NCBI RefSeq assembly: GCF_003853705.1
Contig: NZ_QTQI01000006.1
Span: 1-64,000 of the forward strand
Direction of reading: 5' to 3'
DNA length: 64,000 bases
Source of the DNA: Burkholderia sp. Bp8992
GTDB lineage: Bacteria; Pseudomonadota; Gammaproteobacteria; Burkholderiales; Burkholderiaceae
The stretch's first letter is position 1, and every line of letters begins with the position of its first letter. The translations under genes and the position numbers were made by a program. The notes under the pieces are model-generated. The model saw only the letters and a list, made by a program, of their open reading frames with translations. It was not told where the DNA came from and did not search any database. Positions 1-64,000 of this stretch are shown here, one piece after another.

Positions 1-77
1 GCCGCGACCTTCGCAAGCGAGCCACCGAATTTGCCGACCGCGGTTCGCGCGGCCGATACGATCACTACGTCCGTCAT
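1..77 (-). CDS. phaA: Acetyl-CoA acetyltransferase (beta-ketothiolase), N-terminal part
   Basis: Only the first 25 codons are inside the window; the gene runs off the left edge. The visible residues begin MTDVVIVSAARTAVGKFGG, the typical start of a thiolase. A strong ribosome-binding site (GGAGGAAAGGG) lies just before the ATG. It follows phaC on the same strand after 99 bases, matching the phaCA(B) order of polyhydroxybutyrate operons. By family, the enzyme condenses two acetyl-CoA molecules to acetoacetyl-CoA, the first step of polyhydroxybutyrate synthesis. The catalytic cysteines are outside the window, so the call rests on the N-terminus and the neighbour. Confidence 0.9.
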   Translation of the reverse strand, partial: MTDVVIVSAARTAVGKFGGSLAKVA

Positions 78-127
78 TTCCCTTTCCTCCAGGCCCGCAC
101 GACACGGCGCATCGTTACCGGCCCTGT

Positions 128-170
128 TAAAAAAACTGCGGTGCACCGGACAGCGTGCGCCGCTGTCCGG
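128..170 (-). terminator. Intercistronic hairpin between phaC and phaA
   Basis: A perfect 9-bp inverted repeat (CCGGACAGC at 146-154, GCTGTCCGG at 162-170) with a 7-base loop lies directly after the phaC stop. On the transcribed strand it is followed, after about 10 bases, by a run of T residues (128-135). The gap between stem and T-run is longer than in a standard intrinsic terminator. It could be a partial terminator, an RNA-processing site or a stabiliser of the phaC message. The structure is seen; the function is inferred. Confidence 0.5.
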
Positions 171-176
171 CTTTCG

Positions 177-2057
177 TCAATCGCGCTGCAACACGTAGCG
201 TCCCGGCGCCGGCTCGATCACCGGGAACTGCGCGGAACCGGCCTCGGCGGGCGGCGCCACCTTGCGGCCACCGTACTGGTCGAGCCATTCGACCCACGTC
301 GTCCACCAGCTGCCCGGCTGCTCGGTGGCACCGGCGAACCAGTCGTCCGCGGATTCGGGCAGGTCGTCGTTGATCCAGTAGCTGCGTTTCTTCTTCGCCG
401 GCGGATTAATCACGCCCGCGATGTGCCCCGACGCGCCGAGCACGAATTTCAGCGGGCCCGACAGGATCGACGTCGATGCGTAGGCCGTCTGCCACGGCAC
501 GATGTGATCCTCGCGCGAACCGTAGATGAAGGTCGGTACGTCGATCAGCGACAGGTCGACGGCGTCGCCGCACACGGTCAGCGCGCCCGGTTCGCGCAGC
601 TTGTTCTCGAGATAGGTATTGCGCAGGTACCACGCGTACATCGGGCCCGGCAGGCTCGTCGAATCGCTGTTCCAGTACAGCAGGTCGAACGGCGCGGGCG
701 TGCGGCCCTTCAGGTAGTTGTCGACGACGTAGTTCCACACGAGGTCGTTCGGACGCAGGAACGAGAACGTGTTCGCGAACTCGACGCCGCGCATCAGCCC
801 CGGTTGCGTGCCGTTCTTGCCGCCGATGGTCTGCTCGCGCATCTGCACGTGCGCCTCGTCGACGAACACGTCGAGGATGCCGGTATCGCTGAAGTCGAGC
901 ATCGCGGTAAGCAGCGTCATCGACGCGGCCGGATGTTCGCCGCGTGCGGCGAGCACCGCGAGCGCGGTCGCGAGCATCGTGCCGCCGACGCAGAAGCCGA
1001 GCGTATTGATCTGCTCGCGGCCGCTCACCTGCTGCACGGCGTCGATCGCCGCGAGCAGCCCTTCGTTCATGTAGTCGTCCCACGTCTTGTGCGCGACCGA
1101 AGCGTCCGCATTGCGCCACGACACGAGGAACACCTGATGACCGTTCGACAGTGCATGCGCGACGAGCGAATTCTCGGGCTGCAGGTCGAGGATGTAGAAC
1201 TTGTTGATGCACGGCGGGACGATCAGCAGCGGCCGCTCGAACACCTTGTCCGTCTTCGGCGCGTACTGGATCAGCTGGATCAGGTCGTTCTCGTAGACGA
1301 CCGCACCTTCAGTACACCCGAGGTTCTTGCCGACCACGAACTGCGATTCGTCGGTCTGCGAAATCTTGCCGCGCTGCAGGTCGCCGAGCAGGTTCATCAT
1401 CCCCTGCCGCAGGCTTTCGCCCTGCGTTTCGAGAATCGATTTCTGCGCGTCGGGATTGAGTGCGAGGAAGTTGCTCGGCGCGGCGGCCGCCGTCCATTGC
1501 TGGACCGTGAAGCGGATGCGCTCGCGCGTCTTCGGATCGGTCTGCAGCGAATCGGCCAGTTCCTGCAGATAGCGCGCGTTGAGCAGATACCACGCAGCCG
1601 CGAACGCATGCGCGGGCGACGATTTCCACGCATCGCCGCTGAAGCGGCGGTCCTTCAGTTCGGGGGATTCGAGCTTCGCGGCAGCGGCCTGCTGCATCAG
1701 CGTCATGCAATCGCGCGCGTAGTCGGCCTGCAGCGCCTGGAGCCGTTCGGGCGGAATCGCGGCAACCGGCAGCTTCAGCCCCGCGAACGGCGACGCCATG
1801 CCGCCAAGACCCGCGAGGCCACCGAGATCGGGCATCGACGGCATCTGGAATGGGAACGAAGCCGGGAACTGGAATGTCGCGAACGGATTGACGGTGGCCG
1901 ACGCAGTCGCGGCGCGCGCCGGATCTGCAAAACCGCGCCACGCGTTCAGCCACGACTCGAACATCTGCTGCATCGGCTGGGCGGCCGGATCGAAACCGGT
2001 GCTGCCCGAGGAAGTGCCCGCCTGAGCGGACGTCGACGAATTTTTCGATGCTGTCAT
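177..2057 (-). CDS. phaC: Class I poly(3-hydroxyalkanoate) synthase
   Basis: This 626-residue protein polymerises (R)-3-hydroxyacyl-CoA, mainly 3-hydroxybutyryl-CoA, into storage polyester at the granule surface. The lipase-like box GFCVGG carries the nucleophile Cys356. The other triad residues appear to be Asp517 (in SREDHIVP) and His545 (in ASGHIAG). Their spacing of 161 and 189 residues from the Cys equals that of the well-studied Cupriavidus necator enzyme (Cys319, Asp480, His508). The conserved tracts VPPCINKFYILDLQPE and LRPNDLVWNYVVDNYLKG are present. The first 100 residues are Ala/Gly/Pro-rich and variable, as is usual. The ATG at 2057 follows AAGGCAGG. It is first gene of an operon with phaA. 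Confidence 0.97.
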   Translation of the reverse strand: MTASKNSSTSAQAGTSSGSTGFDPAAQPMQQMFESWLNAWRGFADPARAATASATVNPFATFQFPASFPFQMPSMPDLGGLAGLGGMASPFAGLKLPVAAIPPERLQALQADYARDCMTLMQQAAAAKLESPELKDRRFSGDAWKSSPAHAFAAAWYLLNARYLQELADSLQTDPKTRERIRFTVQQWTAAAAPSNFLALNPDAQKSILETQGESLRQGMMNLLGDLQRGKISQTDESQFVVGKNLGCTEGAVVYENDLIQLIQYAPKTDKVFERPLLIVPPCINKFYILDLQPENSLVAHALSNGHQVFLVSWRNADASVAHKTWDDYMNEGLLAAIDAVQQVSGREQINTLGFCVGGTMLATALAVLAARGEHPAASMTLLTAMLDFSDTGILDVFVDEAHVQMREQTIGGKNGTQPGLMRGVEFANTFSFLRPNDLVWNYVVDNYLKGRTPAPFDLLYWNSDSTSLPGPMYAWYLRNTYLENKLREPGALTVCGDAVDLSLIDVPTFIYGSREDHIVPWQTAYASTSILSGPLKFVLGASGHIAGVINPPAKKKRSYWINDDLPESADDWFAGATEQPGSWWTTWVEWLDQYGGRKVAPPAEAGSAQFPVIEPAPGRYVLQRD

Positions 2058-2417
2058 TACCTGCCTTACCGGTGATTCGTGAGCGTCAATCGTGAAATCC
2101 TGCTCGCGCGCGGCGTGCCGGCTGCGAGCCGGGCCGTCATGCTCTGGAGAGGCGTCTCCAGATTCTGCCGCAGTGCGGTATTTTTATCATTATCGTTTTC
2201 CCCATGTGAAGCGCCAAGTCAAACCACTGAACATTTCCGCACGGAGATAATCCGCGCGCAACAGGCGGGACAAGGCTTCCGACGAAACATAAAACATTTT
2301 GTTTGGCTTGACTCCGGGATTTTTCATTCAGTTGCGCATGCCGCGCCGCATTGCCGTCTAAATATCGAGATAACCCGATTTCAAGATGCAGCAAAGCCCA
2401 CGGGCATGCACATGCCG
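2058..2417. other. Upstream region of phaC, AT-richer than its surroundings
   Basis: This 360-base stretch separates phaC from the end of pgeF; both are on the minus strand, so it must hold the phaC promoter. It is clearly richer in A and T than the flanking genes, mainly at 2170-2400. Visible elements are a TTGACT -35-like hexamer on the minus strand (2217-2222), two adjacent GATAAT-like hexamers on the minus strand (about 2183-2194), and an imperfect A/T-rich dyad at 2285-2304. No convincing TATAAT at 16-18 bases from the TTGACT was found, so no start point is assigned. Short reading frames here have no recognisable product. Confidence 0.5.
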
Positions 2418-3257
2418 TCAATCGGCCAGCCAGATCGCCGCCGCCATGCGGCCCGTAACGCGATCGCGGCGGTACGAATAGAAGCGTGCACGTTCGGTGA
2501 CCGTACAGGCCGTCCCGCCGCTCACGTGCGCCACGCCCGCACGCGCGAGACGCAGGCGCGCAAGCACGTAGAGATCGGCGAGAAACTTGCCGTGCGCGCC
2601 GTCGATCGCGACGAACGCGAGCCGGGTTTCATCATGCTCCGACTGCGGAGCCGTGTCGAGAAACGCGTCGCGCACATCCGCGCCGACCTCGAACGCCTGC
2701 GGGCCGATCGCCGGCCCGAGGTACGCACGCAGCGTGTCCGTCGCGCCGCCGGCCAGCGCCGCGACGCGTGCCGCGGTCCGTTCGACGATACCGGCCGCGA
2801 GCCCGCGCCAGCCCGCATGCGCGGCGCCGACCGCACGGCCCTGCGCGTCGCACAGCAGCACAGGCAGGCAATCCGCGACCATCACGACGCACACTGCACC
2901 GGCCCGGTCCGTGACGCTCGCGTCGGCCTGCACCGGCGCCGCGGCCGCGGGTGCCGCCGCGATCACCTCGTCCGCGCGGACGATTTCCGCGCCGTGAACC
3001 TGCTCGAGCCAGGCGGCGCTCGACTGGCCGGCGAGGGCGAGCAAACGCGTGCGATTCGCGGCGACATGGGCCGGCTCGTCACCGGTATGCAGGCCGAGAT
3101 TCATCCCGCCCGGCAACGCGTCCCCGTCCTGCCAGCGCCCGTACGGGCCTTCGCTCACGCCGCCGTCGCGCGTCGTGATCAGCGCACGCACGCGCGGCGA
3201 CACCTGCCAGTCGGGCTGCACGCAGTCCTGCCACGTCAACGGCGCCAGGTTCGTCAT
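2418..3257 (-). CDS. pgeF: Peptidoglycan editing factor / polyphenol oxidase family protein
   Basis: A 279-residue protein of the YfiH/PgeF (DUF152) family. Family members hydrolyse wrongly incorporated amino acids from peptidoglycan precursors in E. coli, and others were reported to have purine-nucleoside or laccase-like activity. Metal-ligand motifs are visible: EQVHGAEIV, VMVADCLPVLL and AAHAGWRGLAAGI, giving the His-Cys-His set. Near the C-terminus is the FYSYRRD motif. I chose the ATG at 3257 because GGAGGAG sits 8-9 bases upstream; a GTG at 3263 directly abuts the rluD stop and is too close to that site. rluD lies immediately upstream, so the two are almost certainly co-transcribed. Confidence 0.88.
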   Translation of the reverse strand: MTNLAPLTWQDCVQPDWQVSPRVRALITTRDGGVSEGPYGRWQDGDALPGGMNLGLHTGDEPAHVAANRTRLLALAGQSSAAWLEQVHGAEIVRADEVIAAAPAAAAPVQADASVTDRAGAVCVVMVADCLPVLLCDAQGRAVGAAHAGWRGLAAGIVERTAARVAALAGGATDTLRAYLGPAIGPQAFEVGADVRDAFLDTAPQSEHDETRLAFVAIDGAHGKFLADLYVLARLRLARAGVAHVSGGTACTVTERARFYSYRRDRVTGRMAAAIWLAD

Positions 3258-3263
3258 CGGCAC

Positions 3264-4475
3264 TCACTCCTCCTCATCGTCGTCCAGGTACGGCTCTTCA
3301 TCGTGATACTCGCCGCCGAAATCGTCATCGTCGTAGACACCGTCGTCATCGTCGAATTCCTCGTCGCCCTGCCCGAAGCCGAGCGCCGCGACGAGCGCGT
3401 TCATGTCGTCCGGCAGCGGGCAGCGCCATTGCATCGCCTTGCCCGTGACCGGATGCACGAGGCCGAGCCGCCATGCATGCAGCGCCTGTCGTGCGAACCC
3501 GTCCGGCAGCGGCGTGACCGAGCGCTTGCCGCGCGCCCGCCCGTAGACGGGATCGCCGAGCAGCGGGTGCCCGGCGTGCGCGCAGTGCACGCGGATCTGG
3601 TGCGTGCGGCCGGTTTCGAGATCGCACTGGATTGCCGAAACCGGCTGACGTTGCCACAGACATGTGTCAACCGTGCGGAAATGCGTGCGCGCGGGCTTGC
3701 CCGACGCGCCCGTGACGACGGCCATGCGCGTGCGCTCGCGCGGATCGCGGCCGATCGGCGCGTCGATCGTGCCTTCCTCGGGCATCGTGCCCCACACGAG
3801 CGCGAAGTAGCGGCGCTTCACCGTGCGGGCCTGCAGCTGGCGCACGAGGTCCGTCTGCGCGGCCAGCGTGCGGGCCACCACCATCAGGCCGGACGTTTCC
3901 TTGTCGAGCCGGTGGACGATGCCCGCGCGCGGCAGGCCGGCCGCCGCGTCGCCGTAGCGATGCAGCAGCCCGTTGAGGATCGTGCCGCTCCAGTTGCCGG
4001 CGGCCGGATGCACGACGAGGCCGGCCGGCTTGTTGATCACGACGAGCGCGTCGTCCTCGTAGATCACGTCGAGCGGCACGGGCTCCGGCGTGAACGCGAG
4101 CTGCTCGGGCAGCAGGTCGGGCACGAGCTCGATCCTCGCGCCGAGCGGCACCGGCTGGCGGATCTTCGCCGGCGCGCCGTCGACCAGCACGCGCTGCGCC
4201 TCGATCCAGCTCTGCAGGCGGCTGCGGGAGAATTCGGGGAACAGCTGGGCAAGCGCCTTGTCGAGGCGTTCCCCCGCGAGCGACAGCGGCACTTCGACGA
4301 CGCGCGGCGCCTCGTCGAGCGCCGCGGACGGCACGACGGGCGGCTGCATGGCGTCGCCGGTCAGATCGTCATCGAGGGAATCCCCCGACGCAGCGTCGGC
4401 GGGCCGATCGCTTGGGCTATAATCTTCGCGATTTGGTGTGCCCGGCTGGGCATTCTGCGAACTTGAACGGGTCAT
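3264..4475 (-). CDS. rluD: 23S rRNA pseudouridine(1911/1915/1917) synthase
   Basis: This enzyme isomerises uridines in helix 69 of 23S rRNA. An S4-like RNA-binding segment (about residues 68-110) precedes the RluA-type catalytic domain. The catalytic aspartate is in [13 protein letters not shown]. The motifs [20 protein letters not shown] and [11 protein letters not shown] are also present. At 403 residues it is longer than E. coli RluD (about 326). The excess is an approximately 60-residue polar N-terminus and a strongly acidic Asp/Glu C-terminal tail of about 35 residues. The start at 4475 has a weak GGTGA element upstream; a later start at 4349 is possible. It is divergent from bamD, whose likely -10 box lies inside this N-terminal coding region. 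Confidence 0.9.
4418..4423 (+). promoter_or_regulatory. Candidate -10 box (TATAAT) for bamD
   Basis: A perfect TATAAT lies about 95 bases upstream of the bamD start codon in otherwise GC-rich sequence. No good -35 hexamer is seen at 17 bases (the bases there read GTCGGC). The element overlaps codons 18-20 of the divergent rluD as annotated. Confidence 0.5.
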
Positions 4476-4516
4476 TTAGACTGGGTCACCGAGACTTGAA
4501 GCTAGGACATGCGAGC

Positions 4517-5341
4517 ATGATGAATTCGACCAAACGCACGGCCAGAACCGTCGCCGCCCGAGCTGCGGCGGTAGCGGCCGCGGCCCTCATCGCCGGCTGC
4601 CACGGCTTGCCGCAGAAGCAGGACGAGACGGCTACCTGGTCGAATAACAAATTATACTCAGAGGCCCAGGACGCACTGTCCGGCGGCGACTGGGGCAAGT
4701 GCGCGAAATATTTCGAATCGCTGCAAGGCCGCGATCCGTTCGGTCATTTCGCGCAGCAGGCACAGATCAACGTTGCATACTGCAACTGGAAGGACAACGA
4801 AGCGGCCGCCGCCGACCAGGCCGTCGATCGCTTCATCCAGCTCCACCCCGATCATCCGGATATCCCGTACGCGTACTACCTGAAGGGGATGATCCACTTC
4901 AACGACGATCTCGGCCTGTTCGGGCGCTTCTCCGGCCAGGACATGAGCGAACGCGATCCGCAGGCGCTGCGCGAGTCGTACGATGCGTTCAAGGTCGTCG
5001 TCGACCGCTTCCCGAAGAGCAAGTACGCGCCCGACGCGGCAGCGCGGATGCGCTACATCGTCAACGCGCTGGCATCGCACGAAGTGCACGCGGCCGACTA
5101 CTACTACCGTCGCGGCGCCTACGTGGCGGCGATCAACCGCGCGCAGCTCGCGATCAAGGATTACAAGGGTGCGCCGGCGATCGAAGACGCGCTGCACATC
5201 ATGATCCTGTCGTACAACAAGCTGAACCAGCCGGAACTCGCCGAAGACACGAAGCGCGTGCTCGCGGGCACGTTCCCCGACAGCCCGTACGTCACGGGCC
5301 ATTCGCGCCCCGGCGCGAAGAAGTCGTGGTGGCAGTTCTGA
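4517..5341 (+). CDS. bamD: Outer membrane assembly lipoprotein BamD
   Basis: BamD is the essential lipoprotein of the BAM complex, which inserts beta-barrel proteins into the outer membrane. The 274-residue protein has a signal peptide ending in the lipobox LIAGC, with Cys28 as lipidation site. TPR-like repeats follow, containing the family tracts DRFIQLHPDHPDIPYAYYLKG and VVDRFPKSKYAPDAAARM. The latter resembles E. coli BamD closely. Start at 4517 is chosen because AGGA lies about 9 bases upstream and the signal peptide then has normal length; 4520 is an alternative ATG. Its partner bamB is at 24021-25166. A terminator follows at 5379. Confidence 0.95.
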   Translation: MMNSTKRTARTVAARAAAVAAAALIAGCHGLPQKQDETATWSNNKLYSEAQDALSGGDWGKCAKYFESLQGRDPFGHFAQQAQINVAYCNWKDNEAAAADQAVDRFIQLHPDHPDIPYAYYLKGMIHFNDDLGLFGRFSGQDMSERDPQALRESYDAFKVVVDRFPKSKYAPDAAARMRYIVNALASHEVHAADYYYRRGAYVAAINRAQLAIKDYKGAPAIEDALHIMILSYNKLNQPELAEDTKRVLAGTFPDSPYVTGHSRPGAKKSWWQF

Positions 5342-5378
5342 CCTGACGAGCACGCGACGCAACGCCCTTTGCGCACAC

Positions 5379-5407
5379 AAAAAACCCGGCCATCGAGCCG
5401 GGTTTTT
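5379..5407. terminator. Bidirectional intrinsic terminator between bamD and the helicase gene
   Basis: The stem ACCCGGC / GCCGGGT, with a 6-base loop and A-run before and T-run after, can end transcription from both convergent genes. Confidence 0.9.
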
Positions 5408-5464
5408 CATTGGCGCCGCCATCAGGCGCCGCCGGTGCTCGCGCGGCTGAAGCCGCGCGTATCG

Positions 5465-7714
5465 TCACACGCGCTTTTCCGAGCGATGCTCGTCGAAGAA
5501 GTCCTGCACGACCGCGATCTCGCGCGTGCGCTTGAACGGCGGCAGGCTCTGCCAGATCCGGCGCCCGTAGGGCTTGTCGACGAGCCGCGTATCGCAGATC
5601 ATCAGCACGCCGCGATCCGTCTCCGCGCGAATCAGCCGGCCCGCGCCCTGCTTCAGCGTGATCACGGCCTGCGGCAGCTGGTGGACGGCGAACGGGCTCA
5701 GGCCCTTCTTCGTCAGCGCGTCGAGACGCGCGGCCAGCACCGGATCGTCCGGCGGGGCGAACGGCAGCTTGTCGATCACGACGAGCGACAGCGCGTCGCC
5801 GCGTACGTCGACGCCTTCCCAGAAACTCTGGCTGCCGACAAGGATCGCATTGCCGTACGCGCGGAAACGGTCGAGCAGCTCGGTGCGGCTCGCATCACCC
5901 TGCACGAGCAGCGGCGTGTTCCAGCCGCGCGATTCGATGACATCGCGCAACTTCGACGCGATCCGGTCGACCGCGCGCAGCGTCGTGCACAGCATGAACA
6001 CGCCGCCGCCGGACGCCTCGATCGCCGGCAGCGCGGCATCGAAGACGGCATCGGTAAACGCCGGCGACGACGGTTGCGGTAGGTTGCGCGGTACGTACAG
6101 CAGCCCTTGCGACTGGTAGTCGAACGGGCTCGCGAGCGTCATCGAGCGACGCGAGCTGAGGCCCATCTGCGCCGCGTAGTGCGTGAAATCGCCGCGCACC
6201 GACAGCGTGGCCGACGTGAACACCCAGGCACGCGGGACGCCCGCGCGCTGCTTCGCAAAGATCGGCGCGACCGACAGCGGCGTTTCATGCAGCTGCACGG
6301 TATGCGCGAACACCTCGACCCAGCGCACCTTCTCATTCGGATCGCCGTCGGCAGTCGCCTTGTCGCCGGCCGCTGCCGCGTCGGCCTTCGCGGCCGCCTC
6401 CGCCGCGCCGGGTGCGACCCAGCCGGCCAGCAGGTCCTGCAGCTCGCGGGCGCGCCGCAGGCACGCACCGAGCGATTCCGCGCGTTCCGCCTGGCTCGCG
6501 AGCGCCGACGCGAGCGCGTCGAGCGCCACGTCGAGCGCGTCGAGCGCGCCGAACATCGGGTGATCGTCGCCGAGCTGCGCGAGCGACATGCGGACGATCT
6601 GGTCGTTCGCGAACGCGAGGCGCAAGTCGCGCGCCGCCCGTTCGAGATCGCCGCCGAGCTTCACCCACTCGACCGCATCGCGCGCATGGCCCAGGCCTTC
6701 GGCGACCGTGTCGCGTGCGAGTTCGAGGATCTGCGTGGTCGACAGCGTCTCGCCGAAGAACAGCGTCGCCGTCTCCGGCAGCTGGTGCGCTTCGTCGAAG
6801 ATGACCGTGTTCGCGTTCGGCAGCAGTTCGGCCATCCCGGTGTCGCGCAGCATGATGTCCGCGAAGAACAGGTGATGGTTGACGACGACGACGTCGGCCT
6901 GCTGCGCCTCGCGCCGCGCCTGCATCACGAAGCATTCCTTGTAATGCGGGCATTCCTGGCCGAGGCAGTTGTCGCGCGTCGACGTGACCATCGACCACAC
7001 GGGTGCCGTTTCCGGCACGCTCGCGAGCTCGGCCTTGTCGCCGCTCTTCGTGATCTTCGCGAAGCGGACGATCTCCTGCAGATACGCGGTGTCCTGCCGC
7101 GATGGCAGGCGGCCGTTGTCGGCCGTGCGTTGCAGGTAGTAATGGCACAGGTAGTTGGCGCGCCCCTTGAGCATCGCCACCGACACCGGCACCGCGAGCG
7201 CGTTGCGCACGGTCGGGATGTCGCGCTGGAACAGCTGGTCCTGCAGGTGTTTCGTGCCGGTCGACACGATCACCTTGCCGCCCCACAGCATCGCGGGCAC
7301 CAGATACGCATAGGTCTTGCCGGTACCCGTGCCTGCTTCGACGATCAGCGTGTTGTCGGCCGCGTCGTTGTCGGATTCGGCTGGCGTGGCGCCGTCGGCA
7401 CCCGGCTCGGCCGCCTTGTCGGCGTCGCCGAGGCGGCGCGCCGGACGCTTGCGGGTTTCGAAGATCTCGGGTTCGGGCATCCGGCGCGCGGACGCTTCCA
7501 TCGCGGACGCGACCGCGCGCGCCATCTCGATCTGCGAGGTACGCGGCCGGTAGCCGTCGAGCGCGCGCGCCAGCAACCCGCCTTCACCGAAGATCGTGTC
7601 GAGTTCGTCGACGCGCTTGCGGCTCAGCTCGAAGGTGCCTTCGGGCGCACGAGCGCGCCCGGCGGACGTCGCGTCACGCCGGGCATCGGGGGTGGCTTCA
7701 AGCGGTGAATTCAA
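5465..7714 (-). CDS. yoaA: ATP-dependent DNA helicase, YoaA/DinG (XPD-like, iron-sulfur) family
   Basis: A 749-residue superfamily 2 helicase related to XPD. Walker A is EAGTGTGKTYAYLVP and the DEAH box is VIFDEAHQLPE. Between them are the four cysteines expected to hold a 4Fe-4S cluster: one in GRANYLCHYY and three in DNCLGQECPHYKECF. The tract DVVVVNHHLFFADIMLRD matches E. coli YoaA better than DinG, so I name it yoaA. YoaA is known to act in DNA-damage tolerance with a polymerase III subunit. Two Ala/Asp-rich insertions (about residues 85-120 and 425-450) make it longer than the 636-residue E. coli protein. The start is TTG with AGGA 9 bases upstream; no in-frame ATG lies near the conserved N-terminus. 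Confidence 0.88.
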   Translation of the reverse strand: MNSPLEATPDARRDATSAGRARAPEGTFELSRKRVDELDTIFGEGGLLARALDGYRPRTSQIEMARAVASAMEASARRMPEPEIFETRKRPARRLGDADKAAEPGADGATPAESDNDAADNTLIVEAGTGTGKTYAYLVPAMLWGGKVIVSTGTKHLQDQLFQRDIPTVRNALAVPVSVAMLKGRANYLCHYYLQRTADNGRLPSRQDTAYLQEIVRFAKITKSGDKAELASVPETAPVWSMVTSTRDNCLGQECPHYKECFVMQARREAQQADVVVVNHHLFFADIMLRDTGMAELLPNANTVIFDEAHQLPETATLFFGETLSTTQILELARDTVAEGLGHARDAVEWVKLGGDLERAARDLRLAFANDQIVRMSLAQLGDDHPMFGALDALDVALDALASALASQAERAESLGACLRRARELQDLLAGWVAPGAAEAAAKADAAAAGDKATADGDPNEKVRWVEVFAHTVQLHETPLSVAPIFAKQRAGVPRAWVFTSATLSVRGDFTHYAAQMGLSSRRSMTLASPFDYQSQGLLYVPRNLPQPSSPAFTDAVFDAALPAIEASGGGVFMLCTTLRAVDRIASKLRDVIESRGWNTPLLVQGDASRTELLDRFRAYGNAILVGSQSFWEGVDVRGDALSLVVIDKLPFAPPDDPVLAARLDALTKKGLSPFAVHQLPQAVITLKQGAGRLIRAETDRGVLMICDTRLVDKPYGRRIWQSLPPFKRTREIAVVQDFFDEHRSEKRV

Positions 7715-7769
7715 GGCAAGCGTTCCTGTGTCCAGCGCCCGGGCGGCGCCGGCGCTTGCCAGGCCGCGC

Positions 7770-7985
7770 TCAGGCGCGCTTATCCGGTTCGAGCTGCGAT
7801 TGCAGCAGAATGATTTTGTCCTTGGCTGCCAGCTTTTCCTTCTTCAGCCGGTGCAGCGTGATGTCGTCGATGTCGGAGTGTCCTTCCTTCAGCTCGATCT
7901 CCCGAGCGAGCTGCTGGTGCTGCTCCTGCAATGCAGCCAAACGGTTGTGCAATTCCTGCTGCTGTTCCGTGTGACGGTTTTGCAT
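7770..7985 (-). CDS. YdcH-like DUF465 family small protein
   Basis: A 71-residue protein that is almost entirely charged coiled coil. The pattern LHNRLAALQEQHQQLAREI followed by DDITLHRLKKEKLAAKDKI is characteristic of the DUF465/YdcH family of small cytoplasmic proteins of unknown function. The ATG at 7985 has GAGG 5-6 bases upstream. It lies 55 bases before the helicase gene on the same strand, so co-transcription is possible. No biochemical role is known, and I do not propose one. Confidence 0.85.
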   Translation of the reverse strand: MQNRHTEQQQELHNRLAALQEQHQQLAREIELKEGHSDIDDITLHRLKKEKLAAKDKIILLQSQLEPDKRA

Positions 7986-8061
7986 AGTTGCCTCCTCATC
8001 GAAGCAGCGCGGCGGCTGGCGTGCCGACGCGCCCGAGACTGATCCCGATCAATCCAACACG

Positions 8062-8814
8062 TTACTGCCCCTGCTGTTGCTGTTGCTGCCTGGCCTTCTC
8101 GGCCGCTTCCTGCTGACGCCGCTCGACATCGGCCTTGTGCTGCGCGGCTTCCTTCTGCTTCTGCTCGTAGCGCGTGGCGTTGTCCGCCCGCTCTTGCGCC
8201 TTCTGCGCCGCCTGCTGGTGCGCCTGGTCGAGCTTGTGCTGGAAGTCGGCCTGCTTCTGGTCGTATGCCTGCTTGCTCGCCGCGCGTTGCGGCCCTTCCG
8301 CGCCGCGCTGCGCCTGCTTCAGTGCATTCTGCTCCTGCTTGTCGCGGAACGCAGCGGCGTTCGCCGCGTCGTTCGCCGCGCGCTGCGGCGCCTCCGCCGC
8401 GTTCTGCGCCTGCTTCAGCGCCTGCTGCTGGTCGCGCTGCTGCGCGCGCACCGCACGCTGCTCGTCGTTGAGCGCGAGTTGCTCCTGACGGATGCTCGCG
8501 CGCTCGTCGCGCATCAGGTCGCGCGCCTTGCCGAGACAGTGATTGACGAAGAATTTGCTGTAGCAATCGTGCTCGGCCACCGCATAACGATAATCGTTTT
8601 CCGCGGTGCGTTGATTGAGCACTTTTTGACGGGCGTCGAAATCCGGTGCGGCAGAGGCTGCGACGGGCGCGGCCGCGACGGCGTCCGGCGCGGTGGCCGG
8701 GGCCTGCGCGAACGCGCCGGAAGGCCCGGCAGACAAAGCCGCGGCGAGCGCTGCGCCGAGCGCGACGAGAGAAATTCGGGAAGTTGGCAACGTCGTAGGA
8801 AAGCTGCGGGACAT
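8062..8814 (-). CDS. Exported Gln/Ala-rich coiled-coil protein of unknown function
   Basis: This 250-residue protein has a clear signal peptide (hydrophobic segment at about residues 16-32, AFAQ cleavage region). A short conserved-looking section follows, with two cysteines ([25 protein letters not shown], about residues 80-105) that could form a disulfide in the periplasm. The remainder is a long Gln/Ala/Lys/Glu-rich helix containing imperfect repeats ([16 protein letters not shown] and [16 protein letters not shown]), ending in a Gln run. It is probably a periplasmic coiled coil. It is transcribed away from tex with 160 bases between them. I do not recognise a characterised homologue. Confidence 0.75.
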
Positions 8815-8974
8815 GTGTCAAATTCTATCACCCCCGGCTGGACGCTCCGCCATTTATGGCAAAATGCCCCGCTTCACTCACCCGCGGCATCTGGCCCGTC
8901 GGGCCCGCCATGCAGCCCGCCGCTTCGGGCCTGCCGGCCCGCGCCGCGATTTCAGCAGGCAGATCATCCACGAC

Positions 8975-11299
8975 ATGACGGAAACCGTAGCACTCAAGAT
9001 CGTACAGCGCATCGCCACCGAACTGTCCGTCCAGCCGCGCCAGGTCGCGGCGGCCGTGCAACTCCTCGACGAAGGCTCGACCGTTCCGTTCATTGCCCGG
9101 TACCGCAAGGAAGTGACCGGCAACCTGGACGACACGCAGCTGCGCAACCTCGAGGAACGCCTCCTGTATCTGCGCGAGCTCGAGGATCGCCGCGCGGCAA
9201 TCCTGTCGAGCATCGACGAACAAGGCAAGCTGACGGACGAGCTGCGTGCCGCGATCGATGCGGCCGACAGCAAGCAGGTGCTCGAAGACCTTTATCTGCC
9301 TTACAAGCCGAAGCGCCGCACGCGCGCGCAGATCGCCCGCGAGGCCGGCCTCGAGCCGCTCGCGCAGGCGCTGCTTGCGAACCCGCTGCTCGATCCGCAG
9401 GCCGAGGCGGCCGCGTACGTCGACGCCGACAAGGGCGTCGCCGACGTGAAGGCCGCGCTCGACGGCGCGCGCGACATCCTGTCCGAACAGTTCGGCGAGA
9501 CGGCCGAGCTGCTCGGCAAGCTGCGCGACTACCTGCACAATCAGGGCGTCGTGTCGTCGGCCGTCGTCGAGGGCAAGGAAAGCGAGGAAGGCGAGAAATT
9601 CCGCGACTATTACGACTACGCGGAAACGATCAAGACCGTGCCGTCGCACCGCGCGCTCGCGCTGTTCCGCGGCCGTAACGCCGGCGTGCTGACGGTCAAG
9701 CTCGGCCTCGGCGAAGAGCTCGACGCGCAGGTGCCGCACCCCGGCGAGGCGATGATCGCGCGCCATTTCGGCATTGCGAACCAGAACCGCCCGGCCGACA
9801 AATGGCTGTCCGACGTCTGCCGCTGGTGCTGGCGCGTGAAGGTGCAGCCGCATATCGAGAACGAACTGCTCACGCAGCTGCGCGAAACGGCCGAAACCGA
9901 AGCGATCCGCGTGTTCGCGCGCAACCTGAACGACCTGCTGCTGGCTGCGCCGGCCGGCCCGAAGGCCGTGATCGGTCTCGACCCCGGCCTGCGCACGGGC
10001 GTGAAGGTCGCGGTCGTCGACCGCACCGGCAAGGTGCTCGCCACCGACACGATCTACCCGCACGAGCCGCGCCGCGACTGGGACGGCTCGATCGCGAAGC
10101 TCGCACGCATCGCCGCGCAGACGCAGGCCGAACTCATCAGCATCGGCAACGGCACCGCGTCGCGCGAAACCGACAAGCTCGCGAGCGAACTGATCGCGAA
10201 GCACCCCGAACTGCGCCTGCAGAAGATCGTCGTGTCGGAAGCCGGCGCGTCGGTCTACTCGGCATCCGAGCTCGCGGCGAAGGAATTCCCCGAGCTCGAC
10301 GTATCGCTGCGCGGCGCCGTGTCGATCGCACGCCGCCTGCAGGACCCGCTCGCCGAGCTCGTGAAGATCGAGCCGAAGGCGATCGGCGTCGGCCAGTACC
10401 AGCACGACGTGAACCAGCGCGAACTCGCGCGCTCGCTCGACGCGGTCGTCGAGGATTGCGTGAACGCGGTCGGTGTCGACGCGAACACGGCATCGGCCCC
10501 GCTGCTGGCGCGCGTGTCGGGCTTGAACGCGACGCTCGCGCGCAATATCGTCGACTACCGCGACGCGAACGGCCCGTTCCCGTCGCGCGAGCATCTGCGC
10601 AAGGTGCCGCGCCTCGGCGACAAGACCTTCGAACAGGCCGCCGGCTTCCTGCGCATCAACGGCGGCGAGAACCCGCTCGACCGCTCGTCGGTGCACCCGG
10701 AAGCCTATCCGGTCGTCGAACGGATGCTCGCGAAGATCAACAAGCGCATCGACGACGTGCTCGGCAACCGCGAAGCGCTGGCGGGCCTGTCCCCGACGGA
10801 ATTTGTTGACGAACGTTTCGGCCTGCCGACCGTGCGCGACATCCTGTCCGAACTGGAGAAACCGGGCCGCGATCCGCGTCCGGAATTCAAGACCGCGACG
10901 TTCCGCGAAGGCGTCGAGAAGGTGTCGGATCTCGTGCCGGGCATGACGCTCGAAGGCGTCGTGACGAACGTCGCCGCGTTCGGTGCGTTCGTGGATATCG
11001 GCGTTCACCAGGACGGCCTCGTCCACGTGTCCGCGATGTCGACGAAATTCATCAAGGACCCGCACGAAGTCGTGAAGGCCGGCCAGGTCGTCAAGGTGAA
11101 GGTGCTCGACGTCGACGTGAAGCGCCAGCGCATTGCGCTGACGATGCGCCTCGACGACGACGCGGCAGCGCCCGGCATGTCGTCGCGCGGCAGCCAGGAT
11201 CGCGGCAATGGAGGACGCGGCGCGGCCCGCCCGCAGCGCTCGCGCGAGCCGGAACCGGCCGGCGCCATGGCCGCGGCGTTCGCGAAGCTGAAGCGCTGA
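8975..11299 (+). CDS. tex: RNA-binding transcriptional accessory protein Tex
   Basis: Tex is a conserved RNA/DNA-binding protein linked to transcription and, in Bordetella, toxin expression. The 774-residue length matches E. coli (773). In order: an N-terminal helical domain ([27 protein letters not shown]), a YqgF/RuvC-like domain ([28 protein letters not shown]), a helix-hairpin-helix part ([20 protein letters not shown]), and an S1 RNA-binding domain ([28 protein letters not shown]). A Gly/Arg-rich tail ends the protein. I chose the ATG at 8975 because homology starts there; upstream in-frame codons read as non-coding GC-rich sequence. Confidence 0.95.
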
Positions 11300-11322
11300 G
11301 CACGCGACAACCGTCGACAGAG

Positions 11323-11352
11323 AGAAAAGCCCGCTGAAAGGCGGGCTTTTCT
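11323..11352 (+). terminator. Intrinsic terminator after tex
   Basis: The stem AAGCCCGC / GCGGGCTT with a short AAAG-type loop is followed by TTCTTATT, 24 bases after the tex stop codon. Confidence 0.85.
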
Positions 11353-11470
11353 TATTGCATCGACGCGCGGTTCCGAAAATCGCGATGCAACCCGGATAGG
11401 TGCGTTTTCGTCACCATTACCCTGCTTCCAGTCGGCGAATTAAACAATTTGCACTGCAGCATGCATTTTC

Positions 11471-11498
11471 TTGACGCCTTGAATCCCGCACATAAAAT
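11471..11498 (+). promoter_or_regulatory. Sigma-70-type promoter, probable terpene synthase promoter
   Basis: TTGACG at 11471-11476, a 16-base spacer, then TAAAAT at 11493-11498. A start point near 11505 would give a leader of about 200 bases that includes the hairpin at 11653-11686. The match is among the best sigma-70-like promoters in the window, but one-base-short spacing and lack of data keep confidence moderate. Confidence 0.55.
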
Positions 11499-11652
11499 AA
11501 ATTCGAGTACGGTATTGCAACGTCTTCGATAACCGAAGCGAATTTTCCGCCCGACAACAGGATTCCCCGCGACGATCACACGCGCCGCGCGTTTCAAGCC
11601 TCCCGTCTTTGATTGCCACGCTCTGAAGTCGATTTGCGAGACATGACATCCG

Positions 11653-11686
11653 GAATATGCGCCGGCCGGTAAGCCGGCGCATATTC
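11653..11686 (+). repeat. Perfect 14-bp inverted repeat just before the terpene synthase
   Basis: The left arm GAATATGCGCCGGC (11653-11666) and right arm GCCGGCGCATATTC (11673-11686) pair perfectly around the 6-base loop CGGTAA. The repeat ends 13 bases before the GGGGA ribosome-binding site at 11700. No T-run follows, so it is not a standard terminator. It could be an operator (binding a dimeric regulator) or a stable 5'-leader hairpin controlling translation or decay. Confidence 0.8.
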
Positions 11687-11707
11687 GCCAAAATGGATCG
11701 GGGAATC

Positions 11708-12733
11708 ATGAAAGCAGATGATCTGGAAATCGAACTGGCCGCATTGCGCATTCCCGTTTTCGAGGTGCCGTGGGCCGGCGCCTGTTCGCCACACGTCGAG
11801 CGAATCGAATCGCGCATGCTCGAATGGGCCGACGCATACGGCCTGCTCGTGTCCGACGCCCATCGGGAGCGCGTCGTACGCACCCGTTACGGCTGGCTCG
11901 CCTCACGCTGTTACCCGAACGCCGATCCGCCTCTGCTGCAGGCGCTTGCCGATTATTTCGTGTGGTTCTTTCTCGCCGACGACCTGTTCGTCGATCGCGT
12001 GGAGCCGGTCGGCGCCGATACGCTGCGCAACCTGACCGCGATGATCGACGTCCTCGACTACGGATGTACGGGCCCCGAACCGGTGTACGGCGAACGCGCG
12101 TGGCTCGATGTATGCCAACGGCTGCGCGCGCGCCTGTCGGCCGAGCATTTCGCACGCTTCGCGCAAGGCATGCGCCTGTGGGCCACCACGGCCGGATTGC
12201 AGATCATCGGCCACCAGAAGGCCGAACCGGCCGCCGTGCCGCAGTACGAAACGATCCGGCGCCACACGAGCGGCATGAATCCGTGCCTGGCACTGGCGGA
12301 CGTGGCCAATTCCGGCGCAGTCCCGCCCGATACGTTTCACCGGCCGGAGATCCAGGCGCTGGGCCGCCACGCAAACCATATCGTGTCCTGGAGCAACGAC
12401 ATCCAGAGTATCGGGATCGAAGCACGCCAGCCTGGCCAGTTCCGGAACATGGTGATGGTTCACGCGTCGCGCGGTCATTCGCTGCAGGCCGGCATCGACT
12501 ATACGGCCGCCCGCGTGCGCGCCGAGATCGGCGAGTTCGTCCAGTGCGCCGATGCGCTCGTGCAGCATGCCGACACGCGCGTGCGCGGACTCGTCGACGG
12601 CTACCGGTACTGGATACGCGGCTATCTGGATTGGGTGGCGCGGGATACGCAGCGCTATGCGGCTGCGTTCGCGGCGGGCGATGCGAACGATCGCAGCCTG
12701 ATCGCGCTGTCGGAGAACGCGGCGCGCGGCTGA
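11708..12733 (+). CDS. Class I terpene synthase (bacterial type)
   Basis: A 341-residue enzyme expected to ionise and cyclise a prenyl diphosphate (probably farnesyl or geranyl diphosphate) to a volatile terpene. The Asp-rich magnesium motif is DDLFVD (residues 91-96) and the NSE triad is NDIQSIGIE (230-238). The upstream Arg pair in IRRHTSGMNP fits the pyrophosphate-sensor position, and the terminal Arg-Tyr pair is in DTQRY (316-317). All diagnostic motifs are intact, so the enzyme is probably active. The start at 11708 is preceded by GGGGA; the ATG at 11693 is an alternative. No P450, prenyltransferase or other terpene gene lies beside it, so the product cannot be predicted. It converges on kup with 22 bases between them. 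Confidence 0.9.
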   Translation: MKADDLEIELAALRIPVFEVPWAGACSPHVERIESRMLEWADAYGLLVSDAHRERVVRTRYGWLASRCYPNADPPLLQALADYFVWFFLADDLFVDRVEPVGADTLRNLTAMIDVLDYGCTGPEPVYGERAWLDVCQRLRARLSAEHFARFAQGMRLWATTAGLQIIGHQKAEPAAVPQYETIRRHTSGMNPCLALADVANSGAVPPDTFHRPEIQALGRHANHIVSWSNDIQSIGIEARQPGQFRNMVMVHASRGHSLQAGIDYTAARVRAEIGEFVQCADALVQHADTRVRGLVDGYRYWIRGYLDWVARDTQRYAAAFAAGDANDRSLIALSENAARG

Positions 12734-12755
12734 ACAGCCTGCGCGCCGCGCCCGG

Positions 12756-14672
12756 TCAGATCTCGATCTTCGTGCCGAGCTCGACGACGCGGTTCGCCGG
12801 AATCGAGAAGAAGTCGGTCGGCTTCGCGGCGTTCTGGTGCATCCACGCGAACACGCGCTCGCGCCAGATCGACATCCCGGGCAGATGCGTCGGTACGACG
12901 GTTTCGCGCGCGAGGAAGAACGACGTGTCCATCAGCTCGAACGTCATGTCGTGCGTCCGGCCGAATTCCTCGAGCACGGCCTTCACGTCCGGCGTCTCGT
13001 TGAAGCCGTACTCGGCCTTGACGATGTACAGCCCGCCGCCCGCATCGCGCGCGGTCTGGCGCCGGTCGTCGCGCACGTAGGGAATGTCGCGCGTGACGAA
13101 CGTCAGGAAAATGGTCCGCTCGTGCAGCACCTTGTTGTGCTTCAGGTTGTGCAGCAGGCTGACGGGCACGAGCCTGTCGTTGCCGGTCAGGTAGATCGCG
13201 GTGCCCGACACGCGATGCGGCGGATGCGCGAGCAGCCCCTGCAGGAACGGCTCGAGCGGAATACCGTCGGCCGCCGTGCGCTCCTTGACGATGTGGCGCC
13301 CCTTGTACCAGGTCATCAGCAGGAAGAACAGCAGCGCGCCGATGCCGAGCGGCAGCCAGCCGCCCTGCGCGACCTTCAGCAGGTTCGCGCCGAAGAAGCC
13401 GAGGTCGACCGCGAGGAACACCGCGATGATCGCGCCGACCAGCAGCCGGTTCCAGTTCCACACCTTCACCATCACGACGCACGCGAGCACGGTCGTGATC
13501 ACCATCGTCGCCGTCACCGCGATGCCGTACGCGGCCGCGAGGTTGTCGGAGCTCTTGAAGCCAATCACGATGCAGAGGATCACGGCCAGCAGCAGCCAGT
13601 TCACGACCGGCACGTAGATCTGGCCGATCGCGAGTTCGGACGTGTGCAGCACCTTCATGCGCGGCACGTAGCCGAGCTGGATCGCCTGCGACGTCAGCGA
13701 ATAGGCGCCCGAGATCACGGCCTGCGACGCGATCACGGTCGCGACCGTCGACAGCACGACGAGCGGCAGCAGCCCCCATTCGGGCGCCAGCAGGAAGAAC
13801 GGGTTTTCGATCGCTTTCGGGTTCTGGATCAGCAGCGCGCCCTGGCCGAAGTAGTTCAGCACGAGCGACGGCATCACGAGCCCGTACGCGGCGATCCGGA
13901 TCGGCTTCGCACCAAAGTGGCCCATGTCCGCGTAGAGCGCTTCCGCACCGGTCAGCACCAGCACGACCGAGCCGAGCACGACGTAGGCCTGCAGCAGGTG
14001 ATCGGCCATGAACGACGCCGCGTAATACGGATTGATGGCCGCGATGATGCCCGGCACGCGAACGATGTGGTACACGCCGAGCGCCGCGATCACGACGAAC
14101 CACAGCACCATGATCGGGCCGAACAGCTTGCCGACCAGTGCGGTGCCGTGGCGCTGGATCCAGAACAGCGCGATCAGGATCACGATCGTGATCGGCAGCA
14201 CGAGATGGGACAGGTGCGGCGTCGCGATTTCGAGACCTTCGACCGCCGACATCACCGAGATCGCCGGCGTGATCACCGCATCGCCGTAGAACATGCACGC
14301 GCCGAAGATCCCGAGCGCCATCAGCGCACCCGCGACGCGGGTCTTCGAGTCGAGCGGCCGCAGCGACAGCGCCATCAGCGCGAGCACGCCGCCTTCGCCG
14401 TTGTTGTCGGCCCGCATCACGAACAGCAGGTACTTGATGCCGACCACCAGGATGATTGCCCAGAACAGCAGCGAGATCACGCCGAGAATCGACCCTTCGG
14501 TGAGTGGAATGCCGTGTGCGGGGCTGAACGCCTCCTTCAGCGAATACAGCGGGCTGGTGCCGATGTCGCCGAACACGACGCCGATGGCTGCTATCGCTAG
14601 CGCCCGCATCGAGTGTTGTTGCGTCGAATGCGGCGCGTGTGCGGCGTCGGTCGCGTGGATCGTGTCGTTCAT
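12756..14672 (-). CDS. kup: Low-affinity potassium uptake protein Kup (Trk-independent)
   Basis: An inner-membrane K+/H+ symporter of 638 residues with about 12 membrane helices and a cytoplasmic C-terminal domain. Diagnostic stretches are [23 protein letters not shown] near the N-terminus, [25 protein letters not shown] and NYFGQGALL. The C-terminus [11 protein letters not shown] matches E. coli Kup nearly exactly. The start at 14672 ([13 protein letters not shown]) is set by homology; sequence further upstream is not conserved-looking. A TAGAAT -10-like box lies on the minus strand at 14716-14721. It stands apart from the purA group through the terminator at 14893. Confidence 0.95.
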
Positions 14673-14892
14673 ATGAAGCGTAATAATCGGGTCCGGGTCG
14701 GACAAAACGAGCGCTATTCTACTCGCGCCCCCGTGAAACGCCGTCCTGCTCTGTTGCCGTGGAACCACGTGATCCACGCTGCGCATGCAATCCTGCGCGA
14801 GCTGTGGCAGGGCTGCCATCATAGCCGGGGCCGCGCCGTCTGCCTACCCGATCCTCCGGACGCACCGCCCGGCGCACCCGGCGCGCCAATGG

Positions 14893-14916
14893 AAAACGGC
14901 GCCGCGAGCGGCGCCG
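14893..14916 (-). terminator. Intrinsic terminator after the purA-linked phosphoribosyltransferase
   Basis: On the minus strand an 8-bp perfect stem (CGGCGCCG twice, 14897-14904 and 14909-14916) with a 4-base loop is followed by TTTT, 30 bases after the stop codon. Confidence 0.75.
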
Positions 14917-14946
14917 TACAAGGCTTTCCTTCGATCGGCCAGGCGC

Positions 14947-15543
14947 TTACGCGCCCGAACCGTCGCGCTGCGCGCGACCGCGCTTGATCCATGCCTCGAG
15001 GTTGTGCGGACGAACCGTGTCCCACTCCTCGAACGGCTGATGAATCCACGGATTCGTCGGCAGGAACTGCGTGTGATAGTCGGGCTTGACCTTCGAGCAA
15101 CCCTTGTACCAGAGCACGGCCGAGCGCACGGCCGTCACGGACGGGTAACGCTCCTTCAGGTGCTCCTGCACGCGCGCGAGCGTGACGCCCGAATCGACGA
15201 GATCGTCGACCAGCAGCACGTTGCCCGCGAGGTTGCCGCGCGTCATCGTGATGTACTGTGCGATGTCGAGCTCACCCTGCTCGGTGCCGGCCGCTTCGCG
15301 GTACGAACTCGTCGCGAGGATCGCGAGCGGCACGTCGTAGATGCGCGACAGCTGGTCGCCGACGCGCAGGCCGCCGCGCGCGAGGCACAGGATCTGGTCG
15401 AACTTCCAGCCCGACGCGTGCACCTGGAGCGCGAGCAGCTCGATCAGACGGTGATACTCGTCCCAGCCTACCCACAGGTTCTTGTCGTCGTTGCGCGGAT
15501 CGGTCATCAAGTCTGCCGCCGTCATCGTGATTTGCTGCGTCAT
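14947..15543 (-). CDS. Phosphoribosyltransferase (purine type)
   Basis: A 198-residue type I phosphoribosyltransferase. The PRPP-binding motif is VLLVDDLVDSGVTL (about residues 109-122), and LCLARGGLRVGDQLSRI forms the expected diphosphate-binding loop. It lacks enough specific signal for me to say whether its base is hypoxanthine, guanine or xanthine. Its place 6 bases after purA points to purine salvage. E. coli Gpt and archaeal-type Hpt proteins share this compact fold. The ATG at 15543 has AAGGTG about 12 bases upstream, inside the end of purA. A later start (MTAADLMTD) at 15525 is possible. Confidence 0.8.
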   Translation of the reverse strand: MTQQITMTAADLMTDPRNDDKNLWVGWDEYHRLIELLALQVHASGWKFDQILCLARGGLRVGDQLSRIYDVPLAILATSSYREAAGTEQGELDIAQYITMTRGNLAGNVLLVDDLVDSGVTLARVQEHLKERYPSVTAVRSAVLWYKGCSKVKPDYHTQFLPTNPWIHQPFEEWDTVRPHNLEAWIKRGRAQRDGSGA

Positions 15544-15549
15544 CTGGAA

Positions 15550-16905
<1,356 letters not shown>

Positions 16906-17009
16906 TTAGCTGGTTAAAAACGTATTCTACCTATGTTCGCGGGCGATTCCGAATTTTTCCGTTTCGCTTCAACGATATGCACGCCGAAGCACGGCCCGCG
17001 AACGCCTCT

Positions 17010-18158
17010 TTATCGGGGTTCGACCACCCATGCGCCGTTGCGCTCGACGAGCGAACGGTCGCATGCGAACTCGTCGAGCACGTGGTCGTGGCCCGGCAGC
17101 GCCTGGATCACGACTTCGCCCGCATCGCGCAGCGCGGCGACGGCCGCGCCCAGCGCGTCGTCCTGCGCCCACGGTGCGAGAATCGCGGTGCCGCGCGCCT
17201 CGACCGGCGAGATCCGCGCGAGTTCGCGCAGGTCGAGCGAGAAGCCCGTGGCCGGCCGCGCACGGCCGTACGCCTGCCCGACGTGGTCGTAACGGCCGCC
17301 GCGCGCGATCGCGTTCGGCACGCCGTCGATGTACGCGCTGAACATCGCGCCGCTGTGGTACGCATAACCGCGCAGGTCGGCGAGGTCGATCGCCACTTCC
17401 GCGCCCTTCGCCTGCGCCGCGAGCTGCGCCAGATCGTCGAGCGCCTGCGTGATTTCGGGCAGCACCGGCAGGCGCGCACGCGCCTCGGCGAGCACGCTCG
17501 CATCGCCGTAAAGGCTCGGCAGCGCGCGCAGCGCGGCGCGCGTATCGGCGCCGAGATCGTCGGTGAGTTCGTTCAGCAGCGGCACGTCCTTGCCCGACAG
17601 CGCGTCGTACAGCGACTCGCCGCGCTCGGCGGCCTGCGCGTCGCGCGCCAGCAGCGCCGCGAGCACGCCCGCGTGGCCGAGGTCGAGACGGATGCGCGAC
17701 AGGCCCGCGAGGTGCAGCGCGTCGAGCATCAGCTGCTGGATCTCGAGATCGGCTTCCAGCCCGGCATGACCGTAAATTTCGGCGCCGATCTGGATCTGCT
17801 CGCGCGTCGCGTGCAGCCCGCGCGGACGCGTATGCATCACGTGGCCCGCGTAGCAGAGGCGCGTCACGCCCTGACGGTTCAACAGGTGCGCGTCGATCCG
17901 TGCCACCTGCGGCGTGATGTCGGCACGCAGGCCGAGCGTACGGCCCGACAGCTGGTCGACCAGCTTGAAGGTGCGCAGGCGCAGGTCGGTGCCGCCGCTC
18001 GTCAGCAGCGACTCGAGATACTCGAGCAGCGGCGGCATCACCATTTCATAGCCGTACGAACGGAAGCGGTCGAGCAGCCTGCGGCGCAGCTCCTCGATCT
18101 TGCGCGCTTCCGACGGCAGCACGTCGGCGATATTCTCGGGAAGTAACCAGGTCGACAT
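17010..18158 (-). CDS. hisZ: ATP phosphoribosyltransferase regulatory subunit
   Basis: HisZ is a histidyl-tRNA-synthetase-like protein without aminoacylation activity. It pairs with the short form of HisG to make the first enzyme of histidine synthesis. The 382 residues include [38 protein letters not shown] and [10 protein letters not shown], all related to class II synthetase motifs. True HisS is encoded separately at 25894-27234, which supports the HisZ call. The start at 18158 has AGGA 9 bases upstream; a longer version from 18194 adds 12 basic residues with no support. Confidence 0.93.
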
Positions 18159-18271
18159 CGGTACGGTCCTACGACGGGAAACGGCGCGCGCCACGCGCGC
18201 CGCGAGTTGAATCGGAACTTCGGAATCGGGCGGGACGAACGGCGGATGCGCCGTCCGGATCAGGTCCCCGG

Positions 18272-18463
18272 TCAGGTCGCGAGCAGCAGCAGCACGAGCC
18301 CGAGCACCATCACGATCAGCCCGCCGATCCGGATATGATGCGGCGGCCGCTCGGCTATTCTACGAAACGTGTCGCGCCAGGCGACGGGAAACACGAAGGG
18401 GAACGCCCCCTCGATGATCAACATCAGCGCTACTGCGAGCAACAACGAGCCAGCCAGGTCCAT
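18272..18463 (-). CDS. DUF2065 small membrane protein (YjeT-like)
   Basis: A 63-residue protein with two predicted membrane segments (about 5-24 and 44-61) separated by [19 protein letters not shown]. This is the DUF2065/YjeT pattern. In E. coli yjeT also lies between the hflX-hflK-hflC genes and purA. Here it lies 36 bases after hflC and 113 bases before hisZ, so the context agrees. Function is unknown; a link to the HflKC membrane complex is only suggested by position. Confidence 0.88.
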
Positions 18464-18499
18464 GCGAGCGACGGCGCCGCTCGACGCGGCGCCCCAAGG

Positions 18500-19399
18500 T
18501 CAATGTTTGCGGGGAGCAGGTGCCGCCGGTGCGGCACCGCCCGTCGGGCTGCGCATGAAGCGGAAGAACTCGCTGTCGGGGTCGACGACGATGATGTCGT
18601 TGCGCTTGAACGTATTCCGGTAGGCCTGCAGGCTCGCGTAGAACTGATAGAACTGCGGATCGCGGCCGAACGCATCGGCGGCGATCGTCGCGGCCTTGGC
18701 GTCGCCTTCGCCCTTGATCGTCTGCGCGGACTTGTAGGCATTCGCGAGCACGGCCTGCTGTTCGCGTTCGGCGTCGGCCTTGATCTGCTCGACGTCCGCC
18801 GCACCTTGCGCACGCACCTGCGCTGCCTGATCGCGCAGCGCGCCGATCATCCGTTGATAGACGGCGTCCGTCTGGGCGGCCGGCAGGTCGACACGCGTCA
18901 GCTGGACGTCGACCACGTCGACGCCGAAGCCGGACGCCTTTGCCCTGGCCGCATCGCGTGCCGCATCGGCGATCGCGCGCTGGCCGCCCAGGGCGTCGTC
19001 AAGCGCGCGCTGGCCGAACGCATCGCCGAGCGCGCTCTTCAGCACGCCGCCCAGGCGTTCGGCGGCCGCCGCCGGGTCGCCGCCCGTTGCCGTGAAATAC
19101 TGCATCGGATCGCTGATCCGGTACTTCACCGCATACGCGACGAGCAGGTCGTGCTTGTCCTGGGTTGCCAGCTGCAGCGGATCGGACGACTCGAGCGATT
19201 GCAGGCGCGTGTCGATCAGCGTCGCCGTCTGCAGCGGCGGCGGCAGCTTGAAGTGGATGCCGGGGCCCGCGAGTTCGGGCTGTGCGCCGTCGCGGCCCGA
19301 CAGCACGGCCGCGTGGCGCGGATCGACGGTCAGGACCGTCGAGGATGCCGCGAAGGCAACGATCACGATTGCGACGACGAGCGCAATGATTCGGTTCAT
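18500..19399 (-). CDS. hflC: HflC, SPFH-domain regulator of FtsH protease
   Basis: HflC and HflK form a large membrane cage around the FtsH protease and modulate its activity on membrane and regulatory proteins. The 299-residue HflC has one N-terminal transmembrane segment (residues 4-22). An SPFH/Band 7 domain follows (AVLSGRDGAQPELAGPGIHFKLP and YAVKYRISDPMQYF). A helical region, QIKADAEREQQAVLANAYKSAQTIKGEGDAKA, comes next. The C-terminus is Pro/Ala-rich. It starts 15 bases after the hflK stop. Confidence 0.95.
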   Translation of the reverse strand: MNRIIALVVAIVIVAFAASSTVLTVDPRHAAVLSGRDGAQPELAGPGIHFKLPPPLQTATLIDTRLQSLESSDPLQLATQDKHDLLVAYAVKYRISDPMQYFTATGGDPAAAAERLGGVLKSALGDAFGQRALDDALGGQRAIADAARDAARAKASGFGVDVVDVQLTRVDLPAAQTDAVYQRMIGALRDQAAQVRAQGAADVEQIKADAEREQQAVLANAYKSAQTIKGEGDAKAATIAADAFGRDPQFYQFYASLQAYRNTFKRNDIIVVDPDSEFFRFMRSPTGGAAPAAPAPRKH

Positions 19400-19414
19400 G
19401 TTCTGCGCTCCCCG

Positions 19415-20761
19415 TTACTTCGTATCGTCTTCGCGCGACCGGCTGCGAAACGCTTCGCGCGATCGCAGCACGTCGACGCCCGACGCCGCGGCGGCTGGCG
19501 CCGCGCTTGCGGGCACGGCTGCAGCGGCGGCCGGCGCGACGGCGGCCGGTGCCGACGCCGCATCGGGCACGGACGCGCCGGTGGACGCCGCGGCATTTTG
19601 CCGCCCCTGTTCGACGAGCTTGTCGAGCGGCAGATACACGACGCTGTTGCCGCCCTTGTTGCCGACGAATACCTTCGTCGCGTTCGAATAGATTTCCTGC
19701 ATCGTCTCGAGGTACATCCGCTCGCGGATCACCGCGGGCGCCTTCGAGTACTGCGCGTAGACCTGCTTGAAGCGGTCGGCATCGCCCTCGGCTTGCGTGA
19801 CCACGCGATCGGCATACGCCTTCGCTTCGTCGACGAGCTTCGCGGCATCGCCCTGCGCCTTCGGCAGCAGGTCGCTTGCATAGGCCTGCGCGGCGCGCTT
19901 CGCGGCCTCGCGCTCGTCGCGTGCCTTCGCGACTTCCGCGTAGGCGGCCTGCGTCTGCTCGGGCGCCGCGACGTTCTGCATCGTGACGGCCGTCACTTCG
20001 AGCCCCGACTGGTAACGGTCGAGATCGCGCTGGATCGCGCTGGACAGCTGCTCGCGCAGCGCGTCACGGTCCTGGTTCAGCATGTCGGCCGCGCTGCGCG
20101 TGCCGACGATCGCACGCACCGCCGCCTGCGCGGCCTGCGAGACGCTGCGCTCGGGATCGACGCTGCGGAACAGGTAATCGGTGGCGGAACGGATCCGGTA
20201 CTGGACGATGAAACGCACGTCGACGATGTCGGCATCGCGCGTCAGCATCGCGGCTTCCTTCACATTCGCGAGACGCACGACGTTGTTGCGGCCGATCTCG
20301 ATCGAGCGGACCTGCGACGTATCGACGATCTCGTGCGACGCGAACGGATACGGCGCGCGCCAGTGCACGCCCTGGCCGACCGTGCCCGACAGCTTGCCGA
20401 GCTGCAGCACGACGCCCGTCTGGCCGTCCTGCACGACGAACAGCCCGCTGCCCGCGTAGACCGCGACCAGCACGCCGATCACGATGCCGACGCCGACCCG
20501 TGCGGCCCGGCCGTTGTCAGGCCGGAAGCCGTTGCCGCCCTTGCCGCCGAACAGGCCGCTCAGGCGCCGGTTGAAGTTGCGCCACATCTCGTCGAGATCG
20601 GGCGGACCATCGCCGTCGCCGCCTTGCGGACGCTTCGATTCGTTCGCTCGCGGACGGGATCCGTCTTTGCCATTGCCCTCGCCGCGTCCCCAGCGGGGAT
20701 CGTTGATCGACAGCAAGGCGCGCATCCGCCGCCAGGTACTCCGCTCGTTGTATTCGTTCAC
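19415..20761 (-). CDS. hflK: HflK, SPFH-domain partner of HflC
   Basis: A 448-residue protein with a Gly-rich cytoplasmic N-terminus (RWGRGEGNGKDGSRP, PDLDEMWRNFNRRL). A transmembrane segment follows at about 88-106, then the SPFH domain (VVQDGQTGVVLQLGKL, GVHWRAPYPFASHEIVD). The long helix (AYAEVAKARDEREAAKRAAQAYA) follows, and the Ala-rich tail is variable. The start codon is GTG at 20761; an upstream GTG reaches a stop within six codons. It lies 47 bases after hflX. Confidence 0.95.
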   Translation of the reverse strand: MNEYNERSTWRRMRALLSINDPRWGRGEGNGKDGSRPRANESKRPQGGDGDGPPDLDEMWRNFNRRLSGLFGGKGGNGFRPDNGRAARVGVGIVIGVLVAVYAGSGLFVVQDGQTGVVLQLGKLSGTVGQGVHWRAPYPFASHEIVDTSQVRSIEIGRNNVVRLANVKEAAMLTRDADIVDVRFIVQYRIRSATDYLFRSVDPERSVSQAAQAAVRAIVGTRSAADMLNQDRDALREQLSSAIQRDLDRYQSGLEVTAVTMQNVAAPEQTQAAYAEVAKARDEREAAKRAAQAYASDLLPKAQGDAAKLVDEAKAYADRVVTQAEGDADRFKQVYAQYSKAPAVIRERMYLETMQEIYSNATKVFVGNKGGNSVVYLPLDKLVEQGRQNAAASTGASVPDAASAPAAVAPAAAAAVPASAAPAAAASGVDVLRSREAFRSRSREDDTK

Positions 20762-20808
20762 CAGAGTTTGTTCACCAGATAAGACGCCGGCGAACCGGCC
20801 GGGACCGG

Positions 20809-21984
20809 TTAGCGCCCGTGTTCGGAAATCGTGTGGTCTTCGTGTGGTTCAGCGGGTGCGCCGTCGAGCGCGTCGCTGGGTAACGTCGCGCTGGAGAGGT
20901 GTTCCGCGGAGGCGATTTCGGCGATGGCGGCACGCAACGTATCAAGACCCTGACCAGTGCGCGCGCTCAAAAAGACGCGCGAAATATTACCATATTCGTC
21001 CCGCTCGACCGCGTCGCCGCGGGCCGCCAGCTCGGGCACGGCGTCGATCTTGTTGAACACCAGCACCTGCCGGATCGTGTCCGCGCCAATCTCGTGCAGC
21101 ACGCCGTTGACCTGCTCGATCTGTTCGAGCCTGACCGCGCTCGACGCATCGACCACGTGCAGCAGCAGATCCGCGTGGATCGTTTCCTCGAGCGTCGCGC
21201 GAAATGCCGCGACGAGCTGGTGAGGCAGCTCGCGGATGAACCCGACCGTATCCGACACGACGATCTGGCCGACCTCGTCGCCGAGGTACACGCGCCGCGA
21301 CGTCGTATCGAGCGTGGCGAACAGCTGGTCGGCCGCGTAGGCCTGCGCTTTCGTCAGCGCATTGAACAGCGTCGACTTGCCCGCGTTCGTATAGCCGACG
21401 AGCGACACCGACATCGTGCCGCTGCGCGCGCGCTGCCGGCGCTGCGTGCTGTGCTGCCGGCGCAACCGGTCGAGCCGCGACTTCAGCATCTTGATGCGCT
21501 CGCCGATCAGCCGGCGGTCGGTTTCGAGCTGCGTTTCGCCGGGGCCGCGCAGGCCGATACCGCCCTTCTGCCGTTCAAGGTGGGTCCACGCACGAATGAG
21601 CCGCGTCGACAGGTATTGCAGCTGCGCGAGTTCGACCTGCAGCTTGCCTTCGTGGCTGCGGGCGCGCTGCGCGAAGATGTCGAGGATGAGGCTCGTGCGG
21701 TCGACCACACGCCTGTTAAGTGCCTGCTCCAGATTGCGTTGCTGGGCCGGCGCGAGCGCGTGGTTGAAGATGACGATTTCGACGTTGTGCGCGTCGCACG
21801 CAAGCCGCAGTTCTTCGGCTTTGCCGCTGCCGATGAACATCTTGGCATCGGGACTGGAGCGACGACCTGTGAGGGTGACGGCGGGACGGGCCCCCGCACT
21901 GGAGGCGAGAAGACTGAGTTCTTCGAGGCTGGCTTCGAAATCGGTCTTGCCGAAATCGATGCCGACGAGCGCTGCGTTGATCAA
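20809..21984 (-). CDS. hflX: Ribosome-associated GTPase HflX
   Basis: HflX is a GTPase that splits stalled or heat-damaged ribosomes. The 391-residue protein has the N-terminal GYGxG-less HflX domain (LTGRRSSPDAKMFIGSGKAEEL), a helical linker (RLIRAWTHLERQKGGIGLRGPGETQLETDRR) and a G domain. In the G domain, G1 is GYTNAGKST, G3 is DTVGFI and G4 is NKID. No ATG exists before the conserved region. TTG codons at 21984 (giving MINAALVGID) and 21999 are the only plausible starts, and neither has a strong ribosome-binding site. I chose 21984 from similarity to the family N-terminus. It follows hfq. Confidence 0.92.
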   Translation of the reverse strand: MINAALVGIDFGKTDFEASLEELSLLASSAGARPAVTLTGRRSSPDAKMFIGSGKAEELRLACDAHNVEIVIFNHALAPAQQRNLEQALNRRVVDRTSLILDIFAQRARSHEGKLQVELAQLQYLSTRLIRAWTHLERQKGGIGLRGPGETQLETDRRLIGERIKMLKSRLDRLRRQHSTQRRQRARSGTMSVSLVGYTNAGKSTLFNALTKAQAYAADQLFATLDTTSRRVYLGDEVGQIVVSDTVGFIRELPHQLVAAFRATLEETIHADLLLHVVDASSAVRLEQIEQVNGVLHEIGADTIRQVLVFNKIDAVPELAARGDAVERDEYGNISRVFLSARTGQGLDTLRAAIAEIASAEHLSSATLPSDALDGAPAEPHEDHTISEHGR

Positions 21985-22056
21985 ATTATCGGGTGTCAAG
22001 ATAAGGCGGCTGGCATCGGTCGCTCGCGGCGACCGGATGCCGGCCGCTGCGATAGG

Positions 22057-22296
22057 TTAGGACGAGGCTTCCGCGTCCGGGTGGAAATTCACCGGGCGCG
22101 CCGGCACGACCGTCGAGATGGCGTGCTTGTAGACCATCTGGGTCACCGTATTACGGAGCAACACGACGTACTGGTCGAACGATTCAATGTTCCCTTGGAG
22201 CTTGATGCCGTTGACGAGGTAGATCGAAACGGGAACGTGCTCTTTGCGCAGTGCGTTCAAAAACGGGTCTTGTAACAATTGCCCTTTGTTGCTCAT
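22057..22296 (-). CDS. hfq: RNA chaperone Hfq
   Basis: Hfq is the hexameric Sm-like protein that brings small RNAs and mRNAs together. The 79-residue protein has Sm1 ([25 protein letters not shown]) and Sm2 ([11 protein letters not shown]). The proximal-face residues [19 protein letters not shown] and YKHAIS are all conserved. The C-terminal tail is very short compared with E. coli (102 residues). Start at 22296 has GGAG 6 bases upstream; the ATG at 22308 would add MEYA without support. Many Burkholderia carry a second, longer Hfq elsewhere; this is the canonical one next to hflX. Confidence 0.97.
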
Positions 22297-22390
22297 GGCG
22301 TACTCCATCTTTTTTTGCAGGTTGATCTGGATTGGCGAGGAAGAAAAAGAGATCCGGCGCCAATCGCTACACTATAGCTGATTTTGCCTG

Positions 22391-22432
22391 CCCCGCCCGG
22401 GGCATAGGCCTTGCGGCCTATCCCTTGCGGGG
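22391..22432 (-). repeat. Structured hairpin element between der and hfq
   Basis: On the minus strand an outer stem (CCCCGC / GCGGGG, 22391-22396 with 22427-22432) encloses a 7-bp perfect inner stem ATAGGCC / GGCCTAT closed by a GCAA loop. The loop is a GNRA-type tetraloop (22404-22421). There is no T-run behind it. It lies 7 bases after the der stop and 95 bases before hfq, so it may be a processing or attenuation element. Confidence 0.6.
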
Positions 22433-22438
22433 CGTGCT

Positions 22439-23776
22439 TCAGCCCTTGTCCGCGTACGGATTGTTCGACGAACGGAACTCTATGCGCAATGGAGTCCCGG
22501 TCAGCGAGAAAGTTTCGCGGAACCGGTTTTCGAGGTAGCGCTTGTAGGTTTCCGTGACCGCGTCGAGCGCGTTGCCGTGGATGACGATCAGCGGCGGATT
22601 CTGGCCGCCCTGGTGCGCGTAGCGCAGCTTCGGGCGCACCGGGCCGCGACGGCGCGGCTGCTGGAATTCGACGGCCTCGATCAGCGCGCGCGTGAGCTTC
22701 GGCGTCGGCAGCTTCGCCATCGCCGCCGCGTACGCGTCGTCGACCGAGCGCATCAGCGCGCCGATGCCCGTCTTCTTCGCGGCCGAAATGAAGTGCGACT
22801 TCGCGAAATCGAGGAACTTCAGCTTGCGGGTCAAATCCGCTTTCGCGCGGTCGCGCGCGTGTTCGTCGAGGCCATCCCACTTGTTGACGCCGATCACGAG
22901 CGCACGGCCCTGCTCGACGACGAAGCCGGCGATGTGCGCGTCCTGGTCGGAAATGTCCTGCTGCGCATCCAGCAGAAGAATGACGACGTTCGCATCGGAG
23001 ATCGACTGCAGCGTCTTCACGACCGAGAACTTCTCGATCGCCTCGAATACCTTGCCGCGGCGGCGCAGGCCGGCCGTGTCGATCAGCGTGTATTTCTTGC
23101 CGTTACGCTCGAAGTCGACGTAGATCGAATCGCGCGTCGTGCCCGGCATGTCGAACGCGATCACGCGATCTTCGCCGATCAGCGCGTTCACGAGCGTCGA
23201 CTTGCCGACGTTCGGACGGCCGACGATCGCGATCTTGATGCCGCGCGACGGATCGTTCTCGTCCTCTTCCTCCGGACGGTCGGCGTACGCAACCTCGAGC
23301 GCCTCGTTGATCATGTCGGTCACGCCGTCGCCGTGCGCGGCCGAGATCGCGCGCGGGTCGCCGAGCCCGAGTTCGTAGAAGTCGGCCGCGACCGACGTGT
23401 ACTTCATCCCCTCGGCCTTGTTGACGACGAGGAAGATCGGCCGGCCGGTCTTGCGCAGGTAGTCGGCGATCGACTTGTCCTGCGGCGCGAGCCCGTTGCG
23501 GCCGTCGACGATGAACACGACGATGTCGGCTTCCTCGACGGCCTGCCGCGTCTGGCGTGCCATCTCGTGCAGGATGCCGTCCTTCGCGACGGGTTCGAAG
23601 CCGCCCGTATCGACGACCAGGTACGGCCGTTCGCCGACGCGCCCTTCGCCGTAATGGCGATCGCGCGTCAGGCCCGGCAGGTCGGCGACCAGCGCATCGC
23701 GCGAGCGCGTGAGCCGGTTGAACAGCGTGGATTTCCCCACATTGGGGCGCCCAACGAGGGCAATGACCGGTTTCAT
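22439..23776 (-). CDS. der: Ribosome biogenesis GTPase Der (EngA)
   Basis: Der has two tandem GTPase domains and matures the 50S subunit. The 445-residue protein shows G1 GRPNVGKST twice (about residues 8-16 and 186-194). It has G3 motifs DTGGF and DTAGL, and G4 motifs NKAEG and NKWDG. A C-terminal KH-like domain is present ([24 protein letters not shown]). It follows bamB, as in many proteobacteria, with 244 bases between the two. Confidence 0.96.
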
Positions 23777-24020
23777 CTGTGTTTTCTACGGTGAAGCGCA
23801 GCAGCGGGAGGCCCGCTGCTGCGGGCGGCTGCGCTGAATGAAAATATCACGAATTCGCGCCGCGCCGGATGCGCGCGCCCGGCGCGCGTTGCGCGCCGTC
23901 GTCTTTCGTCTCGAACTGCCTTTCAAATACCGAGCGGCCGGGAGCACCGGCCGCCTTCTTGCTGCGCGGCCAGGGCGCGGGACAAGCCCGCCGCACCGCA
24001 GCCGCACGTATTTCTGCGTG

Positions 24021-25166
24021 TCAGCGCGGACGGAACCCGTACAGGCCACCGTCCTTCGTCTGCACGACGAGCGTATTGCCCGCGAGGACCGGCGCCGCCG
24101 TAATCGCGCTGCCGTCGGTCTTCATCCGTGCGATGAAGCTGCCGTCTTCGCGCGACAGGAAGTGCACGAAGCCCTTGTAATCGCCCATCACGACCGCATG
24201 CCCGAGCAGGTACGGCACGCCGACGTCACGGCTCTTCAGCTTGTCGTTGCGCCACAGCTGGTTGCCCGATGCCGCGTCGTACGCCGTCACGACCGACCAG
24301 TCGTCGCCGCCGGCGACCACCGAATCGTCCTGCGCAAGACCGCTGCGGCTCGAGAACGCCTTTTCCCACAGCGGGCGGCCCGAGTTCGCATCGAAACAGC
24401 CGAGCTGACCCTGGAACGTCACCGCGCACGCTTCCGCGCCCACGAGCGTCGGCGGACCGCTGACGTCGTTGATGCGCTCGACCTCGGTCACGCCCTTCGG
24501 GAACGACACCGGAGTCTGCCAGAACGGCTCGCCCGTCTGCAGGTTGATCGCGACGAGACCGCCGCCGGGGAAGCCCGCCAGCACCGCCGCGTCACCCGCG
24601 AACGTCATGCCGGCCGACACGCGCAGGTTCAGCGGCACGGCGCGGTTGCGGTAGTTCCACTTCTGCTCGCCCGTCTGTGCGTTGAACGCGATCACCTGGC
24701 CGTCGATCGTGCGGACGATCACGAGGCCGTTGCCGACGAGCGGCGGCGAGAAGATCTCGCCCTGCACGCTGGTCTTCCACAGCTGCTTGCCGTCCGGGCC
24801 CAGCACGAACACGCCGCCCTTCAGCGCACCGACCGCAGTCAGGTTGCCGTCGCTGCCGACACCGGCCGACAGGTCCGAACCGACCTTCGAACGCCAAAGC
24901 GTCTGGCCCGTCTTCGCGTCGATCTTCTCGACCGAACCGTTTTCGCCCGCCGCATAGACGGCGTCGCCCACGGCCACCGGCGAGAACAGGTAGCGTCCGC
25001 CCTTGCCGACGCTCGCCTTCCAGACCTGTTGCACGTCCATGACGGGCTTGAACTCGGTCAGCGGCGTCGGCACGCGACGCGCGTCCTTCGACGACGAGCA
25101 AGCCGCCAATGCGAGGACAGCCGCCGCGCAGGCAACGGGCACAGCGTAACGTTTCAGCAAATTCAT
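24021..25166 (-). CDS. bamB: Outer membrane assembly lipoprotein BamB
   Basis: BamB is the beta-propeller lipoprotein of the BAM complex and binds BamA. The 381-residue protein has a signal peptide ending in the lipobox LAACSSS (Cys23). Repeated PQQ/propeller-type blades follow, such as GSVEKIDAKTGQTLWR, QVIAFNAQTGEQKWNYR and GCFDANSGRPLWEKAF. The ending VVQTKDGGLYGFRP is typical. Genes hisS-yfgM-bamB-der in this order are conserved in gamma- and betaproteobacteria. The partner bamD is in this window at 4517-5341. Confidence 0.95.
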   Translation of the reverse strand: MNLLKRYAVPVACAAAVLALAACSSSKDARRVPTPLTEFKPVMDVQQVWKASVGKGGRYLFSPVAVGDAVYAAGENGSVEKIDAKTGQTLWRSKVGSDLSAGVGSDGNLTAVGALKGGVFVLGPDGKQLWKTSVQGEIFSPPLVGNGLVIVRTIDGQVIAFNAQTGEQKWNYRNRAVPLNLRVSAGMTFAGDAAVLAGFPGGGLVAINLQTGEPFWQTPVSFPKGVTEVERINDVSGPPTLVGAEACAVTFQGQLGCFDANSGRPLWEKAFSSRSGLAQDDSVVAGGDDWSVVTAYDAASGNQLWRNDKLKSRDVGVPYLLGHAVVMGDYKGFVHFLSREDGSFIARMKTDGSAITAAPVLAGNTLVVQTKDGGLYGFRPR

Positions 25167-25208
25167 CGGTTAGCGAAGCAGAAGTTAAGAGGTTGAGGGG
25201 ACCGCGGT

Positions 25209-25838
25209 TCAGCCGCCGAGCGCGTCCAGCTTGAACTGCACGAGCTGGCGCGCAGACTGGTCGTCCTTCGACAGGCCGTCGAGCGCGAGCTTGTATGCGG
25301 CGCGCGCATCGTCGGTCTTGCCTTGCGCGGCCAGCAGATCGCCGCGGCGATCGGCCACGAGGCCCTTGAATGCATCGACCGGCGTACCCGACAGCAGCGT
25401 GAGGCCCGCGTCGTACGCCTTTTCGTCGAGCAGCAGCGACGCGAGACGCAGCTTCGCGATCTGCTTGTACTCGTCGTCCTTGGCGTGATCGACGGCCCAT
25501 TGCAGCTGCGCCTTCGCGCCTGCCGCATCGCCGGCCGCGTACAGCGTCTTCGCGGCCGCGAGCGCCGTCATCTGCGCATACGGCGTGCTGCCGAACTTGT
25601 CTTCCATGTCGGCGGCCGCACGGGCCATCGTCGCCTTGTCGTTCGCGGCGGCGGCCTTCTGGACCTGCTCGTACAGCCCGGACGCCTCGGCAGCCTGACG
25701 GCGCTGCCAGTAGTTCCAGCCGTTGAAACCGGCCGCGACGACGAGCGCCGCGAGCACGATCCACGTGGTGAGGTTGCCCCAGCGGGCCCACCACGCCTTG
25801 AGACTTTCAATCGATTCTTGTTCGTCGTGATAACTCAT
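25209..25838 (-). CDS. yfgM: YfgM family ancillary factor of the Sec translocon
   Basis: A 209-residue single-pass membrane protein: a short cytoplasmic start (MSYHDEQESIESLKAWWARWG), one transmembrane segment (about 23-42), then a periplasmic TPR-like region (AKLRLASLLLDEKAYDAGLTLL, GDLLAAQGKTDDARAAYKLAL). E. coli YfgM is known to associate with SecYEG and PpiD and to influence the RcsB stress response. It lies between hisS and bamB, its usual position. Confidence 0.92.
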   Translation of the reverse strand: MSYHDEQESIESLKAWWARWGNLTTWIVLAALVVAAGFNGWNYWQRRQAAEASGLYEQVQKAAAANDKATMARAAADMEDKFGSTPYAQMTALAAAKTLYAAGDAAGAKAQLQWAVDHAKDDEYKQIAKLRLASLLLDEKAYDAGLTLLSGTPVDAFKGLVADRRGDLLAAQGKTDDARAAYKLALDGLSKDDQSARQLVQFKLDALGG

Positions 25839-25893
25839 CGGCGAGCGATTCCTTCCTGTTCAAGCCTTTCTTGTCGAGCGAATGCCAGCGCGA

Positions 25894-27234
25894 TCAGTCG
25901 TCGCCGTCTTCGGCGGATGCAACCATCGCATTGATTAGGAATTCGGTCAAGCTTTCGACCGGTACGGTCTGCTGAACGTTCTTTTCCCCGTCCGCGCCCG
26001 CACCGCGCAGCGCTTTCACGCCCACCGTGCCGTTCGCGACCTCTTCTTCGCCGAAGATCACCGCAAACGCGGCGCCGCTCGCGTCGGCCCGCTTCATCTG
26101 CGACTTGAAGCTTGCCGTCGCGCCGTCGGCGCTGCAGTGGAAGATCACGTCGAGGCCCGTATCGCGCAGGCGCTCGGCCGCGATGAACGCCTGTTCGCGC
26201 GCGGTCTCGCCCTGGTGCACGACGTACACGTCGACGCCTTCCTGCTCGGGCGCGAGATCCTCCTCCTTCAGCAGCTCGAGGATGCGCTCGATGCCCATCG
26301 CCCAGCCGCACGCGGCGGTCGGCTTGCCGCCGAGCTGCTCGATCAGCGGATCGTAGCGGCCGCCGGCTGCAACCGTGCCCTGCGCGCCGAGCTTGTCGGT
26401 CACCCACTCGAACACGGTCAGGTTGTAGTAATCGAGGCCGCGCACGAGACGCGGGTTGATCTTGAACGGGATGTTGTTCGCGAGCAGCAGGCGCTGCAGC
26501 CCTTCGAAGTGCGCGCGCGACTCGTCGCCGAGGAAGTCGATCAGCTTCGGCGCGTTCTGCGCGATCTCCTGCAGCGCCGGATTCTTCGTGTCGAGCACGC
26601 GCAGCGGGTTCGTATACAGGCGGCGCTTGGCGTCCTCGTCGAGCACGTCGGCGAACTGTTCGAGATACTTGATCAGCTCGACGCGGTGCGCGGCGCGTTC
26701 TTCAGCGAGGCCGAGCGAGTTGATCTCGAGCTTGATGCCGGTCAGGCCGAGGTCGTCCCACAGGCGCTGGCACATCATGATGATCTCGGCATCCGCATCG
26801 GGGCCGGCAAAGCCGAGCGCCTCGACGCCGACCTGGTGGAACTGGCGATAGCGGCCGCGCTGCGGACGCTCGTGACGGAACATCGGGCCGATGTACCACA
26901 GGCGCTTCGGGCCGTCGTACAGCATGTTGTGCTCGATCGATGCGCGCACGACGGCCGCGGTGTTTTCCGGGCGCATCGTCAGGTTTTCGCCGTTCAGCGC
27001 GTCGGTGAAGCTGTACATCTCCTTCTCGACGATGTCGGTGACTTCACCGATGCCGCGCGTGAAAAGCTGCGTGTGTTCGACGATCGGCGTGCGGATGTTC
27101 TGGTAGCCGTACGCGCGCAGCAGCGATTTCACGGTAGCTTCGAAGAATTCCCACAGGCCGGCATCCTGCGGAAGGATGTCGTTCATGCCTTTGACGCCCG
27201 TGAGCTTCTCGATCTTGCGTTTCTGTTCAGTCAT
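25894..27234 (-). CDS. hisS: Histidyl-tRNA synthetase
   Basis: This class II synthetase charges tRNA-His. The 446 residues contain the opening [20 protein letters not shown] and motif 2 ([25 protein letters not shown]). The histidine-specific motifs are [13 protein letters not shown] and [15 protein letters not shown], and motif 3 is WAMGIERIL. An anticodon-binding domain ends the protein. Start at 27234 lies 19 bases after the ispG stop, so the two are co-transcribed. Confidence 0.97.
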
Positions 27235-27253
27235 CGTTCTGTGTATGGACGAA

Positions 27254-28558
27254 TTAGTTCAGGGCCTCGGTGCGGCCGTAATTGCGTGCGACGTAGTCGC
27301 TGACGATCTGCTGGAATTCCTCGGCGATCCGCTCGCCGCGCAGCGTCTTGACCTTCTCGCCGTCGATGAAGACGGGCGCGGCCGGGTTCTCGCCCGAACC
27401 CGGCAGGCTGATGCCAATGTTCGCGTGCTTCGATTCGCCCGGGCCGTTGACGATGCAGCCCATCACCGCGACGTTCATCTTCTCGACGCCCGGATATTCC
27501 TTGCGCCAGACCGGCATCTGCTCGCGCAGGTAGGTCTGGATCTGCATCGCGAGTTCCTGGAACAGCGTGCTCGTCGTGCGGCCGCAGCCCGGGCACGCGA
27601 TCACCATCGGCGCGAACGAGCGCAGGCCCATCGTCTGCAGGATTTCCTGGCCGACGATCACTTCGCCGGTGCGCGGCGCGCCCGGTTCCGGCGTCAGCGA
27701 GATGCGGATCGTGTCGCCGATCCCTTCCTGCAGCAGCACGCCGAGCGCGGCCGTCGACGCGACGATGCCCTTCGAGCCCATGCCGGCCTCGGTCAGCCCG
27801 AGGTGCAGCGCGAAGCCGCAGCGGCGGCCGAGCTCGCGGTACACGGCGATCAGGTCCTGCACGCCGCTGACCTTGCACGACAGCACGATGCGGTCGCGGC
27901 CGAGACCGAGTTCGACCGCACGTTCGGCCGAGCCGATCGCCGACTGGATCAGTGCCTCGTACATCACGCTTTGCGCGCCCCACGGCTGCGAACGCGCACC
28001 GTTCTCGTCCATCATGCGCGCGAGCAGGTCCTGGTCGAGACTGCCCCAGTTCACGCCGATTCGCACGGCCTTGTCGTACTTGGCCGCGGCCTCGATCATC
28101 AGTGCGAACTGCGTGTCGCGCTTCGCGCCCTGGCCGACGTTGCCGGGGTTGATCCGGTATTTCGACAGCGCCTCCGCGCAGCCCGGGTAATCGCGCAGCA
28201 GCAAGTGGCCGTTGTAATGGAAATCGCCGACGAGCGGCACGGTCACGCCCATCCGGTCGAGCTGCTCGCGGATCGCCGGCACGGCGGCCGCGGCCTCGGG
28301 CGTGTTGACCGTGATGCGCACCAGTTCGGAGCCCGCGTTCGCGAGTTCCTTGATCTGGATCGCCGTGCCGATCGCGTCGGCCGTGTCGGTATTCGTCATC
28401 GACTGCACGCGCACCGGCGCGTCGCCGCCGATCGTCACGAGTTGCCCGCCCCAGCGGACATCCACCGCATGCGATACGCGGCGCGGCTGATGCCCGCCGA
28501 ACACCGGCTCGGTTGAACAAATCTGACTGCTGCGTGGGGATTGAGCTTCGGATTGCAT
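27254..28558 (-). CDS. ispG: 4-hydroxy-3-methylbut-2-en-1-yl diphosphate synthase
   Basis: IspG is the iron-sulfur enzyme of the non-mevalonate (MEP) isoprenoid pathway that makes HMBPP. The 434-residue protein has the TIM-barrel part ([39 protein letters not shown]). The C-terminal 4Fe-4S part has Cys ligands in IACPGCGRT and [11 protein letters not shown] longer insert between the two, compared with E. coli (372 residues), is usual for this group. I chose the ATG at 28558, with GGA upstream; another ATG at 28570 adds four residues. The pathway supplies the precursor for the terpene synthase at 11708. Confidence 0.94.
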
Positions 28559-28605
28559 CGATAGATCCATTTACGCGGAATGCGCCGCGGCGCGGCGCAC
28601 GAATT

Positions 28606-28666
28606 GAAAAAGCGCCGTGCCCTCACGGCCTGCCGATAGCGACGACAGGCCTTCGTCACGGCGCTT
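28606..28666 (-). terminator. Two-stem terminator after rodZ
   Basis: On the minus strand a 10-bp outer stem (AAGCGCCGTG / CACGGCGCTT, 28610-28619 with 28657-28666) encloses an inner GGCCTG / CAGGCC stem. It is followed by TTTTTC. It begins 4 bases past the rodZ stop codon and should separate rodZ from ispG at least in part. Confidence 0.75.
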
Positions 28667-28670
28667 GACG

Positions 28671-29690
28671 TCAGGGCAACGTGAACCGTGCCACATTACC
28701 CCGCGCTGCCGAATATTTTGCCGGATCGACAGGTTTTCCGTCGAACGCGACTGCGTCGAGGCCTGCCTTGTTGCCGATCGTGACCTTGAACGGCCCGTCG
28801 CCGGCGACCTGCTTCGTCTCGCCGGCCCGCACCAGCGCCGAGAACAGCTCCTTGCCATTCTTGTCGCGCACGCTGAACCAGCAATCCTGCTTGACCTTCA
28901 GTTCGACCATCGACTGGCCTGCCGCCACCACGACGCTCGCCGGCTGGGCCGGCGCGGCGGCGCTTGCTGCCGTCGTGGCCGCGACCGGCTGCGATGCAGC
29001 GGCCGTCGCGACCGGCGCCACGGGCGCCGGGACAGCGGATGCAATCGCCTGCGGCGGGGCCGCCGATGCCGCCGCGGGGGCCGGAACCTCATTGGCGGTG
29101 ACGGTCGACGCGCCGCTCGCGGCCGCTTCCTCGACAGACGCCGCCGACGCAGCCGGCGCGCTCGCCGCCGACGCGTGCTCCGCGTCGTTGCCCTTGAAGC
29201 GCGCGAGCAGGCTCGACGAATCGCCGCCAGTGTGCCACATCAGTACGGCGACCACCGCGACGACGACGATTGCCGTTCCCCACAGCCAAGGATGATGGCG
29301 CGACGAGCCGCCCAGCGGAATCGACACGCGGCCGCGCGGCAGATCCGTGCCCGACGACGCGGGCATCGACAGGTCGACTTCCGGCACCCCGCGCTCGCGG
29401 CGCAATGCCTGCGCGAACGGTTCCGGATCGACGCCGAGCATCTTCGCGTAGCTGCGCACGACACCGAGCGCGAACGTCACACCGGGCAAATGGCTGATGT
29501 CGCCGGCCTCGAGCGCCCGGAGCTTCTGCGGTGCGACCTTGAGTCGCGCCGACACGTCGTCGACCGACCAGCCTTTCGTCTCCCGAAGCTGCGCCAGCCG
29601 GCTGCCGACCGCAGCCAGCGATTCCAGTCCCGCCGGTGCCGGTTTCGCGGCATTCGTCTCTGCGCCGTTTGTCGGCTGCGGCTCACTCAT
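28671..29690 (-). CDS. rodZ: RodZ-like cytoskeletal/HTH membrane protein
   Basis: RodZ links MreB to the cell-wall elongation machinery and maintains rod shape. The 339-residue protein has an N-terminal helix-turn-helix domain (VGSRLAQLRETKGWSVDDVSARLKVAPQKLRALE, about 27-60). One transmembrane segment follows at about 133-150, then a long Ala/Val/Ser-rich periplasmic linker. The C-terminal DUF4115 beta domain ends it (QDCWFSVRDKNGKELFSALVRAGE). It is encoded between rlmN and ispG, the usual place in proteobacteria. Confidence 0.88.
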   Translation of the reverse strand: MSEPQPTNGAETNAAKPAPAGLESLAAVGSRLAQLRETKGWSVDDVSARLKVAPQKLRALEAGDISHLPGVTFALGVVRSYAKMLGVDPEPFAQALRRERGVPEVDLSMPASSGTDLPRGRVSIPLGGSSRHHPWLWGTAIVVVAVVAVLMWHTGGDSSSLLARFKGNDAEHASAASAPAASAASVEEAAASGASTVTANEVPAPAAASAAPPQAIASAVPAPVAPVATAAASQPVAATTAASAAAPAQPASVVVAAGQSMVELKVKQDCWFSVRDKNGKELFSALVRAGETKQVAGDGPFKVTIGNKAGLDAVAFDGKPVDPAKYSAARGNVARFTLP

Positions 29691-29771
29691 CCTTGTCCTC
29701 GCGTCGATTCTTCTTCACTGGCGAGCGCCTCCGGCTCCCGCCGGCCGGCACCCGCAACTGTCCATACCATG

Positions 29772-29791
29772 CGCGGCGCCGAGGCGCCGCG
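29772..29791. repeat. 9-bp inverted repeat in the rlmN-rodZ gap
   Basis: CGCGGCGCC and GGCGCCGCG are separated by two bases (GA) in the 164-base gap. No T-run is present on either side. It may be a leader hairpin of rodZ or a weak attenuator; nothing more can be said. Confidence 0.5.
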
Positions 29792-29854
29792 ACCGATCGC
29801 TATTCGCGTGCTGCACCGCCAAAGGGTTCGGGCGTCCCCGGCCAGGTGCCCCCG

Positions 29855-30994
29855 TCAAACTGCCCGAACTTCGATGATTTTTCCTGCTGCGCCCGTTCGT
29901 TCCGCCAGGCGCGTGCGGTCCTTCACCGCGCCGGCCAGCTGGCCGCACGCGGCATCGATGTCGTCGCCGCGCGTCTTGCGCACGGTCGTGACGACACCCG
30001 CGTCGATGAGGACCTGGGCGAAGCGCTTGATCTGCTCGGGCTTCGAGCGGATGAGGCCCGATTCCGGAAACGGATTGAACGGGATCAGATTGAACTTGCA
30101 CGGCACGTCGCGCGTGACGGCGAGCAGTTCGCGTGCATGCGCTTCGGTGTCGTTGACGCCGTCCAGCATGCAGTATTCGAAAGTAATGAAGTCGCGCGGC
30201 GCGACTTTCAGATAGCGCTGGCATGCAGCCATCAGCTCGCGAAGCGGATACTTCTTGTTGAGCGGCACCAGCTCGTCGCGCAGCGCGTCGTTCGGCGCGT
30301 GCAGCGAAACGGCCAGCGCGACCGGCAACTCGGCACCGAGGCGGTCCATCATCGGCACCACGCCGGACGTGGACAGCGTGACGCGACGGCGCGACAGGCC
30401 GTACGCGTTGTCGTCGAGCATCAGCCGCATCGCGGGTACGACCGCACTGTAATTCAGGAGCGGCTCGCCCATGCCCATCATCACCACGTTGGTGACGACC
30501 CGTTCGGCCTTGCCGTTCGGGCCGGGCGCGCGGCCCAGCGACGCTCGCAACGCAAATTCGGCCATGCGGAGCTGGCCGATGATTTCGGCTGTCGACAGGT
30601 TGCGGGAAAAACCCTGCTTGCCCGTCGAGCAGAAGCGGCAGTTGACCGCACATCCGGCCTGCGACGACACGCACAGCGTGCCGCGCGTCTCTTCCGGGAT
30701 GAACACGGTTTCGACCGCATTGCCGTTTCCGACGTCGATCAGCCACTTGCGCGTGCCGTCGGTGGAAACGTGATCGCTGGCGATATCGGGCATCACGATC
30801 GACGCACGGCCCTTGAGCTTTTCTCTCAGGGACTTCGCGAGATCGGTCATGCCGTCGAAATCGCCGGCGTTGTACTGGTGGATCCAGCGCTGCAACTGCT
30901 TGGCGCGGAACGGCTTCTCGCCGAGGCTGCCGCAGTACGCGACAAGACCCTCGGCATCGAAGTCGAGAAGATTGACGGAAGTTTCGCTCGTCAT
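29855..30994 (-). CDS. rlmN: Dual-specificity 23S rRNA/tRNA adenine-C2 methyltransferase RlmN
   Basis: A radical-SAM enzyme that methylates A2503 of 23S rRNA and A37 of some tRNAs. The 379 residues include the CxxxCxxC cluster motif at Cys115, Cys119 and Cys122 ([16 protein letters not shown]). The GEPLLN-type motif [13 protein letters not shown] is also present, and Cys350 (DIDAACGQL) is the probable methyl-carrying cysteine. The N-terminal HhH-like segment ([15 protein letters not shown]) is typical. It starts 55 bases after ndk on the same strand. Confidence 0.96.
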
Positions 30995-31049
30995 GATGTG
31001 CTGCCTTGCCGCGTGCGCTGAATCCTGCCTACTTGCTGTCAGCCAGGGC

Positions 31050-31475
31050 TTAACGCGAGTAAACGTTCATTTCCGGGAAGAAGAACGCGACTTCGACCGC
31101 TGCCGTTTCTGCAGCGTCCGAGCCGTGCACCGCGTTCGCGTCGATGCTGTCGGCGAAATCGGCGCGGATCGTGCCCTTTTCTGCCTTCTTCGGATCCGTT
31201 GCGCCCATCAGGTCGCGGTTCTTCAGGATCGCGCCTTCACCTTCCAGAACCTGGATCATCACCGGGCCCGAGATCATGAAATCGACGAGGTCCTTGAAGA
31301 ACGGACGTGCTGCGTGAACCGCGTAGAACTTCTCTGCGTCGGCACGCGACAGGTGCGCCATGCGCGATGCGACGATCTTCAGGCCGGCGCCTTCGAAACG
31401 GCTGTAGATCTGGCCGATCACGTTCTTTGCCACCGCATCCGGCTTGATGATCGACAGGGTGCGCTCGATTGCCAT
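31050..31475 (-). CDS. ndk: Nucleoside diphosphate kinase
   Basis: Ndk transfers the gamma phosphate of ATP to nucleoside diphosphates through a phosphohistidine. The 141-residue protein has the active-site motif NAVHGSD with His117. It also has the family's N-terminus ([20 protein letters not shown]) and nucleotide-binding residues (Lys11, Tyr51, Arg104 region). It is the first gene of the long minus-strand run ndk-rlmN-rodZ. Confidence 0.98.
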
Positions 31476-31552
31476 AAAAACTCCAAAAAATTAAGAAGTT
31501 ACAGGTTCAAATGAATCCGCTATTGTAGCACGATCCCGTGTATCATTGCGAT

Positions 31553-31579
31553 TGAACCCTTACACATGTGAAAGGTTCA
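31553..31579. promoter_or_regulatory. 27-bp imperfect dyad between ndk and the BI-1 gene
   Basis: Outer half-sites TGAACC (31553-31558) and GGTTCA (31574-31579) flank a perfect 8-bp palindrome CACATGTG. Another GGTTCA lies at 31504-31509. The dyad is in the divergent intergenic region, 146 bases before the BI-1 start and 78 bases before ndk. It could bind a dimeric regulator; no family is assigned. Confidence 0.45.
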
Positions 31580-31724
31580 GAATCCCTATGTTTTGTGCCG
31601 CCCGGCCATTGAAACCTCCGGGCACGGAACGTATCTTAGCCATAGCTGCTCCGGTTTGCTGCGCCGCACACCGCGTGTGCCGAACCGGCCCCGGACGCTC
31701 ACGCGTTCAATGTTAGGAGAAACC

Positions 31725-32423
31725 ATGAACGACTATCCGTACAATTTCGGCCGCGGCGGTTCCGTCAGCACCGCCGAGGTTCGCAACCGCGTGCTGCGGA
31801 ACACGTACTGGCTGCTCGCGCTGTCGATGGTGCCGACCGTGCTGGGTGCCTGGGTCGGCGTCGCGACGGGCTTCTCGCTGTTCGCGGCCACGAGCCCGAT
31901 GATGAGCCTGCTCGCGTTCTTCGCGATCGCGTTCGGCTTCATGTTCGCGATCGAGCGGACGAAAAACAGCGCGGCCGGCGTGTTCGTGCTGCTCGGCTTC
32001 ACGTTCTTCATGGGCCTGATGCTGTCGCGGCTGCTGAGCTTCATCCTCGGCTTCTCCAACGGCCCGTCGCTGATCATGCTCGCGTTCGGCGGCACCGGCA
32101 TCATCTTCGCCACGATGGCGACGATCGCCACCGTCAGCAAGCGCGATTTCTCGGGTCTCGGCAAGTGGCTGTTCATGGGCGTGATCGTGATCCTGCTCGC
32201 GTCGGTCGCGAACATCTTCCTGCAGCTGCCGGCGCTGATGCTCACCGTGTCGGTACTCGCGATCGCGATCTTCTCGGCCTACATGCTGTTCGACGTCCAG
32301 CGCGTCGTGAACGGCGGCGAGACGAACTACATCTCGGCCACGCTCGCGATCTACCTCGACCTGTACAACGTGTTCACGAACCTGCTTGCCCTGCTCGGCA
32401 TCTTCGGCGGCAACCGCAACTGA
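31725..32423 (+). CDS. Bax inhibitor-1 / YccA family membrane protein
   Basis: A 232-residue integral membrane protein with about seven hydrophobic segments. The C-terminal ending is typical of the BI-1 (TMBIM) family: FDVQRVVNGGETNYISATLAIYLDLYNVFTNLL. Family members include E. coli YccA, a substrate and modulator of FtsH, and the calcium-leak protein BsYetJ. Whether this one is a channel or an FtsH modulator is not decided by sequence. hflK and hflC, which also control FtsH, are in the same window. AGGAG lies 7 bases before the ATG at 31725. Confidence 0.92.
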   Translation: MNDYPYNFGRGGSVSTAEVRNRVLRNTYWLLALSMVPTVLGAWVGVATGFSLFAATSPMMSLLAFFAIAFGFMFAIERTKNSAAGVFVLLGFTFFMGLMLSRLLSFILGFSNGPSLIMLAFGGTGIIFATMATIATVSKRDFSGLGKWLFMGVIVILLASVANIFLQLPALMLTVSVLAIAIFSAYMLFDVQRVVNGGETNYISATLAIYLDLYNVFTNLLALLGIFGGNRN

Positions 32424-32441
32424 CGTTCACGGCGCATCATG

Positions 32442-32470
32442 AAAAAACCGGCCCGCGGGCCGGTTTTTTT
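32442..32470. terminator. Bidirectional terminator between the BI-1 gene and rlmD
   Basis: A-run, then stem ACCGGCCC / GGGCCGGT with a short CGC loop, then seven T residues. The genes converge here, so it can serve both. Confidence 0.92.
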
Positions 32471-32486
32471 ACGCCCGCGGCCCGGC

Positions 32487-33884
32487 TCAGTCGCGCTCGA
32501 ACAGCGCGATCGATTCGACGTGCGACGTATTCGGGAACATGTTGACGACACCGGCGCCCTTCAGCCGGTAGCCGGCCTCGTGCACGAGCAGGCCCGCGTC
32601 GCGTGCGAGCGTCGACGGGTTGCACGACACGTAGACGATCCGCTTCGGCAGCGGGCCTTCGCCGCTCTGCGCGATCTCCGCCAGCGCCTTCGACACCGCG
32701 AGCGCGCCTTCGCGCGGCGGGTCGATCAGGAACTTGTCGAAGGCGCCAAGCGCGCGGAGGTCGTCGCCCGTCACCTCGAACAGGTTCCGGCACGCGAACG
32801 TCGTGTGGCCGTCGACACCGTTTTCGCGCGCATTCGCCAGCGCGCGCGTCGTCAGCGTGTCGCTGCCCTCGATGCCCATCACTTCGCGCGACAGCCGCGC
32901 GAGCGGCAGCGTGAAGTTGCCGATCCCGCAGAACAGGTCGAGCACGCGGTCGTCGCGCGACGGCGCGAGCAGGCGCAGCGCGCGCCCCACCAGCACGCGG
33001 TTGATCTGGTGGTTGACCTGCGTGAAGTCGGTCGGCTTGAACGGCATGCGGATGCCGAATTCCGGCAGCGTGTAGTCGAGCGACACGTCGAGCGGATAGA
33101 ACGGCGTCACCGTGTCCGGGCCCTTCGGCTGCAGCCAGAACTGCACCTTGTGCTCGTCGGCGAACGCGCGCAGCAGCGCTTCGTCGTCCGCGTTGATCGG
33201 CTCCAGCACGCGCAGCACGAGCGCGGTGACTTCCGAGCCGACCGCCAGCTCGATCTGCGGCATCCGGTCACGGATCGACAGCCCTTCAACGAGCCGGCGC
33301 AGCGGCACGAGCATCGCCGACACGTGCGGCGGCAGCACTTCGCAGCTCGTCATGTCGGCAACATAGCTGCTCTTCTTCTCGTGGAAGCCGACCAGAACGC
33401 CGCCCTTTTTCGCCACGTTGCGCACGGTCAGGCGCGCACGATAGCGATAGCCCCACGACGGGCCGTGGATCGGCGCGAACATCGTTTCCGCGCGCAGCTT
33501 CGCCAGGTGCCACAGGTTGTCCTCGAGCACGCGCTGCTTGACGGCCACCTGCGCGCGCATGTCGAGGTGCTGCATCGAGCAGCCGCCGCAGGTCCCGAAG
33601 AACTTGCATTTCGGCTCCGTGCGCATCACGCTCGGGCGCAGGATGTCGACAACCGTCGCCTGCTCGTAGCTCGGCTTGCGGCGGTAGCTCGAATAGGTCA
33701 CGCGTTCGCCCGGCAGCGCGCCTTCGACGAAGATGACCTTGCCCGGCTCGCCGTCCTCGGTGATCGTGCGGCCGACACCGCGCGCTTCCATGTCGAGCGA
33801 TTCGATCTCGAGAACCGGGGCGGGCCCGGGCGCGACGGGCGCATTTTTCGATTTGCGCGCAGAAGTGGGGACGGCTTCGGACAC
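32487..33884 (-). CDS. rlmD: 23S rRNA (uracil(1939)-C5)-methyltransferase
   Basis: RlmD uses S-adenosylmethionine to methylate U1939 of 23S rRNA and carries a 4Fe-4S cluster. The 465-residue protein has an N-terminal TRAM domain ([17 protein letters not shown]). The cluster cysteines are in [15 protein letters not shown]. The SAM-binding motif is [16 protein letters not shown], and the catalytic cysteine is in [14 protein letters not shown] chose the GTG at 33884, with AGGAAA upstream; the preceding 74 in-frame codons are not conserved-looking. A TACAAT -10-like box lies on the minus strand at 33918-33923. Confidence 0.95.
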
Positions 33885-34104
33885 CAGCTTTTCCTGACAA
33901 ACGTTGAAGAAGGCGAGATTGTAGACGACGCAGGCCCGTATCGCCTGCTTTGGATGGCGCAACCGCCGATACTTGATGATGGACGGCCCCGCGTGGAGTC
34001 GAAACGGCTGCGCAGCCCGCTCACGGGGCCGACTGCCTCGCCAGGCCGCGGAACGCGTCGGCGCCAGCCTGAAGCCCGACATCCATCCGTCAGGAGATTC
34101 AACC

Positions 34105-34959
34105 ATGCGACTGATCGACTGGAATATTCAATGGGGTCGGGACGCGGACGGCATCGTCGACCTGTCCCGTACCGTCTCGACGATCCAGCGGCTCGGCGAA
34201 TTCGACGTGCTGTGCCTGCAGGAGGTCACGCGCGGCTTCGGCGCGCTGCCCGGCCGCCCCGGCCCCGACCAGTTCGCCGAACTCGCGGCGCTGCTGCCCG
34301 GCCACACGATCGTCGAAGCGATCGGCGCCGACCTGCCGGCGATCGAACGGGGCGCACCGCGCCGCCAGTTCGGCAATGCGATCGCGACGCGGCTGCCGGT
34401 CGGACGCGTACTGCGCCAGCTGCTGCCGTGGCCGGCCGACGCCGGTGCGCCGTCGATGCCGCGCGTCGCGCTCGACGTCGAACTGCTGGCACCCTTCGGC
34501 CCGCTGCGCGTCGCGACCACCCATCTGGAATATTATTCGGCGCGCCAGCGGCTCGCGCAGGTCGATGCACTGCGCGACCGCCATCGCGAGGCCTGCGCGC
34601 ACGCGGAACGCCCGGCGCCCGCCGAGACGACCGAGGGACCGTTCAGCGCGACCGGCCAGCCGCGCGATGCGATCGTCTGCGGCGACTTCAACAGTGCGTT
34701 CGACAGCGACGCATACCGGCGCTTCCTGGCCCCGATCGCGGACGCGCCGCGCTTCGCCGACACGTGGGTCGCACAACACCCGGGCCGCATGCCACCACCG
34801 ACAGCCGGCGTCTACGATACGGCGCAATGGTCGGAAGGGCCGCTCGCGTGCGACTTCGTGTTCGTGACCGAGACGCTGCTGCCGCGCGTCATGCATTGCG
34901 AGATCGACAGCGACGTGCGCGCATCCGATCACCAGCCGGTGCTGCTCGAACTGGCATGA
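34105..34959 (+). CDS. Endonuclease/exonuclease/phosphatase (EEP) family hydrolase
   Basis: A 284-residue metal-dependent hydrolase of the EEP fold, which includes exonuclease III, sphingomyelinases and inositol phosphatases. Conserved pieces are IDWNIQWG (Asn), LQEVT (metal-binding Glu), [10 protein letters not shown] (His), VCGDFNSAF (Asp, Asn) and [11 protein letters not shown] (Asp-His pair). All catalytic residues are intact. There is no signal peptide, so it is cytosolic. The substrate, whether DNA or a phosphodiester metabolite, cannot be read from the sequence. AGGAG lies 8 bases before the ATG. Confidence 0.88.
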
Positions 34960-34989
34960 TCGCGCCGGTTGCGGCGCGGGCTGCCCGTG

Positions 34990-35766
34990 TTACACGTCGA
35001 AGCCGGCCAGGTATTCGGCCCAGTGCGGCGCCGGCTCCAGCGCGAGCGCGTTCTTCACGATCAGGATCTCGTCCGCGTACTCGCTCGGCGTCAGACCGCC
35101 GCGCATCAACTGGAACCGGCAGTACAGCAGGTAGGTGTTGACGACGTCGGTTTCGCAATAGTTGCGGATTTCGTCGATCCGGCCATCCCGGAACGCCGGC
35201 CACACCTGGCTGCCGTCCATCCCGAGCTTGCCCGGGAAGCCGCACAGCTTCGCCAGCGCGTCGAGCGGCGCGTTCGCACGCGCCTGGTACATCGCGAGCA
35301 CGTCCATCAGGTCGGTATGCCGCGAGTGATAGCGCGAGATGTAGTTGTTCCACTTGAATTCGCGGTCGTCCTCGCCGAGATCCCAGTAACGGGTCGCGGG
35401 GATGCCGTGCACGAGCGCGCGGTAGTGCAGCACCGGCAGATCGAAGCCGCCGCCGTTCCACGACACGAGCTGCGGCGTGTATTTCTCGATCACGCGATAG
35501 AACGACTGGATCAGCGTCGCTTCGTTGTCCTGCGGCGTGCCGAGCGAACGCACGCGAAAACCGGCGTTGTCGCGGAACACGCACGAGATCGCCGCGATCT
35601 GCTGCAGGTGATGCGGCAGGAAATCGCTGCCGGTCTTCTCGCGGCGCGCGGCGAACGCATGTTCGGCCACCGCGGCATCGTCGAGCGTCGCGGGCAGGTC
35701 TTCCAGACGGCGAATGCCGTCGACATCGGGAATCGTCTCGATGTCAAAAACGAGAATCGGTGTCAT
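34990..35766 (-). CDS. Predicted 3'-5' exonuclease (PolB-like DnaQ fold)
   Basis: A 258-residue protein with DEDD-type exonuclease motifs: Exo I in FDIETIPD (Asp7, Glu9), Exo II in VSWNGGGFDLPVL, and Exo III in NYCETDVVNTYLLYCR. This is the family described as related to the exonuclease domain of archaeal-type DNA polymerase B. The start is 3 bases after the rpoS stop, so it is translated from the rpoS message. A role in stationary-phase DNA or RNA processing is suggested only by that link. Confidence 0.87.
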   Translation of the reverse strand: MTPILVFDIETIPDVDGIRRLEDLPATLDDAAVAEHAFAARREKTGSDFLPHHLQQIAAISCVFRDNAGFRVRSLGTPQDNEATLIQSFYRVIEKYTPQLVSWNGGGFDLPVLHYRALVHGIPATRYWDLGEDDREFKWNNYISRYHSRHTDLMDVLAMYQARANAPLDALAKLCGFPGKLGMDGSQVWPAFRDGRIDEIRNYCETDVVNTYLLYCRFQLMRGGLTPSEYADEILIVKNALALEPAPHWAEYLAGFDV

Positions 35767-35769
35767 CAG

Positions 35770-36858
35770 TTACAGAACGGCGTCCTTGCGCACGCCGTTG
35801 GAGGCAAAGAACCGCTTGAGGCGCACCAGCGCTTCCTGCTGGATCTGCCGCACGCGCTCGCGCGTGAGCCCCATCTCGTCGGCGAGCTCCTCGAGCGTCG
35901 CCGGTTCGATGTGATTCAGGCCGAAGCGGCGCTCGATCACGTGCCGATGCTTGTCGGACAGCCGCGACAGCCACGCGCGCGTCAGCGTTTCGAGCTCGCG
36001 GTGCTGCACCTCGGCGTCGGGCGACTGGCTCTGGTCGTCGGGCAGCAGGTCGAGCAGGCTGCTCGCGGGATCGAGGTCGAGCGGCGCGTCGAGCGACGCC
36101 GTGTGCTCGTTGAGCGCGAGGATGTCGGTGACTTCCTCGGCGGTCTTGCCGGTGAGATAGGCGATGTCGTCGATGCTGGCTTCGCGGCGCTCGGCCGCCT
36201 CGCCCGTCGACATCGAATTCTTTTCGAGGTGGCGCTTCGCGCGCAACACCTGGTTCAGTTCGCGGATCACGTGCACGGGCAAGCGCACCGTGCGGGCCTG
36301 GTTCATGATCGCCCGCTCGATGCTCTGCCGGATCCACCATGTCGCATAGGTCGAGAAACGGAACCCGCGCGTCGGGTCGAACTTCTCGATCGCGTGCATC
36401 AGGCCGAGGTTGCCTTCCTCGATCAGGTCGAGCAGCGGCACGCCGCGGTTCAGATACCCCTTCGCGATACTGACGACGAGACGCAGGTTGCGCTCGATCA
36501 TCACCTGCCGCGCCTCGAATTCGCCAGCCTTCGCCAGGCGGGAATAGCGCTGCTCCTCCTCGACGGTCAGCAACGGCTTCACGCTGATTCGGTTCAGGTA
36601 ATGCTGGATCGTGTCGGCCGTGAGCTCGGCCTGCAGTATCGTGCGGAAATCGTCGACGTCGGGCACCGCTTCCGAGCGGCCTTCGCGCTCGTCGTCGCCG
36701 CCGTCGGCCTCCGAGTCGCGTGCCTCGATATCGCGTTCGTTGTCCGCGATATCGTCCTCGTCGTCCGTCGAAGCACCCGTTCGCCCCACCGATGCTTGCG
36801 TGGCACGACTGATCTTCTCAGATTCGGCTTGCGGCTCGTGGCGCTTCGATTTCGGCAT
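35770..36858 (-). CDS. rpoS: RNA polymerase sigma factor RpoS (sigma-38)
   Basis: RpoS directs the general stress and stationary-phase response. The 362-residue protein has region 1.2 (TADTIQHYLNRISVKPLLTVEEEQRYSRLA) and region 2 (NLRLVVSIAKGYLNRGVPLLDLIEEGNLGLMHAIEKFDPTRGFRFSTYATWWIRQSI, recognised throughout). Region 3 follows, then region 4 (LTRERVRQIQQEALVRLKRF). An acidic N-terminal extension of about 60 residues (DDEDDIADNERDIEARD) is longer than in E. coli (330 residues). It lies 11 bases after nlpD within surE-pcm-nlpD-rpoS, the classical order. Confidence 0.96.
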   Translation of the reverse strand: MPKSKRHEPQAESEKISRATQASVGRTGASTDDEDDIADNERDIEARDSEADGGDDEREGRSEAVPDVDDFRTILQAELTADTIQHYLNRISVKPLLTVEEEQRYSRLAKAGEFEARQVMIERNLRLVVSIAKGYLNRGVPLLDLIEEGNLGLMHAIEKFDPTRGFRFSTYATWWIRQSIERAIMNQARTVRLPVHVIRELNQVLRAKRHLEKNSMSTGEAAERREASIDDIAYLTGKTAEEVTDILALNEHTASLDAPLDLDPASSLLDLLPDDQSQSPDAEVQHRELETLTRAWLSRLSDKHRHVIERRFGLNHIEPATLEELADEMGLTRERVRQIQQEALVRLKRFFASNGVRKDAVL

Positions 36859-36869
36859 GGTCGTCTCGG

Positions 36870-37757
36870 TTATTGAGGCGGCAAATACTTCAGCGGATCG
36901 ACAGGCTTACCCTGCCGGCGAACCTCGAAATGCAGCATCACGCGGTCGGCATCGCTGTTACCCATCTCGGCGATCTTCTGCCCCTTCGTTACCGCGTCCC
37001 CCTCTTTTACCATCAAAGCGCGATTGTGTGCATACGCCGTGAGGTAAGTTGCATCGTGTTTGATGATAATGAGGTTGCCGTAGCCGCGCAGGCCGTTACC
37101 GGAGTAGACGACGCGACCGTCGGCCGCCGCCTTCACGGTTTCGCCGGCCGTGCCGCCGATGTTGACACCCTTGTTCTTCGCGTCGTCGAACCCGTTCAGC
37201 ACAGGGCCGCGCGCAGGCCAGGCGAACGTCACGGGGCCGCCCGGCGCGGCAGCCGTATCGCTCGATGCGGCTGCCGCGGCAGGCGGCGTCGCGCTCGACG
37301 ACGACGTACCGGCAGCCGGCGTTGCAGGGCCGCTGCTCAGCGGCGCGGTCGCTACGGCGGCGCCCGCGATCGGCGCGGCGGCCTGCGTACCCGCGACGGC
37401 GGCACCGGCCTGCGGCGAAACGCGCAGCAGCTGGTCGACTTCGATCTGATTCGGGTTCGCCAGATTGTTCCACGCCGCGATGTCGCGATAGTTCTGCCCG
37501 TTCTCGAGTGCGATCCGGTACAGCGTGTCGCCCGGCTTCACCCGGTAGTAACCCGGCGGCGCCGGCGGCAGCGGCGCCGCGGGCTGCGCGGTACCGGTCG
37601 TGCCGAGCGAGCCGGAGCGATCGACGACAGGCGCGTTGTCGAGCCGCGTCGCACAGGCGGCCAGTAGCGTGGAGAACGCAGCCACACAGATCGCGCGCTG
37701 GGCGAGCGTGAGCGGTTCCCTGGATCGGTTGTTTTGCATCGCGCGCAACATACTCAT
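36870..37757 (-). CDS. nlpD: NlpD-like LysM/M23 lipoprotein (amidase activator)
   Basis: NlpD proteins activate cell-wall amidases at division. The 295-residue protein has a lipobox (LLAACATRL), a LysM domain (YYRVKPGDTLYRIALENGQ) and an Ala/Pro/Ser-rich linker. The C-terminal M23 domain has degenerate metal sites: NKGVNIGG replaces the His and Asp of active enzymes, although AYAHN and LHFEVR remain. Loss of these ligands is known for E. coli NlpD and fits a non-catalytic activator. The start is uncertain: a TTG at 37766 overlaps the pcm stop and has GGAG close by, while the ATG at 37757 gives a normal signal peptide. E. coli rpoS has its main promoter inside nlpD. Confidence 0.9.
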   Translation of the reverse strand: MSMLRAMQNNRSREPLTLAQRAICVAAFSTLLAACATRLDNAPVVDRSGSLGTTGTAQPAAPLPPAPPGYYRVKPGDTLYRIALENGQNYRDIAAWNNLANPNQIEVDQLLRVSPQAGAAVAGTQAAAPIAGAAVATAPLSSGPATPAAGTSSSSATPPAAAAASSDTAAAPGGPVTFAWPARGPVLNGFDDAKNKGVNIGGTAGETVKAAADGRVVYSGNGLRGYGNLIIIKHDATYLTAYAHNRALMVKEGDAVTKGQKIAEMGNSDADRVMLHFEVRRQGKPVDPLKYLPPQ

Positions 37758-37762
37758 CGGTT

Positions 37763-38695
37763 TCAAATCACTCCGGATTTTAAAGGGACAAAGAAAACGC
37801 GATCAAGCCGTGACTCTCGCCATTGCGCGTGCGCGACGCGCTCGACGAGCGTGAGCACCTGGTGCTGCCCGCTCTGCGCGCCGACCGGCGCGACGAGCCG
37901 CCCGCCGATCGCGAGCTGCTCGAGCAGCGCCTGCGGCACGTCGAGCCCCGCCGCCGCGATCACGATCGCGTCGAACGGGGCCGCGGACGGCAGGCCGATA
38001 CGCCCGTCGCCGTAGTGCAGACGGATGTTCGGCACGCGTAGCGGCCGCAGGTTCAGCTTCGCGCGCTCATAGAGCGGCTTGATGCGTTCAATCGAATACA
38101 CGTCGCGTGCCACGTGGCTCAGCACGGCGGCCTGATAGCCGCAACCCGTGCCGATCTCGAGGACGCGCTCGAGTGTGCGGCCGGCCATCGCGAGCTCGAT
38201 CATGCGCGCGACAACCGACGGCTTGGAAATGGTTTGCTGGTGGCCGATCGGCAGCGCCGAATCCTCGTAGGCCTGCGTCGCGAGCCCCGGATCCACGAAC
38301 AGGTGGCGCGGCACCGCGGCCATTGCGTCCAGCACGCGCGCGTCGGTCACGCCGTTCGCGCGCAGTCGTTCGACCATCCGCTCGCGCACGCGTTCCGACG
38401 TGAGCGCGAACGCGCCGGCCGGCGCGACGCTCGGCGCAGCCGGTTTCGGCATCGCGGGCTTAAGCGCCGTCGGCTTCGGCGCAGTTGCAGGCTTCGCGGC
38501 GACGCTGCCGGGTAGCGGCGCACGCACGACGGCCGGCTTCACCGCAACCGGTTTCAGCACGGCAGCGGGCTTGTCGGCAGCCTTCGACACCGCGACCGCC
38601 GCATGGCGTTCACCGGCCCGACCTTCCGATTTGCGTGGCGCTCGCTTGAGATCTTCGAGCGCGAGCGGGAACCGCTTCGCGCGCTCGCCGCTCAT
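37763..38695 (-). CDS. pcm: Protein-L-isoaspartate O-methyltransferase with N-terminal extension
   Basis: Pcm methylates isoaspartyl residues to start repair of aged proteins. The catalytic domain (about residues 97-310) has [31 protein letters not shown]. The SAM-binding motif is [16 protein letters not shown], and [18 protein letters not shown] follows. The first 95 residues are an Ala/Pro/Lys-rich, probably disordered extension absent from E. coli Pcm (208 residues). The ATG overlaps the surE stop by 4 bases (ATGA), implying coupled translation. Confidence 0.93.
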
Positions 38696-39453
38696 GAAGC
38701 CCGCCCTCCGGCGCGCGCCCATTCGCGCGTCGCGGGCAGCATCTGCGTATGCGTGAGATCGAGCTGCAGCGGCGTGATCGACACGAAACCGTTTGCGACG
38801 GCGTGGAAATCGGTGCCGTCGCTCGCATCGAGCGCCGCGCCCGTCGCGCCGATCCAGTAGATCGGCTCGCCGCGCGGGTCGGTCTGGCGAATCACCGGCT
38901 GCGACGGATGACGCTTGCCGAGCCGCGTGACCTTCCAGCCCTTCAGCTCGTCGTACGGCAGGTTCGGAATATTGACGTTCAGCAGCGGGTTGCCCGGCAG
39001 CGGATGCGCGAGGTAGTGCTCGGCGATCTCCGCGGCGACGCGCGCGGCGTCCGCCAGATGGGCCCAGCCCTTGTCGGCCAGCGAGAATGCGATGGCCGGA
39101 ACGCCGAACATGATGCCTTCGGTGGCGGCCGCAACTGTCCCTGAATAGAGCGTGTCTTCGCCCATGTTCTGGCCGTTGTTGATCCCGGAAACGACGAGAT
39201 CCGGCTTCGCATCGGTCATCCCCGTCAACGCGACGTGCACCGAATCGGTCGGCGTGCCGTTCACGTAGAAGAAACCCGTACCCGCCGCACGCTGCACCGA
39301 CAGCGGCCGCGACAGCGTGAGGGAATTCGACGCGCCGCTGCAGTTCTGCTCGGGCGCGATCACCGTGAGCTCGCCCAGCGGCTGCAGCGCTTCGCTGAGC
39401 GCGGCGAGACCGGGGGCGAGGTAGCCGTCGTCGTTGCTGAGTAGGATTCGCAT
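38692..39453 (-). CDS. surE: 5'/3'-nucleotidase SurE
   Basis: SurE removes phosphate from nucleoside monophosphates and supports stationary-phase survival. The 253-residue protein starts with the metal-binding motif [15 protein letters not shown] (Asp8, Asp9). It continues with [23 protein letters not shown] and [22 protein letters not shown]. Motifs and length agree with the family. It opens the surE-pcm-nlpD-rpoS operon. The longer in-frame upstream sequence (to 39711) is not conserved-looking. Confidence 0.96.
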
Positions 39454-39679
39454 CCGGCGATTGTAACCGAGGAAAGATGGCGCGAGAGCGACAGTCCGGC
39501 GGGCGCGGACGCACGCGTGCGCGCAGGTGCGCACGGTGCGCCGCCGCATGGCGCGGCGGCCTTCTGCACACTCGGGAAAACGCCATGCCGCGCCGGGCTT
39601 CCCGCGTCGAAAGCGGCCCCGTCGGCGGATGCCTGCGTCGCGGACCTGGCGCGAAGCGACGGGTCCGCGAGCGCTGCCC

Positions 39680-40885
39680 TCAGATGGCGCCCGCTTCGCG
39701 CAGCGCGGCAATCGCCTGCGCGTCGTAGCCGAGGCCGCGCAGCACCTCGTCCGTATGCTCGCCGAGTTCGGGCCCGAGCCAGCGCGTTTCGCCCGGCGTG
39801 TCCGACAGCTTCGGCGTGATGTTCGGCAGCGGAATGTCGGTACCGTCGGCCAGCTTGAAACGCTGGATCATCTGCCGGGCGACAAACTGCGGATCGGTGA
39901 ACATGTCGGCGGCGCTGTAGATGCGCCCGGCCGGCACGTCGGCCGCATTGAGCACGACCAGCGCCTCGTCGATCGTGCGCGGCGCGAGCCATGCGGCGAT
40001 CGCGTCGTCGATCTCCTGCGTGCGCGGCACGCGCCCGTCGTTTTGTGCGAGCGCGGGATCGTCGGCGAGGTCGTCGCGCTCGATCGCCTTCATCAGCCGC
40101 TTGAAGATCGGGTCGCTGTTGCCGCCGATCACGATGCTGCCGTCGCGGCACGCATAGGTATTCGACGGCACGATACCCGGCAGCGACGCGCCGGTGCGCT
40201 CGCGCACCATCCCGTACACGCCGTATTCGGGCACCACGCTTTCCATCATGTTGAAGACGGCTTCATACAGTGCAACGTCGACCACCTGCCCTGCGCCGCC
40301 GTTGACCTTGCGGTGATGCAGCGCCATCAGCGCGCCGATCACGCCGTGCAGCGCGGCGATCGAGTCGCCGATCGAGATGCCGATGCGCGGCGGCGGCAGA
40401 TCGGGATAGCCGGTGATGTGGCGCAGCCCGCCCATCGATTCGGCGATCGCGCCGAAGCCGGGCCGGTCGCGATACGGGCCCGTCTGACCGTAGCCGGACA
40501 GGCGCACCATCACGAGACCCGGGTTGTCGGCCGACAGCACGTCGTAGCCGAGCCCGAGCTTCTCGAGCAGGCCGGGACGGAAGTTCTCGATCACGATGTC
40601 GGCCTCGCTCGCGAGCTGCCGCGCGATCGCCTTGCCGGCGTCGGCTTTCAGGTTCAGCGTGACCGATTTCTTGTTGCGCGCCTGGACGGACCACCACAGC
40701 GACGTGCCGCCCTGCTCCGGGTGGAGCTTGCGCCACTTGCGCAGCGGGTCGCCGCCGTTCGGATCCTCGATCTTGATCACTTCCGCGCCGAATTCGGCGA
40801 ACAGCCGCGACGCGAACGGCCCCGCGATCAGCGTTCCGAATTCGAGCACTTTGACGCCCGCGAGCGGGCCCTGGCTGGTGCTCAT
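39680..40885 (-). CDS. CaiB/BaiF (class III) CoA-transferase
   Basis: A 401-residue family III CoA-transferase, of the group that includes formyl-CoA and L-carnitine CoA-transferases. Family motifs are [28 protein letters not shown] at the N-terminus and [19 protein letters not shown]. The probable nucleophile is Asp174 in [17 protein letters not shown]. The acyl substrate cannot be told from sequence. It is 48 bases after recR on the same strand but has no metabolic link to it. The ATG at 40885 has GGGAG 4 bases upstream; 40900 is an in-frame alternative. Confidence 0.88.
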
Positions 40886-40933
40886 GTGTCTCCCTTGCAT
40901 GAGGAACGGCGCCGCCGAGCGGCGGCGCCCGGC

Positions 40934-41530
40934 TTACATCGTGCGGCGGTCGAGCATCGCGCGGGCGATGGTGCCCGCGTCGACGTATTCGAGTTCGCCG
41001 CCCACCGGCACGCCGCGCGCAAGGCGCGTGACCGCCAGGCCGCGCGCCTTCAGCGTCTGGCCGAGGTAATGCGCGGTGGCTTCGCCCTCGTTCGTGAAGT
41101 TGGTCGCGAGCACGACCTCCTTGACGACACCGTCGGACGCGCGCCGCACGAGCCGGTCGAAATGGATTTCCTTCGGGCCGATCCCGTCGAGCGGGCTCAA
41201 TCGCCCCATCAACACGAAATACAGCCCGCGGTACGTCATCGTCTGTTCGAGCATGATCTGGTCGGCAGGCGTCTCGACGACGCACAGCAGCGTCGGATCA
41301 CGCTCCTCGTCGCTGCAGACCTCGCAGATCTGCGCTTCGGTGAACGTGTTGCACTTTTCGCAATGCTGCAGGTGCTCGGTCGCGAACAGCAGCGACCGGC
41401 CAAGCCGCTCCGCGCCCTCGCGGTCGTGCTGCATCAGGTGGACCGCCATGCGCTGCGCGGATTTCGGCCCGACGCCGGGCAGCACGCGCAACGCTTCGAC
41501 GAGAGCGGACAGGGCGGACGGCTGTTTCAT
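40934..41530 (-). CDS. recR: Recombination mediator protein RecR
   Basis: RecR works with RecO (and RecF) to load RecA on single-stranded DNA. The 198-residue protein has a helix-hairpin-helix ([18 protein letters not shown], 17-34). A zinc finger with Cys57, Cys60, Cys69 and Cys72 follows, then a Toprim domain ([27 protein letters not shown]). It follows ebfC by 31 bases in the dnaX-ebfC-recR group. Confidence 0.97.
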
Positions 41531-41561
41531 ACGGCGGCAAACAGTGGCAAGGACGCTGCGC

Positions 41562-41888
41562 TCAGAACGGCAGCTTGAAGCCCGGGGGCAGCGGCAGGCC
41601 CGAGGTCATGCCGCTCATCTTTTCCTGCGACGTCGCCTCGGCCTTGCGCACGGCGTCGTTGAACGCTGCGGCGACGAGATCCTCGAGCATGTCCTTGTCG
41701 TCCGCGAGCAGGCTCGGGTCGATCGCGACGCGGCGCACTTCGTTGCGGCACGTCATCGTCACCTTGACGAGGCCGGCGCCCGACTGCCCTTCGACTTCGA
41801 TCAGCGCAAGCTGCTCCTGCATCTTCTTCATGTTTTCCTGCATTTGCTGCGCTTGCTTCATCAGTCCGGCGAGGTTGCCTTTCAACAT
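41562..41888 (-). CDS. ebfC: Nucleoid-associated protein EbfC/YbaB
   Basis: A 108-residue dimeric DNA-binding protein of the YbaB/EbfC family. The N-terminal helix [21 protein letters not shown] is followed by the beta sheet ([32 protein letters not shown]) and a C-terminal helix ([25 protein letters not shown]). It is encoded between dnaX and recR, its near-universal position. Start at 41888 is set by homology; 18 upstream in-frame codons lack support. Confidence 0.95.
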
Positions 41889-41983
41889 GGGAATACTCCT
41901 TCTTGATCGTGTGAAAACCGGCTCGCGGCGCGTGCCGGCCAAAGTGTGCGGGGCGTGATTGTGCCTGTCGCGGGGCGGTCAGT

Positions 41984-44338
41984 TCAATGCAGCGTCGGCG
42001 GCACGCCGTCCGGCGCCGAATCGGCGAGCGGACGGACCGAACCCTCGACGATGCGCGCACCGAAGTCGCGCACGAGCTGCTGGACGAACGGATCGCCGTG
42101 AATCTCCTGCTCGGCCTCGCGCTGGCGCGCCGCGCGCGCGGCCGCATCGAGCGCCGCCGCGGTGCGCCGTGCAGGCCCGACCTCGACGGCCACCTCGACC
42201 GGCTTGCCGAGCGCGTCGGCCAGCGCCGCCTTCAGCTTCGCCACCTGCGCGGCGTCCGCATACTGCGGCACTGGCACCGACAGCTTCAGCGTGGTCGCAT
42301 CGACGGCCGTCAGTTCGCTGTTGAATGCGAGCTGGTACGCGACGCCCTTCAGCGGCAACCGCGCGGCCAGCGCCGGCCATTCGCCGTCGAAACCGACCGG
42401 ATCCAGCGCGATCGCGGGCGGCAATGGGCGCGAGTCGACCGGTGCGGACGCACGCGCTTCCACCGGCTTCGGCGTCACGCGCACATCGTCGGGACCGCTG
42501 TCGAACACCGGCACGAAGCCGTCGTCGGAGCCGCCGAACATTTCGTCGGCGCTGAGCGGCACGTAGTCGTCGGGCGGAATGTCTTCCCACGGCGGCGAGG
42601 CCTGGCGCGAATCGGCAGCCTGCGGCGCACGGGCCGCAGCACGCGGCGCCGGCACCTGCACGGCGGGACGCAGTGCGGCCGGCTTCTCGGCGACCGGCTG
42701 GGCCGCCGGTTTCGGCGCCGCGCCTGCGCGCCCGCGATCGGACGACACGCGCATCCCGGCATTGCGCAGCACGTCGAGCGCGGCAGCGGCGCCGCCGGCG
42801 CGCGCGGCCGGACGTGCAGCCGGCTCCGGCGGCGCAACGCGCGGCACCGGTGCGGCCGGTGCCGCAGGTTCTTCGATTCGCGGCGCAACCGCAGCAGCCG
42901 CCGCGGGCGGCTCGGGTTCGTTGCGGGCAGGAGCCGGCGTATCGCCGGTCGGCACCGCTTGCTGCGCGCCATCCGTTGCCGGCCGCGTCGTTTCAATGAC
43001 GGTTGCGTCAGCCGGCACCGGCTCAGGCGCCTGAACGGCAGCCGGCTTCGCGGCCGGCGGGCTGGCTTCGTCGTCGGGCCGGGCAGGCGCCGAACGCACG
43101 GCAGGTGCGATCGGTGCGGCCGCCTGCGGACGCGCCGCCTCGACGGGCGCAGCCGCTACCGGCTTCGCCGCGGCGGCCGATGCCGCGGCAGCGCGCGGCG
43201 CCGGCACGGCACGCGGCACGGACGGCTGACCGCCCGGCGCACTGCCGGCGGCAACGGCCGGCTCGAACGCGAGCATCCGCAGCAGCGTCATCGTGAAACC
43301 GGCGTACTCGTCCGGCGCGAGACCGAGTTCCGCGCGGCCGACCGTCGCGATCTGATAGAACAGTTGCACCTGTTCGGGGCTCAGCGTCTCCGCAAAGCGG
43401 CGCAGGTCGGCTGCTTCCGGCCACTCGTCGAGTACCGATCCCGGGGCGAACTGCGCCCACGCGATCCGGTGCAGCAGGCTCGCGAGATCCTGCAGCGCGG
43501 TCGAGAACGACAGGCTGCGCAGCGACATTTCGTCGGCGATCGCGAGGATTTCGGGGCCGCTGCCGGCCGCGAGCGCGTCGAGCAGGCGCACCATGTAAGT
43601 CTGGTCGAGCGCGCCGAGCATGCCCGACACGGCCGACTCGGTCACTTCGTTCGCCGAATAGGCGATCGCCTGGTCGGTGAGCGACAGCGCATCGCGCATG
43701 CTGCCCTGCGCCGCGCGCGCGAGCAGCCGCAGCGCCTGCGGCTCGAACGTGATCCGCTCTTCGCCGAGGATCCGCTCGAGATGCGACACGATGTGCCCGG
43801 CCGGCATCTGCTTCAGGTTGAACTGCAGGCAGCGCGACAGCACGGTGACAGGAATCTTCTGCGGATCGGTCGTCGCGAGGATGAACTTGACGTGCGGCGG
43901 CGGCTCTTCGAGCGTCTTCAGCATCGCGTTGAACGCGTGGTTCGTCAGCATGTGCACTTCGTCGATCATGTAGACCTTGAAGCGCGCATCGACGGGCGCG
44001 TACACCGCGCGCTCGAGCAGCGCGGCCATCTCGTCGACGCCGCGGTTGCTCGCGGCATCCATCTCGACGTAATCGACGAAACGGCCCTCGTCGATCTCGC
44101 GACAGGCGCGACACACGCCGCACGGCTGCGACGTGACGCCGGTTTCACAGTTGAGTGCCTTGGCGAAGATCCGCGACAGCGTCGTCTTGCCGACACCGCG
44201 GGTTCCGGTAAACAGATAGGCGTGATGGAGACGCCCGCCGTCGAGCGCGTGCGTGAGCGCCCTGACGACGTGCTCCTGGCCGACGAGCGAAGCGAAATCC
44301 TTCGGACGCCACTTGCGTGCGAGAACTTGATAGGTCAT
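41984..44338 (-). CDS. dnaX: DNA polymerase III subunits tau/gamma
   Basis: The clamp-loader ATPase and organiser of the replisome. The 784-residue protein has Walker A in TGTRGVGKTTLSR (44-56), zinc-binding cysteines Cys64, Cys73, Cys76 and Cys79, and DEVHMLTNHAFNAMLKTLEEPP. SRC-type sensor FILATTDPQKIPVTVLSRCLQF follows. After residue 370 comes a very long Ala/Pro-rich linker, then the tau-specific C-terminal domain. I saw no A-rich slippery heptamer like the E. coli one, so gamma formation by frameshift is not supported. Confidence 0.96.
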   Translation of the reverse strand: MTYQVLARKWRPKDFASLVGQEHVVRALTHALDGGRLHHAYLFTGTRGVGKTTLSRIFAKALNCETGVTSQPCGVCRACREIDEGRFVDYVEMDAASNRGVDEMAALLERAVYAPVDARFKVYMIDEVHMLTNHAFNAMLKTLEEPPPHVKFILATTDPQKIPVTVLSRCLQFNLKQMPAGHIVSHLERILGEERITFEPQALRLLARAAQGSMRDALSLTDQAIAYSANEVTESAVSGMLGALDQTYMVRLLDALAAGSGPEILAIADEMSLRSLSFSTALQDLASLLHRIAWAQFAPGSVLDEWPEAADLRRFAETLSPEQVQLFYQIATVGRAELGLAPDEYAGFTMTLLRMLAFEPAVAAGSAPGGQPSVPRAVPAPRAAAASAAAAKPVAAAPVEAARPQAAAPIAPAVRSAPARPDDEASPPAAKPAAVQAPEPVPADATVIETTRPATDGAQQAVPTGDTPAPARNEPEPPAAAAAVAPRIEEPAAPAAPVPRVAPPEPAARPAARAGGAAAALDVLRNAGMRVSSDRGRAGAAPKPAAQPVAEKPAALRPAVQVPAPRAAARAPQAADSRQASPPWEDIPPDDYVPLSADEMFGGSDDGFVPVFDSGPDDVRVTPKPVEARASAPVDSRPLPPAIALDPVGFDGEWPALAARLPLKGVAYQLAFNSELTAVDATTLKLSVPVPQYADAAQVAKLKAALADALGKPVEVAVEVGPARRTAAALDAAARAARQREAEQEIHGDPFVQQLVRDFGARIVEGSVRPLADSAPDGVPPTLH

Positions 44339-44433
44339 CGGGAAATTGTATCAGTAACGCTGCGTCGCGCCGACACGCGAAACGGTGCGGAGAACGGGCA
44401 AGGTGCGGGTCGAGCGGAGTGTGATGCAGAAAT

Positions 44434-44457
44434 AAAAAACGCCCTACGAACGGGGCG
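44434..44457 (-). terminator. Intrinsic terminator of the 4.5S RNA gene
   Basis: On the minus strand, a CGCCCC / GGGCG-type stem is followed by six T residues, 11 bases after the mature RNA end. Confidence 0.8.
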
Positions 44458-44467
44458 AGAAGGAAGG

Positions 44468-44567
44468 TGACGAGCCCAACCCTCGGCACTGGCGGAAAAC
44501 GATTGTGGCTGCTTCGTTCCCGACCTGACCAGGTTCACCGCCCCACCATGCGAGGAGGCCCGTCACG
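44468..44567 (-). ncRNA. ffs: Signal recognition particle 4.5S RNA
   Basis: The minus strand reads a 100-nt RNA whose ends pair (GTGACGGGCC at the 5' end with GGGCTCGTCAC at the 3' end). It contains the conserved SRP domain IV core: CCTGGTCAGGTCGGGAACGA followed by AGCAGCC, equivalent to E. coli CAGGTCAGGTCCGGAAGGAAGCAGCC. This is the site bound by Ffh. The tetraloop region reads GGAA. A TAGAAT -10 box (44573-44578) places transcription start at or near 44567. An intrinsic terminator follows. It lies upstream of dnaX on the same strand. Confidence 0.95.
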
Positions 44568-44952
44568 GCATATTCTATCACCGCTTCCGGACGAATGCGA
44601 CCGTTTGTTCGCATCAATGCGCATATCACCGGACAAACCGGCGCGCCGCCCGTTCGCGCGACGCGCATGCGTGCCCGCCCCTTGTAATTTGCAGGCCGGC
44701 CTCCACCTGCATGGCACAACGGTCGAACGTCGCGTCGTACCCCTACTCGCGTAGCGGCTACTATCGCCGCCCGCAGCAGATAGCAATTTAGGCTAATATG
44801 ACGCCCGAACGACCCGCGAGCCGCGGCACGCAGCGCTTACGCCCCTCCTTTCCGGAGCGGAGTGACCTGCCGCAGCGGCCGGCAGCCTACGGCGGCCGGT
44901 ACGCTGCAACGCGCAAGCAGGCAGTCCCCGAACCGTAAGAGGTATTGACCCA
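44568..44952. other. Region between the 4.5S RNA gene and trxA
   Basis: These 385 bases hold divergent promoters: the TAGAAT -10 box of ffs (minus, 44573-44578) and, near 44796, a TAATAT-like box in an AT-rich patch that may serve trxA. The rest, GC-rich with no conserved reading frame, shows nothing I can identify. Confidence 0.45.
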
Positions 44953-45279
44953 ATGAGCGAACAGATCAAACACATCAGCGACGCATCGTTCGAACAGGAC
45001 GTCGTCAAATCCGACAAGCCCGTGCTCGTCGATTTCTGGGCCGAATGGTGCGGCCCGTGCAAGATGATCGCCCCGATCCTCGACGAAGTCGCGAAGGATT
45101 ACGGCGACAAGCTGCAGATCGCGAAAATCAACGTCGATGACAACCAGGCCACGCCCGCGAAGTTCGGCGTGCGCGGCATCCCGACGCTGATCCTGTTCAA
45201 GAACGGCGCGGCCGCCGCGCAAAAGGTCGGCGCGCTGTCGAAGTCGCAGCTCACCGCATTCCTGGACAGCCACCTGTAA
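44953..45279 (+). CDS. trxA: Thioredoxin 1
   Basis: A 108-residue general disulfide reductase. The active site is WCGPC (Trp32 to Cys36) within [19 protein letters not shown]. The conserved [11 protein letters not shown] with cis-Pro and [16 protein letters not shown] complete the fold. It has no signal peptide and is cytosolic. trxA followed by rho is a conserved proteobacterial pair. GAGG lies 8-10 bases before the ATG. Confidence 0.97.
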
Positions 45280-45292
45280 TACCGGCAGTTCC

Positions 45293-45324
45293 ACGGACGT
45301 GTTGTCAGCCGGCAACACGTCCGT
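45293..45324. repeat. 12-bp perfect inverted repeat between trxA and rho
   Basis: ACGGACGTGTTG (45293-45304) and CAACACGTCCGT (45313-45324) pair perfectly around an 8-base loop. It lies 14 bases after the trxA stop. There is no T-run after it, so a classical terminator is unlikely; it may protect the trxA 3' end or take part in rho leader control. Confidence 0.75.
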
Positions 45325-45474
45325 CGTCGAGCCGCCGATCGCTCGCTCAAGCGCGAATCGGCCTATGCTAGAATTAAAAAACGTCGACAAGACGCATTTA
45401 AGTCTCTGAGCGCTTCCGCTCGCCCTCCTCCCTTATTTTCTTTCGTCGCTTCTCCTCCCTGGCGGGTTCTCCGT

Positions 45475-46737
45475 ATGCATTTATCCGAGCTCAAGTCTCT
45501 GCACGTCTCCGAACTGATCGAAATGGCCAATGGCCTGGAGATCGAAAACGCGAACCGCCTGCGCAAGCAGGAGTTGATGTTTGCCATCCTCAAAAAGCGC
45601 GCCAAGACGGGAGAGACGATCTTCGGCGACGGCACGCTCGAAGTGCTGCCGGACGGCTTCGGTTTCCTGCGCTCGCCGGAAATGTCGTACCTCGCGAGCA
45701 CCGACGACATCTACATCAGCCCGTCGCAGATCCGCCGCTTCAACCTGCACACCGGCGACACCATCGAAGGTGAAGTCCGCACGCCGAAGGACGGCGAGCG
45801 CTACTTCGCGCTGGTGAAGGTCGACAAAGTCAACGGGCAGCCGCCCGAGGCCTCGAAACACAAGATCATGTTCGAGAACCTCACGCCGCTGCACCCGAAC
45901 AAGCCGCTGTCGCTCGAACGCGAAATGCGCGGCGAAGAGAACGTCACGGGCCGCATTATCGACATGATCGCGCCGATCGGCAAAGGCCAGCGCGGCCTGC
46001 TCGTCGCGTCGCCGAAGTCGGGCAAGACCGTGATGCTCCAGCACATCGCACACGCGATCAAGCAGAACCACCCGGATGTCATCCTGTTCGTGCTGCTGAT
46101 CGACGAACGCCCTGAAGAAGTGACCGAAATGCAGCGCTCGGTCGCCGGCGAAGTGATCGCCTCGACGTTCGACGAACCGGCCACGCGCCACGTCCAGGTC
46201 GCCGAAATGGTGATCGAAAAGGCCAAGCGCCTCGTCGAAATGAAGCACGACGTCGTGATCCTGCTCGACTCGATCACGCGTCTCGCGCGTGCGTACAACA
46301 CCGTGATCCCGGCGTCGGGCAAGGTGCTGACGGGCGGTGTCGACGCGAACGCACTGCAGCGTCCGAAGCGCTTCTTCGGCGCGGCGCGCAACATCGAGGA
46401 AGGCGGTTCGCTGACGATCATCGGCACCGCGCTGATCGAGACCGGCAGCCGCATGGACGACGTGATCTACGAAGAGTTCAAGGGCACCGGCAACATGGAA
46501 GTGCACCTGGAGCGACGTCTCGCGGAAAAGCGCGTCTACCCGTCGATCAACCTGAACAAGTCGGGCACGCGTCGCGAAGAAATGCTGATCAAGCCCGAGA
46601 TCCTTCAGAAGATCTGGGTGCTGCGCAAGTTCATCCACGACATGGACGAAGTCGAGGCCATGGAATTCCTGCTCGACAAGATCCGCCAGACGAAGAGCAA
46701 TTCCGAGTTCTTCGACCTGATGCGCCGCGGCGGCTGA
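45475..46737 (+). CDS. rho: Transcription termination factor Rho
   Basis: A hexameric RNA-dependent ATPase that ends transcription. The 420-residue protein (E. coli 419) has the N-terminal helix bundle ([18 protein letters not shown]). The RNA-binding OSB fold includes [22 protein letters not shown]. Walker A is [14 protein letters not shown] (177-189), and the Walker B region is [17 protein letters not shown]-loop and R-loop segments follow, and [22 protein letters not shown] is conserved. A TAGAAT -10-like box at 45369-45374 gives a leader of about 95 bases, compatible with Rho autoregulation. Confidence 0.97.
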
Positions 46738-46755
46738 TCGCCTCCGCCCCGCAAG

Positions 46756-46791
46756 ACGGCCGCCCGCGCAGCTTGCCCGGCGGCCGTTTTT
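46756..46791 (+). terminator. Intrinsic terminator after rho
   Basis: The stem CGGCCGCC / GGCGGCCG with a 14-base loop is followed by five T residues, about 20 bases past the rho stop codon. Confidence 0.85.
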
Positions 46792-46798
46792 CGGCCCC

Positions 46799-46832
46799 AA
46801 CCTGAACGTGAACGTACAGGTTGATCTATAAT
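46799..46832 (+). promoter_or_regulatory. MerR-type dyad operator and promoter of the regulator-exporter pair
   Basis: A 24-bp dyad spans 46799-46822: AACCTG, one base, ACGT, two bases, ACGT, one base, CAGGTT. The matched positions are fully symmetric. Four bases later is TATAAT (46827-46832), 32 bases before the MerR start codon. Dyads in the -35/-10 spacer region are characteristic of MerR-family control. No clear -35 hexamer is visible, as is usual for activator-dependent promoters. Confidence 0.75.
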
Positions 46833-46864
46833 CGCGTCATCGCCCCGACCGAGCCATCCTCCCG

Positions 46865-47365
46865 ATGCCGAACGACGCCTCCACCGCCCGGCTGACCGTG
46901 AGCGACGCCGCGTCGCGGCTCGGCGTCACGCCGCGCACGCTGAAGTATTACGAAGAGCGCGGGCTCGTCACGCCGTCGCGCAGCGAGGGCCGCTACCGCC
47001 TCTACGACGAAGCCGACCTCGAGCGCTTCGCGCGCATCCTGCGGCTACGCGCGCTCGGCTTCTCGCTGCACGGCATCACCGAAATGCTGAAGCGCCCGCT
47101 GGAAGAAACGGGCGACGGCCGGCGCCGCTATTCGGACGCGTCGCTGCGCGACATCCGCACCGGGCTCGCCGAACAGATCGACACGCTCGACCGGCGGATC
47201 GCGGCCGTCCAGCGCGAACTGAAGGAAGCCGTCGCGCTGCGCAAGGAGCTGCAGCACGACATCGACTACGTCGAACGGCGGCTTGCCGGCGAAAACGCCG
47301 ATACGCTCATCGCGCAGCGACAGGCCGAAGCCGGCGCGCGACGCGCGCGCAAGGATCGCGAATGA
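46865..47365 (+). CDS. MerR-family transcriptional regulator
   Basis: A 166-residue regulator with the MerR winged helix at the N-terminus (LTVSDAASRLGVTPRTLKYYEERGLVTPSRSEGRYRLYDEADLERF, residues 10-55). A long dimerisation coiled coil (about 98-150) and a basic tail follow. It has no cysteines in the effector region, so metal sensing by thiols is unlikely; a drug-type or organic ligand is more probable. It overlaps the MFS exporter gene by 4 bases (ATGA), so it most likely controls that gene together with itself through the dyad at 46799-46822. Confidence 0.9.
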   Translation: MPNDASTARLTVSDAASRLGVTPRTLKYYEERGLVTPSRSEGRYRLYDEADLERFARILRLRALGFSLHGITEMLKRPLEETGDGRRRYSDASLRDIRTGLAEQIDTLDRRIAAVQRELKEAVALRKELQHDIDYVERRLAGENADTLIAQRQAEAGARRARKDRE

Positions 47366-48918
47366 ACGCGGTGCCCGGTCGCCCGCCGCTGTGGAGCCGT
47401 GCGAACCTGCGCACCGACCTGTTCCCGTGGGCACTCGCACTCGTCACCGGCGTCGACTACTTCGACAACGCGGTCTTCTCGTTCTTCGCCAGCTATATCG
47501 CGGGCGGCATCAACGCGTCGCCCGACGAGCTCGTCTGGTCGTCGAGCGCATATGCGATCACGGCCGTGCTCGGCATCCTGCAGCAGCAATGGTGGGTCGA
47601 CCGGCTCGGCCATCGCCGCTACGTCGCCAGCTGCATGCTGATGTTCTCATTCGGCGCGATCGCGGCCGCGCTCGCCGATACGTCGCTGCAACTCGCGTTC
47701 GCGCGCGGCTTCCAGGGGTACTTCATCGGGCCGATGATGGGTGCGTGCCGGATCCTGATCCAGATCAGCTTCAAGCCGCAGGAACGACCGCCCGCGACGC
47801 GCGCGTTCCTGGTCATGATCCTGCTCGGCAGCGCGCTCGCGCCGATCGTCGGCGGGCTGCTCGTCGCGCATTCGACATGGCGCGCACTGTTTGCGTGCAC
47901 GGCGCCGGCCGGCATCGCATTCGCGATCCTCGCGCTGCTCACGCTGCCCGACTCGGGCCGCACGCCCGACGATGCTCGCGGCTCCGGGCACTTCTGGCCG
48001 TATGTCGTGTTCGCGCTCGCGCAAGGCGCGCTGCAGATCGTGCTGCAACAGGTGCATTACCAGCTCTACAGCGGCTCGCCGATGCTGATCCTGCTGACGA
48101 TCGCGGGGATCGGCGCGCTCGCAGGGTTCGCCTATCACCAGTGGCACCACCCGACGCCGCTCGTGCGGCTGCATGCGTTTCGCGAGCGGACCTTCCAGGT
48201 CGGGCTGCTGCTCTACATGTTCTATTACTACGAGTCGACGGGTTTCAGCTACCTGACGTCGCGGTTTCTCGAAAGCGGGCTCGGCTACCCGGTCGAGAAC
48301 GCCGGGCGCCTGGTAGGCACGATGTCGCTGATTTCGGCCACCGCGCTGTTCGCATACCTGCGTTATGCGAAGTTCGTCACGCACAAGAAGTGGTTCGTCG
48401 CGCCGGGCTTCGCGATTGCCGTCACGGCGGCGCTGTGGATGACGCGCATGACGCCGCAGGTCGGCGAAGCCGCGCTGATCGTCCCGCTGCTGCTGCGCGG
48501 GCTGCTGCTACTCTTCATCGTGCTGCCGGTCGCCAACCTGACGTTCCGGATCTTCGCGATCGACGAATACACGCACGGCTACCGGCTGAAGAACATCGTG
48601 CGGCAACTGACGATCTCGTTCGCCACGTCGTCGGTGATCATCGTCGAGCAGCATCGCGTGGCCGTGCACCAGACGCGGCTCGTCGAGCGCGCGAACGCGT
48701 TCGACCCGCTGTTCCAGCAGACCGTCGACCTGCTGACGCGCAGCTACGCCGCGGCCGGTCACGCGCTGAACGACGCGCACGCCCTGGCGATCGCGTCGAT
48801 CGCGCGGATGGTCGCACAACAGGCGTCGTTCCTCGCGTCGCTCGACGGCTTTTACTTCCTGGCGGGCGTCGCGCTCGTCGGCGGCGTCTTCGCAGCATGG
48901 CAAAAAGAGATCGATTGA
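47362..48918 (+). CDS. MFS transporter, DHA2 (14-helix drug exporter) type
   Basis: A 518-residue inner-membrane protein with about 14 hydrophobic segments. The drug:H+ antiporter signature begins VDYFDNAVFSFFASYIAGGINASPDE. Motif A reads WWVDRLGHRRYVASCMLMF, and the motif C-like helix contains LLGSALAPIVGGLL. The expected substrates are organic toxicants or drugs; the actual one is unknown. Its start overlaps the end of the MerR regulator, indicating a regulator-exporter operon. Confidence 0.88.
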   Translation: MNAVPGRPPLWSRANLRTDLFPWALALVTGVDYFDNAVFSFFASYIAGGINASPDELVWSSSAYAITAVLGILQQQWWVDRLGHRRYVASCMLMFSFGAIAAALADTSLQLAFARGFQGYFIGPMMGACRILIQISFKPQERPPATRAFLVMILLGSALAPIVGGLLVAHSTWRALFACTAPAGIAFAILALLTLPDSGRTPDDARGSGHFWPYVVFALAQGALQIVLQQVHYQLYSGSPMLILLTIAGIGALAGFAYHQWHHPTPLVRLHAFRERTFQVGLLLYMFYYYESTGFSYLTSRFLESGLGYPVENAGRLVGTMSLISATALFAYLRYAKFVTHKKWFVAPGFAIAVTAALWMTRMTPQVGEAALIVPLLLRGLLLLFIVLPVANLTFRIFAIDEYTHGYRLKNIVRQLTISFATSSVIIVEQHRVAVHQTRLVERANAFDPLFQQTVDLLTRSYAAAGHALNDAHALAIASIARMVAQQASFLASLDGFYFLAGVALVGGVFAAWQKEID

Positions 48919-48956
48919 GTTAAAAGACAGGCTTTGGATCATCGTCCGCCGTCTCC

Positions 48957-49790
48957 ATGCTCTCGAAACTCACCCGCTGGCTCGACGACCGTCGCCGCGA
49001 CCGCGCGCTGCGCAGCCACCCGATCTCCGACGCGCTGTGGCAGGACACCGTCGAGCGCCTGCCGTTCCTCGCGGCGCTCGCGCCCGACGCGCTCGGCCGG
49101 CTGCGCAACCTGACGAGCCTGTTCGTCGCGAAGAAGTCGTTCTCGACCGCGCACGGGCTCGAACTGACCGACGAGATGATCGTCGCGATCGCCGCGCAGG
49201 CCTGCCTCCCCGTGCTGAATCTCGACCTGTCGCTGTACGACGGCTGGGTCGGCGTCGTCGTGTATCCGGGCGAATTCGTGATCCGCAAGACCGTGCAGGA
49301 CGAGGACGGCGTCGTCCACGAGGTCGAGCAGGACGCGAGCGGCGAGGCCTGGGAAGGCGGCCCGGTGATCCTGTCGTGGGAAGACGCGCAGATGACGGAC
49401 GGCCGGGACGCGTACAACGTCGTGATCCACGAATTCGCGCACAAGATCGACATGGTCAACGGCGCCGCCGACGGCTATCCGCCCCTGTTTCGCCGCTGGC
49501 ACGCGCCGCACCTCGACGCGCAGGCGTGGGCCGACGTGTTCGAACATGCGTACGACCAGTTCTGCGCACGCGTCGACGCGGTGCCGGACCGTGCGTGGGC
49601 GCGCTTCGAGCGGGATTCGCTGATCGATCCGTATGCGGCCGACCACCCGTCGGAATTCTTCGCGGTATGCAGCGAGGCGCTGTTCGTCCGGCCGAAAGCG
49701 TTCGAGTCCGAATTTCCGGAGCTGTACCGGCTGCTCGCGCGCTATTACCGGCAGGATCCGGCCGGTACCGGCGCGCTCGACGCACCATGA
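48957..49790 (+). CDS. mtfA: MtfA-like zinc metallopeptidase (M90 family)
   Basis: A 277-residue cytosolic peptidase of the MtfA family. The zinc motif is VIHEFAHKID (HExxH) at residues 156-165, and the downstream acidic ligand region is HPSEFFAVCSEALF. E. coli MtfA binds the glucose repressor Mlc and so influences the PTS; whether that holds here is unknown, since Burkholderia differ in sugar control. The N-terminal stretch RRRDRALRSHPISDALWQ is typical. It starts 38 bases after the MFS gene. Confidence 0.88.
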   Translation: MLSKLTRWLDDRRRDRALRSHPISDALWQDTVERLPFLAALAPDALGRLRNLTSLFVAKKSFSTAHGLELTDEMIVAIAAQACLPVLNLDLSLYDGWVGVVVYPGEFVIRKTVQDEDGVVHEVEQDASGEAWEGGPVILSWEDAQMTDGRDAYNVVIHEFAHKIDMVNGAADGYPPLFRRWHAPHLDAQAWADVFEHAYDQFCARVDAVPDRAWARFERDSLIDPYAADHPSEFFAVCSEALFVRPKAFESEFPELYRLLARYYRQDPAGTGALDAP

Positions 49791-49948
49791 AAATTATTCG
49801 TCAACCATCTGATTTTCTGGCATAATCGCCGTTTTTCGACCTTAGGCAAGTGGCTCGCGCCGGGCTTGGCGTCCTCCGGTATTGCGCAATGTGCGCCAAC
49901 CGGTACGGCAAGCGGCGGGTTGGCTACCGCTCTCACCAAGGAAAGACC

Positions 49949-50209
49949 ATGAAAGAAGGCATCCACCCGAACTACCGCGAAGTCGTCTTCCAAGACATGT
50001 CGAACGGCTTCAAGTTCATCACGCGCTCGACGATCCAGACGCGCGAAAACATCGAACTCGACGGCAAGACCTACCCGCTCGCCAAGATCGAAGTGTCGTC
50101 GGAATCGCACTCGTTCTACACGGGTCAGCAAAAGATCATGGACACGGCCGGCCGTGTCGAGAAGTTCAAGAACAAGTTCGGCGTCCGCGCCAACGGCAAG
50201 GCGAAGTAA
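49949..50209 (+). CDS. rpmE2: Ribosomal protein L31, type B (zinc-free form)
   Basis: An 86-residue large-subunit protein. [21 protein letters not shown] and [19 protein letters not shown] are the hallmarks of type B L31. It has no cysteines, so it cannot bind the zinc that the C+ form holds. In several bacteria the zinc-free form replaces the zinc form under zinc shortage; no Zur site is obvious upstream here. AAGGAAAG lies 5-9 bases before the ATG. A terminator follows at 50253. Confidence 0.96.
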
Positions 50210-50252
50210 GCTTCGCACCGCATCCGGTGGCTGCAACGCACCGGTATCGCAC

Positions 50253-50280
50253 AAAAGGGCAGCCCAGGCTGCCCTTTTTT
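50253..50280 (+). terminator. Intrinsic terminator after rpmE2
   Basis: The 8-bp stem GGGCAGCC / GGCTGCCC with a CA loop is preceded by A residues and followed by six T residues. Confidence 0.92.
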
Positions 50281-50428
50281 GTCTCTGCTCGCCCGGAAAC
50301 GGCCGGCCGGCGTCCGGGCATCGACCTGACGCGCCAGCGCCGGCGCGTCTACAATGCCGGATGCTCGAAACCGGCTCGTCCGCGCGCGACCGCGCCGGAC
50401 GCCCGCCCATAACAAAACGCTCATCTGC

Positions 50429-52186
50429 ATGAAGCCTGTCGTCCGTCTCACCGCCTCCGCCACGCGTGCGCTACCGCGCTGGCTGCTGCTCACGCTCTGC
50501 CTCGTCTACGCGGCGTTCGGCCTGTTCGGCCGCGACCCGTGGAAGAACGAGGACGCGGCGGGCTTCGGCGTGATGTGGACGATGGCCAAGGGCGGCTGGC
50601 ACGACTGGCTGCTGCCGAACCTGGTCGGCAAGTTCATCACGACCGACGGGCCGCTCGGCTACTGGCTCGGCGCACTGTCGATCCGCGGCCTCGGCCCGTG
50701 GGTCGATGCCAGCAACGCGTCGCGTGTCGATACGGGCGTGCTGTTCTGCGTCGCGTGCGCATTCGTCTGGTACGCGGCCTACCTGCTCGGCCGGCGCGCC
50801 GAGGTCCAGCCGTTCAAATACGCATTCGGCGGCGAACCGGAGCCGCGCGACTACGGCCGCACGCTCGCCGACGGCGCGCTGCTGGTGCTGGTCGCGTGCT
50901 TCGGCCTCGCGGAACGCGGCCATGAAACGACGCCGCAGCTCGCGCAGTTCGCGTGGATCGCGATGCTCGTATACGGGATCGTGCGCGGCATCGACAAGCC
51001 GCTGCAGGGCGCGCTGTGGTGGGGCCTCGCGATCGGCCTCGTCGGGCTGTCCGGCAATCCCGTGCTGGTCGTCGCGCTGCTCGCCGGCACGGCCGCGCTG
51101 TGGCTCGTCACACCCGAGATGCGCAACCTGCGCCTGCCGCTGATCGGCGTGCCGCTCGCGGCCGCGATCTTCGCACTGTGGCCGATCGCCGCCTTCGTCG
51201 CGGCACCCGACGACGCCGCCTGGTTCTTCAACCAGTGGATCCACGGCAGCCTGATGCGCTTTTCGGGCCCGCCGACGGCCGTGCTCGGCTATGCAGCGAA
51301 GAACCTGCCGCTGTTCACGTGGCCCGCGTGGCCGCTCGCGATCTGGGCCTGGTGGAGCTGGGCCGGCATGCGCCGCCGCGCGCACATCGCGATTCCGCTG
51401 TCGGTTGCGGTGCCGCTCGTCGCACTCGTGATCCTGCAGAGCCAGCAGTCGAACCGCATGTACATGCTGCTGATGCCGCCGCTCGCGGTGCTCGCGACGT
51501 TCGCGCTGCCGACCCTCAAGCGCGGCGCGATCAACGCGATCGACTGGTTCGCGGTGCTGAGTTTCACGATCCTCGGCACCTTCGTGTGGCTCGTCTGGCT
51601 CGCGTCGCTCACCGGCTTCCCGCATCCGCTCGCACGCAACCTCGCGCGCCTCGTGCCCGGCTACGAGCCGCATTTCAAGATCCTGTCGTTCATCTGCGCG
51701 GTGATCGTCACGGTGTGCTGGTGCTTTCTCGTGCGCTGGCGCATCTCGCGACAGCCGAAGGTGTTGTGGCGCAGCGTCGTGCTGTCCGGCGCCGGCACCA
51801 CGCTGATGTGGGTGCTGCTGATGACGCTGTGGCTGCCGATCGTCAACTACGGCCGGACCTATCGCGATGTCGCGCAACAGATCGCCGTACACCTGCCGTC
51901 CGACTACGAATGCATCTCGCCCGTGCGGCTCGGCGATGCGCAGATCGCGACCTTCGCGTACTTCGGCAACATGCATTTCGATTTCTCCGGCGACTGCGAC
52001 GTGATCCTGCGCCAGGACCGCGCCGACTTCGGCGAGCCGAGCGCGATGTCGCAATACGTGTGGCGTCTCGTGTGGGAAGGCCGCCGCGTCGCCGACCGTG
52101 ACGAACGCTTCCGCCTGTACGAGCGCATCGAACGGCCGAAGACGCCCGTCAAGAAGCGCCCGCCGCGCCGCCAGGCGGCCGATTGA
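50429..52186 (+). CDS. Membrane glycosyltransferase, GT39/ArnT-like (GT-C fold)
   Basis: A 585-residue integral membrane protein with about 12 hydrophobic segments. The first non-cytoplasmic loop contains an acidic pair (DPWKNEDAAGFGVMW), as in GT-C enzymes that use a lipid-linked sugar. The TDGPLGYWLGAL stretch resembles the PMT_2/ArnT group. The C-terminus is a soluble domain ending in a Lys/Arg/Pro-rich tail. ArnT-like enzymes add aminoarabinose to lipid A, and others glycosylate proteins; which applies here is not decided. It overlaps the MATE gene's start region, so the two are co-translated. Confidence 0.78.
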   Translation: MKPVVRLTASATRALPRWLLLTLCLVYAAFGLFGRDPWKNEDAAGFGVMWTMAKGGWHDWLLPNLVGKFITTDGPLGYWLGALSIRGLGPWVDASNASRVDTGVLFCVACAFVWYAAYLLGRRAEVQPFKYAFGGEPEPRDYGRTLADGALLVLVACFGLAERGHETTPQLAQFAWIAMLVYGIVRGIDKPLQGALWWGLAIGLVGLSGNPVLVVALLAGTAALWLVTPEMRNLRLPLIGVPLAAAIFALWPIAAFVAAPDDAAWFFNQWIHGSLMRFSGPPTAVLGYAAKNLPLFTWPAWPLAIWAWWSWAGMRRRAHIAIPLSVAVPLVALVILQSQQSNRMYMLLMPPLAVLATFALPTLKRGAINAIDWFAVLSFTILGTFVWLVWLASLTGFPHPLARNLARLVPGYEPHFKILSFICAVIVTVCWCFLVRWRISRQPKVLWRSVVLSGAGTTLMWVLLMTLWLPIVNYGRTYRDVAQQIAVHLPSDYECISPVRLGDAQIATFAYFGNMHFDFSGDCDVILRQDRADFGEPSAMSQYVWRLVWEGRRVADRDERFRLYERIERPKTPVKKRPPRRQAAD

Positions 52187-52188
52187 CG

Positions 52189-53553
52189 ATGTTCGGCGAC
52201 ATCCGCCGGATCGTCGGTCTCGCGTGGCCGGTGCTCGTCGGCCAGCTCGCGATCATCGCATTCGGCGTGATCGACACCGCGATGGTCGGCCGCTACTCGG
52301 CCGTCGATCTCGCCGCGCTCGGGCTCGGCTCGTCGATCTACGTGTCGATCTATATCGGCCTGACGGGCATCCTGTCCGCGCTGCAGCCGATCACCGGGCA
52401 GCTGTACGGCGCGCGGCGCTATGCCGAAATCGGCGAGGAAGTCCGCCAGGCGCTGTGGCTCGCGCTGCTGCTCGCGATTCCCGGCTTCCTGCTGCTGCAC
52501 TTTCCCGAGCCGCTGCTGCGCGTCGCGCACGCGCCCGCCGCGCTGCACGACCGCACCGTCGACTACCTGCGCATCCTGTCGTACGGGCTGCCCGCGAGCC
52601 TCGTCTTCCGCATCTACAACGCACTGACCAACGCAGCCGGCAAGCCGCGGCTCGCGATGATCCTGCAGATCGGCGCGCTGCTGCTCAAGTTTCCGCTCAA
52701 CGTGTGGTTCATCTTCGGCGGGTTCGGCGTACCGGCCCTCGGCGGCCCGGGCTGCGGGCTCGCCAGCACGCTGATCAACTGGGCGCTCGCGCTGATCGGC
52801 TACACGCTGCTCGCGAAGCTCGACGTGTTCGCGCCGCTCGCGATCTTCTCGCGCTTCTGCTGGCCCGTCTGGGAACGCCAGAAGGCGATCCTGAAACTCG
52901 GCGTGCCGATGGGCCTGTCGTACCTGATCGAGGTGACGTCGTACACGTGCATGGCGCTGTTCATCGCGCAGTTCGGCACGACGTCGCTCGCCGGTCACCA
53001 GATCGCCGGCAACATCGGCGCAGTGCTGTACATGACGCCGCTGTCGATCGGCGTGGCGGCATCGACGCTGGTCGCGCGCGCGCTCGGCGCCGGACGTCCG
53101 GAAGAAGCGCGGCTGCTCGGCCGGCACAGCGTGATGTTCGCGTGCGGCGTGGCCGCCGCCTACGGCGTGCTCGTGTTCGCGCTGCGCCCACTGATCATCG
53201 GCGGCTATACGCCGAACCCGGACGTCGCCGCGGCCGCGATGCCGCTCGTCGCGATCGTCGCGTGCTACCACTGCTTCGATGCGCTGCAGGTCACGTCGGC
53301 GTTCGTGCTGCGTGCGTACAAGGTGGCCGTCGTGCCGACCGTGATCTATGCCGTCGCGCTGTGGGGCGTCGGCCTCAGCGGCGGCTACGTGCTCGGCTTC
53401 GACGTCGGCGGCATCGCCCCCGCGTGGCTGACGGGCGCGCGCGGCTTCTGGTTCGCGAACACGGTCAGCCTGATGCTCGCGGGCGCAGGGCTCGTGCTGT
53501 ACCTGCGTCGCGTGAGCCGCGCGCACGCCTCCGCCACCTCCGCCACCGCCTGA
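52189..53553 (+). CDS. MATE-family multidrug efflux protein
   Basis: A 454-residue exporter with 12 predicted helices in two related halves. Signature stretches are LAWPVLVGQLAIIAFGVIDTAMVGRYSAVDLAALGLG in the first half and LGVPMGLSYLIEVTSYTCMALF with AGHQIAGNIGAVLYMTPLSIGVAASTLVARALGAG in the second. This is the DinF/NorM superfamily. It probably uses a sodium or proton gradient to expel cationic compounds. The ATG at 52189 lies 2 bases after the glycosyltransferase stop; a TTG at 52183 is possible. It converges on lipA with 11 bases between. Confidence 0.92.
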   Translation: MFGDIRRIVGLAWPVLVGQLAIIAFGVIDTAMVGRYSAVDLAALGLGSSIYVSIYIGLTGILSALQPITGQLYGARRYAEIGEEVRQALWLALLLAIPGFLLLHFPEPLLRVAHAPAALHDRTVDYLRILSYGLPASLVFRIYNALTNAAGKPRLAMILQIGALLLKFPLNVWFIFGGFGVPALGGPGCGLASTLINWALALIGYTLLAKLDVFAPLAIFSRFCWPVWERQKAILKLGVPMGLSYLIEVTSYTCMALFIAQFGTTSLAGHQIAGNIGAVLYMTPLSIGVAASTLVARALGAGRPEEARLLGRHSVMFACGVAAAYGVLVFALRPLIIGGYTPNPDVAAAAMPLVAIVACYHCFDALQVTSAFVLRAYKVAVVPTVIYAVALWGVGLSGGYVLGFDVGGIAPAWLTGARGFWFANTVSLMLAGAGLVLYLRRVSRAHASATSATA

Positions 53554-53564
53554 CGCACGGCCCG

Positions 53565-54530
53565 CTACGCGTCCTCCAGCACGTCGGCCGCGTGATACGA
53601 CGACCGCACGAGCGGGCCGGCGACGACTTCCCTGAAGCCGAGTTCGAGTGCCTCGTCGCGCCACGCGGCGAACGCCTCCGGGCTCACGTAGCGTCGCACC
53701 GGCAAATGGTGCGCCGACGGCGCGAGGTACTGGCCGAGCGTCAGCACGTCGACGTCGTGCGCGCGCAGGTCGCGCAACGTGTCGCGCAGTTCGTCGTCGC
53801 GCTCGCCGAGCCCGAGCATCAACCCCGATTTCGTCACCAGCCCCGGCCGTGCCTGCTTCGCCTGCGCGAGCAATTCAAGCGAACCGCGATAGTCGGCGCC
53901 CGGCCGCGCCGCGCGATACAGCGACGGCACCGTCTCGATGTTGTGGTTGAACACGTCCGGCCAGGCCGCAGACAGCGCATCGAGCGCACGCGTCACGCGA
54001 CCGCGGAAGTCCGGCGTCAGGACTTCGACGCCGATGCCGGGCACGCTCGCGCGCACCGCCGCGATGCACGCGGCGAAATGCGCGGCGCCGCCGTCGCGCA
54101 GGTCGTCGCGGTCGACCGACGTGATCACGACGTAGCGCAGCCCGAGCGCCGCGGCCGCGCCGGCCAGCCGCGCGGGCTCGTCGGGATCGAGCGGATCGGG
54201 GCGGCCGTGCGCGACATCGCAGAACGGGCAGCGCCGCGTGCACAGGCCGCCCATGATCATGAAGGTCGCGGTGCGCTGCGCGAAGCATTCGCCGATGTTC
54301 GGACACATCGCCTCCTCGCAGACGGAATGCAGCCGATGCTCGCGCAGCACGGCGGCCATGTCGGCCACCGCCGCGCTCATCATCGGCCGCGCGCGCAGCC
54401 ACGGCGGCTTCGGCAGCGCCGCGCCGGCCGCGGGCTCGACGCGCACCGGAATGCGCGCGAGCTTGTCGCGGCTGCGCGCGCCCGGCTGGCCGAGCGCCGT
54501 GAGGCTGGGTCGTTCGAGCGCGGCGGCCAT
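53565..54530 (-). CDS. lipA: Lipoyl synthase (acetoin-cluster copy)
   Basis: A radical-SAM enzyme that inserts two sulfur atoms into octanoyl groups on E2 or H proteins. The auxiliary-cluster motif is Cys71, Cys76, Cys82 ([12 protein letters not shown]). The radical-SAM motif is Cys97, Cys101, Cys104 (CTRRCPFC), and the C-terminal SSYHA serine is at about 310. All essential residues are present in 321 residues. It is the last gene of the aco operon, with 2 bases after acoC. A second, housekeeping lipA normally lies beside lipB elsewhere in Burkholderia genomes, so this one is probably dedicated to the acetoin dehydrogenase E2. Confidence 0.93.
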
Positions 54531-54532
54531 CG

Positions 54533-55648
54533 TCAGTCTCCGAGAAACGCGACGATCAGGCGGTTCACGTCGGCGGCCGCTTCCATCTGCACCATGTGCC
54601 CGCTGCCGGCGATCACCTCGGCCCGCACGCCGTCGGGCAAGCCCTGCGCATGCTGCGCGGGGATCACCTGGTCGTGCTCGCCCCAGATCACGAGCGTGCG
54701 CGGCGCGAGCGTCGCGAGCCGGTCGCGGAACACGCGCCGCTGTGCCGCCCCGTCGAACGCGGCGTTCGCGATCTTCTCCAGCGCGGCCTGCACGCCCTCG
54801 AGCCGCTTGTACTTGACGAGATCCTCGACGAGCTGCCGCGTCACCAGCGCGTTGTCCGCGAACAGCGCGCCGAGGTGCGGCTTCAGCGTGTTGCGGCTGT
54901 TGCCGGCGACGAAACCGTCGATGTACGCACGGTTGATGTCGGTGCCGAGCCCCGCGCTCGCGATCAGCGTCAGCGACGCGACGCGTTGCGGTGCGCGCTC
55001 GGCTGCGGCCATCGCAACCGCGCCGCCCATCGAATGGCCGATCAGGTGCGCGCGCTCGATGTGCTGCGCGTCGAGCAACGCGAGCACCGCATCGGCGAGT
55101 TCGTCGAGGCTGCCCGTATCGACCGCCTTGCCCGATTCGCCGTGCCCAGGCAGGTCGAGCGCCCACACCGGCCGGTGCGCGGCGAGGTCCGCGTGATTGA
55201 ACAGCCAGTTGTTCAGGTCGCCGCCGAAGCCGTGGATCAGCACGGCCGGTGTGCCCGTGCCGTCGCCGAGCTTCAGGAAGCGCATCGTGCGGCCGCCGAT
55301 CTGCGCCTTCTCGGGCTGCGGGCCCGCCGCTTCTTCGGACGCCGCGGCAGGTACGAAATCGCGCTGGAAATCGGCGATTGCCGCATCGATGTCGGCCTCG
55401 CTCGCCTCGGCTGCCGCGACGACGCCGAGCAGCGCGCCGACCGGCAGCGTCTCGCCCTCCTGCGCGACCTGTCGGCGCAGCGTGCCGTCGAACGCGCATT
55501 CGACGCCCGACGAAATCTTGTCGGTCTCGACGTCGAGCACTTCGTCACCCTTCGTCACGCGTTCGCCGATCGCCTTCAGCCAGCCATTGACCTGCCCCTG
55601 CTCCATCGACAGCCCCCACTTGGGCATCGTGATCATGTGAATCGACAT
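54533..55648 (-). CDS. acoC: Acetoin dehydrogenase E2 (dihydrolipoyllysine acetyltransferase)
   Basis: The 371-residue protein combines an N-terminal lipoyl domain (lipoyl-lysine Lys44 in [12 protein letters not shown]) with an alpha/beta-hydrolase domain. The hydrolase part has the nucleophile elbow GHSMGGA (Ser206) and His351 in GSGHMVQ. This fusion is the known form of AcoC in Cupriavidus and Pseudomonas. It differs from ordinary E2 proteins, which have a chloramphenicol-acetyltransferase-like core. It would take the acetyl group cleaved from acetoin and transfer it to CoA. It lies 4 bases after acoB. Confidence 0.94.
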
Positions 55649-55652
55649 CGTG

Positions 55653-56657
55653 TCAGCTCCTCGTCTTCAGGGCCGCCTGCGCAATCGCATCGGCGGTCGG
55701 GATGTACAGGTCTTCCAGCACGCTCGCGAACGGCGTGGGCGTATGCGGCGCGGTGACGAGCTCGATCGGCGCCTTGAGCGACCGGAACGCGCGCTGCGCG
55801 ACGAGCGCGGCGATGTCGGTCGCGATCGAGCAGCGCGGGTTCGCTTCGTCGACGACCACCACGCGCCCGGTGCGCTCCGCGCTTTCGAGAATCGTTTCCT
55901 CGTCGAGCGGCGACGTCGTGCGCAGGTCGATCACGTCGCACTGGATGCCGTCCTTCGCGAGCTTCGCGGCCGCGTCCGTCGCGAGATGCACCATCCGGCC
56001 GTACGTGACGATCGTCACGTCGTCACCGTCGCGCACGACGTTCGCCTCGCCGAACGGAATGGCATAGGATTCCTCCGGCACGTCGCCTTCACGCGTATAG
56101 AGCAGCTTGTGCTCGAGGAAGATCACGGGATCGTTGTCGCGGATCGCCTGGATCAGCAGCCCCTTTGCGTCGTACGGCGTCGCCGGGCACACGACCTTCA
56201 GCCCCGGAATGTGCGTGAACAGCGACGTGAGCATCTGCGAGTGCTGTGCGGCCGCGCGCAAGCCAGCGCCGTACATCGCGCGGATCACGACCGGCGTCAC
56301 GGCCTTGCCGCCGAACATGTAGCGGAATTTCGCGGCCTGGTTGAAGATCTGGTCGAAGCACACGCCCATGAAATCGATGAACATCAGCTCCGCGACGGGC
56401 CGCATCCCGCATGCGGCAGCTCCTACCGCCGCGCCGATGTAGCCGCCCTCGGACAGCGGCGTATCGAGCACGCGGCCCGGAAACTTGTGGAACAGCCCTT
56501 TCGTCACGCCGAGCACGCCGCCCCATGCGTCGTCCTCGCCCGGCGCACCCGCGCCGCCCGCGTTGTCCTCGCCCATCACGATCACGCTGTCGTCGCGCGC
56601 CATTTCCTGCGCGAGCGCTTCGTTGATCGCCTGCGAATAAGTGATCTTCCTTGCCAT
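55653..56657 (-). CDS. acoB: Acetoin dehydrogenase E1 component, beta subunit
   Basis: The 334-residue beta subunit of the thiamine-diphosphate-dependent E1. Family features are MARKITYSQAINEALAQEMARDDSVIVMGEDNA and RVLDTPLSEGGYIGAAVGAA with the catalytic-pocket Glu. MYGAGLRAAAQHSQ and VDEANPRCSIATDIAALV complete the pattern. It follows acoA by 54 bases and precedes acoC by 4. It could be confused with pyruvate dehydrogenase beta, but the acoA-B-C-X-R context decides for acetoin. Confidence 0.94.
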   Translation of the reverse strand: MARKITYSQAINEALAQEMARDDSVIVMGEDNAGGAGAPGEDDAWGGVLGVTKGLFHKFPGRVLDTPLSEGGYIGAAVGAAACGMRPVAELMFIDFMGVCFDQIFNQAAKFRYMFGGKAVTPVVIRAMYGAGLRAAAQHSQMLTSLFTHIPGLKVVCPATPYDAKGLLIQAIRDNDPVIFLEHKLLYTREGDVPEESYAIPFGEANVVRDGDDVTIVTYGRMVHLATDAAAKLAKDGIQCDVIDLRTTSPLDEETILESAERTGRVVVVDEANPRCSIATDIAALVAQRAFRSLKAPIELVTAPHTPTPFASVLEDLYIPTADAIAQAALKTRS

Positions 56658-56711
56658 GTCTGTCTCCTGGAATGTTCGGTTCGCCGTGCCGGTTGCGGTG
56701 TCAGGCCGCGC

Positions 56712-57695
56712 TCACGGATACGACACGTAGACGTCGGTCAGCAGGTCGGCGGCATCCGGCACCGGCGCGGCCTTCGCCTGCGCGACCGCGTCGTCGATCA
56801 GCGCCTTCACCTGCGCGTCGACCGCGCGCAGGTCGGCCGTCGTCAGCGCCTCGGCGCGCACGACGCGCGTTTCGAAATGCTTCAGGCAGTCCTTCTCGTC
56901 GCGCAGCTTCTGCACCTCGCCCGGCGCGCGGTAGGTTTGCGCATCGCCTTCGAAGTGACCGAAATAGCGCGTGAACTTCACCTCGACGAGCGTCGGGCCG
57001 CCGCCGTTGCGTGCGCGCTCCACGGCTTCGCCGAGCGCTTCGTGCACCGCGAAGAAGTCGAAGCCGTCGACGATCACGCCCGGCATCCCGAAGCCGTTCG
57101 CGCGATCCGCGATGTTGTCGGTCGCGACCGACCAGCTCGACGACGTCGCTTCCGCATAGCCGTTGTTTTCGGCGACGAAGATCGCGGGCAGCCGCCACAC
57201 CGACGCAAGGTTCATCGATTCGAAGATCACGCCCTGGTTCGACGCGCCGTCGCCGAAGAAGCACACGCCGACGCCGCCCGTCTTCCGGTGCTTCGCCGCG
57301 AGCGCCGCGCCGCATACGAGCGGGCCGCCCGCGCCGACGATCCCGTTCGCGCCGAGCATCCCCATCGACAGGTCGGCGATGTGCATCGAGCCGCCCTTGC
57401 CGTGGCAGACGCCCGTCTTCTTGCCGTAGATCTCGGCCATCATCCCGTGCACGTCGACGCCCTTCGCGATGCAATGGCCGTGGCCGCGGTGCGTGGTCGC
57501 GACGTAATCGGCGAGACCGAGGTGCAGCATCGTGCCGACCGCGGACGCCTCCTCGCCCGCGTACAGGTGAACGAAGCCGGGGATCTCGCCGGTCGCGAAT
57601 TCGACGTGCAGGCGCTCCTCGAATTCGCGGATCGTGCGCATCAGCCGGTAGGCGTCCAGCAGCGTGTCCCTGCTGAGCTGTGTCGAAGCGGTCAT
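56712..57695 (-). CDS. acoA: Acetoin dehydrogenase E1 component, alpha subunit
   Basis: The 327-residue alpha subunit binds thiamine diphosphate and cleaves acetoin to acetaldehyde plus a hydroxyethyl group. The cofactor motif is GDGASNQGVIFESMNLA ending in AENNGYA, the GDG...NN pattern. The active-site loop HRGHGHCIAKGVDVHGM is complete. The ATG at 57695 has GGAG 7 bases upstream. The gap of 82 bases in front of it contains the end of an SDR remnant (57778-57858). Confidence 0.94.
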   Translation of the reverse strand: MTASTQLSRDTLLDAYRLMRTIREFEERLHVEFATGEIPGFVHLYAGEEASAVGTMLHLGLADYVATTHRGHGHCIAKGVDVHGMMAEIYGKKTGVCHGKGGSMHIADLSMGMLGANGIVGAGGPLVCGAALAAKHRKTGGVGVCFFGDGASNQGVIFESMNLASVWRLPAIFVAENNGYAEATSSSWSVATDNIADRANGFGMPGVIVDGFDFFAVHEALGEAVERARNGGGPTLVEVKFTRYFGHFEGDAQTYRAPGEVQKLRDEKDCLKHFETRVVRAEALTTADLRAVDAQVKALIDDAVAQAKAAPVPDAADLLTDVYVSYP

Positions 57696-57777
57696 GTGTG
57701 TCTCCTGGGTAGGTCTGGTCTGACTGCGAATGCCGCCGCGGCGCTGCCGTGGCGACGGATTGCACGGCCTGCGGCCG

Positions 57778-57858
57778 TCAGTGGAACGTGAAGCCGCCGT
57801 CGACGTTCACGGCGTGGCCCGTGACGATGGCAACCGATCCCTCGACTGGGGCTGTCAT
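57778..57858 (-). pseudogene. Internally deleted short-chain dehydrogenase remnant in the aco operon
   Basis: A 26-codon frame begins with ATG at 57858, preceded by AAGGAG 8-9 bases upstream. Its first 14 residues are MTAPVEGSVAIVTG, the typical SDR start just before the Rossmann Gly-rich loop. They run directly into HAVNVDGGFTFH and a TGA stop, the typical SDR C-terminus. Everything between (about 220 residues in a normal SDR) is missing, and the frame is kept. The join lies at VTG, a tripeptide found at both ends of many SDRs, so recombination between short direct repeats is a likely cause. SDRs in aco clusters often reduce acetoin/diacetyl or oxidise butanediol. The remnant cannot be an enzyme. 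Confidence 0.8.
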
Positions 57859-57916
57859 GGCGATGTCTCCTTGATGATCGTTATGGATATCGAAATGTGC
57901 CGCGTGAAACCGGCGC

Positions 57917-58975
57917 TCAGTCATGCCGCGCGCCGGCGTCGCGCAGCAGCTGCCGCGAAGACGCGTAGCGCAGCGTGCGGCCGACGTCGACCGTCAGCGG
58001 CCCGCGCCAGTCGAGCGAGATCTCGTAGCGATCGCCGCGCGCGACCTCGATCTCGCGCTCGCCGTCGAACGCAAGCGTGCCGCGCTCGAATGGAATCACC
58101 TGCCACGTGTCCGGTTCGAGCCGCTCGCAACTGCGCATCACGACGCGGTCGATGCGCCCCGGTGCGATCGGTGCGGCGAGCGGCGTGCCCCCCGTCTTGC
58201 CGGCCTCCGCGAAGCGCATCGCGAGCCCGTGCGGCGCGCTGCGTTCGAGCGGCGCCCACGCGCCGCCGAGCGCCGACAGGCCGATGCCGTCCGGCTCCGC
58301 GAACGTCAGGTAGAGCGAATCGATGTCGTCGGAAGCGGAGATCGCACGCGCGCCGATGAAACGCTGCCGCGCGGCGCACACGTCGACGAGCGCGATTTCC
58401 TCGCGCCCCGGCTGCGCGCCCGCCACGCAGCGCACGACGAGCCGCTTGTTGTGCACGAACGCGACTTCGGGCGGCACGGCGCCGGTCGCCGCGAGCGCTG
58501 CCGCGACGCCGGCGACAGTCGCCTCGCGATGTTCGGGAAACGCGTTGTTGGTGCCGGTGGACAGCGCGACGAGCGGCGTCGCGCCGCAATGCGCGGCCAC
58601 CGCGCGATGGGTGCCGTCGCCGCCAAGCACGACGATCAGCGCGACTTCCATCCGGTGCAGGTAGGCGGCGCCGGCTTGCGTGTCGGCGACGCTGTCGGTG
58701 ATCGGCAGGTCGACGAATTCGACCTCGGGCCAGCGTTCGTGCGGCGCGACCGCGCGATGCGTGTCGATCGCGCGCAGCAGCAGCGTCGCGATGCCCGTGC
58801 GGTCGCGCAGCGTCAGCACGCGCTCGACGCCCATCGCACCGAGGCCGGCCAGCAGGCGCACGATCATGTTCGCCTTCTCGGCCGTCGGAAACACGGATGC
58901 ATGCGTCGTGAGGCGGCGAATGTCGCGCCCCGATGCGGGGTTCGCGATCACGCCGACGGTAACGGGCGTCGTCAC
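57917..58975 (-). CDS. acoX: AcoX, ATP-NAD kinase-like protein of the acetoin cluster
   Basis: A 352-residue protein of the NAD-kinase/diacylglycerol-kinase superfamily. The nucleotide motif is VVLGGDGTHRAVA, followed by ALSTGTNNAFPE, equivalent to the GGDGT and NE/D motifs. The N-terminal VGVIANPASGRDIRRL is typical of AcoX. Genes of this family accompany acetoin dehydrogenase in many proteobacteria, but the reaction is not established. The start is the GTG at 58975 with GGAG 8 bases upstream. It is the first gene of the operon, about 105 bases after the predicted sigma-54 start point. Confidence 0.9.
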   Translation of the reverse strand: MTTPVTVGVIANPASGRDIRRLTTHASVFPTAEKANMIVRLLAGLGAMGVERVLTLRDRTGIATLLLRAIDTHRAVAPHERWPEVEFVDLPITDSVADTQAGAAYLHRMEVALIVVLGGDGTHRAVAAHCGATPLVALSTGTNNAFPEHREATVAGVAAALAATGAVPPEVAFVHNKRLVVRCVAGAQPGREEIALVDVCAARQRFIGARAISASDDIDSLYLTFAEPDGIGLSALGGAWAPLERSAPHGLAMRFAEAGKTGGTPLAAPIAPGRIDRVVMRSCERLEPDTWQVIPFERGTLAFDGEREIEVARGDRYEISLDWRGPLTVDVGRTLRYASSRQLLRDAGARHD

Positions 58976-59090
58976 GGGTTCGTCTCCATCCAGTGGGCCG
59001 GCATGCCGGCCCTGCCTGTTTCGTCCGCTGCCATCGACGGGCAGCGGATCGTCGTCGCCGACGCGACCGCATCGGCTTGCCCTTGATCTC

Positions 59091-59106
59091 TGCAAGCGGC
59101 GTGCCA
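59091..59106 (-). promoter_or_regulatory. Consensus sigma-54 (-24/-12) promoter of the aco operon
   Basis: On the minus strand TGGCACG (59106-59100), four bases, then TTGCA (59095-59091) match the sigma-54 consensus exactly, with the invariant GG and GC at the right spacing. Transcription should start near 59080 and read acoX. The activator AcoR, encoded divergently, has the GAFTGA loop needed to contact sigma-54. Confidence 0.9.
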
Positions 59107-59352
59107 TCGTCACTGCAATAACCGTGGAACCCGCGTGCACGCTGGCGCGGCGGACAGGCGCACGTTCCGGATTCGCGACCGTGACGGCGTCGCGCGTCGC
59201 GAACCGGCGCGGGCGTCTCACGAAGTCGATGCGACGAACCGATCGTCCCGGCATCCGCGTGTGCGCGCCGCCGTGCCTGCAAACCCCGCACACGTGCGGT
59301 TCGGCGCCTGCGCCGGCCGGCCGGACAACCGCCGCGCGCCACGCATGCGGAT

Positions 59353-59370
59353 GTCTCAATCGCGCGAGAC
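59353..59370. promoter_or_regulatory. Candidate AcoR upstream activator site (weaker dyad)
   Basis: GTCTC and GAGAC are separated by 8 bases and share the TGAGACG/CGTCTCA core of the stronger site at 59385-59402, 14 bases away. A further half-site CGTCTCAC lies at 59214-59221. Confidence 0.5.
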
Positions 59371-59384
59371 GCGGCGAGATCCCG

Positions 59385-59402
59385 GTGAGACGAACGTCTC
59401 AC
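59385..59402. promoter_or_regulatory. Candidate AcoR upstream activator site (perfect dyad)
   Basis: GTGAGACGAACGTCTCAC is a perfect 8+8 inverted repeat around AA. It lies about 280 bases upstream of the -24 element, a distance normal for sigma-54 enhancer sites, and about 90 bases before the acoR start, so it could also mediate AcoR autoregulation. Confidence 0.65.
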
Positions 59403-59493
59403 GCCCGCCGCGTGCTGCGATGCAATGTGATCCGCCGAACCGGATGTGCTACAAGGACATCGATATCCCCGCCGTACGGAACCGGAGCCGACC

Positions 59494-61410
59494 ATGCCCT
59501 ATGCCGTCCCCCAGGCCCAGCACGCCGACCGTGTACTCGGCGCGCTCGCCGGGCGCCTGCCTGCGCCGGCCGACTCCGAGCGCCTCGTGTCGTCGTGGCA
59601 ACGCTCGCTGGAGCGCTACTGTCTCGACCCTGCTTCGTCGATCGGCCCGCGTGTGCTGACCGCGGCCGAGCTGCGCGAAGTGCGCGACAAGGAAGAGGCC
59701 TTCCTGCGCGCGTCGGGCCAGTGCCTGACGCGGCTGCACGACATGATCCGCGTCGCCGACTACTGCGTGATGCTGACCGACGCGCACGGCGTGACGATCG
59801 ACTACCGGATCGACCGCGAGCGCCGCAACGATTTCCGTCATGCAGGGCTGCACATCGGCTCGTGCTGGTCGGAAAGCGAGGAAGGAACGTGCGGCGTCGC
59901 GAGCGTGCTGACCGATCTCGCACCGATCACCGTGCACAAGACCGATCACTTTCGCGCGGCGTTCACGACACTCACCTGCAGCGCGGCGCCGATCTTCTCG
60001 CCGGGCGGCGAACTGATCGGCGTGCTCGACGCGTCGGCCGTGCATTCGCCCGACAGCCGCGACAGCCAGCGGCTCGTCTACCAGCTTGTGCGGCAAAGCG
60101 CGGCGCTGATCGAGGACGGCTACTTCGTCCACAGCACCGCGCAATACTGGATCCTGTTCGGGCATCCGAACCGTCACTACGTCGAAGCACAACCCGAATG
60201 GCTGATCGCGTTTGACGAATGCGGCAATATCGTCGCCGCGAACCGGCAGGCGCGCGACGCGCTGCCGGCGCTGCGCGAGCCGCGCCATATCGACGAGATC
60301 TTCGATGCGACCGAGATGCCGCTGCGCGATGCCGCGCGGCTCGATACGATCGTCGCGCTGCGGCTGCGCGCGACCGGCGCGCCGCTCTATGCGCGATTGC
60401 GGGCGCCGCTACGGCGCGCCGGCCGCGAGCCCGGCACGGTATCGCGCCGCGCGGGCACCGCGCCACGCCACGTCGGCGCGCTGACGCCGTTCCTGCACAG
60501 CAGCGACGCGCATATCGCGCAGCAAGCCGAGCTCGCGCTGCGCGTCGCGAGCAAGCGGCTGCCGATTCTCGTGCTCGGCGAAACCGGCGCGGGCAAGGAA
60601 GTGTTCGCGCGCGCGATCCACGATGCCGGTGCGCGGCGCGCGCGACCGTTCGTCGCCGTCAACTGCGGCGCGCTGCCGGATGCGCTGATCGAGAGCGAAC
60701 TGTTCGGCTATGCGGCCGGCGCGTTCACCGGCGCGCGCAAGCACGGTGCACGCGGCAAGATCGCGCTCGCCGACGGCGGCACGCTGTTTCTCGATGAAAT
60801 CGGCGACATGCCGCTCGCGCTGCAGACGCGCCTGCTGCGCGTGCTCGCCGACGGCGAGGTCGTGCCGCTCGGCAGCGATACGCCCGTGCGCGTCGATCTC
60901 GACGTGATCTGCGCGACCCACCGCGATCTCGCGCGGATGGTGGCCGACGGGACGTTCCGCGAAGATCTGTACTACCGGCTGAGCGGCGCGACGTTCGAAC
61001 TGCCGCCGCTGCGTGAACGCTCGGACGTGCGCGACGTGATTGCCGCCGTGTTCGCCGAGGAAGCGCAGGCGACCGGCCACGTGCTCACGCTCGATCCGAC
61101 GCTCGCCGAGCAGCTCGCCGCATACGCGTGGCCCGGCAACGTGCGGCAACTTCGCAACGTGCTGCGCTATGCGTGCGCGGTGTGCGACGCCGCGCGCGTG
61201 ACGCGGCACGACCTGCCGGCCGACCTCGTCGCGCAACTCGGCGCCGATGCGGCCGGCGCACTGCCCGACGACGAGCGCGGCCGCATCGTCGCGGCGCTCA
61301 CCGCGCACCGCTGGCGGCCCGACGCGGCCGCCAAGGCGCTCGGCATGTCGCGTGCGACGCTGTACCGGCGCATCGCGAAGCACCGGATCGTCGCACCGCA
61401 CCGCGCGTGA
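59494..61410 (+). CDS. acoR: Sigma-54-dependent activator of acetoin catabolism
   Basis: A 638-residue enhancer-binding protein. The N-terminal sensor part (about 1-330) contains a GAF-like domain ([45 protein letters not shown]). The AAA+ domain has Walker A GETGAGKE (362-369), the sigma-54-contact loop GAFTGA (409-414) and Walker B LFLDEIGD (431-438). The C-terminal HTH_8 contains [13 protein letters not shown]. AcoR is known to sense acetoin or its products. GGAG lies 7 bases before the ATG at 59494. It is divergent from the acoX-A-B-C-lipA operon it should control. Confidence 0.94.
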
Positions 61411-61429
61411 CGCACGGGCACGACTGCGG

Positions 61430-61864
61430 TCATGCGGCCTGCCCGGCCGCTTCGTTCGCGTTGCCTGCCACGCCGGCCGCTTCGTCGCGCCGCGTGAACA
61501 CTTCGTGCGCGGCGAACAGCGCGTTGAGCGCGGCCGGCATCCCCGCATACACGGCCATCTGCATGAACACCTCGACGATCTCGTCGCGCGTGCAACCGAC
61601 GTTCAGCGCGGCCTCGATATGCACCTTCAGTTGCGGCTGCGCGTTGCCGAGCGCGGCCAGCGCCGCGATCGTCGCGATTTCGCGCGCCTTCAGGTCGAGC
61701 TGCGGCCGGCTGTAGATGTCGCCGAAGCTGAACTCGACCAGGAGCCGCCCGAAGTCCGGTGCGATCGGCGCGAGCGCCGCGATCACGCGTTCGCCCACTT
61801 CGCCGTCGATTTCCTTCAGTTTGTTCCAGCCGCGCGTGTAGCGATCCTCAACGAGTCGTTCCAT
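61430..61864 (-). CDS. Carboxymuconolactone decarboxylase family protein
   Basis: A 144-residue helical protein of the CMD/AhpD superfamily. The core is LDLKAREIATIAALAALGNAQPQLKVHIEAALNVGCTRDEIVEVFMQMAVYAGMPAALNALFAAHEVF. It resembles the gamma-carboxymuconolactone decarboxylase type, with one Cys in GCTRDE and no AhpD CxxC pair, so peroxidase activity through two thiols is not expected. The real substrate is unknown. Its start lies 17 bases inside the MerR gene, so the two are translated together and likely share control. Confidence 0.9.
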   Translation of the reverse strand: MERLVEDRYTRGWNKLKEIDGEVGERVIAALAPIAPDFGRLLVEFSFGDIYSRPQLDLKAREIATIAALAALGNAQPQLKVHIEAALNVGCTRDEIVEVFMQMAVYAGMPAALNALFAAHEVFTRRDEAAGVAGNANEAAGQAA

Positions 61865-62309
61865 GGTGTCCGTCCTGTTCCGATAAAGCGTGAGAAGGTT
61901 TCGCCCGTCGCTCCGTTTCCCGTTCCTGCGCCTCGTAGTACGCGATCTTGTCGCCGATCGCGTCGAGGCTCGCCTGCAGCTCCGCGAGATGCGCGCGCAC
62001 CGCGTCGCGATGCGCGACCAGCAAGTCGCGCCGCGCGCCGAACGTCGACTCGCCTTGCTCGCGCAGCACCGCGAACGCCTGGATCTGCGCGATCGGCATG
62101 CCGGTCGCCTTCAGGCGCATCACGAAGGCCAGCCCGGCAAGGTCGGCCGGTGCATAGAGCCGGTGCCCGGCTGCCGTGCGCGAAATCGCGCGCAGCAGGC
62201 CGGCCTGCTCGTAGTACCGCAGCGTGTGCGTGGACACGCCCGTCAATTCGGCGACTTGCCCGATCGTCAGCGGACCGGCGGCGGAGGGTTGGGATGCGGT
62301 TTTCGACAT
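61848..62309 (-). CDS. MerR-family regulator upstream of a CMD-like gene
   Basis: A 153-residue regulator with the MerR domain LTIGQVAELTGVSTHTLRYYEQAGLLRAISRTAAGHRLYAPADLAGLAFV (residues 14-63) and a dimerisation helix (about 90-130). It has no cysteine, so it is not a metal or redox sensor of the thiol type; the AdhR-like/organic-signal branch is more likely. It lies just behind the dyad at 62330-62345. It overlaps the CMD-like gene by 17 bases. The predicted start point leaves only a few bases of leader before the ATG. Confidence 0.9.
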   Translation of the reverse strand: MSKTASQPSAAGPLTIGQVAELTGVSTHTLRYYEQAGLLRAISRTAAGHRLYAPADLAGLAFVMRLKATGMPIAQIQAFAVLREQGESTFGARRDLLVAHRDAVRAHLAELQASLDAIGDKIAYYEAQERETERRAKPSHALSEQDGHHGTTR

Positions 62310-62319
62310 GGCAGGAACA

Positions 62320-62350
62320 AGGTTAGGAGTTAGAGTTCACTCTAAGTCAA
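62320..62350 (-). promoter_or_regulatory. MerR-type promoter with 16-bp dyad
   Basis: On the minus strand TTGACT (62350-62345), a 19-base spacer, and TAACCT (62325-62320). The long spacer contains a dyad TTAGAGTGAACTCTAA (arms of 7 bp around GA) at 62330-62345, the hallmark of MerR-activated promoters. Predicted start near 62313 is only about 4 bases before the regulator's ATG at 62309. Confidence 0.75.
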
Positions 62351-62595
62351 GCGTTATCGAACGGCCAGCGCAACGACGATCCGTGCACGCCCTGCGACAC
62401 CGTAAAGAATGGTCAAAACCGGCACCCGGCACGGGTTTCGGCCTTTACAGCACCGCAAGCCTTCAGCAAGATTCGGTCAGCCTGTCTTAAAAAGGGCACG
62501 CATTTGTCCTATGCTTAACGGCGACGGCCGGCCCGATCTCGCGCCGCCGTCCGTTGCAACAGCCATTCATCCGTCAGAACCAGGGAGCCTTTGCC

Positions 62596-63195
62596 ATGCT
62601 GAAAAAGCTGCTGATGCTGTTCGTCGCGCTGTCGCTGTCGCTCGCCGCCGGCCTTGCCGCGGCTGTCGAAGTCAACTCGGCTGACCAGGCCGCGCTCGAA
62701 TCCGTGAAGGGTCTCGGCCCCGTGAAGTCGAAGGCGATCATCGACGAACGCACCAAGAACGGCCCGTTCAAGGATGCCGACGATCTCGCGAACCGCGTGA
62801 AGGGCCTCGGCACGAAATCGGTCGGGCACCTGGAGGAAAACGGCCTGACGATCGGCGGCTCGTCGACGCCGCCGAAGGGCGTGAAACTGTCGAAGCCGGC
62901 CGCAACCGCACCGGCCACGACGACTGCCGGCACCGCATCGACGTCCACGACCGCGACGGCCGGCACGACGACTGCAGCGCCGGCCCCGGCGGCAAGCGCA
63001 CCGGATGCGGCGGCGAAACCGGCGAAGGCGAAGCGCGCGTCGAAGAAGGAAAAGGCAGCGGCCGCAGCGGCGGCATCCGCCGACGCGGGTGCGAGCGCAC
63101 CGGCCGCCGCGTCGTCCGCGAAGGCGACGAAGGGTTCGAAGAAGAAGAGCAAGAAGGACAAGGCAGCCTCCGCCGCCGCGGCGTCGGGCGCCTGA
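62596..63195 (+). CDS. Exported ComEA-like helix-hairpin-helix protein with Lys/Ala-rich tail
   Basis: A 199-residue protein with a signal peptide (MLKKLLMLFVALSLSLAAGLAAA). A ComEA-type double helix-hairpin-helix follows (VEVNSADQAALESVKGLGPVKSKAIIDERTKNGPFKDADDL, residues 24-64). The remaining 110 residues are Ala/Thr/Pro/Ser-rich and then Lys/Ala-rich, ending in repeated KKKSKKDKAA-type segments that resemble bacterial histone-H1-like proteins. It should bind DNA outside the cytoplasm, perhaps in natural transformation, or be a secreted DNA-binding protein. AGGGAG lies 9 bases before the ATG at 62596. No other competence gene is nearby. Confidence 0.8.
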   Translation: MLKKLLMLFVALSLSLAAGLAAAVEVNSADQAALESVKGLGPVKSKAIIDERTKNGPFKDADDLANRVKGLGTKSVGHLEENGLTIGGSSTPPKGVKLSKPAATAPATTTAGTASTSTTATAGTTTAAPAPAASAPDAAAKPAKAKRASKKEKAAAAAAASADAGASAPAAASSAKATKGSKKKSKKDKAASAAAASGA

Positions 63196-63283
63196 TGTGC
63201 GCCGCGCGCGCGACGGCGTGCGCGCGGTATTCGTTCAACGGGCGCCGTCGTCACGGCGCCCTTTTCAGTGAAGGTGAAGAACC

Positions 63284-63715
63284 ATGGGTCTCCTCGACAT
63301 CGTCGGCGGTCTGATCGGCGGCCAGGCCGGCGGCAACTCGCAAAGCGCGCTCATCACGACCGCGCTCGAATTCATCAACAACCAGCCGGGCGGCCTGAAC
63401 GGCCTGATCGAGAAGTTCAAGGCAGGCGGCGCCGGCGACATCATCGGCTCGTGGGTCGGCAACGGCGAAAACCAGCCGATCTCGGGCGAGACGCTGCAGA
63501 ACGTGCTTGGCTCGGACGTGGTCGGCTCGCTCGCGAGCAAGGTCGGTATCGATCCGTCGCAAGCCTCGTCGATTCTCGCGCAGGTGCTGCCGCACGTCGT
63601 CAACGGCGCGACGCCGAACGGCGAAGTGCCGGCCGGCGGCCAGGTCGACACGTCGAACGTGCTCGGCACGCTCACGCAGCTTGCCGGCATGTTCGGCGGC
63701 AACAAGCAGGGCTAA
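63284..63715 (+). CDS. yidB: YidB-like DUF937 family protein
   Basis: A 143-residue protein of the DUF937/YidB family. The start MGLLDIVGGLIGGQAG and the later stretch IIGSWVGNGENQPISGETLQNVLG are diagnostic, and SSILAQVLPHVVNGATPNGEVP is conserved. It has no true signal peptide; the N-terminus is a hydrophobic Gly-rich helix. Function is unknown. It is 88 bases after the ComEA-like gene and followed by a terminator. Confidence 0.9.
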   Translation: MGLLDIVGGLIGGQAGGNSQSALITTALEFINNQPGGLNGLIEKFKAGGAGDIIGSWVGNGENQPISGETLQNVLGSDVVGSLASKVGIDPSQASSILAQVLPHVVNGATPNGEVPAGGQVDTSNVLGTLTQLAGMFGGNKQG

Positions 63716-63759
63716 GCATTCCAGCCGGCGCGGCAGCCCGTTGTGCCGCTCCATAAGCA

Positions 63760-63791
63760 AACACCCCGCTTCAGGCGGGGTGTTCGTTTTT
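63760..63791. terminator. Terminator between yidB and clpB
   Basis: The stem ACACCCCGC / GCGGGGTGT with a short loop is followed by TCGTTTTT on the plus strand, between converging genes. Confidence 0.85.
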
Positions 63792-63833
63792 GCGCGCCCG
63801 GCGTGAGCCGGGCGGGCGACCGATGGCAGGCGA

Positions 63834-64000
63834 TCAGTGCACGACGCGGTCGAACACGAACTTGCCGTCGTGGACGTCGACCGGAATCACGTCCTTCGGA
63901 CCGAAGCGGCCGGCGAGGATCAGCTTCGCGACCGGGTTCTCGATCTCCTGCTGGATCGCGCGCTTCAGCGGCCGTGCACCGAACAGCGGATCGTAGCCGA
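63834..64000 (-). CDS. clpB: Chaperone ClpB, C-terminal end
   Basis: Only the last 54 codons are in the window; the gene continues beyond the right edge. The visible residues read [20 protein letters not shown], then [18 protein letters not shown], and end FVFDRVVH. This is the small C-terminal subdomain of the second AAA+ module, with the sensor-2 GARPLKR motif. ClpB is the disaggregase that works with DnaK. ClpA- and ClpC-type proteins share the GARPLKR motif, but [10 protein letters not shown] favours ClpB. Confidence 0.9.

What the first reader, a model, noticed from the sequence alone, without database searches (positions are those of the whole stretch)
57778..57858. In-frame deletion scar of a short-chain dehydrogenase inside the acetoin operon
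A 26-codon frame between acoX and acoA keeps a good ribosome-binding site, ATG and TGA. It joins the exact N-terminal segment of an SDR (ending VAIVTG) to the exact C-terminal segment (HAVNVDGGFTFH). About 700 bases of coding sequence appear to be missing, with the frame intact. The join is at VTG, which often occurs both before the Gly-rich loop and near the C-terminus of SDRs, suggesting recombination between short repeats. If recent, the strain has lost an acetoin/diacetyl/butanediol reductase while keeping acetoin cleavage. If conserved, it is an unnoticed leader peptide.
Basis: partly seen in the sequence, partly recalled or inferred. Interest (0 to 1): 0.75.

Follow-up and report, generated by a model that had tools for sequence, protein, structure and literature searches.

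The report
Deletion scar of an acetoin reductase
A tiny reading frame in a Burkholderia acetoin operon is what remains of an enzyme gene whose middle was cut out, and related species have lost the same gene in other ways; it is an ordinary but clean case of gene loss.

Summary
In detail: on the minus strand, 57858-57778 reads MTAPVEGSVAIVTGHAVNVDGGFTFH*, between acoX and acoA. The deletion reading is supported. In 33 of 49 held genus genomes whose acoX-acoA interval could be read, that place holds an open short-chain dehydrogenase (SDR) frame of 254-268 codons, orthologous to PDB 4WEO, "putative acetoin(diacetyl) reductase". Against the nearest relative the window lacks exactly 696 bases (232 codons), and the ends meet in a 6-base repeat, ACGGGC, that the relative has at both ends. 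The junction is in 0 of 65 held genus genomes.

Two corrections. The loss lies on the window's own branch among sampled species but is not fresh: three residues invariant in 30 of 30 intact copies have changed, and dN is 0.07-0.13 against 0.009-0.014 in acoX-acoA (26 codons only). Nor is it unique: 14 other held genomes of the clade lack the gene, with at least six junctions by eye. Short frames ending in SDR-like codons remain in 4 of 48 SDR-less rows, so a conserved leader peptide is unlikely. Translation and phenotype were not tested.

The parts
57778..57858 (-). 26-codon remnant frame: SDR codons 1-14 joined to codons 247-258 plus TGA
57817..57829 (-). Junction zone. The exact repeat ACGGGC sits inside a 13-base stretch of partial homology between the two ends of the intact gene. 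696 bases are missing relative to L141.
57859..57872 (-). Ribosome-binding region AAGGAGACATCGCC kept from the SDR gene
   Evidence: sequence; the same or nearly so in the intact relatives aligned
57917..58975 (-). acoX (upstream gene of the operon); no NCBIfam model matched, name by context and from memory
56712..57695 (-). acoA, acetoin dehydrogenase E1 alpha (by context)
   Evidence: best model is pyruvate dehydrogenase E1 alpha, below its cut-off
55653..56657 (-). acoB, E1 beta (by context)
   Evidence: E1 beta model NF006667, 350.5 bits against a cut-off of 321
54533..55648 (-). acoC, acetoin dehydrogenase E2 (NF011457, 549 bits against a cut-off of 307)
59091..59106 (-). Exact match to a sigma-54 type -24/-12 pattern (TGGCACGCCGCTTGCA), about 115 bases before acoX; possibly the operon promoter
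   Evidence: the consensus is recalled. Matches with up to 2 mismatches are not enriched in the window (12 found, 23 expected); this is the only one with none
59446..61410 (+). Divergent sigma-54-dependent activator, likely acoR (by context)
   Evidence: the 25 models shown are all below their cut-offs

Best explanation
The frame is the remnant of an acetoin(diacetyl) reductase / 2,3-butanediol dehydrogenase gene of the SDR family that stands between acoX and acoA in most Burkholderia genomes with this operon. One deletion of 696 bases removed codons 15-246 or an equivalent shift. Most likely it arose by slippage or recombination between two short copies of GT(C/G)ACGGGC, the VTG codons near each end. 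The start signals, 14 N-terminal codons, 12 C-terminal codons and the stop remained. The remnant has no Rossmann fold and no catalytic core, so it cannot be the enzyme, and it now drifts. acoX, acoA, acoB and acoC are kept. Shown: the homology, the position, the length, the junction repeat, changes at conserved residues, and losses in other species. Inferred: the molecular mechanism of the deletion, the absence of the activity in this strain, and the function of the ancestral enzyme (from orthology only).
For: The acoX-acoA distance is bimodal: about 860-1000 bases with an SDR match over codons 1-258, or under 300 bases without. 33 of 49 readable held genus loci and 10 of 41 named loci L050-L090 have the SDR. 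All 43 of these SDR-bearing loci have an open SDR frame. The deletion against L141 is 696 bases with 0 inserted and flank identities 114/127 and 140/142; L149 and L143 give the same 696. Junction homology of 6 bases or more is found at 665 of 144,720 positions (0.46%) for deletions of 400-879 bases in that interval. SDR and acoX-acoA distances agree (r 0.80 in 30 Burkholderia loci, 0 of 999 permutations as high), so the SDR is old and mostly vertically kept. The window sits among SDR-bearing neighbours on the tree. The PDB sequence 4WEO matches over 1-258 at E 1e-162.
Against: The own assembly is not held, so a misassembly cannot be excluded by reads; the drift inside the remnant argues against one. 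Support for window + L141 is 73 and with L144 72. SDR function rests on a PDB name: the best NCBIfam model, acetoin reductase TIGR02415, scores below its own cut-off (242.1 against 304.35), and a glucose 1-dehydrogenase subfamily model (NF005559) just passes its own (217.2 against 215). The constraint test uses only 26 codons, and one intact neighbour, L144, differs from the others by 7-8 of the same 78 bases.
Confidence: 0.96

Rival explanations
1. The 26-codon frame is a functional leader peptide or translated element kept by selection after the deletion, for example to keep ribosomes on the message before acoA.
For: The frame, ribosome-binding region and stop are intact. Codons 248-258 and the stop are unchanged against L141. 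12 of 48 SDR-less rows (L052 and L186 are one locus twice) have an ATG frame behind a ribosome-binding-like site before acoA, and in 4 (window, L153, L160, L084) it ends in SDR-like codons. L184 and L185 also have such frames without a visible SDR ending. L186 has an in-frame stretch ending RVDGGFATH whose ATG lacks a clear ribosome-binding site.
Against: 36 of 48 SDR-less rows have no such frame, and L173 is out of frame. The peptide sequences do not agree with each other. L5, Q8 and Q247, the same in 30 of 30 standard-length intact Burkholderia copies, have changed; remnant dN/dS is about 0.3-0.8 against the five nearest relatives. The window's junction is in 0 of 65 genomes.
Confidence: 0.04
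2. The ancestor had only a short frame, and the SDR was inserted in the other lineages.
For: The Zoogloea, Actinomycetota and many Paraburkholderia loci that could be read have a short acoX-acoA interval.
Against: SDR-bearing loci surround the window on the tree and include the first branch of the 48-row clade (L187). SDR and acoX-acoA distances agree. The remnants in SDR-less species break at different SDR positions, which insertion would not produce.
Confidence: 0.01

Closest known systems
Acetoin(diacetyl) reductase / 2,3-butanediol dehydrogenase of Burkholderia cenocepacia, PDB 4WEO (SDR superfamily)
   Same: The remnant's two ends are the ends of this ortholog; the intact neighbour matches it over 1-258. 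PMC7656694 (passages seen) lists 4WEO among Bdh structures.
   Different: 232 codons are absent, including most of the nucleotide-binding fold and the catalytic core.
Gene loss by deletion between short direct repeats (general knowledge)
   Same: Exact 6-base repeat at the junction, with one copy left
   Different: Nothing special except that the deletion is in frame.
Leader peptides / short upstream frames (general knowledge)
   Same: Short frame with a good ribosome-binding site before a gene
   Different: Not conserved across relatives, 82 bases away from acoA, and drifting.

Membership tests
Deletion remnant of the aco-operon acetoin reductase gene | Both ends homologous to the intact gene at the same locus in relatives | tested here: met
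Deletion remnant of the aco-operon acetoin reductase gene | Single breakpoint with a short repeat | tested here: met
   ACGGGC, 6 bases
Deletion remnant of the aco-operon acetoin reductase gene | Loss of the constraint seen in intact copies | tested here: met
   only 26 codons, so a small sample
Functional SDR enzyme | Complete Rossmann fold with Gly-rich loop and catalytic Tyr-Lys (motifs recalled) | tested here: not met
   26 codons; Pfam finds nothing in P0002 at E 0.001
Acetoin reductase (NCBIfam TIGR02415) | The intact relative reaches the curated cut-off | tested here: not met
   242.1 bits against 304.35, though the best of 232 models by E-value
Acetoin reductase (NCBIfam TIGR02415) | Enzyme activity on acetoin or diacetyl | not testable with these tools
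   needs an assay; 4WEO is named 'putative'
Leader peptide | Conserved short frame across relatives | tested here: not met
Leader peptide | Translated in the cell | not testable with these tools
   needs ribosome profiling

The most novel reading that the evidence does not exclude
Loss of the acetoin reductase from inside an otherwise kept aco operon is parallel and adaptive in Burkholderia: it stops acetoin from being drained to butanediol while acetoin cleavage is kept, and it has happened at least six times by different deletions.
Probability: 0.15. Interest if true: 0.45.

Novelty: new member of a known kind. Interest (0 to 1): 0.3.

Why it matters
It is a clear natural example of a gene deleted in frame between short repeats. 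It also shows that one gene of the aco operon is dispensable and repeatedly lost while acoX and acoA stay. A set of species with and without the reductase is therefore available for comparing acetoin and butanediol metabolism. An annotation pipeline would probably either skip the frame or call it a small hypothetical protein (not tested).

Tried and rejected
Leader peptide: disfavoured for lack of conservation, not excluded.

Insertion instead of deletion: rejected on the tree and on the different break positions.

Selection for keeping the frame: of the Burkholderia scars that still clearly hold both SDR ends, the window and L160 are in frame and L173 is not; L153 keeps only the C-terminal part behind an internal ATG. 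That is too few to test. Check of the draft: after I raised the odds of the leader reading slightly, from 0.03 to 0.04, and lowered the count of distinct junctions from eight to six, because L166 and L179 could be later erosion of other scars.

RNA element before acoA: a GC-rich hairpin lies before acoA in most loci and is kept where the SDR is lost. In the window the fold is no better than shuffles (z -0.51, 56 of 200 shuffles as good), and only 1 of 8 predicted pairs has two-sided changes (window plus 26 of the 49 loci L141-L189, chosen by hand). Not claimed.

Rfam on 57500-59600: one match at E 0.97, far below its gathering score. Promoter and terminator consensus scan of 57600-59500: nothing found.

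Another copy of the SDR: 15 of the 16 SDR-less held genomes with the operon have no other match at E <= 1e-60; the 16th (G068) has an 80% identical one elsewhere. Only 40 candidates per genome were scored. In the window, the only tblastn hits to the 258-residue SDR at E under 1 are the two ends of the scar. Zinc-dependent butanediol dehydrogenases were not searched.

Literature: judged by titles and abstract openings, the listings (15 of 178 shown; 15 of 314 shown) held no paper on this SDR in the Burkholderia aco operon, apart from PMC7656694 on the 4WEO structure. Only that paper was opened (passages).

Full report
What is there. On the minus strand, bases 57858-57778 encode MTAPVEGSVAIVTGHAVNVDGGFTFH followed by TGA, with AAGGAGACATCGCC before the ATG. 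The frame lies between acoX (57917-58975, minus) and acoA (56712-57695, minus). acoB and acoC follow, and a divergent sigma-54-type activator (59446-61410, plus) lies on the other side (gene names other than acoC by context). A sigma-54 type site without mismatch, TGGCACGCCGCTTGCA, stands at 59106-59091 before acoX (the consensus is recalled).

Relatives. The window's assembly is not held; the nearest held genome, G001, shares 51% of its 31-letter words. acoA was used to collect loci from 61 relatives, 80 named genome contigs (the best 80 of 447) and 65 genus genomes (50 of 65 have acoA at E <= 1e-100). I fetched the operon from these 50. One, L190, has acoA near a contig edge without acoX and was dropped. 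Of the other 49, 33 hold a match over SDR codons 1-258 between acoX and acoA, and 16 do not. Of 41 named loci L050-L090, mostly Paraburkholderia, 10 hold it (L052 is the same locus as L186). All 43 SDR-bearing loci have an open SDR frame: 40 of 258 codons and one each of 254, 262 and 268.

The deletion. L149 and L143 give the same 696. The break lies in ACGGGC, present at both ends of the intact gene in L141; in L143 the second copy differs by one base. Exact homology of 6 bases or more occurs at 665 of 144,720 positions tested for deletions of 400-879 bases in the L141 interval. In the two-piece match the pieces overlap by 13 query bases. No genome of 65 has the junction within one mismatch of the pattern.

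Age and constraint. On a tree of acoX plus acoA (62 of the loci held, quick method, SH-aLRT only), the window sits with L141 (97% identity) inside a six-row group whose other five rows all have the SDR; support there is 72-88. So the loss belongs to the window's own lineage among the species sampled. It is not fresh. L5, Q8 and Q247 are the same in 30 of 30 standard-length Burkholderia SDRs (also L5 and Q247 in 10 of 10 and Q8 in 9 of 10 named Paraburkholderia-type loci) but are V, S and H in the window. Against the five nearest rows the remnant shows dN 0.072-0.131 and dS 0.109-0.392, whereas acoX plus acoA show dN 0.009-0.014 and dS 0.10-0.15. Intact SDRs have median dN/dS 0.107 over 434 pairs. 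Against this: the sample is 26 codons, and one intact neighbour, L144, differs from the other neighbours by 7-8 of the same 78 bases, with dN 0.053 there. The last 11 codons and the stop are unchanged against L141. I call relaxed constraint likely, not proven.

Repeated loss. In the clade of 48 rows that holds the window, 33 have the SDR and 15 lack it, window included. Over all 62 rows the label needs at least 13 changes, or 10 if only starred branches are trusted; such counts alone cannot tell gain from loss. Reading the intervals by eye, at least six junctions differ clearly: the window; L153, where an internal ATG now follows the ribosome-binding site; L173 (same sequence as L045, titled B. 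paludis), out of frame; L160, in frame and heavily drifted; the group L156, L171, L181 and L183, with only a trace of the C-terminal codons; and L148 with L167, which share a junction although they stand in different groups. L166 and L179 may be two more, or later erosion. The automatic pairwise alignments were stable for the window, L153, L173 and the L156 group but not for L148, L160, L167 and L184-L186, so the count is not a computed one. acoX matches over nearly its whole length (residues 1 to 345 or beyond of 352, in all but a few) in these loci, so within kept operons the SDR alone is lost.

Other short frames. Of 48 SDR-less rows (window, 16 of the held genus loci, 31 of L050-L090; L052 and L186 are one locus), 12 have an ATG frame behind a ribosome-binding-like site before acoA, and 4 of these (window, L153, L160, L084) end in SDR-like codons; 36 have none. 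The frames differ in length and sequence. This is what partial decay would leave, but it does not exclude a role for some of them.

Function of the lost gene. The intact neighbour protein matches PDB 4WEO over 1-258 at E 1e-162, named 'putative acetoin(diacetyl) reductase'. PMC7656694, of which I saw passages, lists 4WEO as a Burkholderia 2,3-butanediol dehydrogenase but says that only the Klebsiella and Corynebacterium enzymes are well characterised for chiral specificity. The best NCBIfam model is acetoin reductase TIGR02415, below its cut-off (242.1 against 304.35 bits); a glucose 1-dehydrogenase subfamily model just passes its own (217.2 against 215). So the assignment is likely but not proven. 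15 of 16 SDR-less held genomes with the operon have no other copy at E <= 1e-60 among the 40 candidates scored each; G068 has an 80% identical one. Other enzyme families were not searched.

Verdict. The finding is a true deletion scar, made most likely by slippage or recombination between short repeats, in a gene that Burkholderia species lose repeatedly. A functional leader peptide is not excluded by any experiment, but conservation and drift speak against it. The mechanism of the deletion and the metabolic effect are inferred.

Noticed in passing
window 57700-57772 (-) and the same place in L141-L187: A GC-rich inverted repeat, in most loci followed by TTCGCAGTCAGACC, lies before acoA and is kept even where the SDR is fully lost; folding and covariation support is weak.
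   Followed up: partly
window about 57715-57724 (-): A 5-base tandem duplication (CAGAC CAGAC) before the acoA ribosome-binding site, absent in the 20 relatives aligned.
   Followed up: no
L175, L187, L162 (SDR codons about 35-55): In-frame repeats or a 4-codon loss in the same stretch of otherwise intact SDRs (LDSTAREVRA doubled, LLADLLADLLAD, shortened LLADLLDATAREV), as if this stretch slips often.
   Followed up: no
L148 and L167: The same SDR-deletion junction (GTGAACGCCAAAGTCCG) in two genomes from different groups of the acoX-acoA tree, possibly exchanged by recombination.
   Followed up: no
L189 / genome G068: A relative with a distant aco operon (acoA 66% identical) has an 80% identical SDR about 3-4 kb from acoA, in another arrangement.
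   Followed up: no
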